Shown: piece after piece, positions 1 to 64,000 of the stretch
Layout: each line of letters opens with the position of its first letter
Position numbering within the stretch: the stretch's first letter is position 1
Source: Chloroflexus aggregans DSM 9485
GTDB lineage: Bacteria; Chloroflexota; Chloroflexia; Chloroflexales; Chloroflexaceae
Assembly (NCBI RefSeq): GCF_000021945.1
Contig: NC_011831.1
Span: 2,183,353-2,247,352 of the forward strand
Length of the DNA: 64,000 bases
Direction: 5' to 3'
Translations under genes and position numbers: made by a program
Notes under the pieces: generated by a model
Database searches by the model: none
What the model was told of the DNA's origin: nothing
The model's input: only the letters and a program-made list of their open reading frames with translations

Positions 1-574
1 TACCGATAGCGACCACACACATACTGGCAGCGACGGCAATTGCCGATCCCGAACTTGAACCACAGGGACTGCGCGAGAGGACATACGGATTACGTGCCTG
101 CCCGCCGCGCGCACTCCACCCACTTGAGGATGCGGTGCTGCGGAAGTTGGCCCATTCGCTCATGTTCGCTTTGCCCAAAATCACCGCCCCGGCAGCCCGT
201 AACCGAGACGTAACCGTCGCCTCGGCTGCCGGTCGCGAACCGAGTAGGGCCAACGAACCGGCCGTCGTGGCGGTATCATCGAGCGTGTCAATGTTGTCTT
301 TCAGGAGGATTGGAATGCCGTGCAATGGACTACGTGGCCCGTGCGCATTACGCTCGGTATCGAGGGCAATCGCCGTTTTGAGCGCCGATGGGCTGATCTC
401 GATCACCGCATTGAGACACGGTCCCGCCCGATTAAGCGCTTCAATACGTTCGAGACAGGCCATCGTCAAGGCTTCAGCGCTGATCGCGCCGCTATCCATA
501 GCCGCTTGCAACTGGGCAATGGTCGCTTCATAGGCGAGAGCGCCTATCGCGCTGGTTGGATCTGGGTTGCTCAT
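1..574 (-). CDS. Amidase signature family protein, N-terminal part (runs off window)
   Basis: This reading frame starts at an ATG at 574 and is still open at base 1, giving the first 191 residues of an amidase-signature hydrolase (amide bond hydrolysis; the family includes GatA and general amidases). Visible marks are GIPILLKDN, whose Lys92 fits the catalytic lysine, and near the edge a Ser/Gly-rich SPCGSSSGSA, which fits the cis-serine of the Ser-Ser-Lys triad. The nucleophilic serine lies beyond the window. The ribosome site is weak (AGCAGAAAA). No gatC or gatB neighbour is seen, so a stand-alone amidase is as likely as GatA. The family is secure, the substrate unknown. Confidence 0.85.
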   Translation of the reverse strand, partial: MSNPDPTSAIGALAYEATIAQLQAAMDSGAISAEALTMACLERIEALNRAGPCLNAVIEISPSALKTAIALDTERNAHGPRSPLHGIPILLKDNIDTLDDTATTAGSLALLGSRPAAEATVTSRLRAAGAVILGKANMSEWANFRSTASSSGWSARGGQARNPYVLSRSPCGSSSGSAIAVAASMCVVAIG

Positions 575-1190
575 GGTTTTCTGCTATTCAGAACATGCTG
601 CGCGACGCCCTTGCCCCGATTGCACAAAGCGATCATCGCTGACAGCCATCGCGTTTCTGCCTCCGAGAGCACCTACTCCTCCCAGAGTGCCCCGTTACTG
701 GTCAGACGCGCTAGGGAGGGCAGGTGTGGTTGCCAGCCATTTGCGATTGCACGCTACGGTATGGTCGTTCGACCATGAACGGTGCTACACGCCGGGCACC
801 TCCAGGTTCGACCCTGCACCGTGCGCGCTTCGTTCGTTAGCCCACCGACCGAACACCGGTTGCCCTATGGAGAGAAGCGATCCGCAATACCGAGGTGCGT
901 CCCGGAGAGCGGTTCGCCGTAGCTTCGCTATGCCCATCGCTCACATCGCTCATTGCCCGTGCGGAGCGACAGCGACGATTGCGGTCCGTTCGTGCAACCG
1001 GTATCAATCGCCCCTCGTGCTCCCATTGTTACCGTGGCGTGGCAGTGACACCGCGCAGCTTCACCGCTTTCTCTATACGCATAATGGGTTCTATGAGTTT
1101 AATGATACCCTAAAACGTACCTTTGTAAAGCCTAGAATCTAGCGCCACTGCCACAAAGCAGAACGGTCGCCGGACCACGGCATAGTAGTA
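575..1190. other. Intergenic, no gene recognised
   Basis: These 616 bases lie between the amidase start and the stop codon of the M16 peptidase, both on the minus strand. Open frames exist on the plus strand but have no ribosome site and encode low-complexity Arg/Pro/Ala-rich peptides. The amidase promoter should be here; I see no convincing pair of hexamers. Confidence 0.5.
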
Positions 1191-4100
1191 TCACAAGACC
1201 TTGACCGGGTTCAACAGACCGGGTCGTTCACGGTTGGCCGCCTCGATCGCCTCGGCGGAACCCAACACCGCAACGTGACCGTGATCACGCAACGCTGCCG
1301 CAGCTTCGGCGAAGGCAACAAAATCGGCCGGGGTAGTCGCTAACACTTCATCACGAATCTGCTGGCGATACTCGTCGCTTACGCTGGTCAGGTAGCGCAC
1401 CAGGGCGGTGTATCCCTTGGCATCCGGCAACTGGTAAGCATCCATATCGCCGATTGTACCGATAATCGCCCGTTCAACCGTCGCCGGATCGAGCGCCGTC
1501 TCGCGCAAGAAGGTTGCCATCTCGTCGTACACATCGAGCGTGCGCAAGAGGTTGGGATCACGGTACGAGGTAGTAATGAACAGGCCGGTGCTGCGGTCGT
1601 AACTACCGCCGGCGCCATACGCCCCACCCTGAATACGGATGCGGTCGAGCAGATAGTCGATGCGCAGGTGGCGCAACACCACCATTGCCGCGCCGCTAGG
1701 CCGAATGCCGTAGGCATGGAGATTTACCCCTTTGGCAACGTAATTCACCTGTGCCGGAATGATCAACCCCTCACCACCGTCAACACTACTTACCGACCAC
1801 TGCACCGGCGTATAGGGCACATCAGGCAGTTCGGCGAGAAATGCCATCAGCATCGGCATGATCGTCTCTTGCCCACTCGCATCAAGGGTCAGGTTCGCCA
1901 CCAACCCGTGCCGATTGATCAGCGCCGTCCGCACCGCTTCAAGATCGGCCAACACACTCGGCCAATCGTGCTGCACACGCTGCTCAAGCTCGCGCAAGAA
2001 GAAAATGGCGGAAACCCCACTCATTTGTTCCTCGGCCCATTCCGCCGGAGCAAACCGTGCAGCAAGACGTTGGCGAGCATACGCATTGCCTGACGGTATA
2101 AGTGACGACTCACGGTTGGCCCGTGAGCGCAGAACGATCTGCTTGAAGCGCTCACAGTTATCGAGATTCACCGTTAGCAGAATCTCGCCGAGCAAGCGGA
2201 ATAACTCGCCGGCTTGGCCGAGCGTACTTTTGCCACGGACCATCAACCGACCAACCGACTGCCCTGAAACAAGGTCGGTTGCCGTCATCGGCGCAGCGCC
2301 GATCCCACCGGTCTCACGCCCGATGCGCTGGAGTAAACGGACAAAATCGGAGGTCGCCGTACCCATTTCGGTGAGAGCACGGGCAAAGAGTGGCACGTAG
2401 GGCAGTAAGTGCGGTGGTACGGCACGCAGATCAAAAGCCAGATCGAGATAAACGATGCCGTTGGTAAATAGATTGTGACGCAGAAGCGTTACGCCACCTC
2501 GCTCATCAATATCGGTCGGAATCCGCTTGATCGTCCGGTCGAGATCGGACAAACGCAGGGTCGGGATCGTCGCCAACGCCTCGGGCGGATCGGGCGTCTG
2601 CTGCCATTCGACGAGCGCCTGCGTTTCGGCGACCAGCGCCGCCCGCTTGGCCTCATCGAGGGTCGTGGCGAAGGCATCGATCCGAGCTTGCTCAGCGGCG
2701 GCCAAACGGGCAGCGTGTTCGGGATCAGGGCGTAAGGTCACGCGCGTCCGGTGTGGATTGTTGATCAGCAGCTCGCCGATCATACGTTCAAAGAGACGGT
2801 CACCGTTCTTTACGGCAGTCTGCACTGCCGCCAGTGGCGCCTCGAAGCGCAACGGTGCAATCGGGTCATCGTCATAGAGCCACGTACTCAGCGCGCGCAG
2901 CATCAACACCAAACCACGCGGAAAGCTACCGGTGTTGTTTTCGCGCAGGCTAAACTCAAAGGTATTAAAGGCTGCTGCGATCGTCTCGGTATCGATCCCT
3001 TGCTCGGCAAGTTCGGCCAGCGTGCGCAGGATCAGCTCTTCAACCTGCCCTGCATTTGCCGGATCGATCCCTTTCATTCCAACCGAAAAGGTCTGTTGCA
3101 GCAAATCACTTTCATACCCGCCAATGACCTCTTCGCCTAACCCGGAATCGATCAGCGCCTTGCGCAACGGCGCTGCTGCATTCCCCAGCAAAATGTAGCC
3201 CAACAACTCGCGTGCCATCAGTTCGGTCGGATCGCGATTATCATCGAGGAGCCAATTGAGCATCACCATGCCCTTTTGCTGGGACTCATCGGCAGCACTA
3301 AAGGTGTACTCCAAGACACGTGGCTCGCTGAAACGGGGCTGCTTTTCGATCTGAGAAGGCGGATCGATCCGCTCAAACTGGCTCAAGTACTCGTCGAGCT
3401 TGCGCAGCCGCTCTTCCGGCGGATCATCGCCGTAGAAGAAGATGCGCGCGTTAGAGGGATGATAGAGCGTCTCGTGGAAACGCTTAAAGGCTTCATACGT
3501 TAGATCAGGGATCGACAGAGGATCGCCGCCCGATGAATGACCATACGTTGTATCGGGGAAGAGCGACTGCTGCGAGTAGCGATAGAGCATCCCATCGGGC
3601 GACGAATAGGCCCCCTTCATCTCGTTGTAGACCACGCCCTTGATGGTGAGCGGTGCATCGGGCGCCGGTAGCTCGAAGTGCCAACCCTCTTGCTTGAGTA
3701 CTTCGGGCGTAATACGCGGGAAGAAGACTGCATCGAGATAGACATCGATCAGATTGTAGAAGTCTTTCAAATTGGTGCTCGCAACCGGATAAGTTGTTTT
3801 ATCCGGGTAGGTCATGGCATTAAGGAAGGTATGTACCGATCCCTTCACCAACGTGAAAAAGGGGTCTTTGACCGGATACTTACGCGAGCCACAGAGCACC
3901 GAGTGTTCGAGAATGTGGGCAATGCCGGTCGAGTCGCGCGGCGGGGTGCGGAAGGTAATGCCGAAACATTTATTCTCGTCGTCATTTTCCAGCGAGAGCA
4001 GTTCAGCGCCGGTCTTGATATGACGATACAAGCGAGCGCGTGTATTGAGTTCGGGGATGAACTCATCGCGCAGTAGCTCAAATCCGTACAGATTCGTCAT
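1191..4100 (-). CDS. M16C (PreP/Cym1-type) zinc metallopeptidase
   Basis: A 969-residue peptidase of the insulinase clan, close in length to the presequence protease group (PreP/Cym1/falcilysin), which degrades short unstructured peptides inside a closed two-lobed chamber. The inverted zinc motif HILEH is at residues 62-66, and the distal zinc ligand is probably Glu160 in YNEMKGAY. The rest follows the M16 domain plus M16C-associated domain layout in a single chain. No signal peptide is visible, so it is probably cytoplasmic. It is transcribed away from the glycosyltransferase at 4168, from a region carrying a perfect inverted repeat. Confidence 0.93.
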   Translation of the reverse strand: MTNLYGFELLRDEFIPELNTRARLYRHIKTGAELLSLENDDENKCFGITFRTPPRDSTGIAHILEHSVLCGSRKYPVKDPFFTLVKGSVHTFLNAMTYPDKTTYPVASTNLKDFYNLIDVYLDAVFFPRITPEVLKQEGWHFELPAPDAPLTIKGVVYNEMKGAYSSPDGMLYRYSQQSLFPDTTYGHSSGGDPLSIPDLTYEAFKRFHETLYHPSNARIFFYGDDPPEERLRKLDEYLSQFERIDPPSQIEKQPRFSEPRVLEYTFSAADESQQKGMVMLNWLLDDNRDPTELMARELLGYILLGNAAAPLRKALIDSGLGEEVIGGYESDLLQQTFSVGMKGIDPANAGQVEELILRTLAELAEQGIDTETIAAAFNTFEFSLRENNTGSFPRGLVLMLRALSTWLYDDDPIAPLRFEAPLAAVQTAVKNGDRLFERMIGELLINNPHRTRVTLRPDPEHAARLAAAEQARIDAFATTLDEAKRAALVAETQALVEWQQTPDPPEALATIPTLRLSDLDRTIKRIPTDIDERGGVTLLRHNLFTNGIVYLDLAFDLRAVPPHLLPYVPLFARALTEMGTATSDFVRLLQRIGRETGGIGAAPMTATDLVSGQSVGRLMVRGKSTLGQAGELFRLLGEILLTVNLDNCERFKQIVLRSRANRESSLIPSGNAYARQRLAARFAPAEWAEEQMSGVSAIFFLRELEQRVQHDWPSVLADLEAVRTALINRHGLVANLTLDASGQETIMPMLMAFLAELPDVPYTPVQWSVSSVDGGEGLIIPAQVNYVAKGVNLHAYGIRPSGAAMVVLRHLRIDYLLDRIRIQGGAYGAGGSYDRSTGLFITTSYRDPNLLRTLDVYDEMATFLRETALDPATVERAIIGTIGDMDAYQLPDAKGYTALVRYLTSVSDEYRQQIRDEVLATTPADFVAFAEAAAALRDHGHVAVLGSAEAIEAANRERPGLLNPVKVL

Positions 4101-4110
4101 GACAACCTCG

Positions 4111-4155
4111 TCTGGTACAATACGTTCCTAGTGTGCTTAATGGTATTGTACCAGA
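4111..4155. promoter_or_regulatory. Perfect 13-bp inverted repeat between divergent genes
   Basis: TCTGGTACAATAC at 4111-4123 is repeated exactly, inverted, at 4143-4155, with 19 bases between. Each arm contains TACAAT, a good -10 hexamer, pointing inward: the left arm would start the plus-strand gene about 40 bases ahead of its start, and the right arm the minus-strand peptidase gene at a similar distance. The arms may be a dimer operator, face-to-face promoters, or both. No good -35 boxes are seen. Confidence 0.55.
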
Positions 4156-4167
4156 ATGCTTTAGTTT

Positions 4168-5157
4168 GTGGCGCCTATGCAACAACACACCGTTTCGATT
4201 ATCTGCACCGTGCGTGACGAAGCCGATAACATTGCCGCGCTGCTTGATTCAATGTTAATGCAGACCCGCACCGCCGACGAGATCGTGATTAACGATTGCC
4301 AGAGTGTTGATGAGACACCGGCCATCGTTGCCGCCTACGCCGCGCGCTACCCGCAGATCAAGCTGGTGCGCGGCGGGCACAATATTTCGTCGGGCCGCAA
4401 TAATGCCATTCGCCACGCGCGCGGCCCGCTCATCGCCAGTACCGATGCCGGTCTGATCCTCGATCCGCACTGGCTCGCCCGCATTATCGCCCCGCTCGAA
4501 ACCGGCGATGCCGATCTGGTTGGCGGCTTCTTCCATCCCACACCGCGCTCACTGTTTGCGCTGGCGCTGGGCGAAACCAACTATCGTCGCAGCAGCGAGA
4601 TCGATCCGCTCGCATTCTTACCCTTCGGTAAATCAATGGCCTTTCGCAAAGAGGTGTGGGAAGCAGTAGGCGGCTTCCCGGAATGGGCCAGCCACTGCGA
4701 AGACTTGCTCTTCGATCTGGCCGTTGAGCGAGCCGGCTTTCGCCGCGTTTTTGTCCCAGAAGCGGTGGTACACTTTGCACCGCGTTCCACCCTCCGAGCC
4801 TTTATTCGCCAGTATTACCTCTACGCTCGCGGAGATGGTCGGGCCGGGTTGTGGTCACAACGTCACGCGCTGCGGTACGCCGTCTATCTGACGCTCAGTG
4901 GGCTAATGGGGATTGCCCTCAACCAACCGCGCCTACGAGCACCGATTGGAGCGTTGATCGGGCTAGGGGTCGCTGCGTATACCCGTGGTCCTTATCGCCG
5001 ACTTTGGCCGAAACTCCGCGGCCGACCACTCGGTGAACGGCTCTTCGCGCTGGCATTGGTCCCCCTGATCCGGCTGGTCGGCGACGTGGCCAAGATGGTT
5101 GGCTATCCGGTTGGTTTGTGGCGACGGCTTCAGCATAACGGGAGGGCCGCAGGATAA
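4168..5157 (+). CDS. Glycosyltransferase family 2
   Basis: A 329-residue GT-A fold transferase. The N-terminus (SIICTVRDEADNI) is the nucleotide-binding strand-helix. An acidic IVINDC takes the place of the usual DDG, and STDAG near residue 92 is the DxD-like metal site. A later ED (HCEDLLFDLAVE) fits the catalytic base region. The last 100 residues hold two or three hydrophobic stretches that would place the enzyme at the membrane. The sugar donor and acceptor cannot be told. The frame opens with GTG at 4168; an ATG three codons on (4177) is an equal candidate, since neither has a clear ribosome site. Confidence 0.88.
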   Translation: MAPMQQHTVSIICTVRDEADNIAALLDSMLMQTRTADEIVINDCQSVDETPAIVAAYAARYPQIKLVRGGHNISSGRNNAIRHARGPLIASTDAGLILDPHWLARIIAPLETGDADLVGGFFHPTPRSLFALALGETNYRRSSEIDPLAFLPFGKSMAFRKEVWEAVGGFPEWASHCEDLLFDLAVERAGFRRVFVPEAVVHFAPRSTLRAFIRQYYLYARGDGRAGLWSQRHALRYAVYLTLSGLMGIALNQPRLRAPIGALIGLGVAAYTRGPYRRLWPKLRGRPLGERLFALALVPLIRLVGDVAKMVGYPVGLWRRLQHNGRAAG

Positions 5158-5160
5158 TAT

Positions 5161-5181
5161 GGGGTGAACAACCATCACCCC
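5161..5181. terminator. Hairpin between convergent genes
   Basis: GGGGTGA and TCACCCC form a 7-bp stem with a 7-base loop just after the glycosyltransferase stop and before the convergent membrane-protein gene ends. There is no strong T tract, so this is a weak or bidirectional terminator at best. Confidence 0.4.
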
Positions 5182-5194
5182 CGCACAATGTATA

Positions 5195-5545
5195 CTATGG
5201 TGTGGCCCCCACCGGACGCCGACGACGTTTGACGAACCGGTTGATTCGGTCAATGAGCACCACAATAATGGTAATAACTACGATCTTGATCAGCGCCTCA
5301 CCCATATCGGTTATATGAGCCAACGACGGCACTTCGTCGATGTGGTGATCGCCGCGTCCGGCGAACTCCCTGCCATCCCGCTCTCCACCGAATGTAAACT
5401 CGCCACGTTCCCGCGCCCGAAACCCCTCTTCACGACTCACCATCTGCGTCACCGGCAGCAGATGATTCACCCGCAGCCAGTTAAACCCCATCGCCACCAA
5501 TACCGCCACCCCAACAATGATCAAGATGCGTCCGAGCGTTTTCAT
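5195..5545 (-). CDS. Small two-helix membrane protein, function unknown
   Basis: The ATG at 5545 follows a strong AGGAGGTGAG ribosome site and overlaps the stop of the upstream gene as ATGA, giving 116 residues. It has an N-terminal membrane helix (residues 5-25), a charged, glycine-rich extramembrane loop with a histidine pair, a second membrane helix near residues 80-100, and an Arg/Lys-rich cytoplasmic tail. A longer frame open upstream of this ATG is only read-through of the neighbour in another phase. Coupling to the DUF4405-like gene suggests a joint membrane complex. I recognise no family. Confidence 0.75.
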   Translation of the reverse strand: MKTLGRILIIVGVAVLVAMGFNWLRVNHLLPVTQMVSREEGFRARERGEFTFGGERDGREFAGRGDHHIDEVPSLAHITDMGEALIKIVVITIIVVLIDRINRFVKRRRRPVGATP

Positions 5546-6051
5546 TGTCTCACCTCCTCTAACCGCGCCGCTGCGGCAGCAGCTTGACGGGTCGGTTTGC
5601 GCGACGGCCAGAGCCGGCGGAACATGCCTACAATCCAACTCCAGTGGATAGCAATGTGCAATCCTAGAATAACCATTGTCAGATCCGACGCCTGCCGGTG
5701 CAAGAGTTCGAGCGTGCGATCGCGCGGCATGGTGATACCCATCAGCGGGAGCGCTTCCCGCGACATCAGCACACCGGTTGCAATCGTGATGGTAAAGGCA
5801 AGGAACAAGAGTGTATTGAGTAGATAATTCAACCGCGACCGCCACGTTGTTTTGGCAAAGAGGCGCTTGCCGATAGTGACGATCCATTGCCAGTGCAGCA
5901 AGATGTGGGTGATCATCGCCGCTGCCAACGCCAAACTCAACCACTCGTGAATCGCTAGCCCACTAAAGCGTGGTGCAGTCGCGATCAGAAAGGCGACAAA
6001 CATCACACCGTCGATAAGAAAATTGCGCCAGTTTTGATTGGTTTGCTTCAT
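5542..6051 (-). CDS. DUF4405-like four-helix membrane protein
   Basis: A 169-residue integral membrane protein with four predicted helices. Histidines lie at helix ends (IHEW, HILLHW, LLHRQ, LHIAIHW), the pattern of cytochrome-b-like DUF4405 proteins in which paired histidines may hold haem. Tryptophans after the histidines (HWQWI, HWSWI) repeat between the two halves, suggesting an internal duplication. The C-terminus is alanine-rich and charged. The next gene overlaps by 4 bases. A role in membrane electron transfer is inference from the family; no redox partner is encoded nearby. Confidence 0.8.
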   Translation of the reverse strand: MKQTNQNWRNFLIDGVMFVAFLIATAPRFSGLAIHEWLSLALAAAMITHILLHWQWIVTIGKRLFAKTTWRSRLNYLLNTLLFLAFTITIATGVLMSREALPLMGITMPRDRTLELLHRQASDLTMVILGLHIAIHWSWIVGMFRRLWPSRKPTRQAAAAAARLEEVRQ

Positions 6052-6269
6052 ATCACACCTCTGTCATGCTGTGTTCTTCTTAACTTTTACTTTAGAAGGC
6101 AATTGTGAAGAAATTGTGGATCGGCTTGACAAAGATAATGAACATCTGAAGTCATCGTCCACGGCTATTCACAGTCTTTGTCGGTGCGCTTGAGGTGAAC
6201 CGATAACCTCCCACCGATCAGCCACCGAACTATAGCAGACCATACCGTTACCGAACTACGCACCTCTCA

Positions 6270-6305
6270 TCAAAAAAATAGCGCGAGGCGATATTTACCT
6301 CGCGC
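6270..6305 (-). terminator. Rho-independent terminator of the DUF2892 gene
   Basis: On the minus strand GCGCGAGG, a 9-base loop and CCTCGCGC form a perfect 8-bp GC-rich stem, followed at once by TATTTTTTT. It lies 23 bases past the stop of the gene at 6328-6522. This is the clearest intrinsic terminator in the window. Confidence 0.88.
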
Positions 6306-6327
6306 CGCTCACGGGATCGCAGCAAGA

Positions 6328-6522
6328 TTAGCGTGTCTTGATGCCGAACGGCAAATAGAGTGGGCAGAAACCAATTGCACCGGTGGCGAGGAAGATGACC
6401 GCGAGAATACCGCCGATCCATGCCAGCGCACCCGACAACACACCGGTCACGATCATCACAATGAGCAGAAGCGCGATAACGACGCGCGCGATCCGGTCAA
6501 CATTCCCCATATTTGGTGTCAT
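6328..6522 (-). CDS. DUF2892 (YgaP-type) inner membrane protein
   Basis: A 64-residue protein starting at the ATG at 6522, after a strong GAGGAGGAAAG ribosome site. It opens NMGNVDRIARVV, the typical start of DUF2892 proteins, has two membrane helices joined by a short turn, and ends GFCPLYLPFGI, the conserved CPLY-type motif of the family. The same domain forms the membrane part of the YgaP sulfurtransferase, but no rhodanese domain is present here. It is monocistronic, with its own terminator. Confidence 0.85.
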   Translation of the reverse strand: MTPNMGNVDRIARVVIALLLIVMIVTGVLSGALAWIGGILAVIFLATGAIGFCPLYLPFGIKTR

Positions 6523-6649
6523 TGCTTTCCTCCTCGTCACGAGATTTGTACTAAGCCTATGACTACTGTAGCAGAATGGTCGGCGATGATCGGTGACAAA
6601 GTCACGTTGGCTGGAATCCGGCAATCAAATGCCGCACAGCTTATCACTC

Positions 6650-6953
6650 AGACGCCACGCGAGCAAAGACGCAGAGAGGGTAAACGCAAAGGCGCGAAGG
6701 GCGCAGAGGTCGCAAAGCATTTTTGGCATCCCTCATCCCCCCAGCGCCAGTAGGAGAGGTGAGGGCCAGCAGCCCGCGCAGTGGGCTTCGTACCTCTCGC
6801 CCGGCCCTTGAGGACTGGGTTCTAGACAGATATTCTGTCTACCCTTGAACTCCCGGATGGGGTTTTTCCTGCCGCCCCTCGCACTGACAACCGGGCCATC
6901 GCGACCCAACCCCATCTTGTGGTATCGTATGCCGGTAAGCGCACGCAACGGAG
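6650..6953. repeat. Intergenic region with GCAAAG-type repeats
   Basis: At 6655-6720 the DNA is a run of short imperfect units (AGCAAAGACGCAGAG, CGCAAAGGCGCGAAGG, GTCGCAAAGC) of the same family seen at 18.4, 24.1, 25.2, 47.7 and 50.4 kb. The rest of the gap to the next gene holds no credible frame. GGAG at 6950-6953 is the ribosome site of the next gene. Confidence 0.65.
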
Positions 6954-6962
6954 ATGAACGGC

Positions 6963-8105
6963 ATGCGGATTCTCTTTATCACCGGTGAATACCCACCACA
7001 ACCGGGCGGTGTCGGCGATTACACACAACGGTTGGCGCAGCACCTCACCATCGCCGGGCACGAAGTGATCACCCTGACGTCGGTGAAGGGGCGCTGGCAA
7101 CTCTGGCGGGCAACGAGTCGCGGCGATGAGGCATTGGCAGCGCCACGGGGACGAGCCAGTTGGCGGTTGGTCGCTGCCGGACGGCTGGCGCAGGTTGTAC
7201 GCCTGATCCGGTCCCAGTGGTGCCACATTCAGTACCAAACCGGTGCGTATCGGTTACAAATTGGCGTGAACGTGCTACCCCTTCTCTTACGCCGCACCGA
7301 GATCGCCACCGCGATCACGTATCACGACTTGCTACCACCGTACCTTTTTCCCAAAGCGGGTCCACTGCGCACCTGGGTGACGCTGCTGCCGGCGCGTGCA
7401 GCCACAGCGGTAATTGCCACCAACCCGGAAGATGAAGCAACCCTACGCGCTGCCGGCCTCCAACCGCGTCTGATCCCGATTGGAGCCAATATCGAACCGG
7501 CCCTGCCGCCCGATTACGATCGCGCCGCGTGGCGGGAACGGCTAGGTGTGGCTGCCGGCGAGGCGCTGATCGGCTATTTTGGCCTGTTGTCGCCGGGCAA
7601 GGGGGTGGATATGCTGATCGATCTGGCGGCCGGCCAACCGCATTGGCGCTTGCTGATCATCGGCGGCGCTGCTACGACCCCCACCGATCGCGCTTACGCC
7701 GAAGCGATACAGCAACGGCTCGCAAGGGATGGTCTGCGCCATCGGGTAATCATCACCGGCCACCTGCCGGCTGCACAGGTCTCGGCCTACCTGAGCGCCT
7801 GCGATGTGATAGCCCTGCCCTTCCGTGATGGTGCTTCGCTACGACGCGGTAGCCTGCTCGCTGCACTCGCCCACGGCTGCGCCATTGTCACCACACCACC
7901 GGCCTCGCCGGCCACCGCCGCCGCCCTCACCGGCGCAGTACAATTCGCTACGGCCCAACCCGACAGCTTTGCCGCAGCGATTGAGATGGTATTGCAATCG
8001 GCGGTGATGCGTGATCGCCTCAGCGAAGCAGCCTGTGCCGTTGCCCGACGGTTTGCATGGCCCACCATTGCGCAGGCGCATCTTGAGCTGTATCAAACAA
8101 GGTGA
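6963..8105 (+). CDS. Glycosyltransferase, GT-B fold (GT4/GT1 family)
   Basis: A 380-residue transferase. The start is MRILFITGEYPPQPGGVGDY, the classical glycine-rich N-terminal loop of GT4 enzymes. The C-terminal Rossmann domain has GYFGLLSPGKGVDMLID (the 'GR.. KG.d' region) and SACDVIALPFRDGASLRRGSLLAALAHG, matching the E-x7-E sugar-nucleotide site only loosely because the first acidic residue is replaced. GGAG at 6950-6953 is well placed for the ATG at 6963 and too close to the in-frame ATG at 6954, so I chose 6963. The donor and acceptor are unknown. Confidence 0.88.
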   Translation: MRILFITGEYPPQPGGVGDYTQRLAQHLTIAGHEVITLTSVKGRWQLWRATSRGDEALAAPRGRASWRLVAAGRLAQVVRLIRSQWCHIQYQTGAYRLQIGVNVLPLLLRRTEIATAITYHDLLPPYLFPKAGPLRTWVTLLPARAATAVIATNPEDEATLRAAGLQPRLIPIGANIEPALPPDYDRAAWRERLGVAAGEALIGYFGLLSPGKGVDMLIDLAAGQPHWRLLIIGGAATTPTDRAYAEAIQQRLARDGLRHRVIITGHLPAAQVSAYLSACDVIALPFRDGASLRRGSLLAALAHGCAIVTTPPASPATAAALTGAVQFATAQPDSFAAAIEMVLQSAVMRDRLSEAACAVARRFAWPTIAQAHLELYQTR

Positions 8106-8132
8106 TCGAGGCTGGCGCAGGACCGACTCCGT

Positions 8133-8594
8133 TCATGACGAGAACCGCAGCAGAACATCGCGCAAATCACGTACTACATCGATTGCGCGCAATTCCATCT
8201 TTAGTCCCACCATCGTCTGCGCCACCTCAGGCCCAACTCCGATCAAGACAAGGCGAGCACCCAACAAACGCACACTGCGGGCCAAAGTAATCACGCCATC
8301 GGCTGCGGTTTGGTCAAGAAATGGCACACCGGTCACATCAACCAACAACCAACGCGCACGGCTATCATGCACCGCTTGCAACGCTCGCTGCTGGGCCAAT
8401 GACCGCCGAATCCCATCGAGCGCACCGATCAGGGGCATCACGAGCATACCGTCACGCACCGCCAGAATCGGCACATTCAAGGCCTGAATCTCTTGGCGCT
8501 GACGTTCATTCTCGGCCAACGCTGCCGTCAATGCCGCTTGCCGCTGCTCACTCTCGGCCAATGCGGCTTGCAAGGCTGCAGTGCGTTCGGCCAC
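8133..8594 (-). CDS. STAS-domain part of a protein split by an in-frame stop
   Basis: About 153 residues: a heptad-like coiled coil (AERTAALQAALAESEQRQ and following) and then a STAS domain of the RsbR type, ending in RFSS. The STAS phosphorylation loop reads VPFLDQTAADGV, with Thr where serine is common. The frame is continuous with the membrane protein just upstream: the only interruption is a TAA at 8619-8621, eight codons before the GTG at 8594. A homolog would be expected to run through as one chain of 7TM-like region, coiled coil and STAS. This part could be made alone from the GTG, but has no good ribosome site. Confidence 0.75.
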   Translation of the reverse strand: MAERTAALQAALAESEQRQAALTAALAENERQRQEIQALNVPILAVRDGMLVMPLIGALDGIRRSLAQQRALQAVHDSRARWLLVDVTGVPFLDQTAADGVITLARSVRLLGARLVLIGVGPEVAQTMVGLKMELRAIDVVRDLRDVLLRFSS

Positions 8595-8618
8595 GCGCGC
8601 CGCTAAGGCTTCATTGGT

Positions 8619-9245
8619 TTAGGCCAACTGCTTTGCCAACGCCTCCGCCCGCAGTTGGGCAGCATTGGTCAGCTCGATCGCATGCCGCACACTGCGCGTC
8701 CCGATACCGGCAATCACCCCGCAGACCACCGTGAGAATGACACCGACAGCAACTACTTCGCCGGGTGAAGGTGAGACTTGATTTTGACCGATCAGTCCGA
8801 AACCCTGCCCGATCATGCCGGCAATACAGATCAGCATAGCAAAGAGGATGTGGCGCTCCTGACCGATGACCGCTGCCACTACCACCGCCACAGTCGCATA
8901 CACCGGCGTGAGACCAATCTGACCGGTAACAAACGGAATCAACGCGAAGCTCACGGCCAGAACTGCGACCATCCCGATGGTTGACCAATCGATCCAACCT
9001 CGCCGGGCAAGGAGCATTACTCCAATAATGAACAATACCCCGATAACACTGGTTAGCACCTGTGGCCACGGATCGGGCTGAATAGCTATCAACGGTAATG
9101 AAGCAATAACGAGGAAGATCAGGATCAACCCGACAAGGAGAATATTCCGGCTGCGGCGCTGCAACTCTGGATCAGGGTTCGATACGACAAGCCACCGATC
9201 GCGCGAAAAAGTTCGCATACGCAGCTCCATTCGCTGTTGGTGCAT
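8619..9245 (-). CDS. Membrane part of a STAS sensor, ends at a premature TAA
   Basis: This part encodes 208 residues with about six hydrophobic helices (residues 30-180), then the beginning of a helical linker that stops at AEALAKQLA. After the TAA the same frame goes on TNEALAARVAERTAAL into a coiled coil and STAS domain, so the stop most likely replaced a CAA glutamine codon. Whole proteins of this kind act as stressosome-like or partner-switching sensors. The start may be the ATG at 9245 or at later ATGs. Upstream lie two or three copies of a TACAAT-like motif, one of them GTACAATAC as in the inverted repeat at 4.1 kb. Confidence 0.72.
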   Translation of the reverse strand: MHQQRMELRMRTFSRDRWLVVSNPDPELQRRSRNILLVGLILIFLVIASLPLIAIQPDPWPQVLTSVIGVLFIIGVMLLARRGWIDWSTIGMVAVLAVSFALIPFVTGQIGLTPVYATVAVVVAAVIGQERHILFAMLICIAGMIGQGFGLIGQNQVSPSPGEVVAVGVILTVVCGVIAGIGTRSVRHAIELTNAAQLRAEALAKQLA

Positions 9246-9381
9246 GATGGCCTTGTATTGGTATTGTACTCGTATTGTAGAGACATTGTCTCAATACAGC
9301 CATCATTCCACCGACTAGCCGGGCTGATAACAAAACCCATCACGTATTATCGGCACAGGGTTGCCGTATCGTTCCGTAGCT

Positions 9382-10644
9382 TTAATCAGCCGCAGCCACT
9401 GTCTGGCGCACCGAACGTCCCCACCACAACGCCGCGCTCAGAGGGATAAGACTAAGAACCGCTCCGATCAAGCAGAGTAGTAGATACCCTAACCCGGCCA
9501 GAATAAACCCACTGCTCAGGCTACCAAATGCCGAACCTAGATTGACGAGCAGATCGCTCGCGCCTTGCACCGCACCACGCTCCGACGGCACAATGGCGTC
9601 TGCCACCAGTGCTGAGCCGGCAATATAACAAAAGTTCCACCCCAACCCGACAAGAAACAATCCCAAAGCCAGCCATGGCGTCAAGAGCGATGCCGGTGCA
9701 ATCAATGTCCCGACGATTAACATCAGAGCGCCAAATATAATCGTCAGGGGCCGACCCAGGCGGTCGGCGATCCGACCGGTGAACATTGATAGGCCAAACA
9801 TGCCAAAGGTATGGGTACCGATCACCAACGAGATGCTATCAAGACCGTGAGCGTGATGGCTCATATGAAGCGAGGTGACACTCATCACCAACACCATCAC
9901 CACCTGACCAAGCACCATACTCACCAGTCCGGCCCGAACGAGCGGGAGCCGCAGAATCGTACCCACTGAACGCACCGGTACCACCGTTGTGGCATCGGCT
10001 GTGGTCGTCTGAACATTCAAGCGCAGCGCCAACGTGCGCGGATCGGGTCGCATAAAGACAAACATGACCAACGTGGCGATGGCGAAGAGGGCTACCCCAC
10101 CAAACATTGGTCCGGTCAACTCAGGTAAGCCACCGGCTGCCGCCACCTGACCCAACGGCCCTACCAACAACGGCCCTCCCACTGCGCCGATAGTGCTCGC
10201 AAAGACCACTGTGCTGATCGCACCGGCCCGTCGTTCCGGCGAGACGACATCGGCAGCGGCGTAACGACTCTGATCGATAATCCCACGCGCCATGCCAACC
10301 ACAAACAGGCCGCCTAAAAAGAGAAGAAACGAGTGGCTAAGTACCGCTACTCCGTCAATCAGCATGCCCATCAGCCCCAACACCATCCCCACAAGGAGAC
10401 CGGGCCGGCGGCCAAACCGCTGCATCGCTCGCCCTGCGGGATAGGCTGACAGCGCCGCCCCGGCCAGCATCAGGGTTGCCGGCAAGCCGGCGAGTGCGTC
10501 ATTGCCACTCAGTTGCGCACCGGCAATCGCATTCACGGCGATGTTGGCAATAATTGCGGCTGATGCTAAACTCTGCGTAACGAATAAAGCGCCGATGATC
10601 CGGCGCGTAGCAACTTCATAGTCGAAGGTGGTTGGTATACTCAT
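9382..10644 (-). CDS. MFS transporter
   Basis: A 420-residue major facilitator with about 12 membrane helices. The loop after helix 2 reads GRAMQRFGRRPGLL, the MFS signature G-x3-D/R-x2-G-RR, and its pseudo-repeat GRIADRLGRPL follows helix 8. GGAG at 10653-10656 lies 8 bases from the ATG at 10644, so that start is better than the GTG three codons upstream, which overlaps the site. It most resembles drug or sugar efflux permeases. The substrate is not evident and no regulator gene is attached. Confidence 0.87.
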   Translation of the reverse strand: MSIPTTFDYEVATRRIIGALFVTQSLASAAIIANIAVNAIAGAQLSGNDALAGLPATLMLAGAALSAYPAGRAMQRFGRRPGLLVGMVLGLMGMLIDGVAVLSHSFLLFLGGLFVVGMARGIIDQSRYAAADVVSPERRAGAISTVVFASTIGAVGGPLLVGPLGQVAAAGGLPELTGPMFGGVALFAIATLVMFVFMRPDPRTLALRLNVQTTTADATTVVPVRSVGTILRLPLVRAGLVSMVLGQVVMVLVMSVTSLHMSHHAHGLDSISLVIGTHTFGMFGLSMFTGRIADRLGRPLTIIFGALMLIVGTLIAPASLLTPWLALGLFLVGLGWNFCYIAGSALVADAIVPSERGAVQGASDLLVNLGSAFGSLSSGFILAGLGYLLLCLIGAVLSLIPLSAALWWGRSVRQTVAAAD

Positions 10645-10721
10645 CACATTCACTCCATAGCAAAAGCAAACGATACGCTTGCAGTTATTATAGTTGTTTT
10701 ATCAAATAATTTTTCACCCTT

Positions 10722-11207
10722 ATGCGTATGTTCCGCCGTGTCCGGTTACTTATCGCCCGACTCTCTGCTACCCGGTTCGGAGCATGGTTTGTGCGCACCT
10801 GTATTCAACCGCTCGATCGGCTGCTGCTGTGGCTCACAGGAGGACGGATAGGAGTCGTCTCGTTATTCTACCCGACGCTCATCCTTATTACCACCGGTGC
10901 CCGCAGCGGCACACAACGGCGCACACCACTGATCTTTCTCCCTGACGGCAATCGGATCGTACTGGTCGCGTCAAATTTTGGCCGTGACCGTCATCCCGGC
11001 TGGTACTACAACCTGCGCGCCAATCCGCAGGCGCAGGTGAATATTTACGGCCACCTCTTCGAGTGTCGCGCGCGCGAAGTGAGTGGGATCGAGTATCTGG
11101 AACTGTGGGAGCGGGCGGTGCGTTACTATCCCGGCTTTGCCGTCTACGCCGGCCGTTCCGGACGCACCATCCCGATAGTGGTACTCGAACTCAATACGCC
11201 CATCTAA
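10722..11207 (+). CDS. Deazaflavin (F420)-dependent nitroreductase family protein
   Basis: A 161-residue protein of the DDN/PNPOx-like split-barrel group. Typical features are TTGARSGTQRRTPLIFLPDG (the phosphate-binding loop), ASNFGRDRHPGWYYNLRANP, and a final strand IPIVVLEL. Family members use F420H2 or bind quinone or flavin. No F420 biosynthesis gene is in the window, so the cofactor is inference. It is divergent from the MFS gene, 77 bases away, and its 3' end overlaps the end of the convergent ABC permease gene by 17 bases. Confidence 0.85.
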   Translation: MRMFRRVRLLIARLSATRFGAWFVRTCIQPLDRLLLWLTGGRIGVVSLFYPTLILITTGARSGTQRRTPLIFLPDGNRIVLVASNFGRDRHPGWYYNLRANPQAQVNIYGHLFECRAREVSGIEYLELWERAVRYYPGFAVYAGRSGRTIPIVVLELNTPI

Positions 11208-13461
11208 TCACCAGTGGCGTAATCAAGCCCTCGATCAGCGCGGCAACCACCACCAGCGGCGCAATCAGGAGCAACCACACCTTTACCGTCTGTGCAGCAG
11301 CCCACAACAGATTCTCGCCGACGGTAAACTCACCCGGAGCAGTCAACACTGCTGCCCCCATCCGCAACCCCAACGCCGCACTGAGCATAAACACCGGCAA
11401 TTCAATGCTGCCGTGTGGAAGCAGGTAGGCGAAAAGGAACGTGAGCGGGTTATCCGTCCCCACCCCACCTCGTTCGATCAGCCGCCCGCAGACATAGCCA
11501 ATCTGGGCAAAGACCGTCGCCGGCACAAGGAAGGGAAACACACCCAAACTGAAGGGGGCAAAGAGGTTTGAGAGGATTGATACACGCAAGTTATTGAAAA
11601 CGACAAACAGCACCAACCATAGCGATGGGTCGGGGCCATACGCAATCTGATCGAGCGTCCGTTCTACCGATGGGAAGACCCTCACCGAAGCCTGCGACAT
11701 CCCAAACCAAATCCCACCGATCGCTGCCAACAAGCTCACGGCTAAGGGCAGACGCAATTCATGCAACAACATCGGCAACTCATAGCGATAAAATCGCAGC
11801 GGTGAGAATGGCAAACCGACATACTCGTACAGTGGTACGCCGGCCGGGTGGTATTCACAAAAAAAGCGACGGAAGACTGCCCACAACCGGCGTAAGCCCA
11901 TCTCTTCCCGGTTACGCGAAAAGATCGCCGCACGCCGGAAAGTTTGCAAGCCGCTGCGTAAAAAGGCCAATCCGACAACGAAGATTGCCAGCATACCAAG
12001 CCAGATCACATCGAACCGGCGAGCAATAAAATACGGCGCCTGAGCTTGCAAGAGTGCCGTCGTCGGCAACAAAATACCCGACGCCAACATCGACGCTTCG
12101 CGCACGCTACCGGCGTGGATCGAGAGACTCACAGCGCCGGTCACTAAAGCCACTGCCACCACGACGGTCAGCAGCCCCATCTGAAGCAACAGCGCCGGCG
12201 ACATGCCATCGGCATACAAATCGGGAAAGTTCAGTGCCACTAAACCGTAAAACAGGTACTGGGTGAGCAGTGCAGTCAGCAGCGGGATCAGCAACGTACC
12301 GACCAGTTTACCGAAAAAGAGCTGCCGATCGGTCACCGGTAACGCACAGAGGGCTTCGAGCGTATTACGTTCGCGTTCACCGACAAACGACTCAAGCGCG
12401 GCGACCAATGCAAAGCTGATCGGAACAAACCCGGCCAGCACCCCACCAAACGGGATCAGTGGCGCCAATGCCAGCGGATCCTTGAGCTGAGGATAGAGTG
12501 CGCGAATCCCTGTCACCAACCCAACCGGCATCAAGATCAGCAAAAAGATCAGCAACCCTACCGAACGCCAATCACGAGTAATCTCGATCAGCTCGCGACG
12601 CGCCACGATCCAGATCGAACCACCGCCAAACCATGCAATCTGGCGACGTGGTCGTTTGCGCTGTCCAAACCACGATCGGCGAATCTGCTCACGGGCCAAC
12701 AACTCTTCCCGACTAAACGCCCGCATCCCGATCTGCACCAACCCAGCGGCCGCTATCACCAAGCCAACCCACAGCGCTACCACCAGCTCCCAACGATCGC
12801 TAACGATCAAAAATGCGATCAGTTGCACGATCAATGCCATCGGCACGAGCACCAAACTCGACAACAAACTCGCTGCGCGTACCGTTGTCACATGCGACGA
12901 GATAATCACTGCACCGCCGACCATCACCAGCGCCATCGTAATCACCAACGCCAGCAACAACAGCGACCGCAGCGGTTGCAGCGCCGACAATGCCACATCA
13001 GGCACTAAAACCAACAACCATGTGACCAACACCAGTTGGCTCAGCAACGCACCCAGCAATGGCAACGCCAGCGCCGCGATCAGCTTGGCCAGATACAACT
13101 CACGATCACCAAGCGGCATCGCCAATAACGTCTCCAACGTATTACGCTCACGTTCACCGGCGAACGACTCGAGGGCCAGAATAAGCGAGAAACCTGCCGG
13201 TAAGAACCCTACCAGCAAGATCAAAAAGGGCATGATCTGGACGGCGACCGCATCCTGTTGCACAAAATTGACAAACAACACCAATGCCCCGGCTATCAAT
13301 GTCGGCAGTGCCAACGCCAACAGAACCAGCGGTATCAACAATCGCCAATCGGTCAATGTATCACGCAACTCACGGCGGGTAATCACCCACCACGCCGGTG
13401 CAACCGTATCTGATCGGGCCAATGTCGGAGCTTGGGAGAGCCAAAAGCGTTTCATATTCAT
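11191..13461 (-). CDS. Double ABC-2 permease fused to a SpoIIM-like (DUF95) domain
   Basis: A 756-residue membrane protein of three parts. Residues 20-250 and about 285-510 are two copies of an ABC-2 permease unit: both open with RREL..T.DWR and both carry ALESF(A/V)GERERNTLE, followed by a membrane bundle. Residues 560-750 are a SpoIIM/DUF95-type domain (NNLRVSILSNLFAPF, then LPHGSIELPVFMLSAA). The gene overlaps the ATPase gene by 4 bases (ATGA), so the two surely form one exporter, possibly of the NatAB type for sodium or a lipid. A single chain supplying both halves plus SpoIIM is unusual. Confidence 0.88.
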   Translation of the reverse strand: MNMKRFWLSQAPTLARSDTVAPAWWVITRRELRDTLTDWRLLIPLVLLALALPTLIAGALVLFVNFVQQDAVAVQIMPFLILLVGFLPAGFSLILALESFAGERERNTLETLLAMPLGDRELYLAKLIAALALPLLGALLSQLVLVTWLLVLVPDVALSALQPLRSLLLLALVITMALVMVGGAVIISSHVTTVRAASLLSSLVLVPMALIVQLIAFLIVSDRWELVVALWVGLVIAAAGLVQIGMRAFSREELLAREQIRRSWFGQRKRPRRQIAWFGGGSIWIVARRELIEITRDWRSVGLLIFLLILMPVGLVTGIRALYPQLKDPLALAPLIPFGGVLAGFVPISFALVAALESFVGERERNTLEALCALPVTDRQLFFGKLVGTLLIPLLTALLTQYLFYGLVALNFPDLYADGMSPALLLQMGLLTVVVAVALVTGAVSLSIHAGSVREASMLASGILLPTTALLQAQAPYFIARRFDVIWLGMLAIFVVGLAFLRSGLQTFRRAAIFSRNREEMGLRRLWAVFRRFFCEYHPAGVPLYEYVGLPFSPLRFYRYELPMLLHELRLPLAVSLLAAIGGIWFGMSQASVRVFPSVERTLDQIAYGPDPSLWLVLFVVFNNLRVSILSNLFAPFSLGVFPFLVPATVFAQIGYVCGRLIERGGVGTDNPLTFLFAYLLPHGSIELPVFMLSAALGLRMGAAVLTAPGEFTVGENLLWAAAQTVKVWLLLIAPLVVVAALIEGLITPLVIRWAY

Positions 13462-14408
13462 CCCCGTGCAGATAGCGCCGGAACTGCTTCATCTTCGGCC
13501 ACAATCCGTAGATAGAGGTCCTCTAGCCGGCGAGGCTGTTCAGATAGACTGTAGACCGCAATTCCAGCCGTAATCAACCGATTCACGATCGCCGGATTAA
13601 GCAGATGTGGTTCGGCAGTTTGCCACACGATTCGGTCATGCCCAACTACTTCCGCAGCCACCAATTCGCGCACCACTGCCAATGCGCGGGCTTGATCGGC
13701 AGGCCGGGCTACGATCAGTTCAAACGCCGGATCTCCCAACAACTGGCGACTAAGTTCGGCGAAGGGGCCAACTGCGACAATCTGACCACCGCGAATAATC
13801 GCGATCCGGTCGGCCAATTCCTCGGCTTCACTCAGATTATGCGTGGTGAGCAAGATACTCCGTTTCGCGCCACGTAACTCGCCGATGGCATCGCGGACCG
13901 TGCGCGCACTCTGCGGATCCATCGCCGTCGTCGGTTCATCAAGAAACAGCACCGGCGGATCGTGAATCATAGCCCGGATCAATGCCATCTTCTGGCGCAT
14001 ACCCTTCGAGAAGCTTTCCAGATTACGGTCGCGCACCTCCCAGAGGCCAAACTGGCGCAAGAGGGCTTCACTGCGCTGACGGCACTGCACGGCATCGAGA
14101 CCAAGCAGCGCGCCGAAAAAGGCCAAATATTCGAGCGCGGCCATTCGTCCGTACAAACCGGGATATTCGGTCAGGAGACCCACCATACCACGCACTCGTT
14201 GTGCATCACGCACAACGTCATAACCGCAGATCCGGGCTTGACCGCTACTCGGCGGCAAGATCGCCGCCAACATACGCACGGTAGTTGTCTTACCGGCCCC
14301 ATTTGGACCGAGCAAAGCCACCAACTCTCCCGGCTGTACGGTGAGCGTGAGATCACGTACCGCGACAAAATCACCAAATTGCTTACCGAGCTGAATTGCT
14401 TCGATCAT
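13458..14408 (-). CDS. ABC transporter ATP-binding protein
   Basis: A 316-residue ATPase starting at MIEAIQLGKQF (ATG at 14408); the 23 codons open upstream have no coding character. Walker A is GPNGAGKT, the Q-loop sits in GLLTEYPGLYGRM, the signature is a diverged SFSKGMRQ, Walker B is PVLFLDEPT and the H-switch is TTHNLSEAE. The C-terminal 80 residues form the extension common in CcmA/NatA-type exporters. Its stop overlaps the permease start, so the pair is translationally coupled and no separate second ATPase or permease is needed. Confidence 0.92.
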   Translation of the reverse strand: MIEAIQLGKQFGDFVAVRDLTLTVQPGELVALLGPNGAGKTTTVRMLAAILPPSSGQARICGYDVVRDAQRVRGMVGLLTEYPGLYGRMAALEYLAFFGALLGLDAVQCRQRSEALLRQFGLWEVRDRNLESFSKGMRQKMALIRAMIHDPPVLFLDEPTTAMDPQSARTVRDAIGELRGAKRSILLTTHNLSEAEELADRIAIIRGGQIVAVGPFAELSRQLLGDPAFELIVARPADQARALAVVRELVAAEVVGHDRIVWQTAEPHLLNPAIVNRLITAGIAVYSLSEQPRRLEDLYLRIVAEDEAVPALSARG

Positions 14409-14570
14409 ATCTACTCGCTGGGTTGCGAATGCGGATATGCAGGCCACTTTTGTATTGTATACCGATTTCATTACCAAACACCGCTCGGTAGAACGATGTC
14501 GCGTTGATGGGGATTGCTCTGGGCGATGCAGGATCGCCGGCAGTGAAGGGTTACGGACATGTTATGTCTA

Positions 14571-14598
14571 TTGATGTCCATCCGTTCTCAGGTATACT
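14571..14598 (+). promoter_or_regulatory. Sigma70-like promoter
   Basis: TTGATG (14571-14576) and TATACT (14593-14598) are 16 bases apart, about 40 bases ahead of the small membrane protein gene that starts at 14638. Confidence 0.6.
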
Positions 14599-14637
14599 AC
14601 ACAAATAGAGTGCCTTTATTGTGTAAAGAGGAGCATC

Positions 14638-14928
14638 ATGATGGACGAACCACAATCCACCAATGACCCAGAAATGGGCAATCACTTCACGTATTGGAGT
14701 ATCGTCGGTATCTCGGCTCTCTTGTGCTTTGCCTGGCTCCTGACCGGCAGCCTAACGCTAACGTTAATCATCATCGTGCTCGGCCTCCTCCATCTCGCCC
14801 AATTCTTTCCCATCGCTGAAGCGATTGTCCGTAGTGATCCAATCCTCTTGACCATCCGCCGCTTCTCACTTCTCTTTGTACTCGTCATCACAGGCATTGC
14901 TATCGCTATTCGCTACCTTCGGTTGTGA
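14638..14928 (+). CDS. Small membrane protein, function unknown
   Basis: A 96-residue protein preceded by AGAGGAGCATC, so either of two adjacent ATG codons (14638, 14641) serves. A short acidic N-terminus is followed by hydrophobic stretches at about residues 20-55 and 68-93, giving three short membrane helices. No family is recognised. It has its own promoter and lies alone ahead of another small membrane protein with a separate promoter. Confidence 0.75.
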   Translation: MMDEPQSTNDPEMGNHFTYWSIVGISALLCFAWLLTGSLTLTLIIIVLGLLHLAQFFPIAEAIVRSDPILLTIRRFSLLFVLVITGIAIAIRYLRL

Positions 14929-14968
14929 AATCTAGACATTTTGCACAAGATATGCAGCGTTACACTTG

Positions 14969-14997
14969 TTGATATTATCCAATTCGTTTGCTATGAT
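14969..14997 (+). promoter_or_regulatory. Sigma70-like promoter
   Basis: TTGATA (14969-14974) and TATGAT (14992-14997) have the ideal 17-base spacing and lie 80 bases ahead of the gene at 15078. Confidence 0.65.
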
Positions 14998-15077
14998 ACT
15001 GGTAAGACACCGTCTCCCACCGATAGGCTAGGCGAGCACTATCGAGCGGACTCAGCGTAGCAGCACGGAGAAGGATT

Positions 15078-15338
15078 ATGGAACAAGGCATCTTGATTGG
15101 CCTCATTGGCTGGGCTGCGACCGCTATCCTTGCACTTGGATCAAGCCGGTTGTCGGCAATTGAGCAACGTGCCATGATCGCCTGTAGCTGGGTGATATGG
15201 ATGATCCCCGGCGTTGGCACCTTCGTGCGCAGCGGTGCATTAACGATCGACGCGGCTGCGCTGTACATCGGTATCTCAACAGCGCTACTTGCCGGGCTGC
15301 TTTTGATCGGTATTTATGGGCGCAAGCGTGTCCGCTGA
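15078..15338 (+). CDS. Small three-helix membrane protein, function unknown
   Basis: An 86-residue protein with a good ribosome site (GGAGAAGGATT) before the ATG. Three hydrophobic segments (about residues 4-22, 34-50, 58-80) cover nearly the whole chain, which ends in a short basic tail GRKRVR. No family is recognised. It converges on glnA, with a 10-bp perfect hairpin between the two. Confidence 0.72.
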   Translation: MEQGILIGLIGWAATAILALGSSRLSAIEQRAMIACSWVIWMIPGVGTFVRSGALTIDAAALYIGISTALLAGLLLIGIYGRKRVR

Positions 15339-15375
15339 ACGACACCCGTCGTGCCGCACGCCATTCAACACCAAA

Positions 15376-15403
15376 ATGCGAATGGCTGTTTCACCATTCG
15401 CAT
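15376..15403. terminator. Hairpin between converging genes (glnA terminator)
   Basis: ATGCGAATGG and CCATTCGCAT form a perfect 10-bp stem with an 8-base loop. Read on the minus strand it is followed by TTTTGG, so it can end glnA; it may also act for the plus-strand gene that stops at 15338. Confidence 0.65.
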
Positions 15404-15435
15404 CCGGTGTGGCCGAACACTTTCGTGATACTTAC

Positions 15436-16857
15436 TTAGGCGTCGTAATACATCATGAACTCATAGGGGTGTGGGCGTAAGGCCAAGCCGACTGCCTCTT
15501 TGCGCTTTGTCTCGATATACGTTTCGAGCAAATCGGGAGTGAAGACATCTCCCTTCAACAAGAAGTGGTAGTCGCGCTCCAGTGCATCCAAAGCCTCGTT
15601 GAGCGAACCAGGGGTACCGCGAATGTCAGCCTTCTCTTCAGGCGACAACTCGTAGATATCCACATCGAGCGGTGGCGGCGGCTCGATCTTGTTCTGGATA
15701 CCGTCAAGACCGGCCAGCAACATAGCGGCAAAGGCCAAATAGGGGTTACACATGGCATCAGGGGCGCGGAATTCGATCCGGCGTGCCTTCGGCGATGAGC
15801 TGTAGGTTGGGATGCGGATGGCCGCCGAACGGTTGCGCATCGAGTAGACGAGATTGATCGGCGCCTCGAAGCCCGGAACCAATCGCCGATAGCTGTTGGT
15901 AGTCGGCGCACAGATCGCTAATAATGCCGGTGCGTGTTTGAGGATACCACCAATATAGTATTGTGCCGTCTTTGACAACAGCGCGTACTGGGTTTCATCG
16001 AAGAAGAGCGGCTCACCACCTTTCCACAAGCTCTGGTGCGTGTGCATTCCCGAACCGTTGTCGCCAAAGATCGGCTTGGGCATAAACGTTGCGCTGTACC
16101 CGTGCGCGCGAGCCACATTGCGCACAATGTATTTATATTTTTGCACCTTATCGGCCATATTGACCAATGAGTCGAAGCGCATGTCGATCTCGCACTGGCC
16201 GGCGGTAGCGACCTCGTGGTGGTGTAGCTCGATCTCGATCCCGATCTCCATCATCTTCAGGATCATCTCCGAGCGGATGTCTTGTAGGGTGTCGGTCGGT
16301 GGTACCGGGAAGTAGCCCTCTTTGTGGCGGATGCGGTACCCTTTGTTCCCCCCCGGCACTTCAGCTCCCGTGTTCCACACCGCTTCGGGGCTATCAATGT
16401 AGTAGAAGCCCTGATTGGCGCTCTGACCGAAGCGCACATCACTAAAGAGGAAAAACTCCGCTTCTGGCCCAAAGTAGGCTGTATCGGCAATACCGGTTGT
16501 CTTCAGATACGCTTCCGCCTTCTTCGCCACCGTGCGCGGATCACGGCTGTAGGGCTGGCGGGTGATCGGATCGATAATATCGCAGATCAGCACCAGCGTC
16601 GGGATACTGAGGGTCGGATCGATAAAGGCGGTCGAAGGGTCGGGCACCATCAGCATATCACTCTCATTGATCGCCTGAAAACCCTTGATCGACGAGCCAT
16701 CAAAACCTAACCCCTCACGGATCATATCCTCGGTCAACCGCGAGGCCGGTAGCGAGTAGTGCTGCCACCCACCAAAAAGGTCGGTAAAACGCGTGTCAAC
16801 AATCTGAATACCTTTCGCTTTGATCAGTTCAATGACGTCCTTCGCATCCATAGTCAT
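15436..16857 (-). CDS. glnA: Glutamine synthetase, type I
   Basis: A 473-residue GSI enzyme that makes glutamine from glutamate, ammonia and ATP in a dodecamer. Visible signatures are FDGSSIKGF near the N-terminus, the ATP and metal motifs in [10 protein letters not shown] and the [12 protein letters not shown]-type loop ([12 protein letters not shown]), and NRSAAIRIP. The adenylylation tyrosine is present as Tyr402 in DIYELSPEE, so control by adenylyltransferase is possible. GGAG at 16867-16870 sits 9 bases from the ATG at 16857; a second ATG follows two codons later. The leader holds a strong hairpin (16929-16964). Confidence 0.97.
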
Positions 16858-16928
16858 GAGTACCTACTCCTTAGTTGTACAAAAATGAACGCGGTTTGCC
16901 AGAACAACCATGGCCCTCCAGCAAGACA

Positions 16929-16964
16929 ACGACGCCGCGGTGTTTTCGTGACCGGCGGCGTCGT
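16929..16964. promoter_or_regulatory. Long GC-rich hairpin in the glnA leader region
   Basis: ACGACGCCGC (16929-16938) pairs perfectly with GCGGCGTCGT (16955-16964) around a 16-base loop, 72 bases upstream of the glnA start. In the glnA direction the stem is followed by TGTCTTGC, not a full T tract; in the other direction by ATCTTTTCTG. It may be an attenuator, an mRNA-stability element or a terminator. Apart from this and the ino1 promoter, the 474-base gap between glnA and the next gene shows no gene. Confidence 0.5.
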
Positions 16965-17232
16965 ATCTTTTCTGTCGGTATCCATCACCGGCAGCAGATG
17001 ATGGCTAACAGGTGAGGCAAGCAGCGTATTACAATGTAGCGCGGCATCGCACCATCATGGTCGAACCCAACCACATCGACGTTGAACCTTGTGCCTACAC
17101 CGGCCGCGTGCAACATCTGCACTCATCGGTAGTCTAACCAATTACCACTCCCAACGCTACGGTCCGAGCATACGATCATGAAGGCGGCGAACTTGGATAG
17201 TTTGCCCAATCAACCTCATTCACCGGAACGAT

Positions 17233-17261
17233 TTTACAAAGCTGTCCGACCGGAGTACAAT
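17233..17261 (+). promoter_or_regulatory. Sigma70-like promoter for inositol phosphate synthase
   Basis: TTTACA (17233-17238) and TACAAT (17256-17261) are 17 bases apart, about 70 bases ahead of the start codon at 17332. Confidence 0.6.
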
Positions 17262-17331
17262 GGCAAGCCGATCCACGCCGCCATGGCGCGGCAGTCGTTG
17301 CAAGCAATCGTGTTGAAAGGAACGAAACGCT

Positions 17332-18417
17332 GTGAGTAAGAAAATCCGTGTTGCGATTATTGGCGTTGGTAATTGCGCCTCTTCATTGGTGCAAGGAGTT
17401 CATTACTACCGCAATGCCCGCGATGGCGATGACATCCCCGGCCTGATGCACGTCAATCTTGGCGGCTACCACATTGGCGACATTGAGTTTTCGGCGGCGT
17501 TCGACATTGCCGACACCAAGGTCGATCGCGATCTAGCCGAGGCGATCTTCGCCGAACCAAACAACACCTACCGCTTCGCCGACGTGCCGAAGCTGGGCGT
17601 CCCCGTCTCGCGCGGGATGACGCACGACGGCATCGGTAAGTATCTGAGCACGGTGATCCGTAAGTCGAAGCGCGATACGGATGATATTGTGCGCATTCTG
17701 CGCGACACCGGCACCGATGTGGTCGTCAATTTTCTCCCTGTCGGCAGTGAGATGGCGACGAAATGGTACGTCGAGCAGGTCCTCGATGCCGGTTGTGCCT
17801 TTATTAACTGCATTCCAGTCTTCATCGCCAGCCAAGAGTATTGGCGGCGGCGGTTTGAAGAGAAGGGTCTCCCGATTATCGGCGACGATATCAAGAGCCA
17901 AGTCGGCGCGACCATTACCCATCGTGTGCTGACCACCCTCTTCAAAGAGCGCGGCGTGCGCCTTGACCGCACCTACCAACTGAACTTTGGCGGCAATACC
18001 GATTTTCTCAATATGCTTGAGCGCGAGCGGCTCGAGAGCAAGAAGATCAGCAAGACGAATGCGGTCACGTCACAGTTGGGCTACGAACTGCCGGCAGAGA
18101 ATGTTCACGTCGGGCCAAGCGACTACGTACCGTGGCTCGGCGACCGCAAGTGGTGCTATATCCGTATGGAAGGCACTACCTTCGGCGATGTACCGCTTAA
18201 CCTCGAACTGAAATTGGAGGTGTGGGATTCGCCGAACTCGGCGGGAGTGGTGATCGACGCCATTCGCTGCGCTAAGTTAGCCCTCGACCGGGGGATCGGT
18301 GGCGCACTCTACGGACCGAGTAGTTACTTTATGAAGACGCCACCGCGCCAGTTTACCGATTACGAGGCGCGGGAACTCACCGAACGCTTTATTCGCGGTG
18401 AGGCGGGAGCAAAGTAA
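17332..18417 (+). CDS. ino1: Inositol-3-phosphate synthase (myo-inositol-1-phosphate synthase)
   Basis: A 361-residue NAD-dependent isomerase that turns glucose 6-phosphate into 1D-myo-inositol 3-phosphate, the first step to inositol lipids. Length and sequence fit the short archaeal/actinobacterial type, not the 500-residue eukaryotic one. The N-terminus [16 protein letters not shown] is the NAD-binding loop; [15 protein letters not shown] and NFGGNTDF are hallmark active-site regions. The start is GTG at 17332 after AAAGGAACG. The glycosyltransferase downstream is 123 bases away behind a small repeat; both could serve glycolipid synthesis. Confidence 0.95.
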
Positions 18418-18540
18418 GGAACGCAAAGGCGCAAAGACGCTAAGGGGTTGCGGGTTTGAGCCAGGTGAACGTGTAACTCTATACCTGCGCGTCTTCGTGT
18501 CGCTGCGCCTCTGCGTGAACACTATTCAAACAGGACGGGC
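18418..18540. repeat. GCAAAG-type repeats in opposite orientations
   Basis: Right after the ino1 stop, ACGCAAAGGCGCAAAGACGC lies on the plus strand, and some 60 bases later CGTCTTCGTGTCGCTGCGCC and CTCTGCGTGAAC give diverged units in the reverse orientation. The pair could fold into a long imperfect hairpin and act as a terminator or processing site between the two genes. Confidence 0.55.
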
Positions 18541-19614
18541 ATGAAACTGATTGTGCAGATTCCGGCCCTCAACGAACGCGATACCATTGCCGACGTCATC
18601 CGTGCCATTCCCCGCCAGATACCCGGGGTGGATCAGGTTGAGGTACTGCTGATCGATGATGGTTGCACCGACGATACGGTCACTGTGGCCTTAGCCGCCG
18701 GAGCCGATCATGTTGTGCGCCATACCGCCAACAAAGGTTTAGCCACCGCTTACCAGACCGGTATTGATACTGCGCTTCGCCTTGGGGCGGACATCATCGT
18801 GAACACCGACGCCGACAACCAATATCCCGGTAGCGAGATTCCGCGTCTTATCGCACCGATTCTCGCCGGCAAAGCCGATATTGTGATCGGTGATCGACAA
18901 GTGCATCAGCTCGAGCACTTTTCACCACTTAAAAAAGCTCTGCAACACGTGGGTAGTGCGGTAGTACGTTGGGCTTCGGAAACAAATGTCCCCGATACGG
19001 TTTCCGGCTTTCGCGCCCTCTCACGCGAAGCTGCGTTGCGCACCTTCGTCACCTCCGACTTTTCCTATACCGTTGAGAATCTGATCCAAGCCGGTAAGCG
19101 GCGGTTGACGATTGTCGCCGTGCCGATCACGACCAACCCGGTGCAGCGACCATCGCGGTTACACCGTGGTAACTGGAACTTTATTAAGCGGCAGGCGGCG
19201 ATCATCGCCCGTACCTACACCACCTACGAACCGCTCAAGGTTTTCAGTTATATCGCTCTTTTCTTTGCAACGCCCGGTGTCATCCTGCTGGCGTGGGCGG
19301 CCTTTGTTTTCATTGGGCGCCGGCTCAATATCCTGTCGGCAACGAACGATCAATCGTTGCTGGTCGGGAGCGTGTTGGTGTTGATGGCGCTGATTATCTT
19401 TTTGATCGGACTATTGGCCGACCGCGTCGGCGGTGTACGCCGGCTGCAAGAAGAGATTCTCTATCGCACGCGCGTCAATCTGGTCGAGCAAGAGGCATGG
19501 CGACGCACAATCAGCGCCCGTCTCGACCGAATCGAGCGGGCGCTGGGAGTGACCATCGACGACGAGCAAGATGAGACCGTAGCTAAGGATTCACAGTCGC
19601 CGACGCGACCATAA
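18541..19614 (+). CDS. Glycosyltransferase family 2, dolichol-phosphate mannosyltransferase-like, membrane anchored
   Basis: A 357-residue GT2 enzyme. The first 230 residues hold the catalytic domain: VQIPALNERDTI at the start, LLIDDGCTDDT, then NTDADNQYPG as the DxD site, and SGFRALSREAA. Two membrane helices follow (about residues 236-262 and 278-300), then a charged helical tail of 50 residues. This is the layout of bacterial DPM1/GtrB-type enzymes, which load a sugar on a polyprenyl phosphate. Position after ino1 suggests cell-envelope glycolipids, which is inference. Confidence 0.9.
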   Translation: MKLIVQIPALNERDTIADVIRAIPRQIPGVDQVEVLLIDDGCTDDTVTVALAAGADHVVRHTANKGLATAYQTGIDTALRLGADIIVNTDADNQYPGSEIPRLIAPILAGKADIVIGDRQVHQLEHFSPLKKALQHVGSAVVRWASETNVPDTVSGFRALSREAALRTFVTSDFSYTVENLIQAGKRRLTIVAVPITTNPVQRPSRLHRGNWNFIKRQAAIIARTYTTYEPLKVFSYIALFFATPGVILLAWAAFVFIGRRLNILSATNDQSLLVGSVLVLMALIIFLIGLLADRVGGVRRLQEEILYRTRVNLVEQEAWRRTISARLDRIERALGVTIDDEQDETVAKDSQSPTRP

Positions 19615-19624
19615 TCATTTGCCG

Positions 19625-20671
19625 CTAATGACCGGCGGTATTAATCTCTTCAGCATCGAATACGGAGGGGTTAGGCTCGCCTTCTACCACGATCTTGGCA
19701 ATCACCCCCTTGTCAATCGAACGACTGAGCGCGTGATCGACTAAGATATAGGTGCCGGGCACTTCCGGTTTGAACTCGATAATCACCGCACCACCCGCCG
19801 GGATCATCGTCGTCTGAACATTGTGGTTCTGCAAACTGCCACCTTCGACGTACACCGTATCGAAGATTTCGCCGATCACGTGGAAGTTGTTACTCACGTT
19901 CGGGCCACCCACGCCAACAAACAACCGCATCGTCTCGCCAACCCGCGCCTTCATCGCGTTATCGCCGGTCAGGCCGCCCGCCCGCCCATTAAAGACGATG
20001 TAGGTCGGGTTTTCATCCTTCACCGCCACCGGATTAAAGGTCAGGTGCCCCTGCGTACCGTGGGCTTGTTGCGTGTAGAAATCACCTTGCATGATGTAGA
20101 ACTCACGATCGACCGGTGGCAGACCACCTTCCGGTTCGACCACGATCAGTCCATACATGCCATTGGCGATATGCGACGGAATGTGCGGCGTCGCGCAGTG
20201 ATAGACGTACACGCCGGGGTTGAGCGCCTTGAAGCGAAAACGCTTGGTTTGGTCAGGAGCAACTTGCGTGGCAACTGTACCGCCGCCCGGTCCGGTCACC
20301 GCGTGCAGATCGATAGAGTGCGGCAACATGCTATCGGTGGCATTGGTTAACGCCAGCTCGACCGTATCACCGACCCGCACACGGATCATCGGGTCGGGTA
20401 CCGTGCCGTTGAATGTCCAGAAGGTATACGTACTTCCATCACCGAGATACCCCACCACCTCGCGCGTCGTCAATGCAACCGTCACCGTCTGCACCGGGCG
20501 CGCGCCAACCGGCGCCGGTACAGCATTGGCCGGCAGCATCACATCGTGCGTCACTTCCATCGCCGGGGCGACGGTTGGTAAGACTGGCATCTGCACACCG
20601 GTTGGGGAGTGTATTGCTGCACAAGCGGTCAGCAGTGTCGCGACCAGAGTAATTATGATTCGGCGGATCAT
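19625..20671 (-). CDS. nirK: Copper-containing nitrite reductase, lipoprotein
   Basis: A 348-residue two-cupredoxin nitrite reductase (nitrite to nitric oxide). All copper ligands are visible: type 1 His118, Cys159, His167 and Met172; type 2 His123, His158 and His313; the catalytic pair is Asp121 and His264 (FHVIGEIFD). The N-terminus ends in the lipobox LLTAC with Cys17, followed by a Pro-rich spacer, so the enzyme should be tethered outside the membrane. The sequence is closest in style to the AniA-type group. A ribosome site AAGGAGCC precedes the ATG. A Crp/Fnr-type operator lies 32 bases before a -10 box (TACGAT, 20709-20714). Confidence 0.95.
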   Translation of the reverse strand: MIRRIIITLVATLLTACAAIHSPTGVQMPVLPTVAPAMEVTHDVMLPANAVPAPVGARPVQTVTVALTTREVVGYLGDGSTYTFWTFNGTVPDPMIRVRVGDTVELALTNATDSMLPHSIDLHAVTGPGGGTVATQVAPDQTKRFRFKALNPGVYVYHCATPHIPSHIANGMYGLIVVEPEGGLPPVDREFYIMQGDFYTQQAHGTQGHLTFNPVAVKDENPTYIVFNGRAGGLTGDNAMKARVGETMRLFVGVGGPNVSNNFHVIGEIFDTVYVEGGSLQNHNVQTTMIPAGGAVIIEFKPEVPGTYILVDHALSRSIDKGVIAKIVVEGEPNPSVFDAEEINTAGH

Positions 20672-20735
20672 AGATGGCTCCTTGTTTGTTCTGGCTTACC
20701 CTGTACGCATCGTAGCCGACGCTGCCGCAAGCGTA

Positions 20736-20751
20736 AGTGACAGAAGTCACA
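20736..20751. promoter_or_regulatory. Crp/Fnr-type operator in the nirK promoter
   Basis: On the minus strand TGTGACTTCTGTCACT is TGTGA-N6-TCACT, an almost perfect Crp/Fnr-family palindrome. Its centre is 32 bases from the centre of a TACGAT hexamer in the nirK direction, the geometry of a class II activator site at about -41.5. It lies 89 bases before the divergent aldolase gene, which could share it. Confidence 0.72.
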
Positions 20752-20839
20752 AGCTGTTCACTCTACCGGTCGTTGTCTGCGCCAGACCAATCTGTGCTAC
20801 CATGCAGATATTCCCGCCGACAAGATGGAGACTCCTGCT

Positions 20840-21592
20840 ATGATCGATACGATCCGCCAACAGTGGACCAGCGGCGCCGTCGTCTACAATGCGTGGCTGA
20901 CCATCCCTAGCCCGTGGAGCGCCGAATTACTCGCTACCGCCGGCTTCCCTTCGCTCACCATCGATTTACAGCACGGCCTCATTGACGACCCGACCGCATT
21001 GCAGATTCTGCACACCATCGATCAGCGCCGCTGTCCGGTATTTGTACGGTTAGCGTGGAACGAACCGGCAGCGATTATGCGAGCATTAGACCGCGGCGCA
21101 GCCGGGATTATCGCGCCGCTGATCAATGGCCCCGACGATGCACGGGCATTGGTTGCAGCCTGCCGCTTTCCGCCGGAAGGCATCCGTAGCTATGGCCCGG
21201 TGCGGGTCGGGGTGGCTCATGGCGTCGCCGAACCGGCTGCGGTGGCACGGCTGCCGGTGCTGATGCCGATGATCGAGACGGCAAACGCGATGGAGCAGCT
21301 TGAGGCAATTGCCGAGGTACCCGGCATTGATGGCCTCTACGTCGGGCCGGCCGACCTGAGTTTGAGCCTCGGCCTACCGGTGCCGGTCGATTTTTCCGCA
21401 CCTTCCTTCCGGGCTGCACTCAGCCGGATCGTCGCCGTCTGCCGGCAACGTGGGCTTGCAACCGGCATCTACGCCAACCCCGATCTCGCCGCCGATTTGG
21501 CCGCACTCGGCTTCAATTTCATCACGATTGTGAATGATGGGGATTTGATTATGAAAGGGGCTGTTGCCGCTTTGCAAACGGTACGGGCATAG
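20840..21592 (+). CDS. HpcH/HpaI family aldolase
   Basis: A 250-residue TIM-barrel class II aldolase of the HpcH/HpaI and citrate lyase beta-like group, which cleaves 2-keto-3-deoxy diacids into pyruvate (or a related unit) plus an aldehyde, using a divalent metal. Marks are TIDLQHG near residue 40, the metal and pyruvate region PMIET, and GLYVGPADLSLSLG. GGAG at 20827-20830 is well placed for the ATG at 20840 and not for the ATG at 20825, so I use 20840. It shares its upstream region with nirK; any link in function is unproven. Confidence 0.87.
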   Translation: MIDTIRQQWTSGAVVYNAWLTIPSPWSAELLATAGFPSLTIDLQHGLIDDPTALQILHTIDQRRCPVFVRLAWNEPAAIMRALDRGAAGIIAPLINGPDDARALVAACRFPPEGIRSYGPVRVGVAHGVAEPAAVARLPVLMPMIETANAMEQLEAIAEVPGIDGLYVGPADLSLSLGLPVPVDFSAPSFRAALSRIVAVCRQRGLATGIYANPDLAADLAALGFNFITIVNDGDLIMKGAVAALQTVRA

Positions 21593-21608
21593 CAGTAGAG
21601 CGACACTC

Positions 21609-22283
21609 CTAGGATTCCGCACATGCTGCCAAGCCTTCGCGATCACAGATCGCGATTGCACCGCGTTCGATGCGGATCAGGCCTTGTGCTTCAAACTGAT
21701 GAAGGGTACGGCTCACCATTTCGCGCACGGTATCGATCATCGCTGCCATTTCGGCTTGGGTGAGCGGAGCGACAAACTCACCCTGTTCAGAAGCAATCGC
21801 TCGATTAAGCAACAATTGTGCCAAACGGCCCTGCACGCTGTGCAGGGCAATATTATCGATCAGATTGACCATGTGGCATAAGCGGCCGGCAAATTCGCGC
21901 AGTAACGCCATCGCCAGCAGCGGATGCTCGACGACCAACCGGCGCATATCATCAATCGGCAGTACGAGCAGATCAACGTCGGTAATCGCTTGAACATTGA
22001 CCGGACATGGGCCGTGGTCAAATATTGGCACGGTATTGAAATGCTGACCGGCCCCCATGACATTGACGATCTGCTCGCGGCCATTGAGGGCAATGCGCAC
22101 CAACTTTACCCGTCCGGCAACAATCGTGTACATCGCCTGCGGTGGTTCGCCGGCTAGCACAATCACAGCACCCGACTGATACGAGCGCGGTTGGGCAATC
22201 ATCGCTAACGCCTGCACGACATGATCGGGCAGGTGAGTGCAGAAGCTCACTCGGCGCAATTGGGCTACTCGTTCGTTGCTCAA
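21609..22283 (-). CDS. Crp/Fnr family transcription regulator
   Basis: A 224-residue regulator: cyclic-nucleotide-like beta barrel (residues 10-120), dimer helix (125-155) and winged helix. The recognition helix has E188, S191 and R192 (REMVSRTLHQF), the E-x-x-S-R set that reads TGTGA or TTGAT half-sites. The N-terminus has one cysteine only, so it is not an iron-sulfur Fnr; it resembles NO- or haem-sensing NnrR/Dnr types or a cAMP-type protein. A matching operator overlaps its own promoter region 15 bases upstream, and another lies in front of nirK, so it is the likely local regulator. Confidence 0.9.
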   Translation of the reverse strand: MSNERVAQLRRVSFCTHLPDHVVQALAMIAQPRSYQSGAVIVLAGEPPQAMYTIVAGRVKLVRIALNGREQIVNVMGAGQHFNTVPIFDHGPCPVNVQAITDVDLLVLPIDDMRRLVVEHPLLAMALLREFAGRLCHMVNLIDNIALHSVQGRLAQLLLNRAIASEQGEFVAPLTQAEMAAMIDTVREMVSRTLHQFEAQGLIRIERGAIAICDREGLAACAES

Positions 22284-22297
22284 TCTCTACCTGCTAA

Positions 22298-22313
22298 TGT
22301 GACGATTGTCACT
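22298..22313. promoter_or_regulatory. Crp/Fnr-type operator between regulator and ferredoxin
   Basis: TGTGACGATTGTCACT fits TGTGA-N6-TCACT. Its centre is 32 bases from the centre of TATAGT (22335-22340), a -10 box for the ferredoxin gene, exactly the spacing seen at nirK. On the other side it lies only 15 bases from the regulator start, a position suited to autorepression. Confidence 0.72.
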
Positions 22314-22372
22314 GCATACCGATGATAACACCATTATAGTAGCGGGCAAAAGCACTGAAAAGGGGTGAGCGT

Positions 22373-22615
22373 ATGATCGCACAACCACATGCCTCCGCTG
22401 TTACCGTGCTGCCCGAAATTGATCGCAACCGCTGCAACGGTTGCGGTATCTGCGTCGCGCTCTGCCCGACGCATGCGGTCGCAGTGCGCGATAGGTACGC
22501 GGTGATTGTTAATGCGAATGCGTGCAACTTCTGCCCACTCTGCGAAACCTATTGTCCGCAAGGCGCGATTGGGCGACCGTTCACCATCACCTTCTGCACG
22601 ACACGGGATGGATGA
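22373..22615 (+). CDS. Ferredoxin with two [4Fe-4S] clusters
   Basis: An 80-residue ferredoxin with two full cluster motifs: Cys21, 24, 27, 31 followed by Pro, and Cys51, 54, 57, 61 followed by Pro (CNGCGIC, CNFCPLC). A 15-residue N-terminal extension precedes the fold. A ribosome site (AGGGGTGAGC) lies before the ATG. Its promoter carries the same operator as nirK at the same spacing, so it may be expressed under the same conditions, perhaps to feed electrons to nitrogen-oxide metabolism; that role is inference. Confidence 0.9.
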   Translation: MIAQPHASAVTVLPEIDRNRCNGCGICVALCPTHAVAVRDRYAVIVNANACNFCPLCETYCPQGAIGRPFTITFCTTRDG

Positions 22616-22633
22616 TGGCCGGCACGAGGCAGA

Positions 22634-23269
22634 CTACGGTGATGGCGGGGCGACGGTTTTTTCCATGACCAGGCTGGGCCACCCTAAACGGGCACGCCAC
22701 CCGGTCAATCGCCATATTTCGCGATACCCCAATCGGTAATAAAATCGCTGCGCGTTGGTATTGCTCGCTAACACCTGTAGACGGGCACGTGTCAATCGGT
22801 GCGCACCGATATGCTCTTCCAACGCTGTCATCAACACTTGCCCCGCACCACAGCCGCGCACGTCAGTTGCTATAACTACGCTGTGGATGAGGGCACTGTG
22901 CGGATCATCGTGGCGATAGACGCCGAACAAGGTACGAGCGACGGTACCTACTAAGTGCAGCGTTGGTAGCGTTCCTAGCTCGCGCAACGCCGCGATCAGG
23001 GTGCCGCGTGGTGCCCGCTCGAACGCCGGCTCACCGGGGAGTTGCAACATACCGGTGCCGATCACGCGCTGTTGCTCATCACACACCACATAACGGTGAC
23101 GCAACGCAGTTGGTCCGTTGGCAGTGAGCGTGTAGGCCAATAGACGCTCCTGACCGACGCGCGATCCGCGCAACACTCCGGGCAATTCAGCGTGATACAG
23201 TGCAACCATCAGGCGAGCTAATGACGGTATATCGGCTTCTTGGGCAGGACGAACTGTGAAAATGGTCAT
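22634..23269 (-). CDS. GNAT family N-acetyltransferase
   Basis: A 211-residue protein of the acetyl-CoA-dependent GNAT fold. It opens FTVRPAQEADIPSLARLM, the usual first strand and helix; the acetyl-CoA loop is DVRGCGAGQVLMTALEEH (a Q/R-x-x-G-x-G/A variant), and ASNTNAQRFYYRLGYREI is the typical final helix-strand. The substrate is unknown. It converges on the ferredoxin gene with 18 bases between. Confidence 0.88.
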   Translation of the reverse strand: MTIFTVRPAQEADIPSLARLMVALYHAELPGVLRGSRVGQERLLAYTLTANGPTALRHRYVVCDEQQRVIGTGMLQLPGEPAFERAPRGTLIAALRELGTLPTLHLVGTVARTLFGVYRHDDPHSALIHSVVIATDVRGCGAGQVLMTALEEHIGAHRLTRARLQVLASNTNAQRFYYRLGYREIWRLTGWRARLGWPSLVMEKTVAPPSP

Positions 23270-23329
23270 ATCGAAGCAACCTCTTCAATGTGTGCTGCAT
23301 CGCGATGATAAACCGCTAATCCCGTAGCA

Positions 23330-24112
23330 CTACTCATTCAGCACCCACGGTGGCAACTCCCGCTTGAGAAACGCACGTAGGCCAGCCTGACCCTCCGCCC
23401 CGGTTCGTGCAGCCGCAATTGCCTCAATCGACAACCGACGCACCTCGGCCAGCGGCTCAGTACGAACAGCGCGCAACAACGCTTTACTGGCCGCAATCGC
23501 CTTTGGGCCACCGCGCAGCAGATCGCTCACCACAGCCTCCACTGCCGCATCGAGTTGATCAGCCGATACTACTTCGTGTACCAAACCCATTGCCAAGGCC
23601 TGCGCAGCCTTCAGCCGACGCCCGGTTACGAACAACGCCCGTGCATATCCCAGCCCAATCCGCGCCACTACGAAGCGCGCTATCACTGCCGGTAACAATC
23701 CCAAACGCACTTCCGTCAACCCAAACACTGCATCGTCAGCCGCTACGGCATAATCAGCGCAACACACCAACCCTACACCACCCCCCAGCGCCGCACCATG
23801 CACCCGCGCCACTACCGCTTGCGGTAACGTATCGAGCGCCGCGAACATTGCATCGAGGCGGGCTGCATCGGCCAAATTTTCCTCGTGAGTGTACAACAAA
23901 CTTTGCTGCATCCAATGTAAATCGGCGCCAGCACAAAACGATGGCCCGTCACCTTGTAGGACCAACACGCGCACAGCCGGATCGTCCCGTAGCTCTTTAC
24001 ATACCTCGGTGATACCGGCAATAACCTCCGGGTTAAACGCATTGTGAACTGCTGGGCGTTGTAGGATCAATGTGGCTACCGGCCCGTTGCGGATCAGAGT
24101 CAACACTGTCAT
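23330..24112 (-). CDS. Enoyl-CoA hydratase/isomerase family protein
   Basis: A 260-residue crotonase-fold enzyme. The ATG at 24112 follows AAGGAGGATCG; the open frame that continues upstream for another 248 codons is only repeat DNA read in phase. The oxyanion-hole segments are SFCAGADL and GAALGGGVGLVCCADY, and the acidic residue in FGLTEVRLGLLP fits the catalytic glutamate of hydratases. It is most like methylglutaconyl-CoA hydratase or the general PaaG/EchA group used in leucine or fatty acid breakdown. No pathway partner is adjacent. Confidence 0.9.
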   Translation of the reverse strand: MTVLTLIRNGPVATLILQRPAVHNAFNPEVIAGITEVCKELRDDPAVRVLVLQGDGPSFCAGADLHWMQQSLLYTHEENLADAARLDAMFAALDTLPQAVVARVHGAALGGGVGLVCCADYAVAADDAVFGLTEVRLGLLPAVIARFVVARIGLGYARALFVTGRRLKAAQALAMGLVHEVVSADQLDAAVEAVVSDLLRGGPKAIAASKALLRAVRTEPLAEVRRLSIEAIAAARTGAEGQAGLRAFLKRELPPWVLNE

Positions 24113-24123
24113 AACGATCCTCC

Positions 24124-25135
24124 TTGACGCAAAGGTGCAGAGGGTGCAAAGAGTGTAACGCAAAGACGCAGAGGACGCAAAGGCGCAAAGGCGCAAAGAC
24201 GGTAACGCAAAGGTGCAAAGAGCGCAAAGGCGCAAAGACGGTAACGCAAAGGCGCAAAGAGCGCAAAGACGGTAACGCAGAGGCGCAAAGAGCGCAAAGA
24301 CGGTAACGCACAGCATGCCACCCGTCGGGGTACGACGATGCCGCGCCCACACGACGAGCGGTAGGGGCACGGCAATGCCGCACCCGCACAAAGGGCTGTA
24401 GGGGCACGGCGATGCCGTGCCCTCACGAAGAGCGCAAAGACGCAAAGCGGTTAACGCCCAGAACGCCACCCGTCGGGGCACGGCAATGCCGCACCCGCAC
24501 AAAGGGCTGTAGGGGCACGGCGATGCCGTGCCCTCACGAAGAGCGCAAAGACGCAAAGCGGTTAACGCCCAGAACGCCACCCGTCGGGGTACGGCAATGC
24601 CGCACCCGCACAAAGGGCTGTAGGGGCACGGCGATGCCGTGCCCTCACGAAGAGCGCAAAGACGCAAAGCGGTTAACGCCCAGAACGCCACCCGTCGGGG
24701 TACGGCAATGCCGCACCCGCACAAAGGGCTGTAGGGGCACGGCGATGCCGTGCCCTCACGAAGAGCGCAAAGACGCAAAGCGGTTAACGCCCAGAACGCC
24801 ACCCGTCGGGGTACGGCGATGCCGCACCCGCACAAAGGGCTGTAGGGGCACGGCATGCCGTGCCCTCACGAAGAGCGCAAAGACGCAAAGCGGTTAACGC
24901 CCAGAACGCCACCCGTTGGGGTACGGCGATGCCGCGCCCACACGACGAGCGGTAAGGGCACGGCAATGCCGCACCCGCACAAAGGGCTGTAGGGGCACGG
25001 CGATGCCGTGCCCTCACGAAGAACGCAAAGGCGCAAAGACGGTAACGCACAGCATGCCACCCGTCGGGGTACGACGATGCCGCGCCCACACGACGAGCGG
25101 TAGGGGCACGGCAATGCCGTGCCCCCACAAAGATC
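24124..25135. repeat. Intergenic tandem repeat array, 111-bp units with REP-like hairpins
   Basis: Two repeat kinds alternate. At 24124-24310 there are short GCAAAGRCGG-like units. From 24427 a 111-base unit recurs almost unchanged at 24427, 24538, 24649 and 24760 (this last one a base short), with a diverged longer copy from 24870 to about 25018. Each unit holds GCAAAGACGCAAAGCGG, CCACCCGTCGGGG and the palindromes GTACGGCAATGCCGC and GGCACGGCGATGCCGTGCC. Since 111 is a multiple of 3, the minus strand stays open for over 240 codons, but this is not a gene. No spacers of CRISPR kind are present. Confidence 0.85.
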
Positions 25136-25254
25136 GCAGCTGAAGTATAAGACTTACAACACGCAAGAGCACATCTTACCTTCCTTGGCGTCTTTGCGCT
25201 ACTGCGTTGACCCTTGTACCGCTGTACCGCTACATTTCTCTTCTCACTGCAGTA

Positions 25255-25278
25255 GCAACTCAACCCTCGCCACCACCT
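25255..25278. repeat. Copy of the 3' end of the MoxR gene
   Basis: A 24-base stretch here (GCAACTCAACCCTCGCC and on) is identical to 25329-25352, which encodes the last residues of the MoxR ATPase. The copy lies 51 bases beyond the MoxR stop, so it looks like a leftover duplicate of the gene's tail. Between 25136 and 25254 there is one reversed GCAAAG-type unit and no gene. Confidence 0.7.
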
Positions 25279-25317
25279 GGCCGACCAGACCCAAGCAGAG
25301 CTATGAGTAACGACGGC

Positions 25318-26283
25318 TCACTCTAGGGGCAACTCAACCCTCGCCACCACCTCAGCCAACACATCTTCCGCCGTGCGCCCACGCAACGCTGCCGCAGGCC
25401 GCACCAACAACCGATGACCGAGCACCGGCCCCGCCAGCGCCTTGTAATCATCGGGCAACACATAATCGCGCCCGGCCAATGCCGCCCACGCCTGCCCGGC
25501 CCGAAACAGGGCCAGCGTCGCCCGTGGACTCATCGCCAGCGCCAGATCGGGATGCGCGCGCAGCTCCTGCGCCAGTCGCACTAGATACTCGCGCAACGAC
25601 GGCGCCACCCGCACCTGATAAATTGCCCGCTGCAACGTCGGTACCTGCTCACCGGCCACAACCGCCGTCAAGTTAGTAATCGGATGCTCGCCGGCCAGCG
25701 CCGTCAGCATCTGCACTTCTTCCGCCGGTGACGGATAACCCAACCGTATCCGCAAAAAAAACCGGTCGAGTTGAGCTTCCGGCAAAGGGAATGTCCCTTC
25801 AAACTCAACCGGATTCTGAGTTGCCAAGACCAAAAACGGCTGCGGCAGCACGTGTGTCACACCATCAACGCTGACCTGCCCCTCACCCATCGCTTCTAAC
25901 AACGCACTCTGGGTTCGCGGCGTCGCCCGATTAATCTCATCAACCAGCACCACATGGCTAAACAACGGGCCGGGTTGGAAGACAAAGCGCGCTTCATGAG
26001 GCCGATAGACACTCACCCCGGTCAAATCGTTCGGCAACAAATCGGGCGTACACTGTACCCGACGAAAACTCAGCCCTAGGGAAACGGCCAATGCGCGGGC
26101 CAACATTGTCTTCCCCACGCCGGGCACATCCTCGATCAACACGTGCCCACCGCAGAGTAAGGCGATCAACAACAGGTCAATCGCCTCGCCCTTGCCCACG
26201 ATCACCCGCGCCACATTCGCGCGCACCCGCCCGGCAAACTCGGCCAGCGCGCGCACATCTGTTGAGGTTGATGGTAACGTCAC
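25318..26283 (-). CDS. MoxR family AAA+ ATPase
   Basis: A 321-residue AAA+ ATPase of the MoxR group, chaperone-like proteins that help mature or activate partners with von Willebrand A domains. Walker A is DVPGVGKT, Walker B VVLVDEINRA, the sensor region LATQNPVEFEGTFPLPEAQ and the arginine-rich lid follow. The start is a GTG at 26283 after GAGATAGGAC. The usual neighbours (DUF58, VWA or transglutaminase genes) are missing downstream, where repeat DNA follows, so the partner is unknown. Confidence 0.92.
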   Translation of the reverse strand: MTLPSTSTDVRALAEFAGRVRANVARVIVGKGEAIDLLLIALLCGGHVLIEDVPGVGKTMLARALAVSLGLSFRRVQCTPDLLPNDLTGVSVYRPHEARFVFQPGPLFSHVVLVDEINRATPRTQSALLEAMGEGQVSVDGVTHVLPQPFLVLATQNPVEFEGTFPLPEAQLDRFFLRIRLGYPSPAEEVQMLTALAGEHPITNLTAVVAGEQVPTLQRAIYQVRVAPSLREYLVRLAQELRAHPDLALAMSPRATLALFRAGQAWAALAGRDYVLPDDYKALAGPVLGHRLLVRPAAALRGRTAEDVLAEVVARVELPLE

Positions 26284-26492
26284 GTCCTATCTCTTTACCG
26301 CAGACCTACCCGATCTGGATGCGATTTGCTCGATAAGGTCACATAGATATGCCCGATCCGTCTCAACTCGCGCCAATTCCGTAGCGTATTCCGCCCTTCC
26401 TAACCCGTGGGAATCCGTGTCTTATTCCTGCTCATCATTATATCCGAGAACAACCCGATCTCACCCACTCACCAAATCACTTGACACTCGCA

Positions 26493-26532
26493 ATCCCACG
26501 TTATCCCACACTATCCCACATTATCCCACACG
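26493..26532. repeat. Four 10-bp direct repeats
   Basis: Four adjacent units ATCCCACGTT, ATCCCACACT, ATCCCACATT and ATCCCACACG lie in the gap between MoxR and the restriction-modification operon, ending 70 bases before the -35 box at 26603. The exact helical period suggests a protein-binding array. No gene is seen in 26284-26670. Confidence 0.6.
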
Positions 26533-26602
26533 AAACCCACATGGGTGTTAGGAGTTTTTGAAACTAATGTTCTAAAAGTGCTAATAAAGCCAACGATTGC
26601 GG

Positions 26603-26631
26603 TTGCACCACTCATGCGGAGATGGTATGAT
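26603..26631 (+). promoter_or_regulatory. Sigma70-like promoter ahead of the restriction-modification operon
   Basis: TTGCAC (26603-26608) and TATGAT (26626-26631) are 17 bases apart. Transcription would begin near 26638, so the small gene at 26671 is the first on the transcript and its longer upstream extension cannot be translated from it. Confidence 0.65.
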
Positions 26632-26670
26632 AAAGAGCAACATTTTCCTAAACATAGACTTGAGGGTTTT

Positions 26671-26868
26671 ATGTCAGATACGCCTGACTACAACCGCGTC
26701 ATCGCCGAGTGTCTTGTTTACCCAGACAAACCTTCAGACGAACTCATTAACGTTGTTCAGGAAGTACTTACCGGAAATGTAACTTCGCGTGAGGAATTGC
26801 AAACGCTGCACCGGCAGCTTGACAAGCAACGGCTGTTGTCGCTTGGGCGCGCAGAAGATCGACGTTGA
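26671..26868 (+). CDS. Small protein of unknown function, first in the RM operon
   Basis: A 65-residue, mostly helical, charged protein starting at the ATG after TTGAGGGTTTT. Two helices can be drawn (about residues 7-33 and 39-60); there is no helix-turn-helix motif or membrane segment. It lies 40 bases after a good promoter and 112 bases before hsdM on the same strand, where some type I systems carry a small accessory or control gene. I do not recognise the family and infer no activity. A longer frame from 26545 has no ribosome site. Confidence 0.55.
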   Translation: MSDTPDYNRVIAECLVYPDKPSDELINVVQEVLTGNVTSREELQTLHRQLDKQRLLSLGRAEDRR

Positions 26869-26980
26869 ACCTCTCTGTGGGAGCAGGTACAACGCCAACC
26901 TCCCACCGTTTATCACCAAACGCGATGTGAAGAATGGTTAAGGACAAAGACAAGCAGATACCACCTGATGAGTTGTGACG

Positions 26981-27349
26981 ATGGACATCCAAACCCTCGA
27001 AACCTGGCTGTGGGACGCCGCCTGCGCCATCCGCGGGCCGGTGGACGCCCCCAAATTCAAAGACTACATCCTGCCGCTGGTCTTTTTGAAGCGCCTCTCG
27101 GACGTATTCGAGGACGAACTGGCGCGTCTGGCGGCGCAGTTCGGCAGCGAGAAGACCGCCCGTTCGCTGCTGGAACAGGAACGGGCGCGCGGACCGGTCT
27201 CGCTGGTGCGCTTCTACCTTCCTGATCACGCCCGCTGGGAGGCCATCCGTCGCCAGACCGCCGGCCTGGGCCAATATCTCACCGAGGCGGTACGCGCTGT
27301 GGCGCGCGAAAACCCGCGCCTTTCTGGCGTGATTGACATTCAGCGATGA
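26981..27349 (+). CDS. hsdM: HsdM N-terminal fragment (gene interrupted)
   Basis: The first 122 residues of a type I methylase subunit: the helical N-terminal HsdM domain ([14 protein letters not shown], then [17 protein letters not shown]). It stops at a TGA at 27347-27349, inside a 78-bp insertion. The frame resumes after the insertion without a shift, so this and the next entry are one gene. The ATG at 26981 is preferred over a GTG two codons earlier; both lack a good ribosome site. Translation of the second part would need a new start or loss of the insertion. Confidence 0.85.
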
Positions 27350-27417
27350 CGGCGGCGCGGGTGACGAACCGGAAGGCGGTGGCGCGAAAACCCGCGCCTT
27401 TCTGGCGTGATTGACAT
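27304..27417. repeat. 36-bp direct repeat that splits hsdM
   Basis: Bases 27304-27339 recur exactly at 27382-27417, 78 bases apart, with 42 bases of other sequence between. Two in-frame TGA codons (27347 and 27362) lie in the 42 bases. Removing one repeat plus the spacer restores a continuous reading SGVIDMVDFNATAAGQ, which is what HsdM proteins have here. Confidence 0.9.
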
Positions 27418-28612
27418 GGTGGATTTCAACGCCACTGCCGCCGGTCAGCGCATCATCTCCGATGAGCATCTGGCGGCGCTGATCGAGGTGCTCTCGCGCC
27501 ATCGCCTCGGCCTGGACGATGTGGAGCCGGACCTGCTCGGCCGCGCCTACGAGTACCTGCTGCGCAAGTTCGCCGAGGGACAGGGCCAGAGCGCCGGCGA
27601 GTTCTACACCCCGCGCGAGGTCGGGATGCTCATGGCGCGCCTGCTGGAGCCGGAGCCGGGCATGACGGTCTATGACCCGGCCTGCGGATCGGGCGGGCTG
27701 CTGATCAAGTGTCATCTGCGCCTGTTGGAGCGATACGGCGAGGACGAGAACGGCCGTCGCTGCCTGCCTTCCCGCATCGCCCCGTTGCGTCTTTTTGGCC
27801 AGGAGATCAACCCGGCCACCTTTGCCATGGCGCGCATGAACGCCGTCATCCACGACCTGGAGGCCGACATTCGCATCGGCGATACCATGCGCCAGCCCGC
27901 CTTTCGCGACACGGCCGGGCGGCTGCAGACCTTCGACTTGGTGACCGCGAACCCAATGTGGAACCAGAAGTTTCCGACCGAGTTATACGAAAACGACCCC
28001 TTTGAGCGCTTCCGTTACGGTGCGCCGCCCTCTTCTTCCGCCGATTGGGGGTGGTTGCAGCACATGCTGGCTTCGCTCAACGAGCGCGGACGGATGGTGG
28101 TGGTCCTAGATACTGGCGCGGTCAGTCGCGGCAGCGGCAATCAAGGCGTGAGCCGCGAGCGCGACATCCGTAAGGCCTTCGTCGAGGCCGATCTCATCGA
28201 GGCGGTGGTGCTGCTGCCGGAAAATCTCTTCTACAACACCACCGCGCCAGGCGTGATCCTCGTCATCAACCGCCAAAAGCGCCACGCAGGGAAGATTCTG
28301 CTCATCAACGCGAGCAAACTCTTCGCCAAAGGGCGGCCCAAGAACTACCTGACCGATGAGCATATTGAAACCATCGCCCCGCTGTATCACGGCTGGTGCG
28401 CCGAGCCGGAATTGTCGGCGGTGATTTCTCGTGACGAAGCCGCCCGCAACGATTACAACCTTTCACCCAGCCGCTACGTGAGCACGAACGGCGGCGAGGA
28501 GGTCCTGCCGCTGGAGGAGGCCCTGGTGCGCCTGGAGGAGGCCGAAGAGGAGCGCGCCGAGGCGGAAAGAAATCTCCAGGAAGTTTTGAGGGCATTGGGG
28601 TTCGCGCGATGA
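27407..28612 (+). CDS. hsdM: Type I restriction-modification methylase HsdM, catalytic part
   Basis: About 401 residues holding the whole N6-adenine methyltransferase domain. AdoMet motif I is YDPACGSGGLL; the catalytic motif reads ANPMWN where NPPF/Y is usual, a variant I cannot judge. GEFYTPREVGMLMARL is a hallmark of HsdM, and the C-terminal part is the helical tail that packs on HsdS. The start would be GTG 27407 or ATG 27416, neither with a ribosome site, since the true start lies before the insertion. The stop overlaps the hsdS start (ATGA). Confidence 0.9.
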   Translation: MIDMVDFNATAAGQRIISDEHLAALIEVLSRHRLGLDDVEPDLLGRAYEYLLRKFAEGQGQSAGEFYTPREVGMLMARLLEPEPGMTVYDPACGSGGLLIKCHLRLLERYGEDENGRRCLPSRIAPLRLFGQEINPATFAMARMNAVIHDLEADIRIGDTMRQPAFRDTAGRLQTFDLVTANPMWNQKFPTELYENDPFERFRYGAPPSSSADWGWLQHMLASLNERGRMVVVLDTGAVSRGSGNQGVSRERDIRKAFVEADLIEAVVLLPENLFYNTTAPGVILVINRQKRHAGKILLINASKLFAKGRPKNYLTDEHIETIAPLYHGWCAEPELSAVISRDEAARNDYNLSPSRYVSTNGGEEVLPLEEALVRLEEAEEERAEAERNLQEVLRALGFAR

Positions 28613-29953
28613 AAGCGGAGAATGAAAGAGTAAGGGCGACCGGCCGGTCGCCCCAACGGGACACCGAACTCGGCCCCCTGCCAGAGGAGTGGCGGGTGGT
28701 AAGGTTGGGGGAGGTGGCAAGGCAGAGAAAAGGCTTTATTACCGTTGATGAGACGTTGGTTTACAAGCGTCCTACAATCAAGCTTTATGGTCAGGGTATG
28801 GTTTTGCGCGATAACGTTATTGGAGCAAGCTTAAAGATAAAAAAGCAACAAGTTTGTAAGGCGTATGATTTTGTTGTTGCAGAAATTGATGCAAAATGTG
28901 GTGGATTTGCAGTGGTTCCTCCCTTTTTAGAAGGGGCAATTCTAAGTAGCCATTATTTTATATTTGAACTGGACAAAGAAAAAGTTGACCCAAATTTCAT
29001 GAGTTACATTGTGAAGTTGCCTCTTCTTCAACGCCAAGTCGAAGCACGGGGGTCGACGAATTACGCTTCTGTTAGACCCTCGCAAGTGATTACATACTTA
29101 ATCCCCCTCCCCCCGCTCCCCGAGCAGCGCGCCATTGCCCACGTGCTGCGGGCGGTGCAGCGGGCGCAGGAGGCGAGCGAGCGGGTCATCGCCGCGTTGC
29201 GCGAACTCAAAAAGAGCCTGATGCGCCACCTGTTCACCTACGGGCCGGTGGCCGTTTCCGTAGGGGCACAGCGCGCTGTAGGGGCACAGCGCGCTGTGCC
29301 CCTACAGGACACCGAACTCGGCCCCCTGCCCGCCCACTGGCAGGTTGTGCGGTTGGGGGAGGTGTGTCAGAAGTCCCCGCAGGTTGTTCCCACAAAGGCG
29401 CCGGATTGGCAATTCAAATATGTGGATGTTTCATGTGTAGACAATAGTTCATTGAACATCGTGGATTACCAAGTATTGACCGGTAAAGAGGCACCGAGTA
29501 GAGCGCGAAAACTGATCAAAGCCGGAGATGTTATTTTTGCTACGGTACGACCTTATCTGAAGCGTATAGCAATCGTGCCCCCTTCACTCGATGGTCAGGT
29601 ATGCTCTACAGCTTTCTGTGTGCTTAGCCCAAAGCCTGAGGTTGATGGCAGTTATCTGTTCTATGCAGTTTCGACTGACGAGTTCGTGTCGAGTGTAGTA
29701 GAGTATCAAAGAGGCTCAAGTTATCCTGCGATAACAGATAACGATGTGAAACGTGGTTTCATCCCCCTCCCCCCGCTCGCCGAGCAGCAGGAAATCGCCC
29801 GCATCCTGCAGGCGGTGGATCGGCGGATTGAGGTGGAGGAGGTGTCTGCGCGTGCGCTGGAGACGCTTTTCAAGACCCTGCTGCATGAGTTGATGACGGC
29901 GAAACGGCGGTTGCCGCAGGAGTTCATCGCCCGTTTCCAACAGGAGGAGATCC

Positions 29954-29967
<14 letters not shown>
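28609..29967 (+). CDS. hsdS: Type I restriction-modification specificity subunit HsdS
   Basis: A 452-residue subunit with two target recognition domains, each followed by a conserved helix. Each half opens DTELGPLP..W.VVRLGEV (28660 and 29308), and each ends with a block of the type IPLPPLPEQRAIAHVL or IPLPPLAEQQEIARIL and a long helix that sets the spacing between the half-sites. The first recognition domain (28720-29100) is clearly richer in A+T than the shared segments, as expected for swapped domains. A REP-like palindrome lies in frame just before each half, coding VRATGRSPQ and VGAQRAVGAQRAVPLQ. Confidence 0.92.
28634..28653. repeat. REP-like 20-bp perfect palindrome inside hsdS
   Basis: GGGCGACCGG and its exact complement CCGGTCGCCC are adjoined with no loop. 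It is read in frame as ATGRSP, ahead of the first recognition domain. The core matches the palindromes at 30264 and 30459. Confidence 0.85.
29260..29305. repeat. REP-like palindrome with extra half copy inside hsdS
   Basis: 29278-29305 is a perfect 28-bp palindrome whose left arm is GTAGGGGCACAGCG; 29260-29277 repeats its first 18 bases directly. The 18-base step keeps the frame, giving the repeated peptide VGAQRA, VGAQRA. It sits exactly at the join of the two HsdS halves. Confidence 0.88.
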
Positions 29968-33557
<3,590 letters not shown>

Positions 33558-33561
<4 letters not shown>

Positions 33562-33893
33562 GAAAAGCCGCCGGTCCCGAGTGGTTGCCGCTCGAGCAGG
33601 CCGTTCCGATTGACCTGTTCCGGGCTGAAGTGGAAGCTTGGGCCAGGACATTGGGGGTGACCCCGCGCGAGGTGCGCTTCCGTCCGATGAAGCGCAAATG
33701 GGCCAGTTGCTCCTCGCGGGGTCGGCTCACCTTCGACACCGACCTCTTGCGTCAGCCCGCCGAGTTTCGCCGTGAGGTCATCGTCCATGAATTGCTGCAC
33801 CTCAAAGTGCCCAATCACGGCAAGTTGTTCAAGGCATTACTCAAAACCTATCTGGCATTAGCTGAAACCGCTGATTTTACCGCGGATGAATAA
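33558..33893 (+). CDS. YgjP-type (DUF45/M48-like) metallopeptidase
   Basis: A 111-residue protein with the zinc site HELLHLKVPNHGKLF, the H-E-x-x-H plus NH pattern of the YgjP/SprT-like group, preceded by RKWASCSSRGRLTFD, also typical. At 111 residues it is about half the usual YgjP length and lacks the N-terminal beta region. It overlaps the hsdR stop by 4 bases. Genes of this family are often attached to type I restriction operons; what they do there is not known to me. Confidence 0.87.
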
Positions 33894-34657
33894 CGCATGG
33901 TCATCGAGTCACTAGCATATCCTAACGAGATGAATAGCGAGAACGGCTTGTTCGATTCTTAGACAGCCTATCTTTCTCTCGCGTGAGCGCAGAGAAAGCG
34001 ACTTGCTTCAGAGAACAAACGCAAAGTATTGATTGTTTCGGTGAATACATATGGTGCGCAAGCATATCCAAAATCTGTGGCTCATTGCACCATGAGCGAG
34101 CCTGCCTTCCATACCGGAACACAGAATGTTCGCCCACGCCGAAAGGGCAAAGCGGGACCTGAATCGGCGAGCAATGTACAATGACTCCATCGTCGTTGCT
34201 CGCTACTAGCAAAAAATCCCTGACAAGAGATTACTATCGGAATCTGCAAATCTTTACTCCAACCCAGAAACTCGGCTATTGCGTCATTCAAGAGGAAAAA
34301 GCAAAAACATTGTGGTTCCGGCAATTGACCCACAGGTTCTTGATTTTGCGAATATCGTAGAAGTCTTTACATGATCTTGTCTTCAGAAGTTTTGATAGTG
34401 TATTTGCCATCTGCATCGTGGTCGTTACCGGTGAACAATTAAACGATCTGGCTAATATTCTTAAAAGAGAAATAAATCAACCAACATACCCACGAATCTA
34501 GATGGTTTGAACCGGCAAGATTCGTATGACGAGTGCTATTCACTCGGTATTCGCAGAGAGTAGCCGACCTGGCTGCTCTCCTTCCTTATACGAGCACGCG
34601 AGCGTGAAAGAGCACCTCGTCTTCCTACCTCAAGCCGTTGACACCGACCCCCGCACC
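33894..34657. other. Intergenic, no intact gene
   Basis: These 764 bases are A+T-richer than the hsd operon and hold only short frames. A stretch at about 34350-34500 on the plus strand reads like the end of a protein (VVVTGEQLNDLANILKREI) but has stops just upstream and no match I can name; it may be a gene remnant. No terminator for the hsd operon is evident. Confidence 0.45.
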
Positions 34658-35593
34658 TCACACGCCCGGCACTCCCACCGTTAATCGGGCAACAAACCCG
34701 TCGTTCACCGAGCCGGTTACCGTCGCCATCTGTGTCTGCCAACCATCACGGAAGATTCCGTCGCGTTCTAGCGAGAGTTGGCCCAGATTACGGAGGCTGT
34801 TTCCGTATTGAGCATCGGCGTATACTTGCCGACAGATTTCCTCCGGTAGCGCCAGTTGAGAGGTATGCACAACATTGCGCGCACCGGTAGCCTGCTCAAG
34901 CGACGGATAGACCTCAAAGTGGATATGCGGCCAACGCCCGGCGTAACAGCCGGGGACGATGGTTTGAAACACGACTTTTCCGCTGGTGTCGGCGGCTTGC
35001 ACGCCGCGTAAGTAATCTTCGCCTTCGACACCGGGGCTATACATCGAGTAGCGCCCCGGCGCATCACAGTGCCAAACGTAGATCACGTAGCCGGGGAGGG
35101 GTGCGCAGTCGCCCCCGGCGCGTACCAACGTCAGTTCGAGCTGTAACGGGACACCGACTGCCGTGTTGCCGCTGCCGAGGCTGGTGCGAATATCGCTCCG
35201 TACCACACCCGACCGTGCTAGAACATTGAGTGCAGCACCTTGCGCGCCGTTGCCGGGGAAGGGGCCGGCGGTTTCGCGCGGAATGGCATCGACGCATTCG
35301 GCTACTACGACACTGGTCGGGGCTGCTGTGGGTGCGATGGTAGCAGCAGGGGCCGTGGTTGGCACCGCAGTGACCGCCGCCGCAGCTGGCGCGGTGGTGG
35401 GGGCAACGGTGGGGTTTGGCGCGGTGGTAGGGGTAGCCACTGGATTGGCCATTGGCGTACAACCGGCGAGGAAGGTGGTAATCCCCACCAAGCTTAGCCG
35501 TAAGAGACGACGACGGGTAAGCAGCGGTTGCTGCATCATTGCCAGATCGGCCTGTAAGCCAAGATCAAAGCGATCACGGGGTTCGTGGTGCAT
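34658..35593 (-). CDS. Exported intradiol dioxygenase-like protein (lipoprotein/Tat)
   Basis: A 311-residue protein starting at the ATG at 35593 after CAGGAGCATACC. A twin-arginine stretch TRRRLLRLSL and a lipobox FLAGC (Cys45) indicate export and lipid anchoring. A Thr/Ala/Pro-rich linker (residues 50-95) leads to the dioxygenase domain: AIPRETAGPFPG, then GYVIYVWHCDAPGRYSMY with candidate iron tyrosines and RWPHIHFEV with the two histidine ligands. Cytoplasmic relatives cleave catechol or protocatechuate with non-haem Fe(III). The substrate here is unknown. It is the only metabolic gene inside the island. Confidence 0.87.
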   Translation of the reverse strand: MHHEPRDRFDLGLQADLAMMQQPLLTRRRLLRLSLVGITTFLAGCTPMANPVATPTTAPNPTVAPTTAPAAAAVTAVPTTAPAATIAPTAAPTSVVVAECVDAIPRETAGPFPGNGAQGAALNVLARSGVVRSDIRTSLGSGNTAVGVPLQLELTLVRAGGDCAPLPGYVIYVWHCDAPGRYSMYSPGVEGEDYLRGVQAADTSGKVVFQTIVPGCYAGRWPHIHFEVYPSLEQATGARNVVHTSQLALPEEICRQVYADAQYGNSLRNLGQLSLERDGIFRDGWQTQMATVTGSVNDGFVARLTVGVPGV

Positions 35594-35717
35594 AGGGTAT
35601 GCTCCTGACATTCGATAGCGCTTAGCGTTTTCAGTACACGGTGATGGCACCGTGGTTATAAGAGTCATACCATACGCCGATGTCAGAGTTGAGAAGAAAT
35701 TGCGAAAAGGTAATGAA

Positions 35718-35955
35718 GGGGCACCCACAGGGGGGCCCCTATCCTGATACCCGTTGGGCACCCACGGGGGGGCCCTACCCTGATACCCGTTGGGGCACCC
35801 ACGGGGGGGCCCCTATCCTGATACCCGTTGGGCACCCACGGGGGCACCCACAGGGGGGCCCCTACCCTGATGCCCGTTGGGCACCCACGGGGGGGTGCCC
35901 CTACCCTGATACCCGTTGGGCACCCACAGGGGGGCCCCTACCGTATCCCCGCGGT
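35718..35955. repeat. Tandem G/C-rich repeat, about six units of 36-49 bp
   Basis: Units begin GGGCACCCACRGGGGGG and continue CCCCTAYCCTGATACCCGTT. They differ by one or two bases and in the length of the G run; one unit has an internal partial duplication. The central GGGGCCCC is self-complementary. The array lies between the promoter side of the dioxygenase gene and the CHAT remnant. There is no unique spacer between units, so it is not a CRISPR. Confidence 0.85.
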
Positions 35956-35971
35956 CGTCCCTAATCTTACG

Positions 35972-36328
35972 TCAATCGTCGGCTGGACTGGCCCGGTTCC
36001 ACGTCAGCCGGGCGTTGGGATGCGCGTACAGGCTGTAGGCCAGCCAGGTGGGGTCATCGGGATACGCCTCTTTCGCTTGCCTGCGCGCCTGGCGGAGAGC
36101 TGCCGCCAGCGTCATCCCCGGCGTCTGTGTCGCTGTGTAGAACGTCCGGGCGAACTCGTAAGCTATCTGGTCGTTCACTACCCACAGCGGCGCGATGAGC
36201 GCGCCCACCCCATACTCGCCGACGAGTCGCGCAGCCCAGCCGCCTAGCCCGGTGAGAGACCCAGAGACATGCGTCGCCGCGAGGTGCGAGTGCGCTGAAA
36301 AGATTATCCGCCTAGTTCGCCAAGCCAC
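35972..36328 (-). pseudogene. CHAT-domain protease, C-terminal remnant
   Basis: About 118 residues match the end of a caspase-like CHAT domain: SLTGLGGWAARLVGEYGVGA, then LIAPLWVVNDQIAYEFARTF, MTLAAALRQARRQAKEA and DPTWLAYSLYAHPNARLTW. The half with the catalytic histidine is missing, and where SAC-H is expected the sequence reads SAHSHLAATH, so the cysteine is lost too. No start or ribosome site fits. I read it as a truncated, inactive remnant of a CHAT effector, a protein class often paired with NLR-like ATPases. Confidence 0.78.
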
Positions 36329-36440
36329 CTTTGCGACATCAAACTGACACCATCCTCGAAGCCCCTCTTTTCGCGTAAACTACGAAACGACAGAGCACAC
36401 TCCTTGCCTCCAGGGTACGACCCCCTCGCGGACGACCCGC

Positions 36441-38508
36441 TCACTCCGGCAGCCCCCAAACCCGCGCCGGTTCGGTCAGCAGCGTCTGCGAGAGCGGCCC
36501 CATGGAGCAGATCTCCCCACTATCGAGCAGATAGACCTCTTGCTGCGCGTTGGGGTGGCGACAGGCGTCGCTGAGCAGGCGGGCAATCTCCTCACGCAGC
36601 CCCGGCACCTCGATCACCGCCGGCGAACTACCCAGCGCACCCAGCAGCCGCGCGGCGATGTAGGCTGTCGCTCCGCTGGAACCGGTGAGTGCCGCTGCCA
36701 GCGACTGCAGGGCTTCCTCCCCGGCAAACTCGCGTGAGAGGTGACGGAAGCGACCCGCCGCGGCGACGGCGTCTTGTTGCACCGGGGCGACATCCTAGGC
36801 AACCGCCAGCAGCACCGCCACCACCTCCGGCGTGGCCTAGCGCAGGTAGCTCAGGGCGGTGATGGCCTGCCGCCGGGCGGTATAGCTGTCCGCCTGCCGC
36901 GTGCCCCGCACCAGCAGGTCGCCCTGCCCCCGGTCGCGCAGCGCCTTGTTGGGCGCGTCGGGCATGGCTTCGGCGCAGGCAGCAACGGCGGCAAGGGCGA
37001 TGGGCGTGGGCGGCCACTCCTTGCCGGCAAGCGCCTCCTCCAGAGCCAGCAGCAATGCCTCCAGCAGCGTCCCGTCCGTCTCGACCAGCGCGCGCACCAG
37101 CGCCACGACGCGCTCGTGGTACTCGCCCCAGACGTCATCGTCCGTGCCGGCGCGGAGGAAGGCGGTCAGGAGCGCCTCGGTATCGGAGAGGCCCTCCTGC
37201 AACGATTTGAGCAGAGCCGCAGGGTCGACATCCTTCCCGGCGCGGCTCACGCGCAGGCGCACCCACCCCGCGGCGGTCGATCCGTCCGGCAGGGCGGCGC
37301 GCAGTGTGGCCTCGACCGGCGCGTATAGCTCTGCGCTGGCCCGCGCGACCAAACGGGCCAGGGCAGCGGCAAGCACCTCCTCCCTCCCCACCCGCTTCCC
37401 TTCGAACAGACGGAGCAGACGGTCAATCACGGCTGAGTCGGGTTGAGGCAGGTAGCCCATAGTGTGGATAGCCGCCGTGCGCACCGCTGCCTCCCCCGCA
37501 TCCAGGAGCGGCACAAGGCTTTGCGCCGCTCCTGGCGTCTTTTCACGCGCCAACCGCAACAGCCAGGCAGCGGAATCGAGCAGCGCCTGCTGCACGGGCG
37601 GCGCAGCCGTCTCCAGCAGGTTCAGGAAGGCCGGCCAGGCGGCGTCATCCAGGCAGTGAATACGGCCCAGTATCACCTTATTGCCATCCGCCGCCCACCG
37701 CTGCAGCCAGTCCGGCCGGTCGTGGACGATCTCCTTGAGCGACCAATCCAGGTAGATTCCACCGCGTAGGAGAGCGTCTCCATCTGACCCGGGTCAACCC
37801 AATCCCGCCAACATCCCGTACCTTCGCCGGTTGCCGGGCAGCCGGCGCGCGCCGCCCTGTCCTGACAGCGGTAGCAGCGGGCTATCTGCTCGATCGTCTC
37901 GCGGCCCAAGGCGGAGGCAGCGCGTTCACGAACCAAAGCCAACCGGGCGCGGTAGCGGGTCAGGTCGGTCGGGTTGACCAGGCAGGCGCAGAAGAGCGGT
38001 ATGGTCTGCGGGGTGAGGTAGCCCATCTCGGCCAGCAGGAGCGCGGCGTGGTGGACGGTGGGGGGAGGCAGCGCGGCGTCCCGGCCGTCGGCAGCCAGCC
38101 GCTCAGGATCTGCCGGGCGCGTTCCCGTTCCTCGACCGTGAGTCGGCCAGGGAAGCGGCAATCCAGGCGGGGGAGTAGGTCGGCCTGCTGCGCCCTCGCC
38201 GTGTCCAGTTCCGCCAGCCGTTCCCGGTTGAGACGCAGACGGGGGGCCGCAGCCCAGTCTGCCAAGGATGGCCGCTGCTCTTCCCACGCCTTCATCAAGG
38301 ACATCCATGCGGTAATGACGCTACCTTCCATCAAGATAATGGTCAACCGCCGTACCCAGATCAACCCATCGTTCAGGAGATTCCACAGTTCCGCGCTCGG
38401 CGACTCCTGGATTGCCGCCGACCTCTCCGTGGCGATAGCCTCCAGGTGACGCAGCGTTTCCTCAAGACTGCGGACAAGGGCGCGGGCGAGTAGGAATGGT
38501 GGGCGCAA
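36441..38508 (-). pseudogene. Decayed HEAT-repeat protein
   Basis: The minus strand codes a helical-repeat protein in pieces. From 38508 one frame reads to about 38090 (LEETLRHLEAIATERSAAI and on), then a second frame carries LAADGRDAALPPPTVHHAAL to about 37750, then a third from VILGRIHCLDDAAWPAFL to a TAG at 36837-36839, a short piece to another TAG near 36796, and a last piece ending VWGLPE at 36441. Alanine/leucine helix pairs throughout are HEAT-like. At least two frameshifts and two amber stops (each at a likely CAG) show decay. The original role is unknown; the place between a CHAT remnant and an NLR gene suggests the same conflict system. Confidence 0.8.
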
Positions 38509-38671
38509 GTCAGCTAGACGCGGAGGTTGGCGAACATCGTTTGATCATCGGAGCGTCGAACGGTCAGAGAAGCGCGCAGCGGGGTGGGCTGAACAGCAAA
38601 CGGCGGAGCAACATGACTGCAAGCGAGGAACGGTTCCTTGCAGGAGATGCACGCCACAACTCAACCCACCT

Positions 38672-41302
38672 TCAGCGCACCCACTCAAAAATCCACACCC
38701 GCCCTTGTTTATCGCCGCAGGCCAGGGTACGGTCATCACCGGAGAGGGCAAGGGAGAGAATCGACGTGTCGTTCCAAAAGAGGAGGCAGGACTGCCCGCT
38801 TTCCAGGTCCCAGGAGCGCAGGGTGTGGTCATCCGACCCGCTGACGACTAAGCGCCCATCCGCGCTCAGCGCCACCGCAGTCACCACACTCGTATGCCCT
38901 TCCAAAGAACGCAGCAGGCGCCCCGTCTCCTGCTCCCACACCTTCACCGTGCGGTCGGCCGACCCGCTGACGATGAAGCGCCCATCCGCGCTCAGCGCCA
39001 CCGCCCTCACCCAACCCGTATGCCCTTCCAAAGAGCGCAGCAGGCGCCCCGTCTCCCGCTCCCACACCTTCACCGTGTGGTCGTCCGACCCGCTGACGAT
39101 GAAGCGCCCATCCGCGCTCAGCGCCACCGCAGTCACCAAACTCGTATGCCCTTCCAAAGAGCGCAGCAGGCGCCCCGTCTCCCACTCCCACACCTTCACC
39201 GTCTTGTCGTCCGACCCGCTGACGACCAAGCGCCCATCCGCGCTCAGCGCCACCGCAGTCACCCCACCCGTATGCCCTTCCAAAGAGCGCAGCAGGCGTC
39301 CCGTCTCCCGCTCCCACACCTTCACCGTCTTGTCGTTCGACCCGCTGACGACCAAGCGCCCATCCGCGCTCAGCGCCACCGCATTCACCACACTCGTATG
39401 TCCTTCCAAAGAGCGCAGCAGGCGCCCCGTTTCCTGCTCCCACACCTTCACCGTGTGGTCGTCCGACCCGCTGACGACTAAGCGCCCATCCGCGCTCAGC
39501 GCTACCGCATTCACCACACTCGTATGTCCTTCCAAAGAGCGCAGCAGGCGCCCCGTTTCCTGCTCCCACACCTTCACCGTGTCGTCAGAAGATCCGCTGA
39601 CGATCCAGCCGCCATCCGGGCTCACCGCCACCGCGTTCACATCACGCGTATGCCCCTCCAGGGAGCGCAGCAGGCGCCCTGTCGCCGCCTCCCACACCTT
39701 CACCGTGCGATCCCGGGAACCGCTGACGATGAAGCGCCCGTCCGGGCTCACCGCCACCGCGGTCACCGCCCACCTATGCCCCTCCAGGGAGCGGAGCAGG
39801 TTCCCCGTCGCCGCCTCCCACACCTTCACCGTGCCGTCAGCCGACCCGCTGACGATGAAGCGCCCGTCCGGGCTCACCGCCACCGCGTTCACATCGCGCG
39901 TATGCCCCTCCAGGGAGCGGAGCAGGCGCCCCGCCTCCCACCCCCACACCTTCACCGTGCCGTCAGCCGACCCGCTGACGATGAAGCGCCCGTCCGGGCT
40001 CAGCGCCACCGCGGTCACCGCCCACCTATGCCCCTCCAGGGAGCGGAGCAGGTTCCCCGTCGCCGCCTCCCACACCTTCACCGTGCGATCCCAGGAACCG
40101 CTGACGATCCAGCCCCCGTCCGGGCTCACCGCCACCGCGGTCACTGGCTCTGTATGCCCCTCCAGGGAGCGGAGCAGGCGCCCCGTCGCCGCCTCCCACA
40201 CCTTCACCGTGCGATCCCGGGAACCGCTGACGATCCAGCCGCCGTCCGGGCTCACCGCCACGACAGTCACTGGCTCTGTATGCCCCTCCAGGGAGCGGAG
40301 CAGGTTCCCCGTCGCCGCCTCCCACACCTTCACCGTGCGATCCCAGGAACCGCTGACGATCCAGCCGCCGTCCGGGCTCACCGCCACGGCGGTCACCCCA
40401 TCCGTATGCCCCTCCAGGGAGCGCAGCAGGCGCCCCGTCGCCGCCTCCCACACCTTCACCGTGCGATCCCAGGAACCGCTGACGATCCAGCCGCCGTCCG
40501 GGCTCACCGCCACCGCAGTCACCCAACCCGTACGCCCCTCCAGGGAGCGGAGCAGGCGCCCCGTCGCCGCCTCCCACACCTTCACCGTCTTGTCGTTCGA
40601 CCCGCTGACGATCCAGCCGCCGTCCGGGCTCACCGCCACCGCAGTCACCCAACCCGTATGCCCCTCCAGGGAGCGCAGCAGGCGTCCCGTCGCCGCCTCC
40701 CACACCTTCACCGTGCGATCCCAGGAACCGCTGACGATCCAGCCGCCGTCCGGGCTCAGCGCCACCGCAGTCACCCAACCCGTATGCCCCTCCAGGGAGC
40801 GGAGCAGGTTCCCCGTCGCCGCCTCCCACACCTTCACCGTGCGATCCCAGGAACCGCTGACGATCCAGCCGCCGTCCGGGCTCACCGCCACGGCGGTCAC
40901 CCCATCCGTATGCCCCTCCAGGGAGCGCAGCAGGCGCCCCGTCGCCGCCTCCCACACCTTCACCGTGCGATCCCAGGAACCGCTGACGATCCAGCCGCCG
41001 TCCGGGCTCACCGCCACCGCAGTCACCCAACCCGTACGCCCCTCCAGGGAGCGGAGCAGGCGCCCCGTCGCCGCCTCCCACACCTTCACCGTGCGATCCC
41101 AGGAACCGCTGACGATCCAGCCGCCGTCCGGGCTCACCGCCACCGCAGTCACCCAACCCGTATGCCCCTCCAGGGAGCGGAGCAGGCGCCCCGTCGCCGC
41201 CTCCCACACCTTCACCGTGCGATCCCAGGAACCGCTGACGATCCAGCCGCCGTCCGGGCTCAGCGCCACCGCAGTCACCACACTCGTATGTCCTTCCAAA
41301 GA
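38672..41302 (-). repeat. 21 tandem WD40 repeats, 126-bp unit
   Basis: Twenty near-identical 42-residue repeats (SLEGHT..VTAVA(V/L)SPDG, then IVSGS.D.TVKVWE) and one diverged final repeat. Twenty-one equals three seven-bladed propellers. Repeats 2-4 and 6-8 share the same order of variants (HTGWV, RTGWV, HTDGV), showing a recent block duplication of about 500 bp. Repeats 15-20 form a second subfamily with ALSADGR in place of SPDGG. Differences cluster at the two or three residues after GH and around the SGS.D turn. Confidence 0.93.
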
Positions 41303-43036
41303 GCGCAGCCAGGGCGGGGGCTGCGGGCGCGGGTCCTGCAGGGCGCGCAGCCAGTTGCGGCGGGCCGGGCGCGCCGCCTCGCACAGGGCGTGTAGGGGAC
41401 CGTCGGGAGCGTCCGGCCAGGTGAGGTGGTTGTAGAGCGCCGGGAAGAGCCACTCGGGCGCCCCGGCGATGTGATAATCTTCCAGGCGCAGGCGCTCCTC
41501 GAAGGCGGCCAGGACGTTTCGGTGGTCGGCGTCGTTCGCAGGCCAGCGGGCTAGAGCCAGGCGGTAGTCAGCCTCCAGGTCAAAGACCGACGTCGCCCGG
41601 CAGCGGGCTTCCAGGTAGTCAAAGTCAGTCAGCAGGCGGTAAAGCGCCTCCCAGGCACCCGCTTCCAGCAGGTGATAGACCAGGCGATCCCACAGATAGC
41701 GCGGTTCGGCGGGCATCCGCTGCCAGGGCATGCCATCCAGGGTCTGGCCATCCACCCCCAGCAGACTGCGGGCGCAGGCCAGCAGGAAGCGGCAGTGCAG
41801 GTCCGGCAGGGTGTCCCGCTGGACGGCGCGCAGGTAGTCGTGCTGCAGGTCGTGCAGGCGCAGGGAGCGCCCCGTTTCCTCCCAGCGTGCCAGCGAGCGG
41901 CCGACAAAGGTCTCGGCCAGGTCGGCCACGTCGTCCGCATCCAGCCCCCAGAAGGCGCGCAGCACATCCAACGGGATGGCTTCTTCTTCGGGGAAGACGG
42001 CCAGGTCCAGGTAGCGGGCGCGGGCGTCCTTCGGCAGGGCGGCGACGCTCACCTCCAGGGCGGCCAGCAGGGTGGAGTGTTGGTAGCCAGGGAAAAGGCG
42101 GCGCAGTTTCTCCAGGTCGGCCTTTTGCAGGCGGTGGAGGGCGCGCTCCCAACTCTCCGGGTTCTGGCGCACAAAGGCGCCGACCATCGCCAGTACCAGC
42201 GGCAGGTAACCGCATTTCCTCGCCACCTCGCAGGCGGTGGGGGGCAGCGAGGATACCTCCTGCCCGGCCCACTCGGCCAGCAGGTGCAGGGCCTGATCGG
42301 GGGTCAGCTCTTCCAGCAGGAAGGGCTTCGCCTGCAGGGTCTGCAGCAGTTCGCCGTTGCGGGTGGTGATGAGGAAGCGCGCCCGTGCCCCCTCCAGGCG
42401 CAACGGGAAGGCTTCGGCGTGCTCCAGTTCCCACAGGTCGTCCAAAATGACCAGGCAGGTCTTTTCTCGCAAGGCCGGGGCCAGGAAGAGCCGCCCCTGA
42501 GCCGGGTCCTTGAAGTTCTCCCGCTCGCCGGTCAGGAGCAGGTAGAGGTCTTCCTGGCGGGCGGTGAGGTTCGGCTCGCGGCCCAGGGCCAGCCAGATGA
42601 CGCCATCGGGGAAGGCGGCCTGCACAGTGAGGTCGCGCGCCAAGGCGGTGACCAGCACCGACTTGCCGATGCCACCCATCCCATGCACGCCAACGATGCC
42701 CAAGGTCGGCGCACCGTTGCGCAGCAGCGCCTCCCGCAAGGGAGCCAGGAAGGTCTCGCGCGGGATGTAGTGGTCGGGCAAGAGCGGGACGTTGTGGAGA
42801 TGAGACGCCAGCAGTTTCTCCAGGTCGGCGCGGCGGCGGGCGTCAAGTTGAATGTGGAGATCGCCGGTTATGATGACCGCGCCGTCGGCGCTGCCGCCAA
42901 TGGCGACGGCGCGGTCGCCGGTGGCGATGAGCAGGTGGCCTTCGGTCAGGGCGCGGTGCAGGAGGTCACCATCGGCAGGAGATAGGGTCCCTTCCGCCAG
43001 CCGTTTCAGGATCTGTTCCAGGTCTGGTGCAGGCAT
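38672..43036 (-). CDS. NLR-like STAND protein: NB-ARC ATPase with 21 WD40 repeats
   Basis: A 1454-residue intact protein. Residues 1-36 are two short helices; 37-64 are a Gly-rich beta motif (GDRAVAIGG, GAVIITGD). The NB-ARC unit follows: P-loop GMGGIGKS at 119-126, Walker B CLVILDD at 194-200, FLITTRN at 221-227 and CGYLPL (GLPL-like) at 275-280, then winged-helix and helical parts (HDLQHDYLRAVQ near 400). Residues 579-1454 are WD40 repeats. Such proteins sense a trigger through the repeats, oligomerise on ATP exchange and switch on an effector. No effector domain is fused; the beta motif shared with the small gene 6 bases upstream suggests it works through a separate partner. Confidence 0.93.
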   Translation of the reverse strand: MPAPDLEQILKRLAEGTLSPADGDLLHRALTEGHLLIATGDRAVAIGGSADGAVIITGDLHIQLDARRRADLEKLLASHLHNVPLLPDHYIPRETFLAPLREALLRNGAPTLGIVGVHGMGGIGKSVLVTALARDLTVQAAFPDGVIWLALGREPNLTARQEDLYLLLTGERENFKDPAQGRLFLAPALREKTCLVILDDLWELEHAEAFPLRLEGARARFLITTRNGELLQTLQAKPFLLEELTPDQALHLLAEWAGQEVSSLPPTACEVARKCGYLPLVLAMVGAFVRQNPESWERALHRLQKADLEKLRRLFPGYQHSTLLAALEVSVAALPKDARARYLDLAVFPEEEAIPLDVLRAFWGLDADDVADLAETFVGRSLARWEETGRSLRLHDLQHDYLRAVQRDTLPDLHCRFLLACARSLLGVDGQTLDGMPWQRMPAEPRYLWDRLVYHLLEAGAWEALYRLLTDFDYLEARCRATSVFDLEADYRLALARWPANDADHRNVLAAFEERLRLEDYHIAGAPEWLFPALYNHLTWPDAPDGPLHALCEAARPARRNWLRALQDPRPQPPPWLRSLEGHTSVVTAVALSPDGGWIVSGSWDRTVKVWEAATGRLLRSLEGHTGWVTAVAVSPDGGWIVSGSWDRTVKVWEAATGRLLRSLEGRTGWVTAVAVSPDGGWIVSGSWDRTVKVWEAATGRLLRSLEGHTDGVTAVAVSPDGGWIVSGSWDRTVKVWEAATGNLLRSLEGHTGWVTAVALSPDGGWIVSGSWDRTVKVWEAATGRLLRSLEGHTGWVTAVAVSPDGGWIVSGSNDKTVKVWEAATGRLLRSLEGRTGWVTAVAVSPDGGWIVSGSWDRTVKVWEAATGRLLRSLEGHTDGVTAVAVSPDGGWIVSGSWDRTVKVWEAATGNLLRSLEGHTEPVTVVAVSPDGGWIVSGSRDRTVKVWEAATGRLLRSLEGHTEPVTAVAVSPDGGWIVSGSWDRTVKVWEAATGNLLRSLEGHRWAVTAVALSPDGRFIVSGSADGTVKVWGWEAGRLLRSLEGHTRDVNAVAVSPDGRFIVSGSADGTVKVWEAATGNLLRSLEGHRWAVTAVAVSPDGRFIVSGSRDRTVKVWEAATGRLLRSLEGHTRDVNAVAVSPDGGWIVSGSSDDTVKVWEQETGRLLRSLEGHTSVVNAVALSADGRLVVSGSDDHTVKVWEQETGRLLRSLEGHTSVVNAVALSADGRLVVSGSNDKTVKVWERETGRLLRSLEGHTGGVTAVALSADGRLVVSGSDDKTVKVWEWETGRLLRSLEGHTSLVTAVALSADGRFIVSGSDDHTVKVWERETGRLLRSLEGHTGWVRAVALSADGRFIVSGSADRTVKVWEQETGRLLRSLEGHTSVVTAVALSADGRLVVSGSDDHTLRSWDLESGQSCLLFWNDTSILSLALSGDDRTLACGDKQGRVWIFEWVR

Positions 43037-43042
43037 CTTCTT

Positions 43043-43468
43043 TTAAGCCCGTTCAACGTTGTTGTTATCGCCCGTGACAATGATACTCCCGCTCACATCC
43101 CCGCCGGGGGCGACGGAGCGATCGCCGCTAGCGATGACAGTGCGACCGGCGGATCGGTCCTCACCCCACAGGCGGGCGATCTCCTGTTGCAGGTCTCGAT
43201 CCTCCTCCAGCGCGCGGGCGATTTCGGTCGTTACGCCCTGCTGGATAGCGGTGTTATCGGGCAGGGCTACGGCCGCTTCGGCGGCCTTTTGCACCCGCTC
43301 TTTGCGCAACAGGTTGTTCCCCAGCGCTTTGGCTTGCTCCTACGCCGCTTCGCCGAACTTCTTGCCCGCCTCTTCGGCGGCTTTGTCGCCGATCTTGAGC
43401 AGGTAGGATAGGAAGGGGATCAGAAACGTACCGACGTGTTGGGCCAGTTCCAGAAGTTTGGGATCCAT
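43043..43468 (-). pseudogene. Small partner of the NLR gene, broken by one amber codon
   Basis: The ATG at 43468 opens 141 codons ending 6 bases before the NLR start. A single TAG at 43340-43342 (codon 43) interrupts it; the context EAA-stop-EQAKAL suggests a lost tryptophan or glutamine. The first 25 residues are hydrophobic (LAQHVGTFLIPFLSYLL), then KAAEEAGKKFGEAA and an amphipathic helical stretch to residue 105, and at 115-134 the beta motif GDRSVAPGG, GSIIVTGD, closely matching the motif at residues 40-59 of the NLR. A helical, membrane-directed domain tipped with a matching motif is what a signalling partner would look like; this is inference. Residual translation from 43309 (GTG-like start) is possible. 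Confidence 0.72.
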
Positions 43469-44233
43469 CGTTGACCTGCTTGCATACACTGCGTGCGACT
43501 CGACGCTAAACTACGCCGTCAATCCATACCGTGCCAGATATGCCTGCACCACGGCCTGGAAGTTCTTGCCGTGATAAATTGTTTGGTTATATCATCAACA
43601 ATAACACCAACAATTTCTTTCCGCGAGAATCAAATGAAATCGCCAGTCTTGCCGCTATACAAGTTGACTCCCTTTCCTCATTTGCTTGATACCGTACCCC
43701 ATCTTGAACGATCTTTGAGGACACCACCCAACATCTAGTCTGATGTATGTCCGGCATCTCACACAAACTCCCACGACCCGGACGGGCGTCACCGCTAGTT
43801 TACGTAGCCGGGCATTCCCCTACCGACATCACCACCTCAGGCGGGGCAAGAGCCGCGAGACGGTTTCGGTTGGCAGGATACTCCCGTTACCAATCCAGGG
43901 TATATTCCGATTCGTAGCACCTTCTCACTTGCTTGTCAACGTGTCAATGTAGGATATTCCGGTCACCGATCGAAACACATCTTACTATGCAAGTACAGTC
44001 CGAAGGTAGGGGCGAAATTCGGCGTCGAAGTTCATACCCGTTTCGGCGGAGCAAAGACTGCAAAATGATCCCAAACTATCTTCCATTTTTGCCGATTGCA
44101 CGACTATAATATAGAGCAGCAAAGAAACCGTAAGCAAGGTTTGGTTACACCGCAGCGCTATCATTATTGTAGCGACGCGACAGTGCATAGTTCCTCATCC
44201 ACCGCCCTACCATTCATCAACAAGGACACAACG
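43469..44233. other. Intergenic with a candidate promoter at 44105-44110
   Basis: No gene is supported in these 765 bases. At 43511-43591 the minus strand reads a 26-codon tail (GKNFQAVVQAYLARYGLTA, then a stop) that may be the remnant of another accessory gene. TATAAT at 44105-44110 with a weak TTCCAT 18 bases upstream is a candidate promoter for the regulator at 44234. The promoter of the NLR operon must also lie near 43480-43600; TTATATCATC marks an A+T-rich patch there. Confidence 0.45.
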
Positions 44234-45160
44234 ATGAGCAACTTCGACAATGTTCATCCCTCCTGCCAAGCGTTTGTCAAGTTGGTTGAAGAGCTGCTTA
44301 AAGCCCGCCGCACGGAACTCAATCAAGGGCAGAGATCATGTGCGCGGTGGCACGGTGAACCCAAGACTTTCAGGTACAACCAGTTTGTCGATCTGGTCTA
44401 TCCCTCGTACAAAGCGCTTCGGTCTGGAAAACTCAAGAGGCCGCCGGACCTCGCGATGGTCCGCTATATTGCCGATTATCTGGAATGTGACGGAGAGGAA
44501 CGCGCACGACTCATCACGGCTGCCGGACATCACTCCGTCTTGGTCAGTCCGTCGCCTGAGGAATCAGAGCTGTTCCTGGCGGATGCCCGCAAGACGCTCG
44601 CGTTCCTCTCACTCCCGGCCTATGTTCTCAACCATTATTGGGATGTGCTCGATGCGAACGAGCATCTGTTGAAGCTGTTAGGTATGACGCGCGCGCAATT
44701 TGGAGCGTTACCGGATGAGATGCGTAACGTTATCCAGCTCATCTTTGATCGGCAATCACCGCTCTACCGCGCGTTGTACTGCGATCACGACGAATGGGAG
44801 ATGACTGCCAAACGACATATTGTTGGCTTTAAATTGCAAAACAGATATTGTGAAACTGACTCTGAGTTTGAAAAGCGATTAGCGCGCTTTCGGGAATTGC
44901 CAAACTTTAGTGAGTATTGGGATAACATTGACATTTATGCCGATCTAGAATACACCTACAGCAATCAGATACCCCACTACGTTACCACCATGTATGCCGC
45001 CAATGGGCGCAAGGTCAGGATTCAAACGCTGTTTATCTTCTCCAACTACAACTTCCTCAACTATAACCAGGCTCTGCAAGTCGTGGCGTGGCAGCCATTT
45101 GATGCAGAAAGCTGTGCGGTGTTTCGCGAACTCGGCATTCCGATACCTGAGGTACCATAA
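44234..45160 (+). CDS. MmyB-like transcription regulator
   Basis: A 308-residue protein starting at the ATG after AAGGACACAACG. Residues 1-100 form a diverged XRE-type helix-turn-helix (FVDLVYPSYKALRSGKLKRP where the second helix and the E-x-G-R turn are expected). Residues 120-308 fit the MmyB-like ligand-binding, PAS-related domain (LPAYVLNHYWDVLDANEHL, then the long aromatic C-terminal part). Such regulators sense an unknown small ligand. It stands alone, after the accessory island, with no target gene evident. Confidence 0.75.
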   Translation: MSNFDNVHPSCQAFVKLVEELLKARRTELNQGQRSCARWHGEPKTFRYNQFVDLVYPSYKALRSGKLKRPPDLAMVRYIADYLECDGEERARLITAAGHHSVLVSPSPEESELFLADARKTLAFLSLPAYVLNHYWDVLDANEHLLKLLGMTRAQFGALPDEMRNVIQLIFDRQSPLYRALYCDHDEWEMTAKRHIVGFKLQNRYCETDSEFEKRLARFRELPNFSEYWDNIDIYADLEYTYSNQIPHYVTTMYAANGRKVRIQTLFIFSNYNFLNYNQALQVVAWQPFDAESCAVFRELGIPIPEVP

Positions 45161-45490
45161 GGAAATGAGGGTAGAAGACAATCGAATGATGGATGACCTG
45201 GTTCTAGATGCTGCCTGAAGTTCCATTGGAAGTGATTGATGTCTGAGCGGTGACTTATGGTTGGCGGCAACGTTTGCCTACACTCTCCCGTTGGCTGAGG
45301 CGAGTACGCCGCACCAAGCGACGGAACGAAGTGCCGCTTGTGTGCATCCCAGAGCTTGCTCGGTCGGTTCCATTACGAAGACTGCACTATGGGGGCGTTT
45401 GCCGTCCCAGCAAGGTTGCTCGCGCCGTACCTTGGTCAGAATGGTGCTAAGCGGTTATGAACGGTACGGCGCATAACCATCTCGATCGTG
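45161..45490. other. Intergenic between converging genes, nothing recognised
   Basis: 330 bases between the stop of the MmyB-like gene and the stop of the nucleotidyltransferase gene. Short frames exist but have no ribosome site, and I see no hairpin with a T tract. Confidence 0.5.
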
Positions 45491-46558
45491 CTACAGTACT
45501 CCCACCGAACTGTTATCGCCCAACATCAGTCGGTATGCTTTCGGTCGTAACGGGCTACGACTGATTTCGACGTTCCGCCCGATCAAGCTGTCTTCGAGCC
45601 GGTGGGGAAGGTTGCGAATTGTGCAGTACTCTAACACAATGCTATGCTCAATTTCGCACTCTTCGATGTGGCAATGGTGGTAGATCGAAGTAAACGGCCC
45701 TACATACGCATTGACGATCCGCGTATGTTCACCGATGATAGCCGGACCGCGAATCGTACTGTTGATGATCTCGGCGCCCGGTTCGATAATAACTTTGCCG
45801 ATCAACTGCGAATCACGATCCACATACCCGTGTACCGCCGGCTCCATCTCTTCGAGCACCAGCCGATTGGCTTCGAGCATGTCATCTTTTTTGCCGGTAT
45901 CGATCCACCATCCCTCGTGAATGTACGGGTACACGCTGTACCCGTTGCTGACCAACCACTGAATGGCGTCGGTAATCTCGAGTTCGCCCCGCGCCGAGGG
46001 GCGAATTGCCTCAACCGCCTCGAAGACGTGGTAATCGAACATGTAAATGCCCACCAGTGCCAAATCCGACTTCGGTTCGCGCGGTTTCTCGACTAACCGG
46101 ATAATGCGCCCATCGTCATCGAGTTCGGCGACGCCAAACGAGCGTGGGTCGCTAACCTTTTTCAACACGATTTGCGCGTTGTAGTTGCTGTTACCAAACT
46201 GTTCGATCAACGGGCTGATCCCACCCTGAATGCAGTTATCACCCAGAAACATCACAAACCGATCAGTATCCAGAAAATCACGGCTGATCTTAACCGCATG
46301 CGCAAGGCCCAGCGGTGATTCCTGTGGGATGTAGGTGATTTTGACTCCCCAACGCCGGCCATTGCCGACCGCCGACCGAATCTCGTCGCCGGTATCACCG
46401 ATAACAATACCGATGTCGGTAATGCCGGCATCACGGATCGCTTCAATCACACGGAAAAGTACCGGCTTGTTAGCGACCGGTACAAGTTGTTTGGCGCTGG
46501 TATACGTAATCGGGCGTAGTCGGGTGCCTTTCCCACCGCTTAGCACAAGTCCTTTCAT
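45491..46558 (-). CDS. Glucose-1-phosphate thymidylyltransferase, long form
   Basis: A 355-residue sugar nucleotidyltransferase of the RmlA/StrD long type, making dTDP-glucose from glucose 1-phosphate and dTTP. The N-terminal loop is LSGGKGTRLRPIT with the signature Lys in the following YTSAKQLVPVANKP; FLGDN carries the metal aspartate; VEKPREP and EGWWIDTGKKDDML are typical. The last 110 residues form a left-handed beta helix (hexapeptide repeats), which separates this type from the short RmlA. No other rml genes are nearby. The ATG at 46558 is the natural start. Confidence 0.92.
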   Translation of the reverse strand: MKGLVLSGGKGTRLRPITYTSAKQLVPVANKPVLFRVIEAIRDAGITDIGIVIGDTGDEIRSAVGNGRRWGVKITYIPQESPLGLAHAVKISRDFLDTDRFVMFLGDNCIQGGISPLIEQFGNSNYNAQIVLKKVSDPRSFGVAELDDDGRIIRLVEKPREPKSDLALVGIYMFDYHVFEAVEAIRPSARGELEITDAIQWLVSNGYSVYPYIHEGWWIDTGKKDDMLEANRLVLEEMEPAVHGYVDRDSQLIGKVIIEPGAEIINSTIRGPAIIGEHTRIVNAYVGPFTSIYHHCHIEECEIEHSIVLEYCTIRNLPHRLEDSLIGRNVEISRSPLRPKAYRLMLGDNSSVGVL

Positions 46559-46678
46559 AGCCGCCTTCTTCGCTGATATGAGTTTAGGTATCGCCGGTTG
46601 ATTCTACACCATGTGGCAGATCTAGCAACTTATGGTAGAGTCAGCAAAATAGGTAGTTGTAGCGAGGGAGGGTCTCGT

Positions 46679-47584
46679 ATGGCAGAGATTCGCGGTATTA
46701 TCAGTGCGATGCTTACTCCATTCACCAGTGATGTGGGTCCGGTTGATTATGAGTGGCTGCCGGAATACCTACACTTTTTGGCCGACGGTGGTCTTCATGG
46801 CGTGTTAGCACTCGGTACCACCGGTGAGGGGCCGTCCATGAGCGTTGCCGAACGGATCCGCACCCTGGATATTATTATGCAACACCGCGGTGAGCTGAGC
46901 GTGATTGCCGGCACCGGCTGCGCAGCGCTTACCGATACGATAGCGCTTAGCCGGGCAGCTCTCGATCTGGGGGTGGATGCTATCTTGGTAATGCCGCCGT
47001 TTTATATCAAGCAACCAAAAGAGATCGGTGTGCTGAACTATTTTCGCGTCCTCTGCGATGCTCTGCCGGCAGATGCGCGGGTTATGCTTTACCACATCCC
47101 CCAGGTGACCGGTGTGCCGATTACAACTACGATCATCGATGGCCTTCTCGAAAGTCATCCGAATCAATTCTACGGTCTCAAAGATAGTAGCGGTGATTGG
47201 GAGCATTCCAAGATGTTGATCGACCGCTATCCGCAACTTCGTATCTTCACCGGGAGTGACCGGCTGATCGCCCGGGCGTTGGCCGGTGGTGCTGCCGGTG
47301 CGATTACGGCTCTCTCAAGCGCGTTTCCCCATCTCGCCCGTGCCGTGTACGACGCCTTCCATCAGAGTGGTGACGTCTCGGCGGCGCAGGCTAAGCTCAG
47401 CGCTGTGCGTGATCTGATCGATCCCATCAATACACCTCCGGCGCTGAAGGCGGCGCTAACGTGGACGAGTCATTTGCCGGAGACGGCGCTACGCCTGCCG
47501 CTCATGCCACTCGACAACGAGGAGGTGAATGCACTGCGCATCGCCTACGAGCGGATTATGGCCGGAGCACAGTTGCACAATTGA
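46679..47584 (+). CDS. DapA/NanA family aldolase-lyase, not a true DapA
   Basis: A 301-residue TIM-barrel class I aldolase. The ATG at 46679 follows GAGGGAGGGTCTC. The Schiff-base lysine is in YGLKDSSGD, the tyrosine in MLYHIPQVTG, and GTTGEGPSMS is the carboxylate-binding loop. In dihydrodipicolinate synthase an arginine follows that tyrosine by five residues (NVPxRT-type motif); here the segment is HIPQVTG, so the substrate is probably a 2-keto-3-deoxy sugar acid or similar, not aspartate semialdehyde. Annotation as dapA would therefore be unsafe. Confidence 0.87.
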   Translation: MAEIRGIISAMLTPFTSDVGPVDYEWLPEYLHFLADGGLHGVLALGTTGEGPSMSVAERIRTLDIIMQHRGELSVIAGTGCAALTDTIALSRAALDLGVDAILVMPPFYIKQPKEIGVLNYFRVLCDALPADARVMLYHIPQVTGVPITTTIIDGLLESHPNQFYGLKDSSGDWEHSKMLIDRYPQLRIFTGSDRLIARALAGGAAGAITALSSAFPHLARAVYDAFHQSGDVSAAQAKLSAVRDLIDPINTPPALKAALTWTSHLPETALRLPLMPLDNEEVNALRIAYERIMAGAQLHN

Positions 47585-47700
47585 TGAGCGGAGCGTCTGC
47601 ACTCAATCCGCTCCGCCTATCTTATTGGCCTCATTTCACCTTACAACGGTAAGCATCTATCCGATTTACGGTATACTAGTACCAGCACCATAATATATCG

Positions 47701-47741
47701 AACGCAAAGACGCGAAGGCCTCAGCGCGCCTTTGCGTTTTT
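47701..47741 (+). terminator. Terminator-like hairpin built from a GCAAAG repeat
   Basis: AACGCAAAG (47701-47709) pairs with CTTTGCGTT (47730-47738), followed by TTT, 20 bases before the DAHP synthase start. It has the shape of an intrinsic terminator for the upstream lyase gene, or an attenuator for the downstream one. Confidence 0.55.
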
Positions 47742-47761
47742 GCGCAACCGGCACACGCTCT

Positions 47762-48817
47762 ATGAACCAGATACCATTAGCCAATCTACACGTTCGTGAA
47801 CTATCACCGCTTCAACCACCACGTGTCCTAAAAGCCGAACTTCCGATCAGCCCGGCTGCGGCCCATACGGTTGCCGAAGCCCGGGCCGCGATTCGGCGGA
47901 TTTTACGTGGTGAAGATCACCGCCGGATCATGGTGGTTGGGCCATGCTCGATCCATGATCCCGAAGCCGCACTTGATTATGCTCGTCGCCTCCAAGCGCT
48001 GCAACGCCCGCTTGGCGATCAGTTGCTGATCGTGATGCGCACCTATCTCGAAAAGCCGCGCACTACCGTCGGCTGGCGTGGCTTGATCAATGACCCCCAT
48101 CTCGACGGCTCGTTCGATATGGCCGCCGGTCTGCGTATTGCCCGTCAATTGCTTCTGGCGATCAACGAACTCGGCGTGCCGGTCGCGACCGAGATGCTTG
48201 ATCCGATTAGTCCGCAATACCTCGACGACCAAATCAGCCTCGCGACGATCGGCGCCCGCACGAGCGAAGCGCAAACGCACCGAGCGTTGGCCAGTGGGGT
48301 TTCGATGCCGGTTGGTTTTAAGAATGGCACTGATGGCGGTATTCAGATCGCTGTCAATGCCTGTGTTTCGGCAGCGGCACCACACAGCTTTCTCGGTATC
48401 GATGAAGATGGGCGCAGTGCAGTGGTACGTACCACCGGTAATCCTGATAGTTTCGTTATTTTGCGTGGTGGCCGCTACGGCCCCAATTATCATCTCGAGT
48501 ATATCGTGCAGGCAACGCGGTTGATGCGCGAAGCCGAACGAACTCCGGCAGTGATGGTCGATTGCAGTCACGCCAACTCCGGTGGCGATTTTCGCCGTCA
48601 AGAAGCGGTTTGGCAAACGGTACTCGGCTATATGGTCGAAGAAGAGTTGCCGATCATCGGGATGATGTTGGAGAGTAATTTGTTTGAAGGGAAGCAACCA
48701 CTTCTTGCCGACCGCAGCCTGCTGAAGTACGGTGTTTCACTGACCGACGGTTGTGTTGGGTGGGACACAACCGAACGCTTGTTACACGAGGCCCATCTGG
48801 CGCTGAGCAGGCGCTAA
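47762..48817 (+). CDS. aroG: 3-Deoxy-7-phosphoheptulonate synthase (DAHP synthase), class I alpha
   Basis: A 351-residue enzyme joining phosphoenolpyruvate and erythrose 4-phosphate, the first step of aromatic amino acid synthesis. The length matches the E. coli AroG/AroF/AroH type. Signatures are VVGPCSIHDPEAAL, VMRTYLEKPRTTVGWRG, GFKNGTDGGIQIA and DCSHANSGGDFRRQ. The start is ATG 47762, with no strong ribosome site; the frame is open back to a TTG at 47732 inside the hairpin. Which aromatic amino acid inhibits it cannot be told. Confidence 0.95.
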   Translation: MNQIPLANLHVRELSPLQPPRVLKAELPISPAAAHTVAEARAAIRRILRGEDHRRIMVVGPCSIHDPEAALDYARRLQALQRPLGDQLLIVMRTYLEKPRTTVGWRGLINDPHLDGSFDMAAGLRIARQLLLAINELGVPVATEMLDPISPQYLDDQISLATIGARTSEAQTHRALASGVSMPVGFKNGTDGGIQIAVNACVSAAAPHSFLGIDEDGRSAVVRTTGNPDSFVILRGGRYGPNYHLEYIVQATRLMREAERTPAVMVDCSHANSGGDFRRQEAVWQTVLGYMVEEELPIIGMMLESNLFEGKQPLLADRSLLKYGVSLTDGCVGWDTTERLLHEAHLALSRR

Positions 48818-48829
48818 GGCGGTAATGAC

Positions 48830-48855
48830 GAGAGGCGGGTTGATACCCGCCTCTC
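48830..48855. terminator. Bidirectional hairpin between aroG and aspartate kinase
   Basis: GAGAGGCGGGT and ACCCGCCTCTC form a perfect 11-bp stem with a 4-base loop, lying between two converging stop codons. T tracts are poor on both sides, yet the position fits a shared terminator. Confidence 0.65.
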
Positions 48856-48863
48856 TACCAGGA

Positions 48864-50264
48864 TTACCCTACAAACGCGGCATGGACAGCCCGTACCGCT
48901 GCATCGGCATCGTGCTCGGATACAACGAGCGAAATGTTATTCTCGGTGCTCCCCTGCGCAATCGCGATCACGTTGACCCCCGCCGCACCGAGCGCGCCAA
49001 ACACCCGCCCGGCAATCCCCGGCGTACCTCGCATGCCCGACCCGACCACAGCCACGATCACGACCGGCGCAATTGTGCCGATATGCTCAACATCGTGGGC
49101 GGCAAATTCCCGATCAAGTTCACAGCGTAATTCGTGAACCACTTTCTCGGCTTCGTTGCTCGGTATGGCGAAACACACACTCTGCTCACTGCTGGCTTGT
49201 GAGATCAGCAAAATGTTGGCGCCGGCCCGAGCAACGGCCCCGAAAATCCGGGCGGCAACCCCGGTCAACCCCAACATACCCGGTCCACCCACGGTGATCA
49301 GGCTCAGACCCTTAATTGCCGTGATGGCGCGTACATTTTCACCATCACCTTCGGCGTCAATCAGCGTACCCGGGTGACTGGGATTGAAGGTGTTACGAAT
49401 GCGGATAGGGATTCGGCGGTGGACAAGTGGTTGGACGGTTTTGGGGTGTAAGACGTTGGCTCCGTAATAGGCCATCTCGCCCATCTCGGCATACGAGAGT
49501 CGGGGTAAGGTTCGTGCTTCGGGAACGACCTTAGGATTCGCCGACAACACGCCGTCCACTTCTTTCCAGAACCACACTTCGTCGGCATCGAGATCGGCGC
49601 CGAGAATCGCACACGTATAATCGGAACCACCGCGACCGAGGGTGGTTGGGACGCCGTTGCGGGTAGCGCCGATAAAACCGGTGACGACAGGGACGCGCTT
49701 TGCGGCGAGGAGTGGCAACAACCGTGCGCGACTGCGTTCGCGCGTGTCGGGTTCGATCGGTGACGCATTACCATAGTGGTCGTCGGTAACGATCAGCTCG
49801 GTGGCATCAATGGCTTCGGCATCGATCCCGGCGCTACGCAGTGCAGCGGCGATCAAGCGGGCGTTGAGACGTTCCCCTAACCCGCTAAACAGATCGAGGG
49901 CGCGCGGCGTTAGCTCACCGAGTACGGCAATACTCCGCGAAAGATCGCTCATGTAATCGAGCATCGAGCGAATCTGGGGTTCGAGAGCCGCGCACTCTGC
50001 CGGGGTCGCTACCTCGGCAGCAGCCCGCATATGGAGTTCGAGCAGGCGTGGCGCAATCTGCGCCGTAGCATTACCATCGCCGGCAGCCGCAGCTTTTGCT
50101 GCTGCAATCAAGGTGTCGGTGGTGCGCAGATCGGGGGCATTCATCGCCGATACGACGACGACCACTTCATGATCGCGAGCATACGTACCGACAATCTCCA
50201 CCACCCGGCGGATCGCGTCGGCGCTACCAACCGACGTACCACCGAATTTCATCACGAGACGCAT
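48864..50264 (-). CDS. lysC: Aspartate kinase
   Basis: A 466-residue kinase that phosphorylates aspartate, the entry to lysine, threonine and methionine synthesis. KFGGTSVGS begins the amino acid kinase domain; GFIGATRNGVPTTLGRGGSD and WKEVDGVLSANPKVVP are diagnostic. Residues from about 310 on form two ACT domains (LITVGGPGMLGLTGVAARIF and VAVVGSGMRGTPGIAGRVF), so allosteric feedback is expected. It is the single-domain form, without homoserine dehydrogenase. The ribosome site AAGGAGG sits 8 bases before the ATG at 50264, which decides against the ATG seven codons upstream. Confidence 0.95.
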   Translation of the reverse strand: MRLVMKFGGTSVGSADAIRRVVEIVGTYARDHEVVVVVSAMNAPDLRTTDTLIAAAKAAAAGDGNATAQIAPRLLELHMRAAAEVATPAECAALEPQIRSMLDYMSDLSRSIAVLGELTPRALDLFSGLGERLNARLIAAALRSAGIDAEAIDATELIVTDDHYGNASPIEPDTRERSRARLLPLLAAKRVPVVTGFIGATRNGVPTTLGRGGSDYTCAILGADLDADEVWFWKEVDGVLSANPKVVPEARTLPRLSYAEMGEMAYYGANVLHPKTVQPLVHRRIPIRIRNTFNPSHPGTLIDAEGDGENVRAITAIKGLSLITVGGPGMLGLTGVAARIFGAVARAGANILLISQASSEQSVCFAIPSNEAEKVVHELRCELDREFAAHDVEHIGTIAPVVIVAVVGSGMRGTPGIAGRVFGALGAAGVNVIAIAQGSTENNISLVVSEHDADAAVRAVHAAFVG

Positions 50265-50344
50265 AACGAGTTCCTCCTTGCCCATAATTAAAACACGCCG
50301 CGGCGTGCACCTGCATCACCGCGACGTGGATTCCGCTATGAACA

Positions 50345-50880
50345 ACTTATCGCTAAGACGCAAAGAGTTTATCGCAAAGGCGCAAAGACCGCAAAGGCGC
50401 AAAGAGTTTATCGCAAAGGCGCAAAGACCTTATCGCAAAGATCGCAAAGATCGCTGAGACGCAAAGATTTTTACCACAAAGACCTTATCGCTAAGGCGCA
50501 AAGATTTTTATCGCAAACAACTTATCGCAAAGGTGCAAAGATGCTACGATACTGGCTAATCCGCTTACTCCCAACCCACCCATCAAGCTCTCTGCGTCCT
50601 CTGCGCTTGTGATGGCGCTGATAACGATGATAACTGACAACCGTGTCCCAACCCACCTATCCAACTCTCCGCGTCCTCCGCGCCCCCCGCGTCGTTGCGT
50701 TCCCCTGCTTGGCGCCTTTGCGCCCTTTGCACCTTTGCGTTAACCGCTTTGCGCCGTTGCGTTAACCGCTCTGCGCCGTTGCGTTAACCGCTTTGCGCCC
50801 TTTGCGCCCTTTGCGCCGTTGCGTTAACCGCTCTGCGCCCTTTGCGCCCTTTGCGCCGTTGCGTTAACCGCTTTGCGCCT
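50345..50880. repeat. Two opposed blocks of GCAAAG-type repeats
   Basis: Block one (50345-50545) repeats TTATCGCAAAGGCGCAAAGA-like units on the plus strand. Block two (about 50595-50880) has the reverse complement, in the last 180 bases a regular unit GCGTTAACCGCTTTGCGCC with added CTTTGCGCC steps. Together they could fold into a long imperfect stem. The whole 600-base gap between aspartate kinase and the quinone oxidoreductase has no gene. Confidence 0.8.
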
Positions 50881-50885
50881 CCCCA

Positions 50886-51854
50886 TTACGGGATGAGCAG
50901 GAGTTTCCCACTCGTCGCCCGGCTCGCCAGTGCGATCTGAGCCGCAGCAGCTTCCGCGAGCGGATAACGACGGTCGATCCGCACCTGCAACTCACCGGCC
51001 CCAATCCACGTGAAGAGATCTTCGGCGCGCCAGCGCAACTCTTCCGGGGTCGCAATATAGTGGAAGAGGGTTGGCCGCGTCATAAACAGCGACCCTTTGC
51101 TACTGAGCGTCAAGGGTGAAATCGGTGGTACCGGACCACTCGCGTTACCAAACGTGACAAACATCCCGCGCGGACGCAAGCTATCGAGGCTCCCTTCGAC
51201 CGTGCTAGCCCCCACCGAGTCGTACACAACATCAACGCCTCGCCCGTTGGTGAACGCACGCGCACGCTCGACGAACGACTCGCGAGTATAGATCACCACT
51301 TCGTCGGCGCCGGCTGCACGGGCCAACGCCGCTTTCTCCTCGGTCGAAACTGTCCCGATCACCCGCGCGCCCAATCGCTTGGCAATTTGAATCAGCAATA
51401 GCCCTACCCCACCGGCTGCTGCGTGGATCAAACACGCATCGCCGGCTTTCAGCGGGAAGGTACTCAACGCCAGATAATGCGCCGTCATTCCCTGTAAGAG
51501 GACGGCGGCAGCCGTTTCGAGATCGACATTTTCGGGGATACGCACCAGTTTGTCGGCAAACGCGAGCGCATATTCGGCATAGCCTCCGATGGCAGTCACA
51601 CAGCCCACCCGGTCACCAACAGCCCAGTTACTGACTCCTTCACCAAGGGCGTCAACCGTCCCGGCGACTTCTAGCCCTAGCGTAAACGGTAACGGCTGCG
51701 GGTACAAGCCACTACGGTGATAAATATCGATAAAGTTTACCCCAGCCGCCGCTACCTTAATCCGTACCTGCCCCGGCCCCGGTGTTGGTACGGGTAGATC
51801 GACAAGTTGTAACTGCTCTGGCCCACCGGTCTGATGGATCTGGATTGCCCGCAT
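50886..51854 (-). CDS. qor: NADPH:quinone oxidoreductase, zinc-independent MDR family
   Basis: A 322-residue medium-chain dehydrogenase/reductase. The N-terminal domain has VAAAGVNFIDIYHRSGLYP and lacks the catalytic and structural zinc cysteines of alcohol dehydrogenases. The NADPH loop is HAAAGGVGLLLIQIAKRLGA, with EEKAALARAAGADEVV following. This is the QOR (zeta-crystallin-like) pattern, for one-electron quinone reduction. The ATG at 51854 after CGAGGTACGATC is preferred over a GTG eight codons upstream. The gene ends only 6 bases from the repeat block. Confidence 0.9.
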   Translation of the reverse strand: MRAIQIHQTGGPEQLQLVDLPVPTPGPGQVRIKVAAAGVNFIDIYHRSGLYPQPLPFTLGLEVAGTVDALGEGVSNWAVGDRVGCVTAIGGYAEYALAFADKLVRIPENVDLETAAAVLLQGMTAHYLALSTFPLKAGDACLIHAAAGGVGLLLIQIAKRLGARVIGTVSTEEKAALARAAGADEVVIYTRESFVERARAFTNGRGVDVVYDSVGASTVEGSLDSLRPRGMFVTFGNASGPVPPISPLTLSSKGSLFMTRPTLFHYIATPEELRWRAEDLFTWIGAGELQVRIDRRYPLAEAAAAQIALASRATSGKLLLIP

Positions 51855-52016
51855 GATCGTACCTCGTTTCCCGCCCACTCTTGCGCTTCGATCGAAAACT
51901 GACCTATACTATAACATAGTGCCGCTATCTCATTGTTACGGTGATGAATCGAGATAGCGAGGCGCATCTCTACTACGGCAGTTGCCGGTTGATGGTCGGC
52001 GACGTTTCGTTGCTGT

Positions 52017-52691
52017 GTGATCGATACGCGATTAAGACCGAACCTTACAGTGGGGGCGATAGTGCGTCGAAGCGGTCTACCACCTGAATATTTTGAGCGT
52101 TACGATGAAACCGATGATCGCTTGTTCTATCTGTATCCCCGGCTAACTGCCCATATCGATGAGTTGGCTTGCCAGGCGGTAACCCAATTAATTCGCGAAG
52201 AACTACCAAATGGTGGTTGCCTCCTCGATCTCATGAGTAGCTATGTGAGCCATCTCCCCAATGATATTCCGCTGACGCGGGTAGTTGGGTTGGGCCTGAA
52301 TGAAGAAGAGATGCGCCTGAATCCGCAACTGCACGAGTATGTGATCCACGATCTCAACGCTAACCCACAGTTGCCCTTTTCTGATCAGAGTTTCGACGGC
52401 GTGGTATGCACCGTCTCCATTCAATATATGACGCACCCGGTAGAAGTGTTTGCCGAGGTGAACCGTATTCTCAAACCGGGTGGACCGTTTATCGTTACCT
52501 TCTCAAACCGTTGCTTTCCCAGTAAAGCGGTGCGAATCTGGTTGGCAACGAATGATCGCCAACATATGGAACTGGTGCGCTACTACTTTGAACTGGCCGG
52601 CGGTTTTACCCAGATTCGCTGTCTTGATCGCTCACCGAACCATTGGCTAAGCGACCCACTCTACGCTGTAGTCGGTCGACGAGTGGTATAA
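52017..52691 (+). CDS. Class I SAM-dependent methyltransferase
   Basis: A 224-residue methyltransferase. LPFSDQSFDGVVCTVSIQYM and VFAEVNRILKPGGPFIVTFS are the classic motifs II-III of the Methyltransf_11 group. Motif I is atypical: GCLLDLMSSYVSHLP instead of a D-x-G-x-G loop, so AdoMet binding may be altered, although this variant may define a subgroup. The start is a GTG at 52017 without a clear ribosome site. It is followed 40 bases later by the CpXC protein. The substrate is unknown. Confidence 0.82.
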   Translation: MIDTRLRPNLTVGAIVRRSGLPPEYFERYDETDDRLFYLYPRLTAHIDELACQAVTQLIREELPNGGCLLDLMSSYVSHLPNDIPLTRVVGLGLNEEEMRLNPQLHEYVIHDLNANPQLPFSDQSFDGVVCTVSIQYMTHPVEVFAEVNRILKPGGPFIVTFSNRCFPSKAVRIWLATNDRQHMELVRYYFELAGGFTQIRCLDRSPNHWLSDPLYAVVGRRVV

Positions 52692-52731
52692 TCAGCGCTT
52701 AGTGAATGATCATAGTCTTGGGAGAAGATCA

Positions 52732-54039
52732 ATGCCGTCAGCCCCTCCTCAACCAGTTCAACTAGCTTGTCCATCTTGTGGCACACGTTTCCGTTCACTC
52801 GTCTATACGCTCGTCGATGGTGGCGAGCAGCCCGAACTAAAGGCTGCACTCCTTACCGGCCAACTGAATGTCGCTGTCTGCCCTGCGTGTGGCATGGCAA
52901 GTATGCTCAGTGCGCCGCTTATCTATCACGATGCCGGTAAGCAACTGTTTTTGGTGTATGTTCCGCAAGAACTGAATAGCCAACCGCAAGAGATCGACCG
53001 ATTTATCGGTGATGCGTCGGCGTTCCTGCTCCGCTCGGTACCAAACGAGGCGCCGCGTGGCTATTTGTTGGCCCCGCGGCGCTTCCTAACGTTGCAATCG
53101 TTGATCGAGGCAATCTACGAGGCTGATGGCGTCTCGGCGGAAGATTTGCGTCGCCAAAACCGTTATGTCGAGATTTTGACCGACTTGGTCAATGTAGTAG
53201 ATGACGATCAGCGGTTTACCGAGAAGGCCCAAAGCTATACTAAGGAGCTAACTCCTGAGTTTTTTGCCACCCTCGATGCCTTTATCAATGCAACGAATAA
53301 AGCGCAGGCCCAAATGCGCTCGCTGTTGATCCGTGTACGCGAGAAGTTACAGGCCTATACCGCTCGTGCGGCAGCACTGGCCGCTGCGCAAGAGCTAAAT
53401 GCGGCAATCGAGCGGTTGCGGACGGTGAGCGATGATGAGTTGCCGGCTGCTGTGAAAGAGCTACGTCCCCTGATTGATTACGGTTTTTTTGAGCTGTGGA
53501 CCGAACAGATCGAGGCCGCAGAGGCCGCCGGCGATACCGTAACTGCGCAGATGTTAACGGCACGTCGTAGCCGTATTCTTGAGCTGGTCGAAGCGATTGA
53601 CCGTGAGGCGCAAGAGTTGTTCGAGCGCGGCAGTGCCTTGATCGATGCCGTATTGTCGACATCCGATCCGGTGGCTGCGCTACGGGAGCGGGCTGCTGAG
53701 GTAGACGAAGGCTTACTGACGGTCATATCGGCCAGTATCGCCGCCGCACGTCATGCCGGTAGCCCGGAATTGGTCGATCAGCTTGAACAGTTGGCTGCTA
53801 CAGCGCAAGAAATTATCGAGTCGCGGCTCTCACCTGAAGATCGCTTTATCAACGAATTGCTGGCCCAAGAGACGACTCTCGATGCGACCCGCTTGCTGCG
53901 CAAGAACATGACGAAAATTACCCCTGAACTTGCACGCCGCCTGAACGAACGGGCCGCCGAGGAAGAGAAGCGTGCCGATCAGGCTGCTGCCGAGCGGTTG
54001 CGCCAATTGGCTCGTGAGGCCAGTGCGTTGCTCTTCTAG
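52732..54039 (+). CDS. CpXC-domain protein
   Basis: A 435-residue protein. The ATG at 52732 sits 7 bases after GGAG (52721-52724), so ten codons open upstream are excluded. The N-terminus has the CpXC domain with two cysteine pairs (CPSCG near residue 13 and CPACG near residue 50), probably a zinc ribbon. The rest, from residue 130 on, is almost wholly helical and highly charged, with coiled-coil stretches (AAEEEKRADQAAAERL near the end). The function of CpXC proteins is unknown to me. It lies between a methyltransferase and a glycosyltransferase on the same strand. Confidence 0.82.
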   Translation: MPSAPPQPVQLACPSCGTRFRSLVYTLVDGGEQPELKAALLTGQLNVAVCPACGMASMLSAPLIYHDAGKQLFLVYVPQELNSQPQEIDRFIGDASAFLLRSVPNEAPRGYLLAPRRFLTLQSLIEAIYEADGVSAEDLRRQNRYVEILTDLVNVVDDDQRFTEKAQSYTKELTPEFFATLDAFINATNKAQAQMRSLLIRVREKLQAYTARAAALAAAQELNAAIERLRTVSDDELPAAVKELRPLIDYGFFELWTEQIEAAEAAGDTVTAQMLTARRSRILELVEAIDREAQELFERGSALIDAVLSTSDPVAALRERAAEVDEGLLTVISASIAAARHAGSPELVDQLEQLAATAQEIIESRLSPEDRFINELLAQETTLDATRLLRKNMTKITPELARRLNERAAEEEKRADQAAAERLRQLAREASALLF

Positions 54040-54110
54040 TCCCCATAGGGTGCGGAGACGAACGGTTGACTCGCGTCACCGGTTTGCGTCTTCGCACCCA
54101 TCCAAGCACT

Positions 54111-55238
54111 ATGCGAGCATTGTTTCTTCATCTCCTCGCCACGGTTGCTCAACCTTTGGTACGGCGCGCAAACGCGCATCCGCCACGGCGTATTCTGATC
54201 ATCAAGCCCGACCACTTAGGTGATCTGCTGCTCGCGACACCGGCCCTGGCAGCGCTCCGCGCTGCCTTACCGACGGCGCACATCACTGCTCTCGTTGGGC
54301 CATGGGCTGCGCCGATGTGGCAACGCTCGCCCGAACTCGATGCACTGGTTACGTTGCCCTTTCCGGCGTTCGATCGCTCCGCTGCCAAACCATCACGCCT
54401 CGCGCCTTACCTGCTCTTGCTGCGCGAAGCGTTACGCTTACGCCGCCAGCGCTTCGATGCCGCGCTCATCATGCGCGACGATCACTGGTGGGGGGCTGCG
54501 CTGGCCCTATTGGCCGGTATCCCTCGTCGAATCGGCTTTGCCCATCCCCTCTGCCGGCCTCTGCTCAGCGAGGCACTAGACTATCATCCGCGGCAACACG
54601 TTACGCAACAGGCGCTCGATCTGGTCGCAGCGCTCACCGGTCATCGCCCACCACCGGCGCCGTTGCGCTTCTCACCGACGCCTGCTGCGCGTGAATGGGC
54701 TGCTGCATGGCATCAGACGCACGTCGCGCCGAATGAGCAGTTAATCATCATCCATCCCGGTACCGGTGGGCCAACGAAGCACTGGTTGCACAGCTACTGG
54801 ATCGCCCTTATTCAAAGCTTGCGTCGGCCTCGGCGGCGTTTTTTGCTCACCGGTAGTCCTGCCGAGCACGCTGCATTGGCCGCGCTTGCCACCGAATTAC
54901 CCGATGTCTCGCTGCTCAGTAGCGAGATGACCATCGACCGCCTTGCTGCGCTGTTTGCCTATGCCGAGTTGGTGATCGGTGTCGATAGTGGCCCACTGCA
55001 CATTGCTGTTAGTCAGGGTGTACCGACCATTCACCTGTTTGGGCCGAGTGATCCACTTCGTTTCGGGCCGTGGGGTGATGGATCGCGGCATCACGTATTG
55101 AGCGCCGGGATCGCGTGCAGTCCATGCGGGGTCTTTGCCGCCTGCCCACGTGCGACCGATCCGCCCGAATGCATGGTAGCACTTACCCCGGCACATGTCG
55201 TGGCGGCTGCCGAGACGTTATTGGCAACCGTGAGGTAG
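54111..55238 (+). CDS. Glycosyltransferase family 9 (heptosyltransferase-like)
   Basis: A 375-residue GT-B enzyme of the ADP-heptose:LPS heptosyltransferase family. RRILIIKPDHLGDLLLATPA is the family's opening strand and loop; IIHPGTGGPTKHW is the donor-site loop; VIGVDSGPLHIA with TIHLFGPSDP closes the active site. Chloroflexota lack typical LPS, so the acceptor is probably another envelope glycan. ATG 54111 is chosen over a TTG 15 codons upstream. Confidence 0.88.
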   Translation: MRALFLHLLATVAQPLVRRANAHPPRRILIIKPDHLGDLLLATPALAALRAALPTAHITALVGPWAAPMWQRSPELDALVTLPFPAFDRSAAKPSRLAPYLLLLREALRLRRQRFDAALIMRDDHWWGAALALLAGIPRRIGFAHPLCRPLLSEALDYHPRQHVTQQALDLVAALTGHRPPPAPLRFSPTPAAREWAAAWHQTHVAPNEQLIIIHPGTGGPTKHWLHSYWIALIQSLRRPRRRFLLTGSPAEHAALAALATELPDVSLLSSEMTIDRLAALFAYAELVIGVDSGPLHIAVSQGVPTIHLFGPSDPLRFGPWGDGSRHHVLSAGIACSPCGVFAACPRATDPPECMVALTPAHVVAAAETLLATVR

Positions 55239-55262
55239 TGGCCAATGGTAGGGATAACCTGT

Positions 55263-55292
55263 ATTGACGCCCTTCCACGCGACTGCTACAAT
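55263..55292 (+). promoter_or_regulatory. Sigma70-like promoter of the LysM lipoprotein gene
   Basis: TTGACG (55263-55268) and TACAAT (55287-55292) with an 18-base spacer lie 40 bases ahead of the start codon at 55330. Confidence 0.7.
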
Positions 55293-55329
55293 GTCTATTC
55301 GTGACAAATAGTACAACACATGTACGAGT

Positions 55330-55728
55330 ATGAGGGTGATCGTGATCCGTTACGTGTGGCTTTGGTTCATTGGGCTGCTGATCGTATCGGTGAGTATGGG
55401 GCTAACCGCGTGCTTTCCAGAGCCGCCGCCGCACAACTTGCCTACCTTGCCGGTCGTGCTCGACATTACCCCTGCCCCAACCATCGATCTCGACGCAACG
55501 GCGACGGTCTATGCCAGTTTGTCGCGCCCAACCCCAACGGTTGCCGCGTTGTACGTTGTCCAGGCCGGTGATACGCTTAGTACAATTGCCGAACGCTTTG
55601 GGGTGACGGTTGATGAATTGGTAGCAGCCAACAATCTGACCGATCCCAACTTCCTCCAGCCCGGGCAGACGTTACTCATTCCATCGTTAGTCGGCACGCC
55701 ACAACCAATCCCCACACCGACACCGTGA
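55330..55728 (+). CDS. LysM-domain lipoprotein
   Basis: A 132-residue exported protein. The signal peptide ends in a lipobox GLTAC (Cys28), followed by a Pro/Thr-rich linker and one LysM domain ([20 protein letters not shown], ending PGQTLLIPS), which binds N-acetylglucosamine-containing glycans such as peptidoglycan. The tail is Pro/Thr-rich. The ATG at 55330 or the in-frame GTG at 55342 (after GAGGGTGATC) may be used. It has its own promoter. Confidence 0.87.
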
Positions 55729-55789
55729 GAACCTGTCCTGGTTGTGATTGAAGACGGAGCGGGGCTGGCGCAGCATGGTTCGGGTAGCG

Positions 55790-56200
55790 TTAGGGGTGGA
55801 TGAACAACACTAATCGCCAACAATTCAGCTCGCGCAGCCGACGGTACTGCAACCGGTCAAGGATTGCTGCTGCGATTGCGAGTCCCCTTCCCCGTTCTTC
55901 CCAATCGTCAGGGAGTGCGAACGCCGACTCTGGCCTTTCCCACCGGTGACCATGATCAACGAGTCGCGCCTCGATCCGGTGTGGTGTACAGCGGAGCCGC
56001 AACTGGATTGGCTCCGCTTCCGAGGCAACGGCATACTGTAAGATATTCGCAACCACTTCCGCGAGAGCGGTACTAAACCGTATCTGCGCCTCCGGTGCTA
56101 CCCCGGCTTCAGCCCAAAACGCATTCAATGCGGTGTGGAGCTGGTCGATCCCTTCTGCGAGCACTGGGCTGAGTTCGTAATGGCGTTCGATACGGTGCAT
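55790..56200 (-). CDS. RsbW-like anti-sigma factor / serine kinase (HATPase)
   Basis: A 136-residue GHKL ATPase of the RsbW/SpoIIAB group. The N-box is ALAEVVANILQYA with the Mg-binding asparagine, the D-box LVDHGHRW (a DxGxG variant) and the G-box ERGRGLAIAAAIL. Such kinases phosphorylate a STAS antagonist and bind a sigma factor or other target. Its STAS partner lies 15 bases upstream and a PP2C phosphatase sits at the head of the same operon, so all three parts of a partner switch are together. No sigma factor gene is in the operon. Confidence 0.88.
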   Translation of the reverse strand: MHRIERHYELSPVLAEGIDQLHTALNAFWAEAGVAPEAQIRFSTALAEVVANILQYAVASEAEPIQLRLRCTPHRIEARLVDHGHRWERPESAFALPDDWEERGRGLAIAAAILDRLQYRRLRELNCWRLVLFIHP

Positions 56201-56215
56201 ACGATAGCTCTGTCG

Positions 56216-56581
56216 TCACACAGCGTGCAACGCTTCGTCTACGTTGGGGTACGGACGCAAGACGCGATTGAGCGTTGTCAATTCTAAAATCGCCTGGGCT
56301 TGGGCGTTCAGGTTGGCCAGGCGCAGATCACCGCCGGCGAGCCGTGCTGCTTTCAGACCGCCGATCAGCGCACCTAATCCCGAACTATCCACAAAACTGA
56401 CCTCCCCCATATCAACGACAATCAAGCGGAACCCGTCACTAACGATCTGGGATAAACGCTGCTTCACTTCGGTAGCCACCAAGAGATCGAGACGGCCACG
56501 CAGTTGGACTACAACGGCGCGTTCATTCATCGGGTTGACGGTAATCTCCATCAGTGCCCCTTTCATAAACTCTTCTAGCAT
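56216..56581 (-). CDS. STAS-domain anti-sigma factor antagonist
   Basis: A 121-residue RsbV/SpoIIAA-like protein. The phosphorylation loop is FVDSSGLGALIGG, with the candidate acceptor serine in DSSG. Three in-frame ATG codons (56581, 56566, 56551) are possible; AAGGGGCACTG favours the last, which begins MEITVNPMNERAVVV, while the gene spacing favours the first. It is the natural substrate of the kinase encoded next and of the PP2C domain at 60.6-63.4 kb. Confidence 0.9.
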   Translation of the reverse strand: MLEEFMKGALMEITVNPMNERAVVVQLRGRLDLLVATEVKQRLSQIVSDGFRLIVVDMGEVSFVDSSGLGALIGGLKAARLAGGDLRLANLNAQAQAILELTTLNRVLRPYPNVDEALHAV

Positions 56582-56587
56582 AACGGT

Positions 56588-58558
56588 TTATTGCTCCTCG
56601 GTGGGTTGGTACAAGGCAGCATCGATGACCACACTGAGCATAACCAGATCGTACACCGCCCAAAAGACATTGACAAGCACGGGAAGTCCGTCATTGCGCC
56701 AGCCCAGCGTTAGTTGCAGTAGTCCTACGACAATCGAGACTGCTAAGAGGATCATCATCGCTAACTGCCAGCGCACCAGGCCAAAATACCGCCCGGCCTG
56801 CCGGGTTTTGGGAGTGACGATAAATCCTAACTTCTTGCCAAACCAGACGTTTGCAGCCGCCGTTACCACTGCTTTGATCCAGAGTGGGAAAAGCGCCAAA
56901 CTATACTGCTGCCCACGCCATGTTGGTCGCCCCCAACTGATGACGGCAAACAAGAGCTGGTTGATCAGTAAGTACGGGATTAAGCGCCAAAAAAACTCAT
57001 TCGATAACGCATTCACCGGCAAGAGGCCAAACAACAGAAACAGTGGCGGTGATATAAGGTAGATAATCGTCGGCACGCCTGACAAATAACTCCACATCGT
57101 ATCAAAATAGGCCAGACGCTGCCCCCAGCTTAACCCTGGAAGCGTCAAGGGGTTTTCCCGCAGCATAACCTGTATCGTCCCCTGCGCCCAACGGAGGCGT
57201 TGTTGCAACGCACTACGCAAATCTTCAGGTGCTAATCCGTGGGCCAGAATCTCATCGTGGTATACCGAACGCCAACCACATGCGTGGAGGCGCATCGATG
57301 TTGACATATCTTCGGTCACCGAGATGGTTGAAATCGGGAGATAATCCATCGCTTCATTGACGAGCAGCGGTATCAGTTGACGCACCGTCTCAATGGCAGC
57401 CAACGGTGAGCGGTCGCGGGCTGCAAGCTCGGCCAAGATCGTTTCGTCATTCAGCGACCGCATAATCTCTGCCGCTTCAGCGGCTTGGATCTCGGCTAAA
57501 TCGGCCATTATTTGCTGTAAATCCGCTGCTACTATCAACCGTGCCGCCGCTTCTGCCCGCTGCTGAAAGCGTTCGGTTACTTCTTGGAAGGTATCACCGC
57601 GGTTAAGTTCGTGCCGGGCCTGCCGCACCGCCTGTCGCAATGCCCGCAACGCCGGTGCAATGCGATGACGGTCTGCTTTAGTCAACGTTCGTTCAGCTCG
57701 CTTGACGACAGTGTCAGCTTCACGTAAAGCACGCCGAATACGTCGCTCGACATCGCGTACAAAGAAGCGAACACCGGTCCGGGCCAGCGCCTCGCGGCGT
57801 AGCACGGCATTCGAGCCACAGAAAAATGCTGCGTTCCAGCCGTCTTTGCCTTGCTGAATCGGACCGTAAAACAGCGGTGCCTGGCTGCCAAACGGATCGC
57901 CTGGCGGGACATTGATGAAATACTGTGGTGTTTGCACCAACGCGACCAACGGATCGGTAAAATAGCCGAGGGTACGGTCGAGAATGGTTGGCAGCGGTAC
58001 CTGATCGGCATCGAGGATCAGAATAAAATCCCCGGTCGTATGTTCAAGGGCATTGATGAGATTGCCGGCTTTGGCATGACGGTCAAATCCCTGCCATACC
58101 GGTGAACGGGTGATATATCCGCAACCCTCTTCGGCGGCCATTGCCCACATCGCCGGACTATTACCATCATCGAGCAGATACGTCTGATGCGGATAGCGGA
58201 TAGCGATGGCGGCTCGCACCGTCTTGCGCACCAATTCCACCGGCTCGTTGTAGCAGGTAATGTAGACATCAACGCGCAATCCCGGCGGCGTCGGCGGTGG
58301 CTCACCCCGTTCTTTGAGCCGAAACACGGTTAATCCAAAGAGAAAACTACCGATGTAACTGTAGAGTTCGGCTCCGAACAATGCCAGGGCAAACCACCAC
58401 GCATGCCAATTAAGCGATACTGTTCCCCGCCAGAGGAGATAGTAGGCGCCGAGGATGAGGTTGGTGATGACCAGAATCTTGATCAGACCGCGGCGGAATG
58501 CCGCCCATTCCGCCGGTTCCCAGCCAACCCGAAATAAGATTGTCCGCGTGTATTGCAT
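56588..58558 (-). CDS. bcsA: BcsA-like cellulose synthase catalytic subunit with a coiled-coil insertion, no PilZ domain
   Basis: A 656-residue processive GT2 membrane enzyme. The catalytic set is complete: DD at 130-131, DAD at 183-185, TED at 415-417 and QQRLRW at 452-457. Two membrane helices precede the catalytic domain and about six follow. Between FFCGSNAVLRREAL and VTEDMST, where close relatives have about 15 residues, there are some 145 residues (262-408) of charged helix, probably a coiled coil. The C-terminus ends after the last helix, without the c-di-GMP-binding PilZ domain of BcsA. The polymer may be cellulose or another beta-glucan. Confidence 0.88.
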   Translation of the reverse strand: MQYTRTILFRVGWEPAEWAAFRRGLIKILVITNLILGAYYLLWRGTVSLNWHAWWFALALFGAELYSYIGSFLFGLTVFRLKERGEPPPTPPGLRVDVYITCYNEPVELVRKTVRAAIAIRYPHQTYLLDDGNSPAMWAMAAEEGCGYITRSPVWQGFDRHAKAGNLINALEHTTGDFILILDADQVPLPTILDRTLGYFTDPLVALVQTPQYFINVPPGDPFGSQAPLFYGPIQQGKDGWNAAFFCGSNAVLRREALARTGVRFFVRDVERRIRRALREADTVVKRAERTLTKADRHRIAPALRALRQAVRQARHELNRGDTFQEVTERFQQRAEAAARLIVAADLQQIMADLAEIQAAEAAEIMRSLNDETILAELAARDRSPLAAIETVRQLIPLLVNEAMDYLPISTISVTEDMSTSMRLHACGWRSVYHDEILAHGLAPEDLRSALQQRLRWAQGTIQVMLRENPLTLPGLSWGQRLAYFDTMWSYLSGVPTIIYLISPPLFLLFGLLPVNALSNEFFWRLIPYLLINQLLFAVISWGRPTWRGQQYSLALFPLWIKAVVTAAANVWFGKKLGFIVTPKTRQAGRYFGLVRWQLAMMILLAVSIVVGLLQLTLGWRNDGLPVLVNVFWAVYDLVMLSVVIDAALYQPTEEQ

Positions 58559-58561
58559 ACC

Positions 58562-60610
58562 TTACCGCCACCACCGGATGCGTATCACGAGAATTGCCGT
58601 AGCCAGCAGGGCAATGAAGACAATGGCACCGATCACTTGCCAGACAGGGAATCGTTCGAGCAGCGCTACCTCAATCTTTGGGGTCAAGGTTTGCGGCGGC
58701 GGAGCTAACGGTGTCGTCAACGGTACGACGGTGATGTCAAGATCACTGCTGATCTGGGCTTGTGACCCGCGTAAGACCTGTAGTAAATCCCGTTCCCGCA
58801 GACTGCGTACCCCCAATTGCAGCCCTTTACCGTCGGTCGCTTCGATCAATAATACTCGTGCCTGGGCTTGCCACGGCGAGCGAACGACACTCAGCGTCGC
58901 TTGGGTACTACGCCCGGGTTGGTAGACAAACGGTGGATTCGTAGGAGAGTTCAGAGCAGTTGCGAGCGGATTGCGGTTGCGGTCACCCAATACGGCCAGC
59001 GGCCCACCGCGATCATCGCCAAGGGTGTCGGCTGTCAGTACCATTGGTGGCGGTAGATCGGGTAAGACTCTCCATCGCCCGATTGCAGCCCCCAATTCGA
59101 GACCGGCCTGTACCTCGCTCAGGTCCGGTTGTGGCGGGAGGATCAGCCGCGCCGGCTGCTCACTATCCAACATTGCCGGAAACCGACCGAGATCATCGCT
59201 TGCTGCCGGATCGTTCGGTAAGCGCCACACCGATGTTGGTTCGATGATCGCCCATGCTGCTGTCGTATCCACCTCTTCGCAACCGATATTGGGGAGATCA
59301 AGGTAGAGCCGTACCTGTAGATCGATGCGACGTAATGGAGTACCGTTCAAATCGCTGTTGAGAAGATCGGCGGGAAGCTCAAACCGGTACCGTTCGATGG
59401 CCGTAGAATTGACGCGGAGGCGTTGTGAACCGATCGTTATTCCATTGACCGCTACCGCCAGCCACGACGAGTCGGGCATTAAGCCGGCAGCCGTGACAAC
59501 GTGCAGTTCTAGCGTCGCCCCAACCCGCAGATCCCAAGCAGGTGGTCGCTCGAAGGCAATATCAATGCGATGTTCACCGGCGCCAACCACCTGCCGTCGC
59601 TCTACTCCAAGTTGGGCAAAGCTAGCAGCTCCCTCACGCCACGCTGCTGCAACGGTAGTCGGTGGTGGCTGGGTGACGGCTAACACGGATGCCGCCGGCA
59701 AGACGTGGGTGAGTGCTTGCGCTGCATAGGTAAGCGCAGTCGGTGTGGCGCCGGCCACCAATAAGCGCGGTGGTGTGACCAGGGCCAACGCTAGTACCCC
59801 ATGGTCAACCGGTAGGGGTACTCCGTCAACTTCATACGTGTTTCCGTTCCAGCGTACCGTTCCCCAATCGCCATCCGGTAATGCACCGTAAGCGACAACA
59901 ATGGCCGGTACCTGCGGTGGGATCGTCTCGGCAACGTTGATCACGGGGTCTTGTCCGGCCAATGCTGCCCACCGGCCCACGGCGAACGCCACTGTACCGG
60001 CAGCGTTCAGGGTTGCCGGGTCGGTTGGTGGAGACAACACCATAGTCGGCGGTAAGCGAGTTGCCGGCGCGCTCAACGGTAAAGGTGCGAAGAGCGCAGT
60101 TACATTGGCGAGGGTCCCTACCGTCACTGGCTGTACATCCAGGCGGAGGGTTGAATCACCGCTCACGACCGCCCATAGCGCCGGATTTTGCACCTCCTCA
60201 CACGGGTCATCGGTCAATCGCATATGAAATTGCACTTGGAGGAACAAACCCGGTCCGTTAAAGCCGGTAATCGGCAAAGAGACGGTCAACTGGCCGTTTT
60301 CAGCATTATCGGCGGTGAGACGGATACTCGCCAGCGATTGCCCATTCAACGCAACACTGAGCGTCGAACGATCGGGCTTGAGCAACGATGAATGCGTGAA
60401 ACGCAAGGTCAACACACCGTCACTTGCCGGTTGTAAGCCAAGTGGTATCGGAAAATAGTAGTCAAGCACCGCATCAATGCCACGGGCTGTACGATCACCA
60501 TAGCCGAGATCGGCAAAGCGTAATGCCGTTCCTTGAGCAACAACCGGCGCCGGCAAGCAGATCGACCAAAATGCAAGAATACTTACCATCCACCAGCGCC
60601 ACACGATCAT
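58562..60610 (-). CDS. bcsB: BcsB-like cellulose synthase accessory subunit
   Basis: A 682-residue exported protein: signal peptide ending VVAQG, two repeated halves of carbohydrate-binding plus flavodoxin-like folds, and one C-terminal membrane helix (VIGAIVFIALLATAILVIRI). The halves echo each other: ..DDPCEEVQNPALWAVV near 165 and ..NIGCEEVDTTAAWAII near 455, each with a cysteine, as in BcsB. It would guide the polymer out of the membrane at the BcsA channel. It overlaps the regulator gene by 4 bases and lies 3 bases before bcsA. Confidence 0.88.
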   Translation of the reverse strand: MIVWRWWMVSILAFWSICLPAPVVAQGTALRFADLGYGDRTARGIDAVLDYYFPIPLGLQPASDGVLTLRFTHSSLLKPDRSTLSVALNGQSLASIRLTADNAENGQLTVSLPITGFNGPGLFLQVQFHMRLTDDPCEEVQNPALWAVVSGDSTLRLDVQPVTVGTLANVTALFAPLPLSAPATRLPPTMVLSPPTDPATLNAAGTVAFAVGRWAALAGQDPVINVAETIPPQVPAIVVAYGALPDGDWGTVRWNGNTYEVDGVPLPVDHGVLALALVTPPRLLVAGATPTALTYAAQALTHVLPAASVLAVTQPPPTTVAAAWREGAASFAQLGVERRQVVGAGEHRIDIAFERPPAWDLRVGATLELHVVTAAGLMPDSSWLAVAVNGITIGSQRLRVNSTAIERYRFELPADLLNSDLNGTPLRRIDLQVRLYLDLPNIGCEEVDTTAAWAIIEPTSVWRLPNDPAASDDLGRFPAMLDSEQPARLILPPQPDLSEVQAGLELGAAIGRWRVLPDLPPPMVLTADTLGDDRGGPLAVLGDRNRNPLATALNSPTNPPFVYQPGRSTQATLSVVRSPWQAQARVLLIEATDGKGLQLGVRSLRERDLLQVLRGSQAQISSDLDITVVPLTTPLAPPPQTLTPKIEVALLERFPVWQVIGAIVFIALLATAILVIRIRWWR

Positions 60611-63432
60611 ACGCTATCCTCAGGTGTCAAATCTCGAACTAACACGACGACCGTCAAATCGTCGGTCAACGGACCAAGTAATGCCGGCAGCGCCAATAGG
60701 CGATCAACAATCGCCGTAGCCCGCATCCCGTCTTCAAGCAGTTCGTTGATCAGAAACGGATCTTTGGTCAATGCCGGCCACGGATCGAGCAAACCATCAC
60801 TAAACAAGATGAAGGCATCACCCGGATTAAGGACCGTTTCGCCTTGCCGGTATGGTTCTTGCGAAAAGATACCGAGCGGCGCACCACGTGGTTCAAGCCG
60901 ATCAAATCTTCCACCGTGTCGTCGGATGAAGCCCAGCCCGTGACCGGCATCGACAAATGCCAGGGTGTGTGTGTTCAGATTCAACTGCGAATGGCACAGG
61001 GTGACAAAACTACTCGTCCGGTCCAGATCGGCGTAGAGGGCATTGACGGCATACCGCATATTTACTTCTGGCGGTGTTTCCCGCGCCACCGAACGGATGA
61101 CGGCGCGGGTGGTTGTCATTAACAGTGCCGCCGACATCCCTTTGCCCATCACATCACCAAAGGTCAGATTAAGCAGGTGTGGAGCGGGGAAGTGCCAATC
61201 GTAGAAATCGCCACCCACATCACGAGCCGGAATGCACCGAGCGGCAATGGTGTATCCCGGTAAGCGAGGCATTTGCTGCGGCAGCATTTCGGCCTGGATC
61301 TGGGCAGCGTGCTTGATCTCGGCTTCTAGCTCACGACGTTTCTGCTCCAACCGGCGTTGTAACGCTGCATTTTCCCGTTGGAGACGTAGATTCGTGAGGG
61401 TCCGTTCCAGAACGACCAGTAGCTCTTGCCGATCAATCGGTTTGCGCAGGTAATCGTCGGCACCGTGACGAATCGCATTCACCGCGATCTGTTCCGAACC
61501 GAAGGCCGTCGTCATTATCACCGCCGGTTCTGGACCGGCCCGACGTACCTGATCGAGGACATCAATCCCACTCAGTTCCGGCATCAGAATGTCAATTAAG
61601 GCAACATCAATTCCACCTTGGGCAATGCGCTGCAAAGCCTCGAAACCGCTCTGCGCTATCTCCACCCGGTAGCCCGCATCAACCAACCAAATTTGGAGCA
61701 AGCGACAAATGTTCGGGTCGTCGTCCACCACCAAAACGACCGGCGCCTGATGAGTTCGGCTCGGTGATGGTGGCAGAGTACGGCGTTGCGGCACATGCAT
61801 CGAGTGTGTATCGGCAATCACAACGAGATTACGACCTTGGTTTTTAGCCTGATACAATGCTGCATCGGCTTTTTCCAGCAACGAACCGGTGTCCATCCCC
61901 AAACTCCACTCGGCAACGCCGGCAGAGAAGGTGACACGCAACGGCTCACCTTCGCGCTGGTGCTCGATATGGGCAAATCGTTCGCGTAGGCTATCGATCA
62001 CCATCGCTGCGCTCGCAGCGCGCGTGTCGGGCATGACAACCAAAAACTCTTCACCGCCGTAGCGCCCAATCACGTCGGTTGTCCGTAAACGTTGACGGAG
62101 AAGACGGGCCAGACTTTTCAGGACGCGGTCACCCATTTGGTGGCCATGGCGATCGTTCACTTGTTTAAAATGGTCAATATCGATTAACACGACCGATAAC
62201 GGTTGCCCATTCCGCCGTGCGCGCGCTACTTCTCGCGTCAAGAGATCCTGCGACACGCTGTGGTTAAACAAGCCGGTCAAGCCGTCACGTACCATCAGGC
62301 TCCGAATGGCGCGGGCGCGCTGAATGCGAGAACTCACTGCGGCTACCAGGTGTTCGAGATTAATCGGTTTGGTGAGGAAGTCATCGCCGCCACGCGCCAA
62401 CGCGGCCAACTGCGCCGAACGGTCGGTTTCACCCGACAAGAACACGATCGGGATACTGTGGTATTCCGGTTGTTGACGAATCACAGCGGCTAACTCTTGC
62501 CCACTACAGCCCGGCATGTAGACATCGAGTAAGATCAGATCAGGTTGCTGCTCGGCCAGCAACGTCGGCGCTTCCAGTGGGTCGGTCGTTGCGATCACTT
62601 GCATACCGGCAGCCCGTAACGCCAGTGCGTATACTTCAGCCATCAGCGGCGAGTCATCGACGATCAGCACCGTGTACGGTTCGCTAATCGTGCGTTGAGT
62701 CATCTGATCGATCTGGTCGATCAATACCCCAAGATCAATAGGGCGCGTAAAATATCCGCGCCCTCCGGCACGCACGGCGGCCAGCCGTAGGGTAAAATCG
62801 GCACTGCTTGCGGTAAAGATGATCGGTATGCGATCCCCATACCGATCATGCACGACGGCGGCTGCGGCAATCCCGCTCTGCGGTCCCTCGGCTAGATGCA
62901 GATCGATAATTACTAATTGTGGCGCCTCACGCGCGATTGCTGCTAATAATGCAGCACTGCTGGTAAAGTATTCAGTCTTATAGCCGAAATAGGTGATCTG
63001 ACGGGCAAGTTCGGTCGTCTCTTCGAGGTTATGACCGGCGAGATAGATTAACGTTGTGGTCGTGACCGGCTGCTCTTGAATTACCGTGGTCAGTACCGAC
63101 GGCGGGTTGCGGAGTGTCTCTAGCAATTGAGCAACGAGACCGGCGATCGATGAGAAGTCAGCAGGCAATTCATCAGTACTGATCAAGGGTTGCAAGGCAA
63201 TATCGAGGGCGCGGGCTGTTTCACTAACCGCCGTCAACCCAAATGTGGCACCGGAACCGGCAAGATTATGCGCTAACCGTTGCAACTCACGCAGATCGTC
63301 CCGGTCATACGTACCGGATTGCAACCGTGTCCAGATGGTCGTGATGCGGTTAGTCTTCTCTTCCAGTTGAGCAAGATATTGCTGCTGAAGTTCGGTAAAT
63401 AAGATGTGTGCCGCGCTGGTATGTGTGTTCAT
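60607..63432 (-). CDS. Multidomain response regulator: Hpt-REC-REC-GGDEF-REC-PP2C
   Basis: A 941-residue signalling protein (ATG 63432; 21 further codons are open upstream). In order: Hpt (candidate phospho-His55 in RLAHNLAG), REC1 (127-247, Asp177, but ITYFGY and a lone acidic cluster make it diverged), REC2 (254-374, Asp303 in LLDVYMP), GGDEF (382-539, GGEEF 459-463 with the I-site RTTD at 450-453), REC3 (565-684, Asp614), a coiled coil (684-719) and a PP2C/SpoIIE phosphatase (724-934, GGDFYDWH and DAGHGLGF). It can in principle both make c-di-GMP and dephosphorylate the STAS protein of the same operon. Confidence 0.93.
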   Translation of the reverse strand: MNTHTSAAHILFTELQQQYLAQLEEKTNRITTIWTRLQSGTYDRDDLRELQRLAHNLAGSGATFGLTAVSETARALDIALQPLISTDELPADFSSIAGLVAQLLETLRNPPSVLTTVIQEQPVTTTTLIYLAGHNLEETTELARQITYFGYKTEYFTSSAALLAAIAREAPQLVIIDLHLAEGPQSGIAAAAVVHDRYGDRIPIIFTASSADFTLRLAAVRAGGRGYFTRPIDLGVLIDQIDQMTQRTISEPYTVLIVDDSPLMAEVYALALRAAGMQVIATTDPLEAPTLLAEQQPDLILLDVYMPGCSGQELAAVIRQQPEYHSIPIVFLSGETDRSAQLAALARGGDDFLTKPINLEHLVAAVSSRIQRARAIRSLMVRDGLTGLFNHSVSQDLLTREVARARRNGQPLSVVLIDIDHFKQVNDRHGHQMGDRVLKSLARLLRQRLRTTDVIGRYGGEEFLVVMPDTRAASAAMVIDSLRERFAHIEHQREGEPLRVTFSAGVAEWSLGMDTGSLLEKADAALYQAKNQGRNLVVIADTHSMHVPQRRTLPPSPSRTHQAPVVLVVDDDPNICRLLQIWLVDAGYRVEIAQSGFEALQRIAQGGIDVALIDILMPELSGIDVLDQVRRAGPEPAVIMTTAFGSEQIAVNAIRHGADDYLRKPIDRQELLVVLERTLTNLRLQRENAALQRRLEQKRRELEAEIKHAAQIQAEMLPQQMPRLPGYTIAARCIPARDVGGDFYDWHFPAPHLLNLTFGDVMGKGMSAALLMTTTRAVIRSVARETPPEVNMRYAVNALYADLDRTSSFVTLCHSQLNLNTHTLAFVDAGHGLGFIRRHGGRFDRLEPRGAPLGIFSQEPYRQGETVLNPGDAFILFSDGLLDPWPALTKDPFLINELLEDGMRATAIVDRLLALPALLGPLTDDLTVVVLVRDLTPEDSV

Positions 63433-63574
63433 AGTGATCTCACGCTCTTGCCCCCACACCGGTTTATGTGTGTCTGCGGTATTTACCTTTATCATATCTG
63501 ATCAAACGATACGTTTATTACTCTTTTCGAGGCTTTTTTTCTGCTTCTATGACAGAATGATAACAACTACGTGA

Positions 63575-63916
63575 TTATCGGCTTTGTGTTGTTGGGGAAG
63601 TGGTCACCACCAGCGCTACTCCGATCGACGCAATAATCAACCCGCTGAGCGCCCATAGTCCCAACCGTTCACCGAATAATATCCAGGCTTCAAGCGCAGT
63701 CGCCGGTGGTACTAAGTAACTCACCTTACGCAGCCAGTTGAGCGGGCTTGAGTTCTTGCAACTAGGCATAAGCAGCATAAATGGCATCCAGATAGAGTTT
63801 GGTTTTGAGTGCAACGTGATGGAGTTTGGTATTGCTTTTGAGTCGTTCGAGTTTGATGTACCCGCACAAAGTCGCAAAGCAATGATTTGTGTGGTCACAC
63901 AGAAAGGAGACAACAA
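63575..63916 (-). pseudogene. EamA/DMT transporter, C-terminal fragment
   Basis: Only the last 50 residues match a drug/metabolite transporter: KVSYLVPPATALEAWILFGE, then LSGLIIASIGVALV and a short tail. A full EamA protein has ten helices and about 290 residues. The sequence upstream (63740-63916) is unlike a transporter and of lower G+C; it belongs to a different element that seems to have replaced the front of the gene. It is next to a direct repeat at the window edge, so an insertion or deletion is likely. Confidence 0.7.
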
Positions 63917-63977
63917 TGATCGTGCGGAACAACATTAGTTTCGCACAAAGCCGCAAAGCAATGATTTGTGTGGTCAC
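63864..63977. repeat. 35-bp direct repeat at the right edge
   Basis: GCACAAAGTCGCAAAGCAAT and the following 15 bases (63864-63898) recur at 63943-63977 with one change, 79 bases apart. Both are followed by TGTGTGGTCAC-like ends. They may be part of a mobile element whose other end is outside the window. Confidence 0.65.
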
Positions 63978-64000
63978 CGTTTGGGTAGGTGAAGTTTCCA

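Follow-up and report, generated by a model that had tools for sequence, protein, structure and literature searches.

Gene content of the operon

The window, the whole stretch of 64,000 nucleotides that was analysed, contains an operon of five genes on the minus strand, separated by intergenic gaps of −4, 3, 6, and 15 nucleotides and arranged in the order given by an earlier sequence-only reading (Table 1). Pfam matches identify Hpt, three REC, GGDEF, and SpoIIE/PP2C domains in the regulator, in agreement with the Hpt-REC-REC-GGDEF-REC-PP2C architecture described before, and BcsB (E 2.3e-67), cellulose-synthase GT2, STAS, and HATPase_c_2 in the other products. The regulator start placed by that reading at 63432 is an inner ATG, whereas the open reading frame itself opens at 63495.

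Table 1 Features of the operon, in window coordinates
Feature	Position	Strand	Description
Regulator	60607..63495	-	Hpt-REC-REC-GGDEF(GGEEF, I-site RTTD)-REC-PP2C/SpoIIE phosphatase, 962 aa; alternative start 63432
GGDEF domain of regulator	61828..62289	-	aa 403-556; among related operons seen only in the genus of the window
PP2C/SpoIIE phosphatase domain of regulator	60640..61173	-	aa 775-952; recurs in related operons
BcsB	58562..60610	-	682 aa; among related operons detected only in the genus of the window and Roseiflexus
BcsA-like cellulose synthase	56588..58558	-	656 aa; no PilZ match
Helical insertion of synthase	57344..57775	-	~145 residues, about aa 262-405, between GSNAVLRREAL and TED
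Stretch of the insertion	57398..57523	-	aa 346-387, with near-invariant R..SPL
STAS protein	56216..56581	-	121 aa; phosphoacceptor motif DSSGLG, aa 65-70
RsbW-like serine kinase	55790..56200	-	HATPase_c_2, 136 aa

A complete partner switch is linked to the synthase, as had been proposed. It is composed of a SpoIIE-type PP2C phosphatase, a STAS protein with a phosphoserine motif, and a HATPase_c_2 kinase with conserved N and G boxes. Residues D65 and S66 of the STAS protein are conserved in all 82 aligned sequences scoring above 45 bits, and E48, N52, G104, and G106 of the kinase are invariant in 88 of 88 aligned relatives above the same score. PF01740 and PF13466 are the sole Pfam matches of the window STAS protein at E ≤ 0.01, and DUF1987, the SiaC family, gives no match at this threshold. 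In NCBIfam, the STAS protein scores above the cut-off for an anti-sigma-factor antagonist, and the kinases weakly match RsbW or RsbA. The kinase is predicted to phosphorylate the STAS protein and the PP2C domain to reverse the reaction. At E ≤ 0.001, the genome of the window yields 34 matches to STAS and 31 to HATPase_c_2, with 18 of the 31 above the family cut-off; cross-talk may thus occur, or the target may be a distant one.

Structure of the synthase and its insertion

The synthase contains the motifs DDG130, DAD183, QTPQ209, TED415, and QRLRW453, and a gating loop, FIVTPK579. Its fold resembles that of E. coli BcsA (9fnn_A; Z 33.2, r.m.s.d. 2.1, 468 aligned residues, 31% identity), with the match ending at BcsA residue 697; plant CesA chains rank directly after bacterial BcsA among the structural matches. 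The catalytic motifs and gating loop uphold the earlier assignment as BcsA, but the enzyme is not a standard one, as it carries the insertion of about 145 residues and stops ahead of the C-terminal PilZ domain, to which the window protein has no Pfam match. Control by PilZ is regarded as the rule for cellulose synthase. The tail past QxxRW mostly comprises 204–234 residues, versus at least 327 in relatives with a gap of 13–14. Among the ten insertion-less relatives scanned, seven have a PilZ match and three (L025, L022, and L169) have none; loss of PilZ is thus not exclusive to the insertion type. The window synthase scores 338.5 bits against the NCBIfam CelA equivalog, below the cut-off of 699.1, and an Arthrobacter member (L073) scores 355.5. 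Judging by the motifs, the product is probably β-1,4-glucan.

The insertion is predicted to consist of three long helices and one conserved, weakly predicted stretch. Residues 346–387 are mostly missing in paralogues with no kinase and no phosphatase in their neighbourhood. The class-specific region of plant CesA is likewise situated between DxD and TED. Neither Pfam nor the PDB offers a convincing match for the insertion. TraB, the commonest Pfam match (14 of 53 members, best E 0.0011), does not reach its cut-off in the window protein and was rejected as the insertion domain, and none of the PDB sequences matches below E 0.09. Modelled alone, the insertion has no Foldseek match at E ≤ 0.001; only generic helical bundles occur among the matches listed, and no sigma-like fold, which could serve as a bait for the kinase, was seen among them. 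In a tree of the catalytic core with 94 tips, all 70 insertion-type tips group in a single clade (support 0.89), with members mostly from Chloroflexota and Actinobacteria.

Co-occurrence of the insertion and the partner switch

STAS and kinase genes are located just downstream of the synthase, on the same strand, at 109 of 126 distinct full-insertion loci. The count includes loci with at least 900 nt downstream, the STAS gene being sought within 1.5 kb and the kinase gene within 2.5 kb. The remaining loci comprise three with the pair rearranged within the locus, five with the kinase only (Curtobacterium), and nine with neither gene in the fetched stretch. The sequence-only reading had named the absence of the two genes from orthologous operons as the observation that would speak against it; both are present in 112 of the 126 fetched stretches. 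For the nine unlinked loci, an operon-type STAS-kinase pair was found in eight of eight searchable genomes, twice within 3 kb on the opposite strand. The recurrence of the pair beside the synthase at more than 100 distinct loci in two phyla is more than chance. A PP2C gene is positioned upstream on the same strand at 87 of 115 loci with at least 1.5 kb upstream; when its position and strand within the locus are disregarded, the number rises to 94 of 115. Both numbers are lower bounds because many loci are short. STAS and kinase genes accompany 12 of 12 fetched full-insertion best copies in an order-wide sample and 24 of 27 full-insertion loci in a family-wide sample. There is overlap between the locus samples, which are also phylogenetically non-independent, and the 80 named loci represent the best 80 of at least 558 relatives.

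Neither STAS, kinase, nor PP2C genes occur in the stretches of 17 loci with insertion-less relatives, which encode 18 related synthases with 0–7 residues at the insertion site. Five short-insertion paralogues retain a STAS protein without the serine and have no kinase. The kinase-only loci of Curtobacterium and these STAS-only paralogues are natural variants that indicate different partners.

No BcsB was detected at the Actinobacterial loci with a profile of Chloroflexota BcsB. The 124 genes scanned in the flanks of 26 Actinobacterial loci include no further recurrent partner, the top Pfam family occurring in 3 of 124 (crude GC-based gene caller, genes longer than 600 aa excluded, and 4 of 128 dropped, from L125, whose coordinates coincide with L083). 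Clustering of the flanking open reading frames gave mostly antisense shadow frames among those listed. Coevolution was analysed by mutual information in 113 paired operons (effective number 69) against a null distribution from 20 rounds of shuffling, each confined to similarity clusters. The test is underpowered, with a z of 0.4 for insertion-STAS, 0.2 for insertion-kinase, −1.9 to 0.4 for the catalytic core or membrane part versus STAS or kinase, and a weak 1.6 for the positive control, STAS-kinase.

Distribution of the c-di-GMP arm

The GGEEF motif and I-site noted previously are both confirmed, as RxxD lies five residues upstream of GGEEF in the window and in all six same-genus relatives whose stretch covers the site. 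The c-di-GMP arm did not hold up as a general feature. A GGDEF match above 100 bits is present in 6 of the 133 rows in the locus survey, all from the genus of the window (the window itself excluded, two rows of short-insertion type, many stretches short), and none was found in ten phosphatase proteins scanned from other groups. The Roseiflexus phosphatase protein is formed by REC and PP2C domains, and the nine other Actinobacterial and Chloroflexota proteins scanned carry REC, GAF, or CHASE-PAS ahead of PP2C.

The genome of the window has no PilZ match at E ≤ 0.001, a threshold at which 5 of 14 control genomes are positive. With no PilZ match in either synthase or genome, the textbook pathway from locally made c-di-GMP to the enzyme is closed. 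Cellulose synthase is the enzyme for which c-di-GMP was first described (PMC8457831). We reject c-di-GMP as a conserved control of this synthase because GGDEF was seen only in the genus of the window and PilZ is absent. BcsB, in turn, was detected only in that genus and Roseiflexus. The constant unit is thus phosphatase, synthase, STAS protein, and kinase, and c-di-GMP is a local addition.

Proposed control of the synthase

In many distantly related bacteria, phosphatase, switch protein, and kinase are encoded together with a synthase that lacks the c-di-GMP on-switch, which suggests that the switch controls the polymer machine itself. The operon probably represents a partner switch that targets the adjacent cellulose-synthase-like enzyme via the insertion, with putative docking and direction of control, and replaces regulation by PilZ and c-di-GMP. 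The earlier proposal that the kinase and STAS protein act directly on the synthase is supported by the pair at 112 of 126 loci, and we consider it likely. On balance, we lean towards a class of the cellulose synthase family, spanning at least two phyla, in which c-di-GMP/PilZ control has been swapped for a direct phospho-switch and the STAS protein, the kinase, or both dock on the helical insertion at the catalytic face.

Partner switches are best known for the control of gene expression. The switch could act on a distant sigma factor, with the kinase as anti-sigma factor, the STAS protein as its antagonist, and the synthase as a co-transcribed member of the regulon. The domain set is the same as that of RsbU/RsbV/RsbW, and the NCBIfam matches of the STAS protein and the kinases point in this direction. 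It is true, as noted before, that the operon contains no usual sigma factor, which alone leaves a distant one possible. We consider a sigma factor target unlikely, however, since none recurs beside the operons: two of the 124 flanking genes from the 26 Actinobacterial loci match Sigma70 regions 1.2, 2, 3, and 4, and region 1.2 is untypical of SigB-type factors. Moreover, the switch accompanies the insertion-bearing synthase and is absent at the 17 insertion-less loci, a pattern not expected from a transcriptional role.

It is improbable that the regulator's diguanylate cyclase is the target of the switch instead, in the manner of SiaC-SiaD, HsbA-HsbD, or BgrV-BgrR, with c-di-GMP then acting on BcsB or elsewhere. 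The switch stays with the synthase in Roseiflexus, other Chloroflexota, and Actinobacteria, where no GGDEF was seen, and PilZ is found in neither synthase nor genome, although the genus of the window does have a fusion of PP2C to a GGDEF domain with intact GGEEF and I-site, and STAS or STAS-like proteins are known from published work to control diguanylate cyclases (PMC8457831). We give very little credence to neighbours without a functional link and an insertion that serves in oligomerisation, comparable to the plant CesA class-specific region, as suggested by the predicted helical bundle and the rank of plant CesA among the structural matches, since synteny is conserved over two phyla and the insertion stretch is lost in paralogues without kinase and phosphatase.

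If the switch acts directly on the synthase, the phosphatase protein would be the entry point of signals, through the phosphorelay and REC domains in the window and REC, GAF, or CHASE-PAS elsewhere. Its PP2C domain would remove the phosphate from the DSSG serine of the STAS protein, and the RsbW-like kinase would restore it. The free partner would dock on the helical insertion and, instead of PilZ and c-di-GMP, act as the on/off control of polymer synthesis or translocation. In the genus of the window, the diguanylate cyclase joined to the phosphatase protein may provide a second, local output. By analogy with the effect of SiaC, HsbA, and BgrV on diguanylate cyclases, we slightly favour unphosphorylated STAS protein as the activator over a kinase that would bind and inhibit the synthase in the style of an anti-sigma factor.

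Comparison with known systems

The window-type synthase shares the GT2 core, transmembrane layout, catalytic motifs, and FxVTxK gating loop with BcsAB of E. coli and Rhodobacter sphaeroides, and the BcsB partner only in the genus of the window and Roseiflexus. It differs in the lack of PilZ, the helical insertion, and the partner-switch genes in the operon. The PP2C phosphatase, STAS protein with the DSSG serine, and GHKL serine kinase are common to RsbU/RsbV/RsbW and SpoIIE/SpoIIAA/SpoIIAB; however, a polymer synthase stands in place of the cognate sigma factor. SiaABCD, HsbRAD, and BgrSTUWV likewise combine a STAS or STAS-like protein, kinase, and phosphatase with a non-sigma target and a biofilm or polymer outcome. 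In those systems a diguanylate cyclase is targeted (PMC8457831), whereas here the synthase is the conserved partner and a cyclase was seen in a single genus. SiaC belongs to DUF1987, unlike the PF01740 STAS protein of the window.

SypA/SypE of Vibrio fischeri and HmpUVW of Nostoc resemble the window switch in a phosphorylation-controlled STAS protein that promotes polysaccharide-related behaviour, with no known sigma target. Parts of PMC8256260 and PMC4517449 describe their downstream targets as unknown or undecided, and a passage of PMC8256260 says the same of several sigma-free switches that govern biofilm or related behaviour, namely SypA, RbaV, and HmpV. Unlike SypA/SypE and HmpUVW, the window operon encodes a candidate target. 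A literature search, mostly outside subscription journals, found no direct link between a partner switch and cellulose synthase.

To our knowledge, no partner switch with a polysaccharide synthase as its target has been described. The operon would therefore, if the proposal is true, encode the first one, and supply a candidate for the target still lacking for SypA, HmpV, and other sigma-free switches of this kind. The synthases make up a broad branch that lacks PilZ and is linked, in its place, to a protein switch. The concrete target, the candidate docking element, and the natural deletion variants make the question testable with few proteins. The family models scanned give these enzymes no name, and the insertion together with the missing PilZ provides a sequence signature for finding them.

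Operon organisation and domain composition

The source genome is a single contig of 4,684,931 bases. The synthase operon is a minus-strand run of five genes with successive gaps of -4, 3, 6 and 15 bases. The regulator is composed of Hpt, three REC, GGDEF and SpoIIE/PP2C domains, and contains both the GGEEF motif and the I-site. The downstream genes match BcsB, the cellulose synthase GT2 family, STAS and HATPase_c_2. Each domain assigned to the operon in the sequence-only reading is thereby matched by Pfam. Two direct repeats lie upstream of the operon, and the end of an adjoining ORF appears to resemble a transporter fragment. Elsewhere in the window, long ORFs overlap on opposite strands within a region of 66-71% GC (window 36001-42000); the GC content of the remaining window is 52-63%.

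Coordinates of features in the window, the source genome (G000) and fetched loci (L-numbers)
Feature	Location	Strand	Remark
Regulator	window 63495-60607	minus	first gene of five-gene operon
BcsB		minus	follows regulator
BcsA-like synthase		minus	follows BcsB
STAS protein		minus	follows synthase
RsbW-like kinase		minus	follows STAS protein
36-nt direct repeats	window 63863-63898, 63942-63977		97% identical, 79 nt apart
ORF adjoining repeats	window 63575-63916
Overlapping long ORFs	window 38496-43036	plus, minus	979 aa (plus), 1454 aa (minus)
HATPase_c_2 and STAS gene clusters	G000:C1:3690977-3692213, 3111995-3113082
Curtobacterium synthase and kinase	L118, L127, L130, L137, L142, L145
Short-insertion paralogues	L274:5184-7685; L275, L276, L277, L281
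Nostoc sp. UHCC 0926 plasmid pn1 synthase region	L322:4732-12110

Synthase architecture

The catalytic motifs and gating loop of the window synthase are intact. Its AlphaFold2 model, calculated from a 53-sequence alignment, is confident (mean pLDDT 85.6, pTM 0.84) and superposes on E. coli BcsA with a Z-score of 33.2 and an rmsd of 2.1 over 468 residues (chain residues 194 to 697). The protein ends after the BcsA-aligned part and has no Pfam match to PilZ. A search of the source genome for PilZ gave none at E<=0.001, although it encodes 14 GGDEF domains; c-di-GMP there would therefore need other receptors. The tail following QxxRW is mostly 204-234 residues long in the insertion-type family, and at least 327 residues long in relatives with a motif distance of 13-14. 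PilZ was found in seven of ten insertion-less relatives scanned and was absent from three, and its absence is thus not unique to the insertion type. NCBIfam leaves the synthase unnamed, with a score under the CelA cut-off.

An insertion of about 145 residues is located between GSNAVLRREAL and TED, which would put it within the catalytic region on the cytoplasmic side, ahead of TED. In the family, 157-177 residues separate the two motifs; the value varies with the pattern applied and is unreadable in some members. The insertion is predicted with high confidence to form three long helices (residues 255-290, 294-319 and 324-356). Residues 373-381, modelled with pLDDT below 50, are next to its most conserved positions: R381 (97%), S384 (100%), P385 (99%) and A388 (99%), as calculated from about 100 aligned sequences including a few duplicates. 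Comparisons with Pfam families, PDB sequences and solved folds gave no convincing match.

Distribution of insertion-type synthases

Relatives were sought in a class-wide search (158 genomes), a phylum search (400) and a scan of named genomes, from which the best 80 of at least 558 confirmed relatives were used. Insertion-type synthases occur in Chloroflexus, Roseiflexus, other Chloroflexota and many Actinobacteria, including Arthrobacter, Nocardioides, Rhodococcus, Kocuria, Curtobacterium and Geodermatophilus. One further copy, from a MAG labelled Pseudomonadota, groups inside the Chloroflexota synthases, so the label, or gene exchange, may be at issue. The flanking genes of the loci labelled Williamsia (L083) and Kitasatospora (L125) have the same coordinates, and the two stretches are 62% identical position by position over 17.9 kb; one of the two labels may be wrong. 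The spread is patchy: at E<=1e-100, with at most four candidates scored per genome and the centre genome counted, the search found 15 positives among 297 genomes for the order containing genome G510, and 2 among 296 for the corresponding phylum. A profile detecting full and short insertions found 33 positives among 197 genomes in the family of genome G1008. In a tree built from the catalytic core after removal of the insertion, the 65 full and 5 short insertion types form one clade of 70/70 tips with support 0.89; the remaining 24 tips lack the insertion.

The partner switch accompanies the insertion

PP2C, synthase, STAS and kinase occur together in 64 of the best 80 named loci. Four others lack a detected PP2C, six (Curtobacterium) have synthase and kinase only, five have the synthase alone, and one is truncated by a contig end. 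We deduplicated all samples to 126 full-insertion loci, each with at least 900 nt downstream. STAS and kinase genes follow on the same strand in 109 of these; three are rearranged but local (L076, L116, L124), five have the kinase only and nine have neither. Among the nine, L254 (identical to L273) is missing the QxxRW stretch and may encode a broken synthase. All eight genomes examined for these nine loci carry an operon-type STAS-kinase pair, which at L282 and L286 lies on the opposite strand less than 3 kb away, just beyond the fetched stretch. The comparison set comprises 17 loci, whose 18 related synthases carry 0-7 residues at the insertion site; not one of STAS, kinase and PP2C was found in any of them (0/17, stretches of 4 to 14 kb).

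STAS and kinase genes adjoin 12/12 full-insertion best copies fetched order-wide, where two further genomes of 15 carry only the short type, and two of the three synthase copies in the centre genome. Family-wide (30 loci out of 38 listed matches), both are present at 24 of 27 full types; the other three loci are short types. Residues D65-S66 of STAS are kept in 82/82 sequences, and E48, N52, G104 and G106 of the kinase in 88/88, above 45 bits.

Other parts of the operon vary. BcsB was detected in 12 rows, only in Chloroflexus and Roseiflexus, and GGDEF only in Chloroflexus (six rows plus the window). In the ten phosphatase proteins scanned, the input half contains REC in two, GAF in seven and CHASE-PAS in one. 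The constant unit is therefore PP2C, synthase, STAS and kinase. The sequence-only reading had joined c-di-GMP synthesis to the switch and the synthase; the pairing of switch and synthase stands, and the main correction is that the c-di-GMP arm is an add-on.

Natural variants and the proposed mechanism

The component parts are all of known kinds, and our literature searches found no link between a partner switch and a polysaccharide synthase. Gene linkage, domain make-up, catalytic residues and co-occurrence are observed; beyond these, we propose that a signal would activate PP2C, that STAS would be dephosphorylated and the partners would exchange, and that the synthase would be switched through its insertion. 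Control of the synthase by the switch is somewhat more probably direct than not. According to a review on STAS-only proteins, the targets of SypA and RbaV are unknown, as is whether HmpV affects one directly (PMC8256260).

Two natural variants bear on which protein contacts the synthase. In Curtobacterium, the kinase still adjoins the synthase, and neither STAS nor PP2C was detected in the synthase loci; in one, L130, a large secreted-looking protein follows the kinase. Five of the six genomes carry a STAS-kinase pair elsewhere, with no PP2C detected in the 8-13 kb fetched around it. The sixth, a 2.5-Mb MAG, yielded no such pair, and its two STAS matches lie in long ORFs. Retention of the kinase without STAS speaks for direct contact between kinase and synthase.

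The second variant comprises five distinct short-insertion paralogues from genomes of the same order. They lack residues 346-369 (346-357 and 365-369 in two) and 373-387, including the R..SPL motif. The adjoining STAS has lost its phosphoacceptor, with GASG or SPSG replacing DSSG (four by alignment, the fifth by motif search), and neither a kinase nor a phosphatase was detected within the fetched 5-13 kb. The combination is a candidate frozen switch. A STAS that is non-phosphorylatable at this site yet kept beside the synthase favours STAS as the direct partner, and likewise points to the lost residues as those important in the regulated state. The short-insertion group sits on a long branch as sister to the full types as a whole (support 1.0), and the short type could thus be a loss or an early state.

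The two variants disagree. We lean slightly to STAS, because STAS or STAS-like proteins are the enzyme-controlling partners in SiaC-SiaD, HsbA-HsbD and BgrV-BgrR, as described in PMC8457831.

Other candidate switches

The source genome contains two further clusters of HATPase_c_2 and STAS genes, which are candidate additional partner switches. A BcsA-like protein on a plasmid of the cyanobacterium Nostoc shares 47% identity with the window synthase in the alignment; it has no PilZ match and lacks the window-type insertion, with a different insertion between DDG and DAD. STAS, SpoIIE/PP2C, REC and HATPase_c_2 genes are located within 6 kb of it, and this locus is possibly a second, independent pairing of a synthase with a switch.
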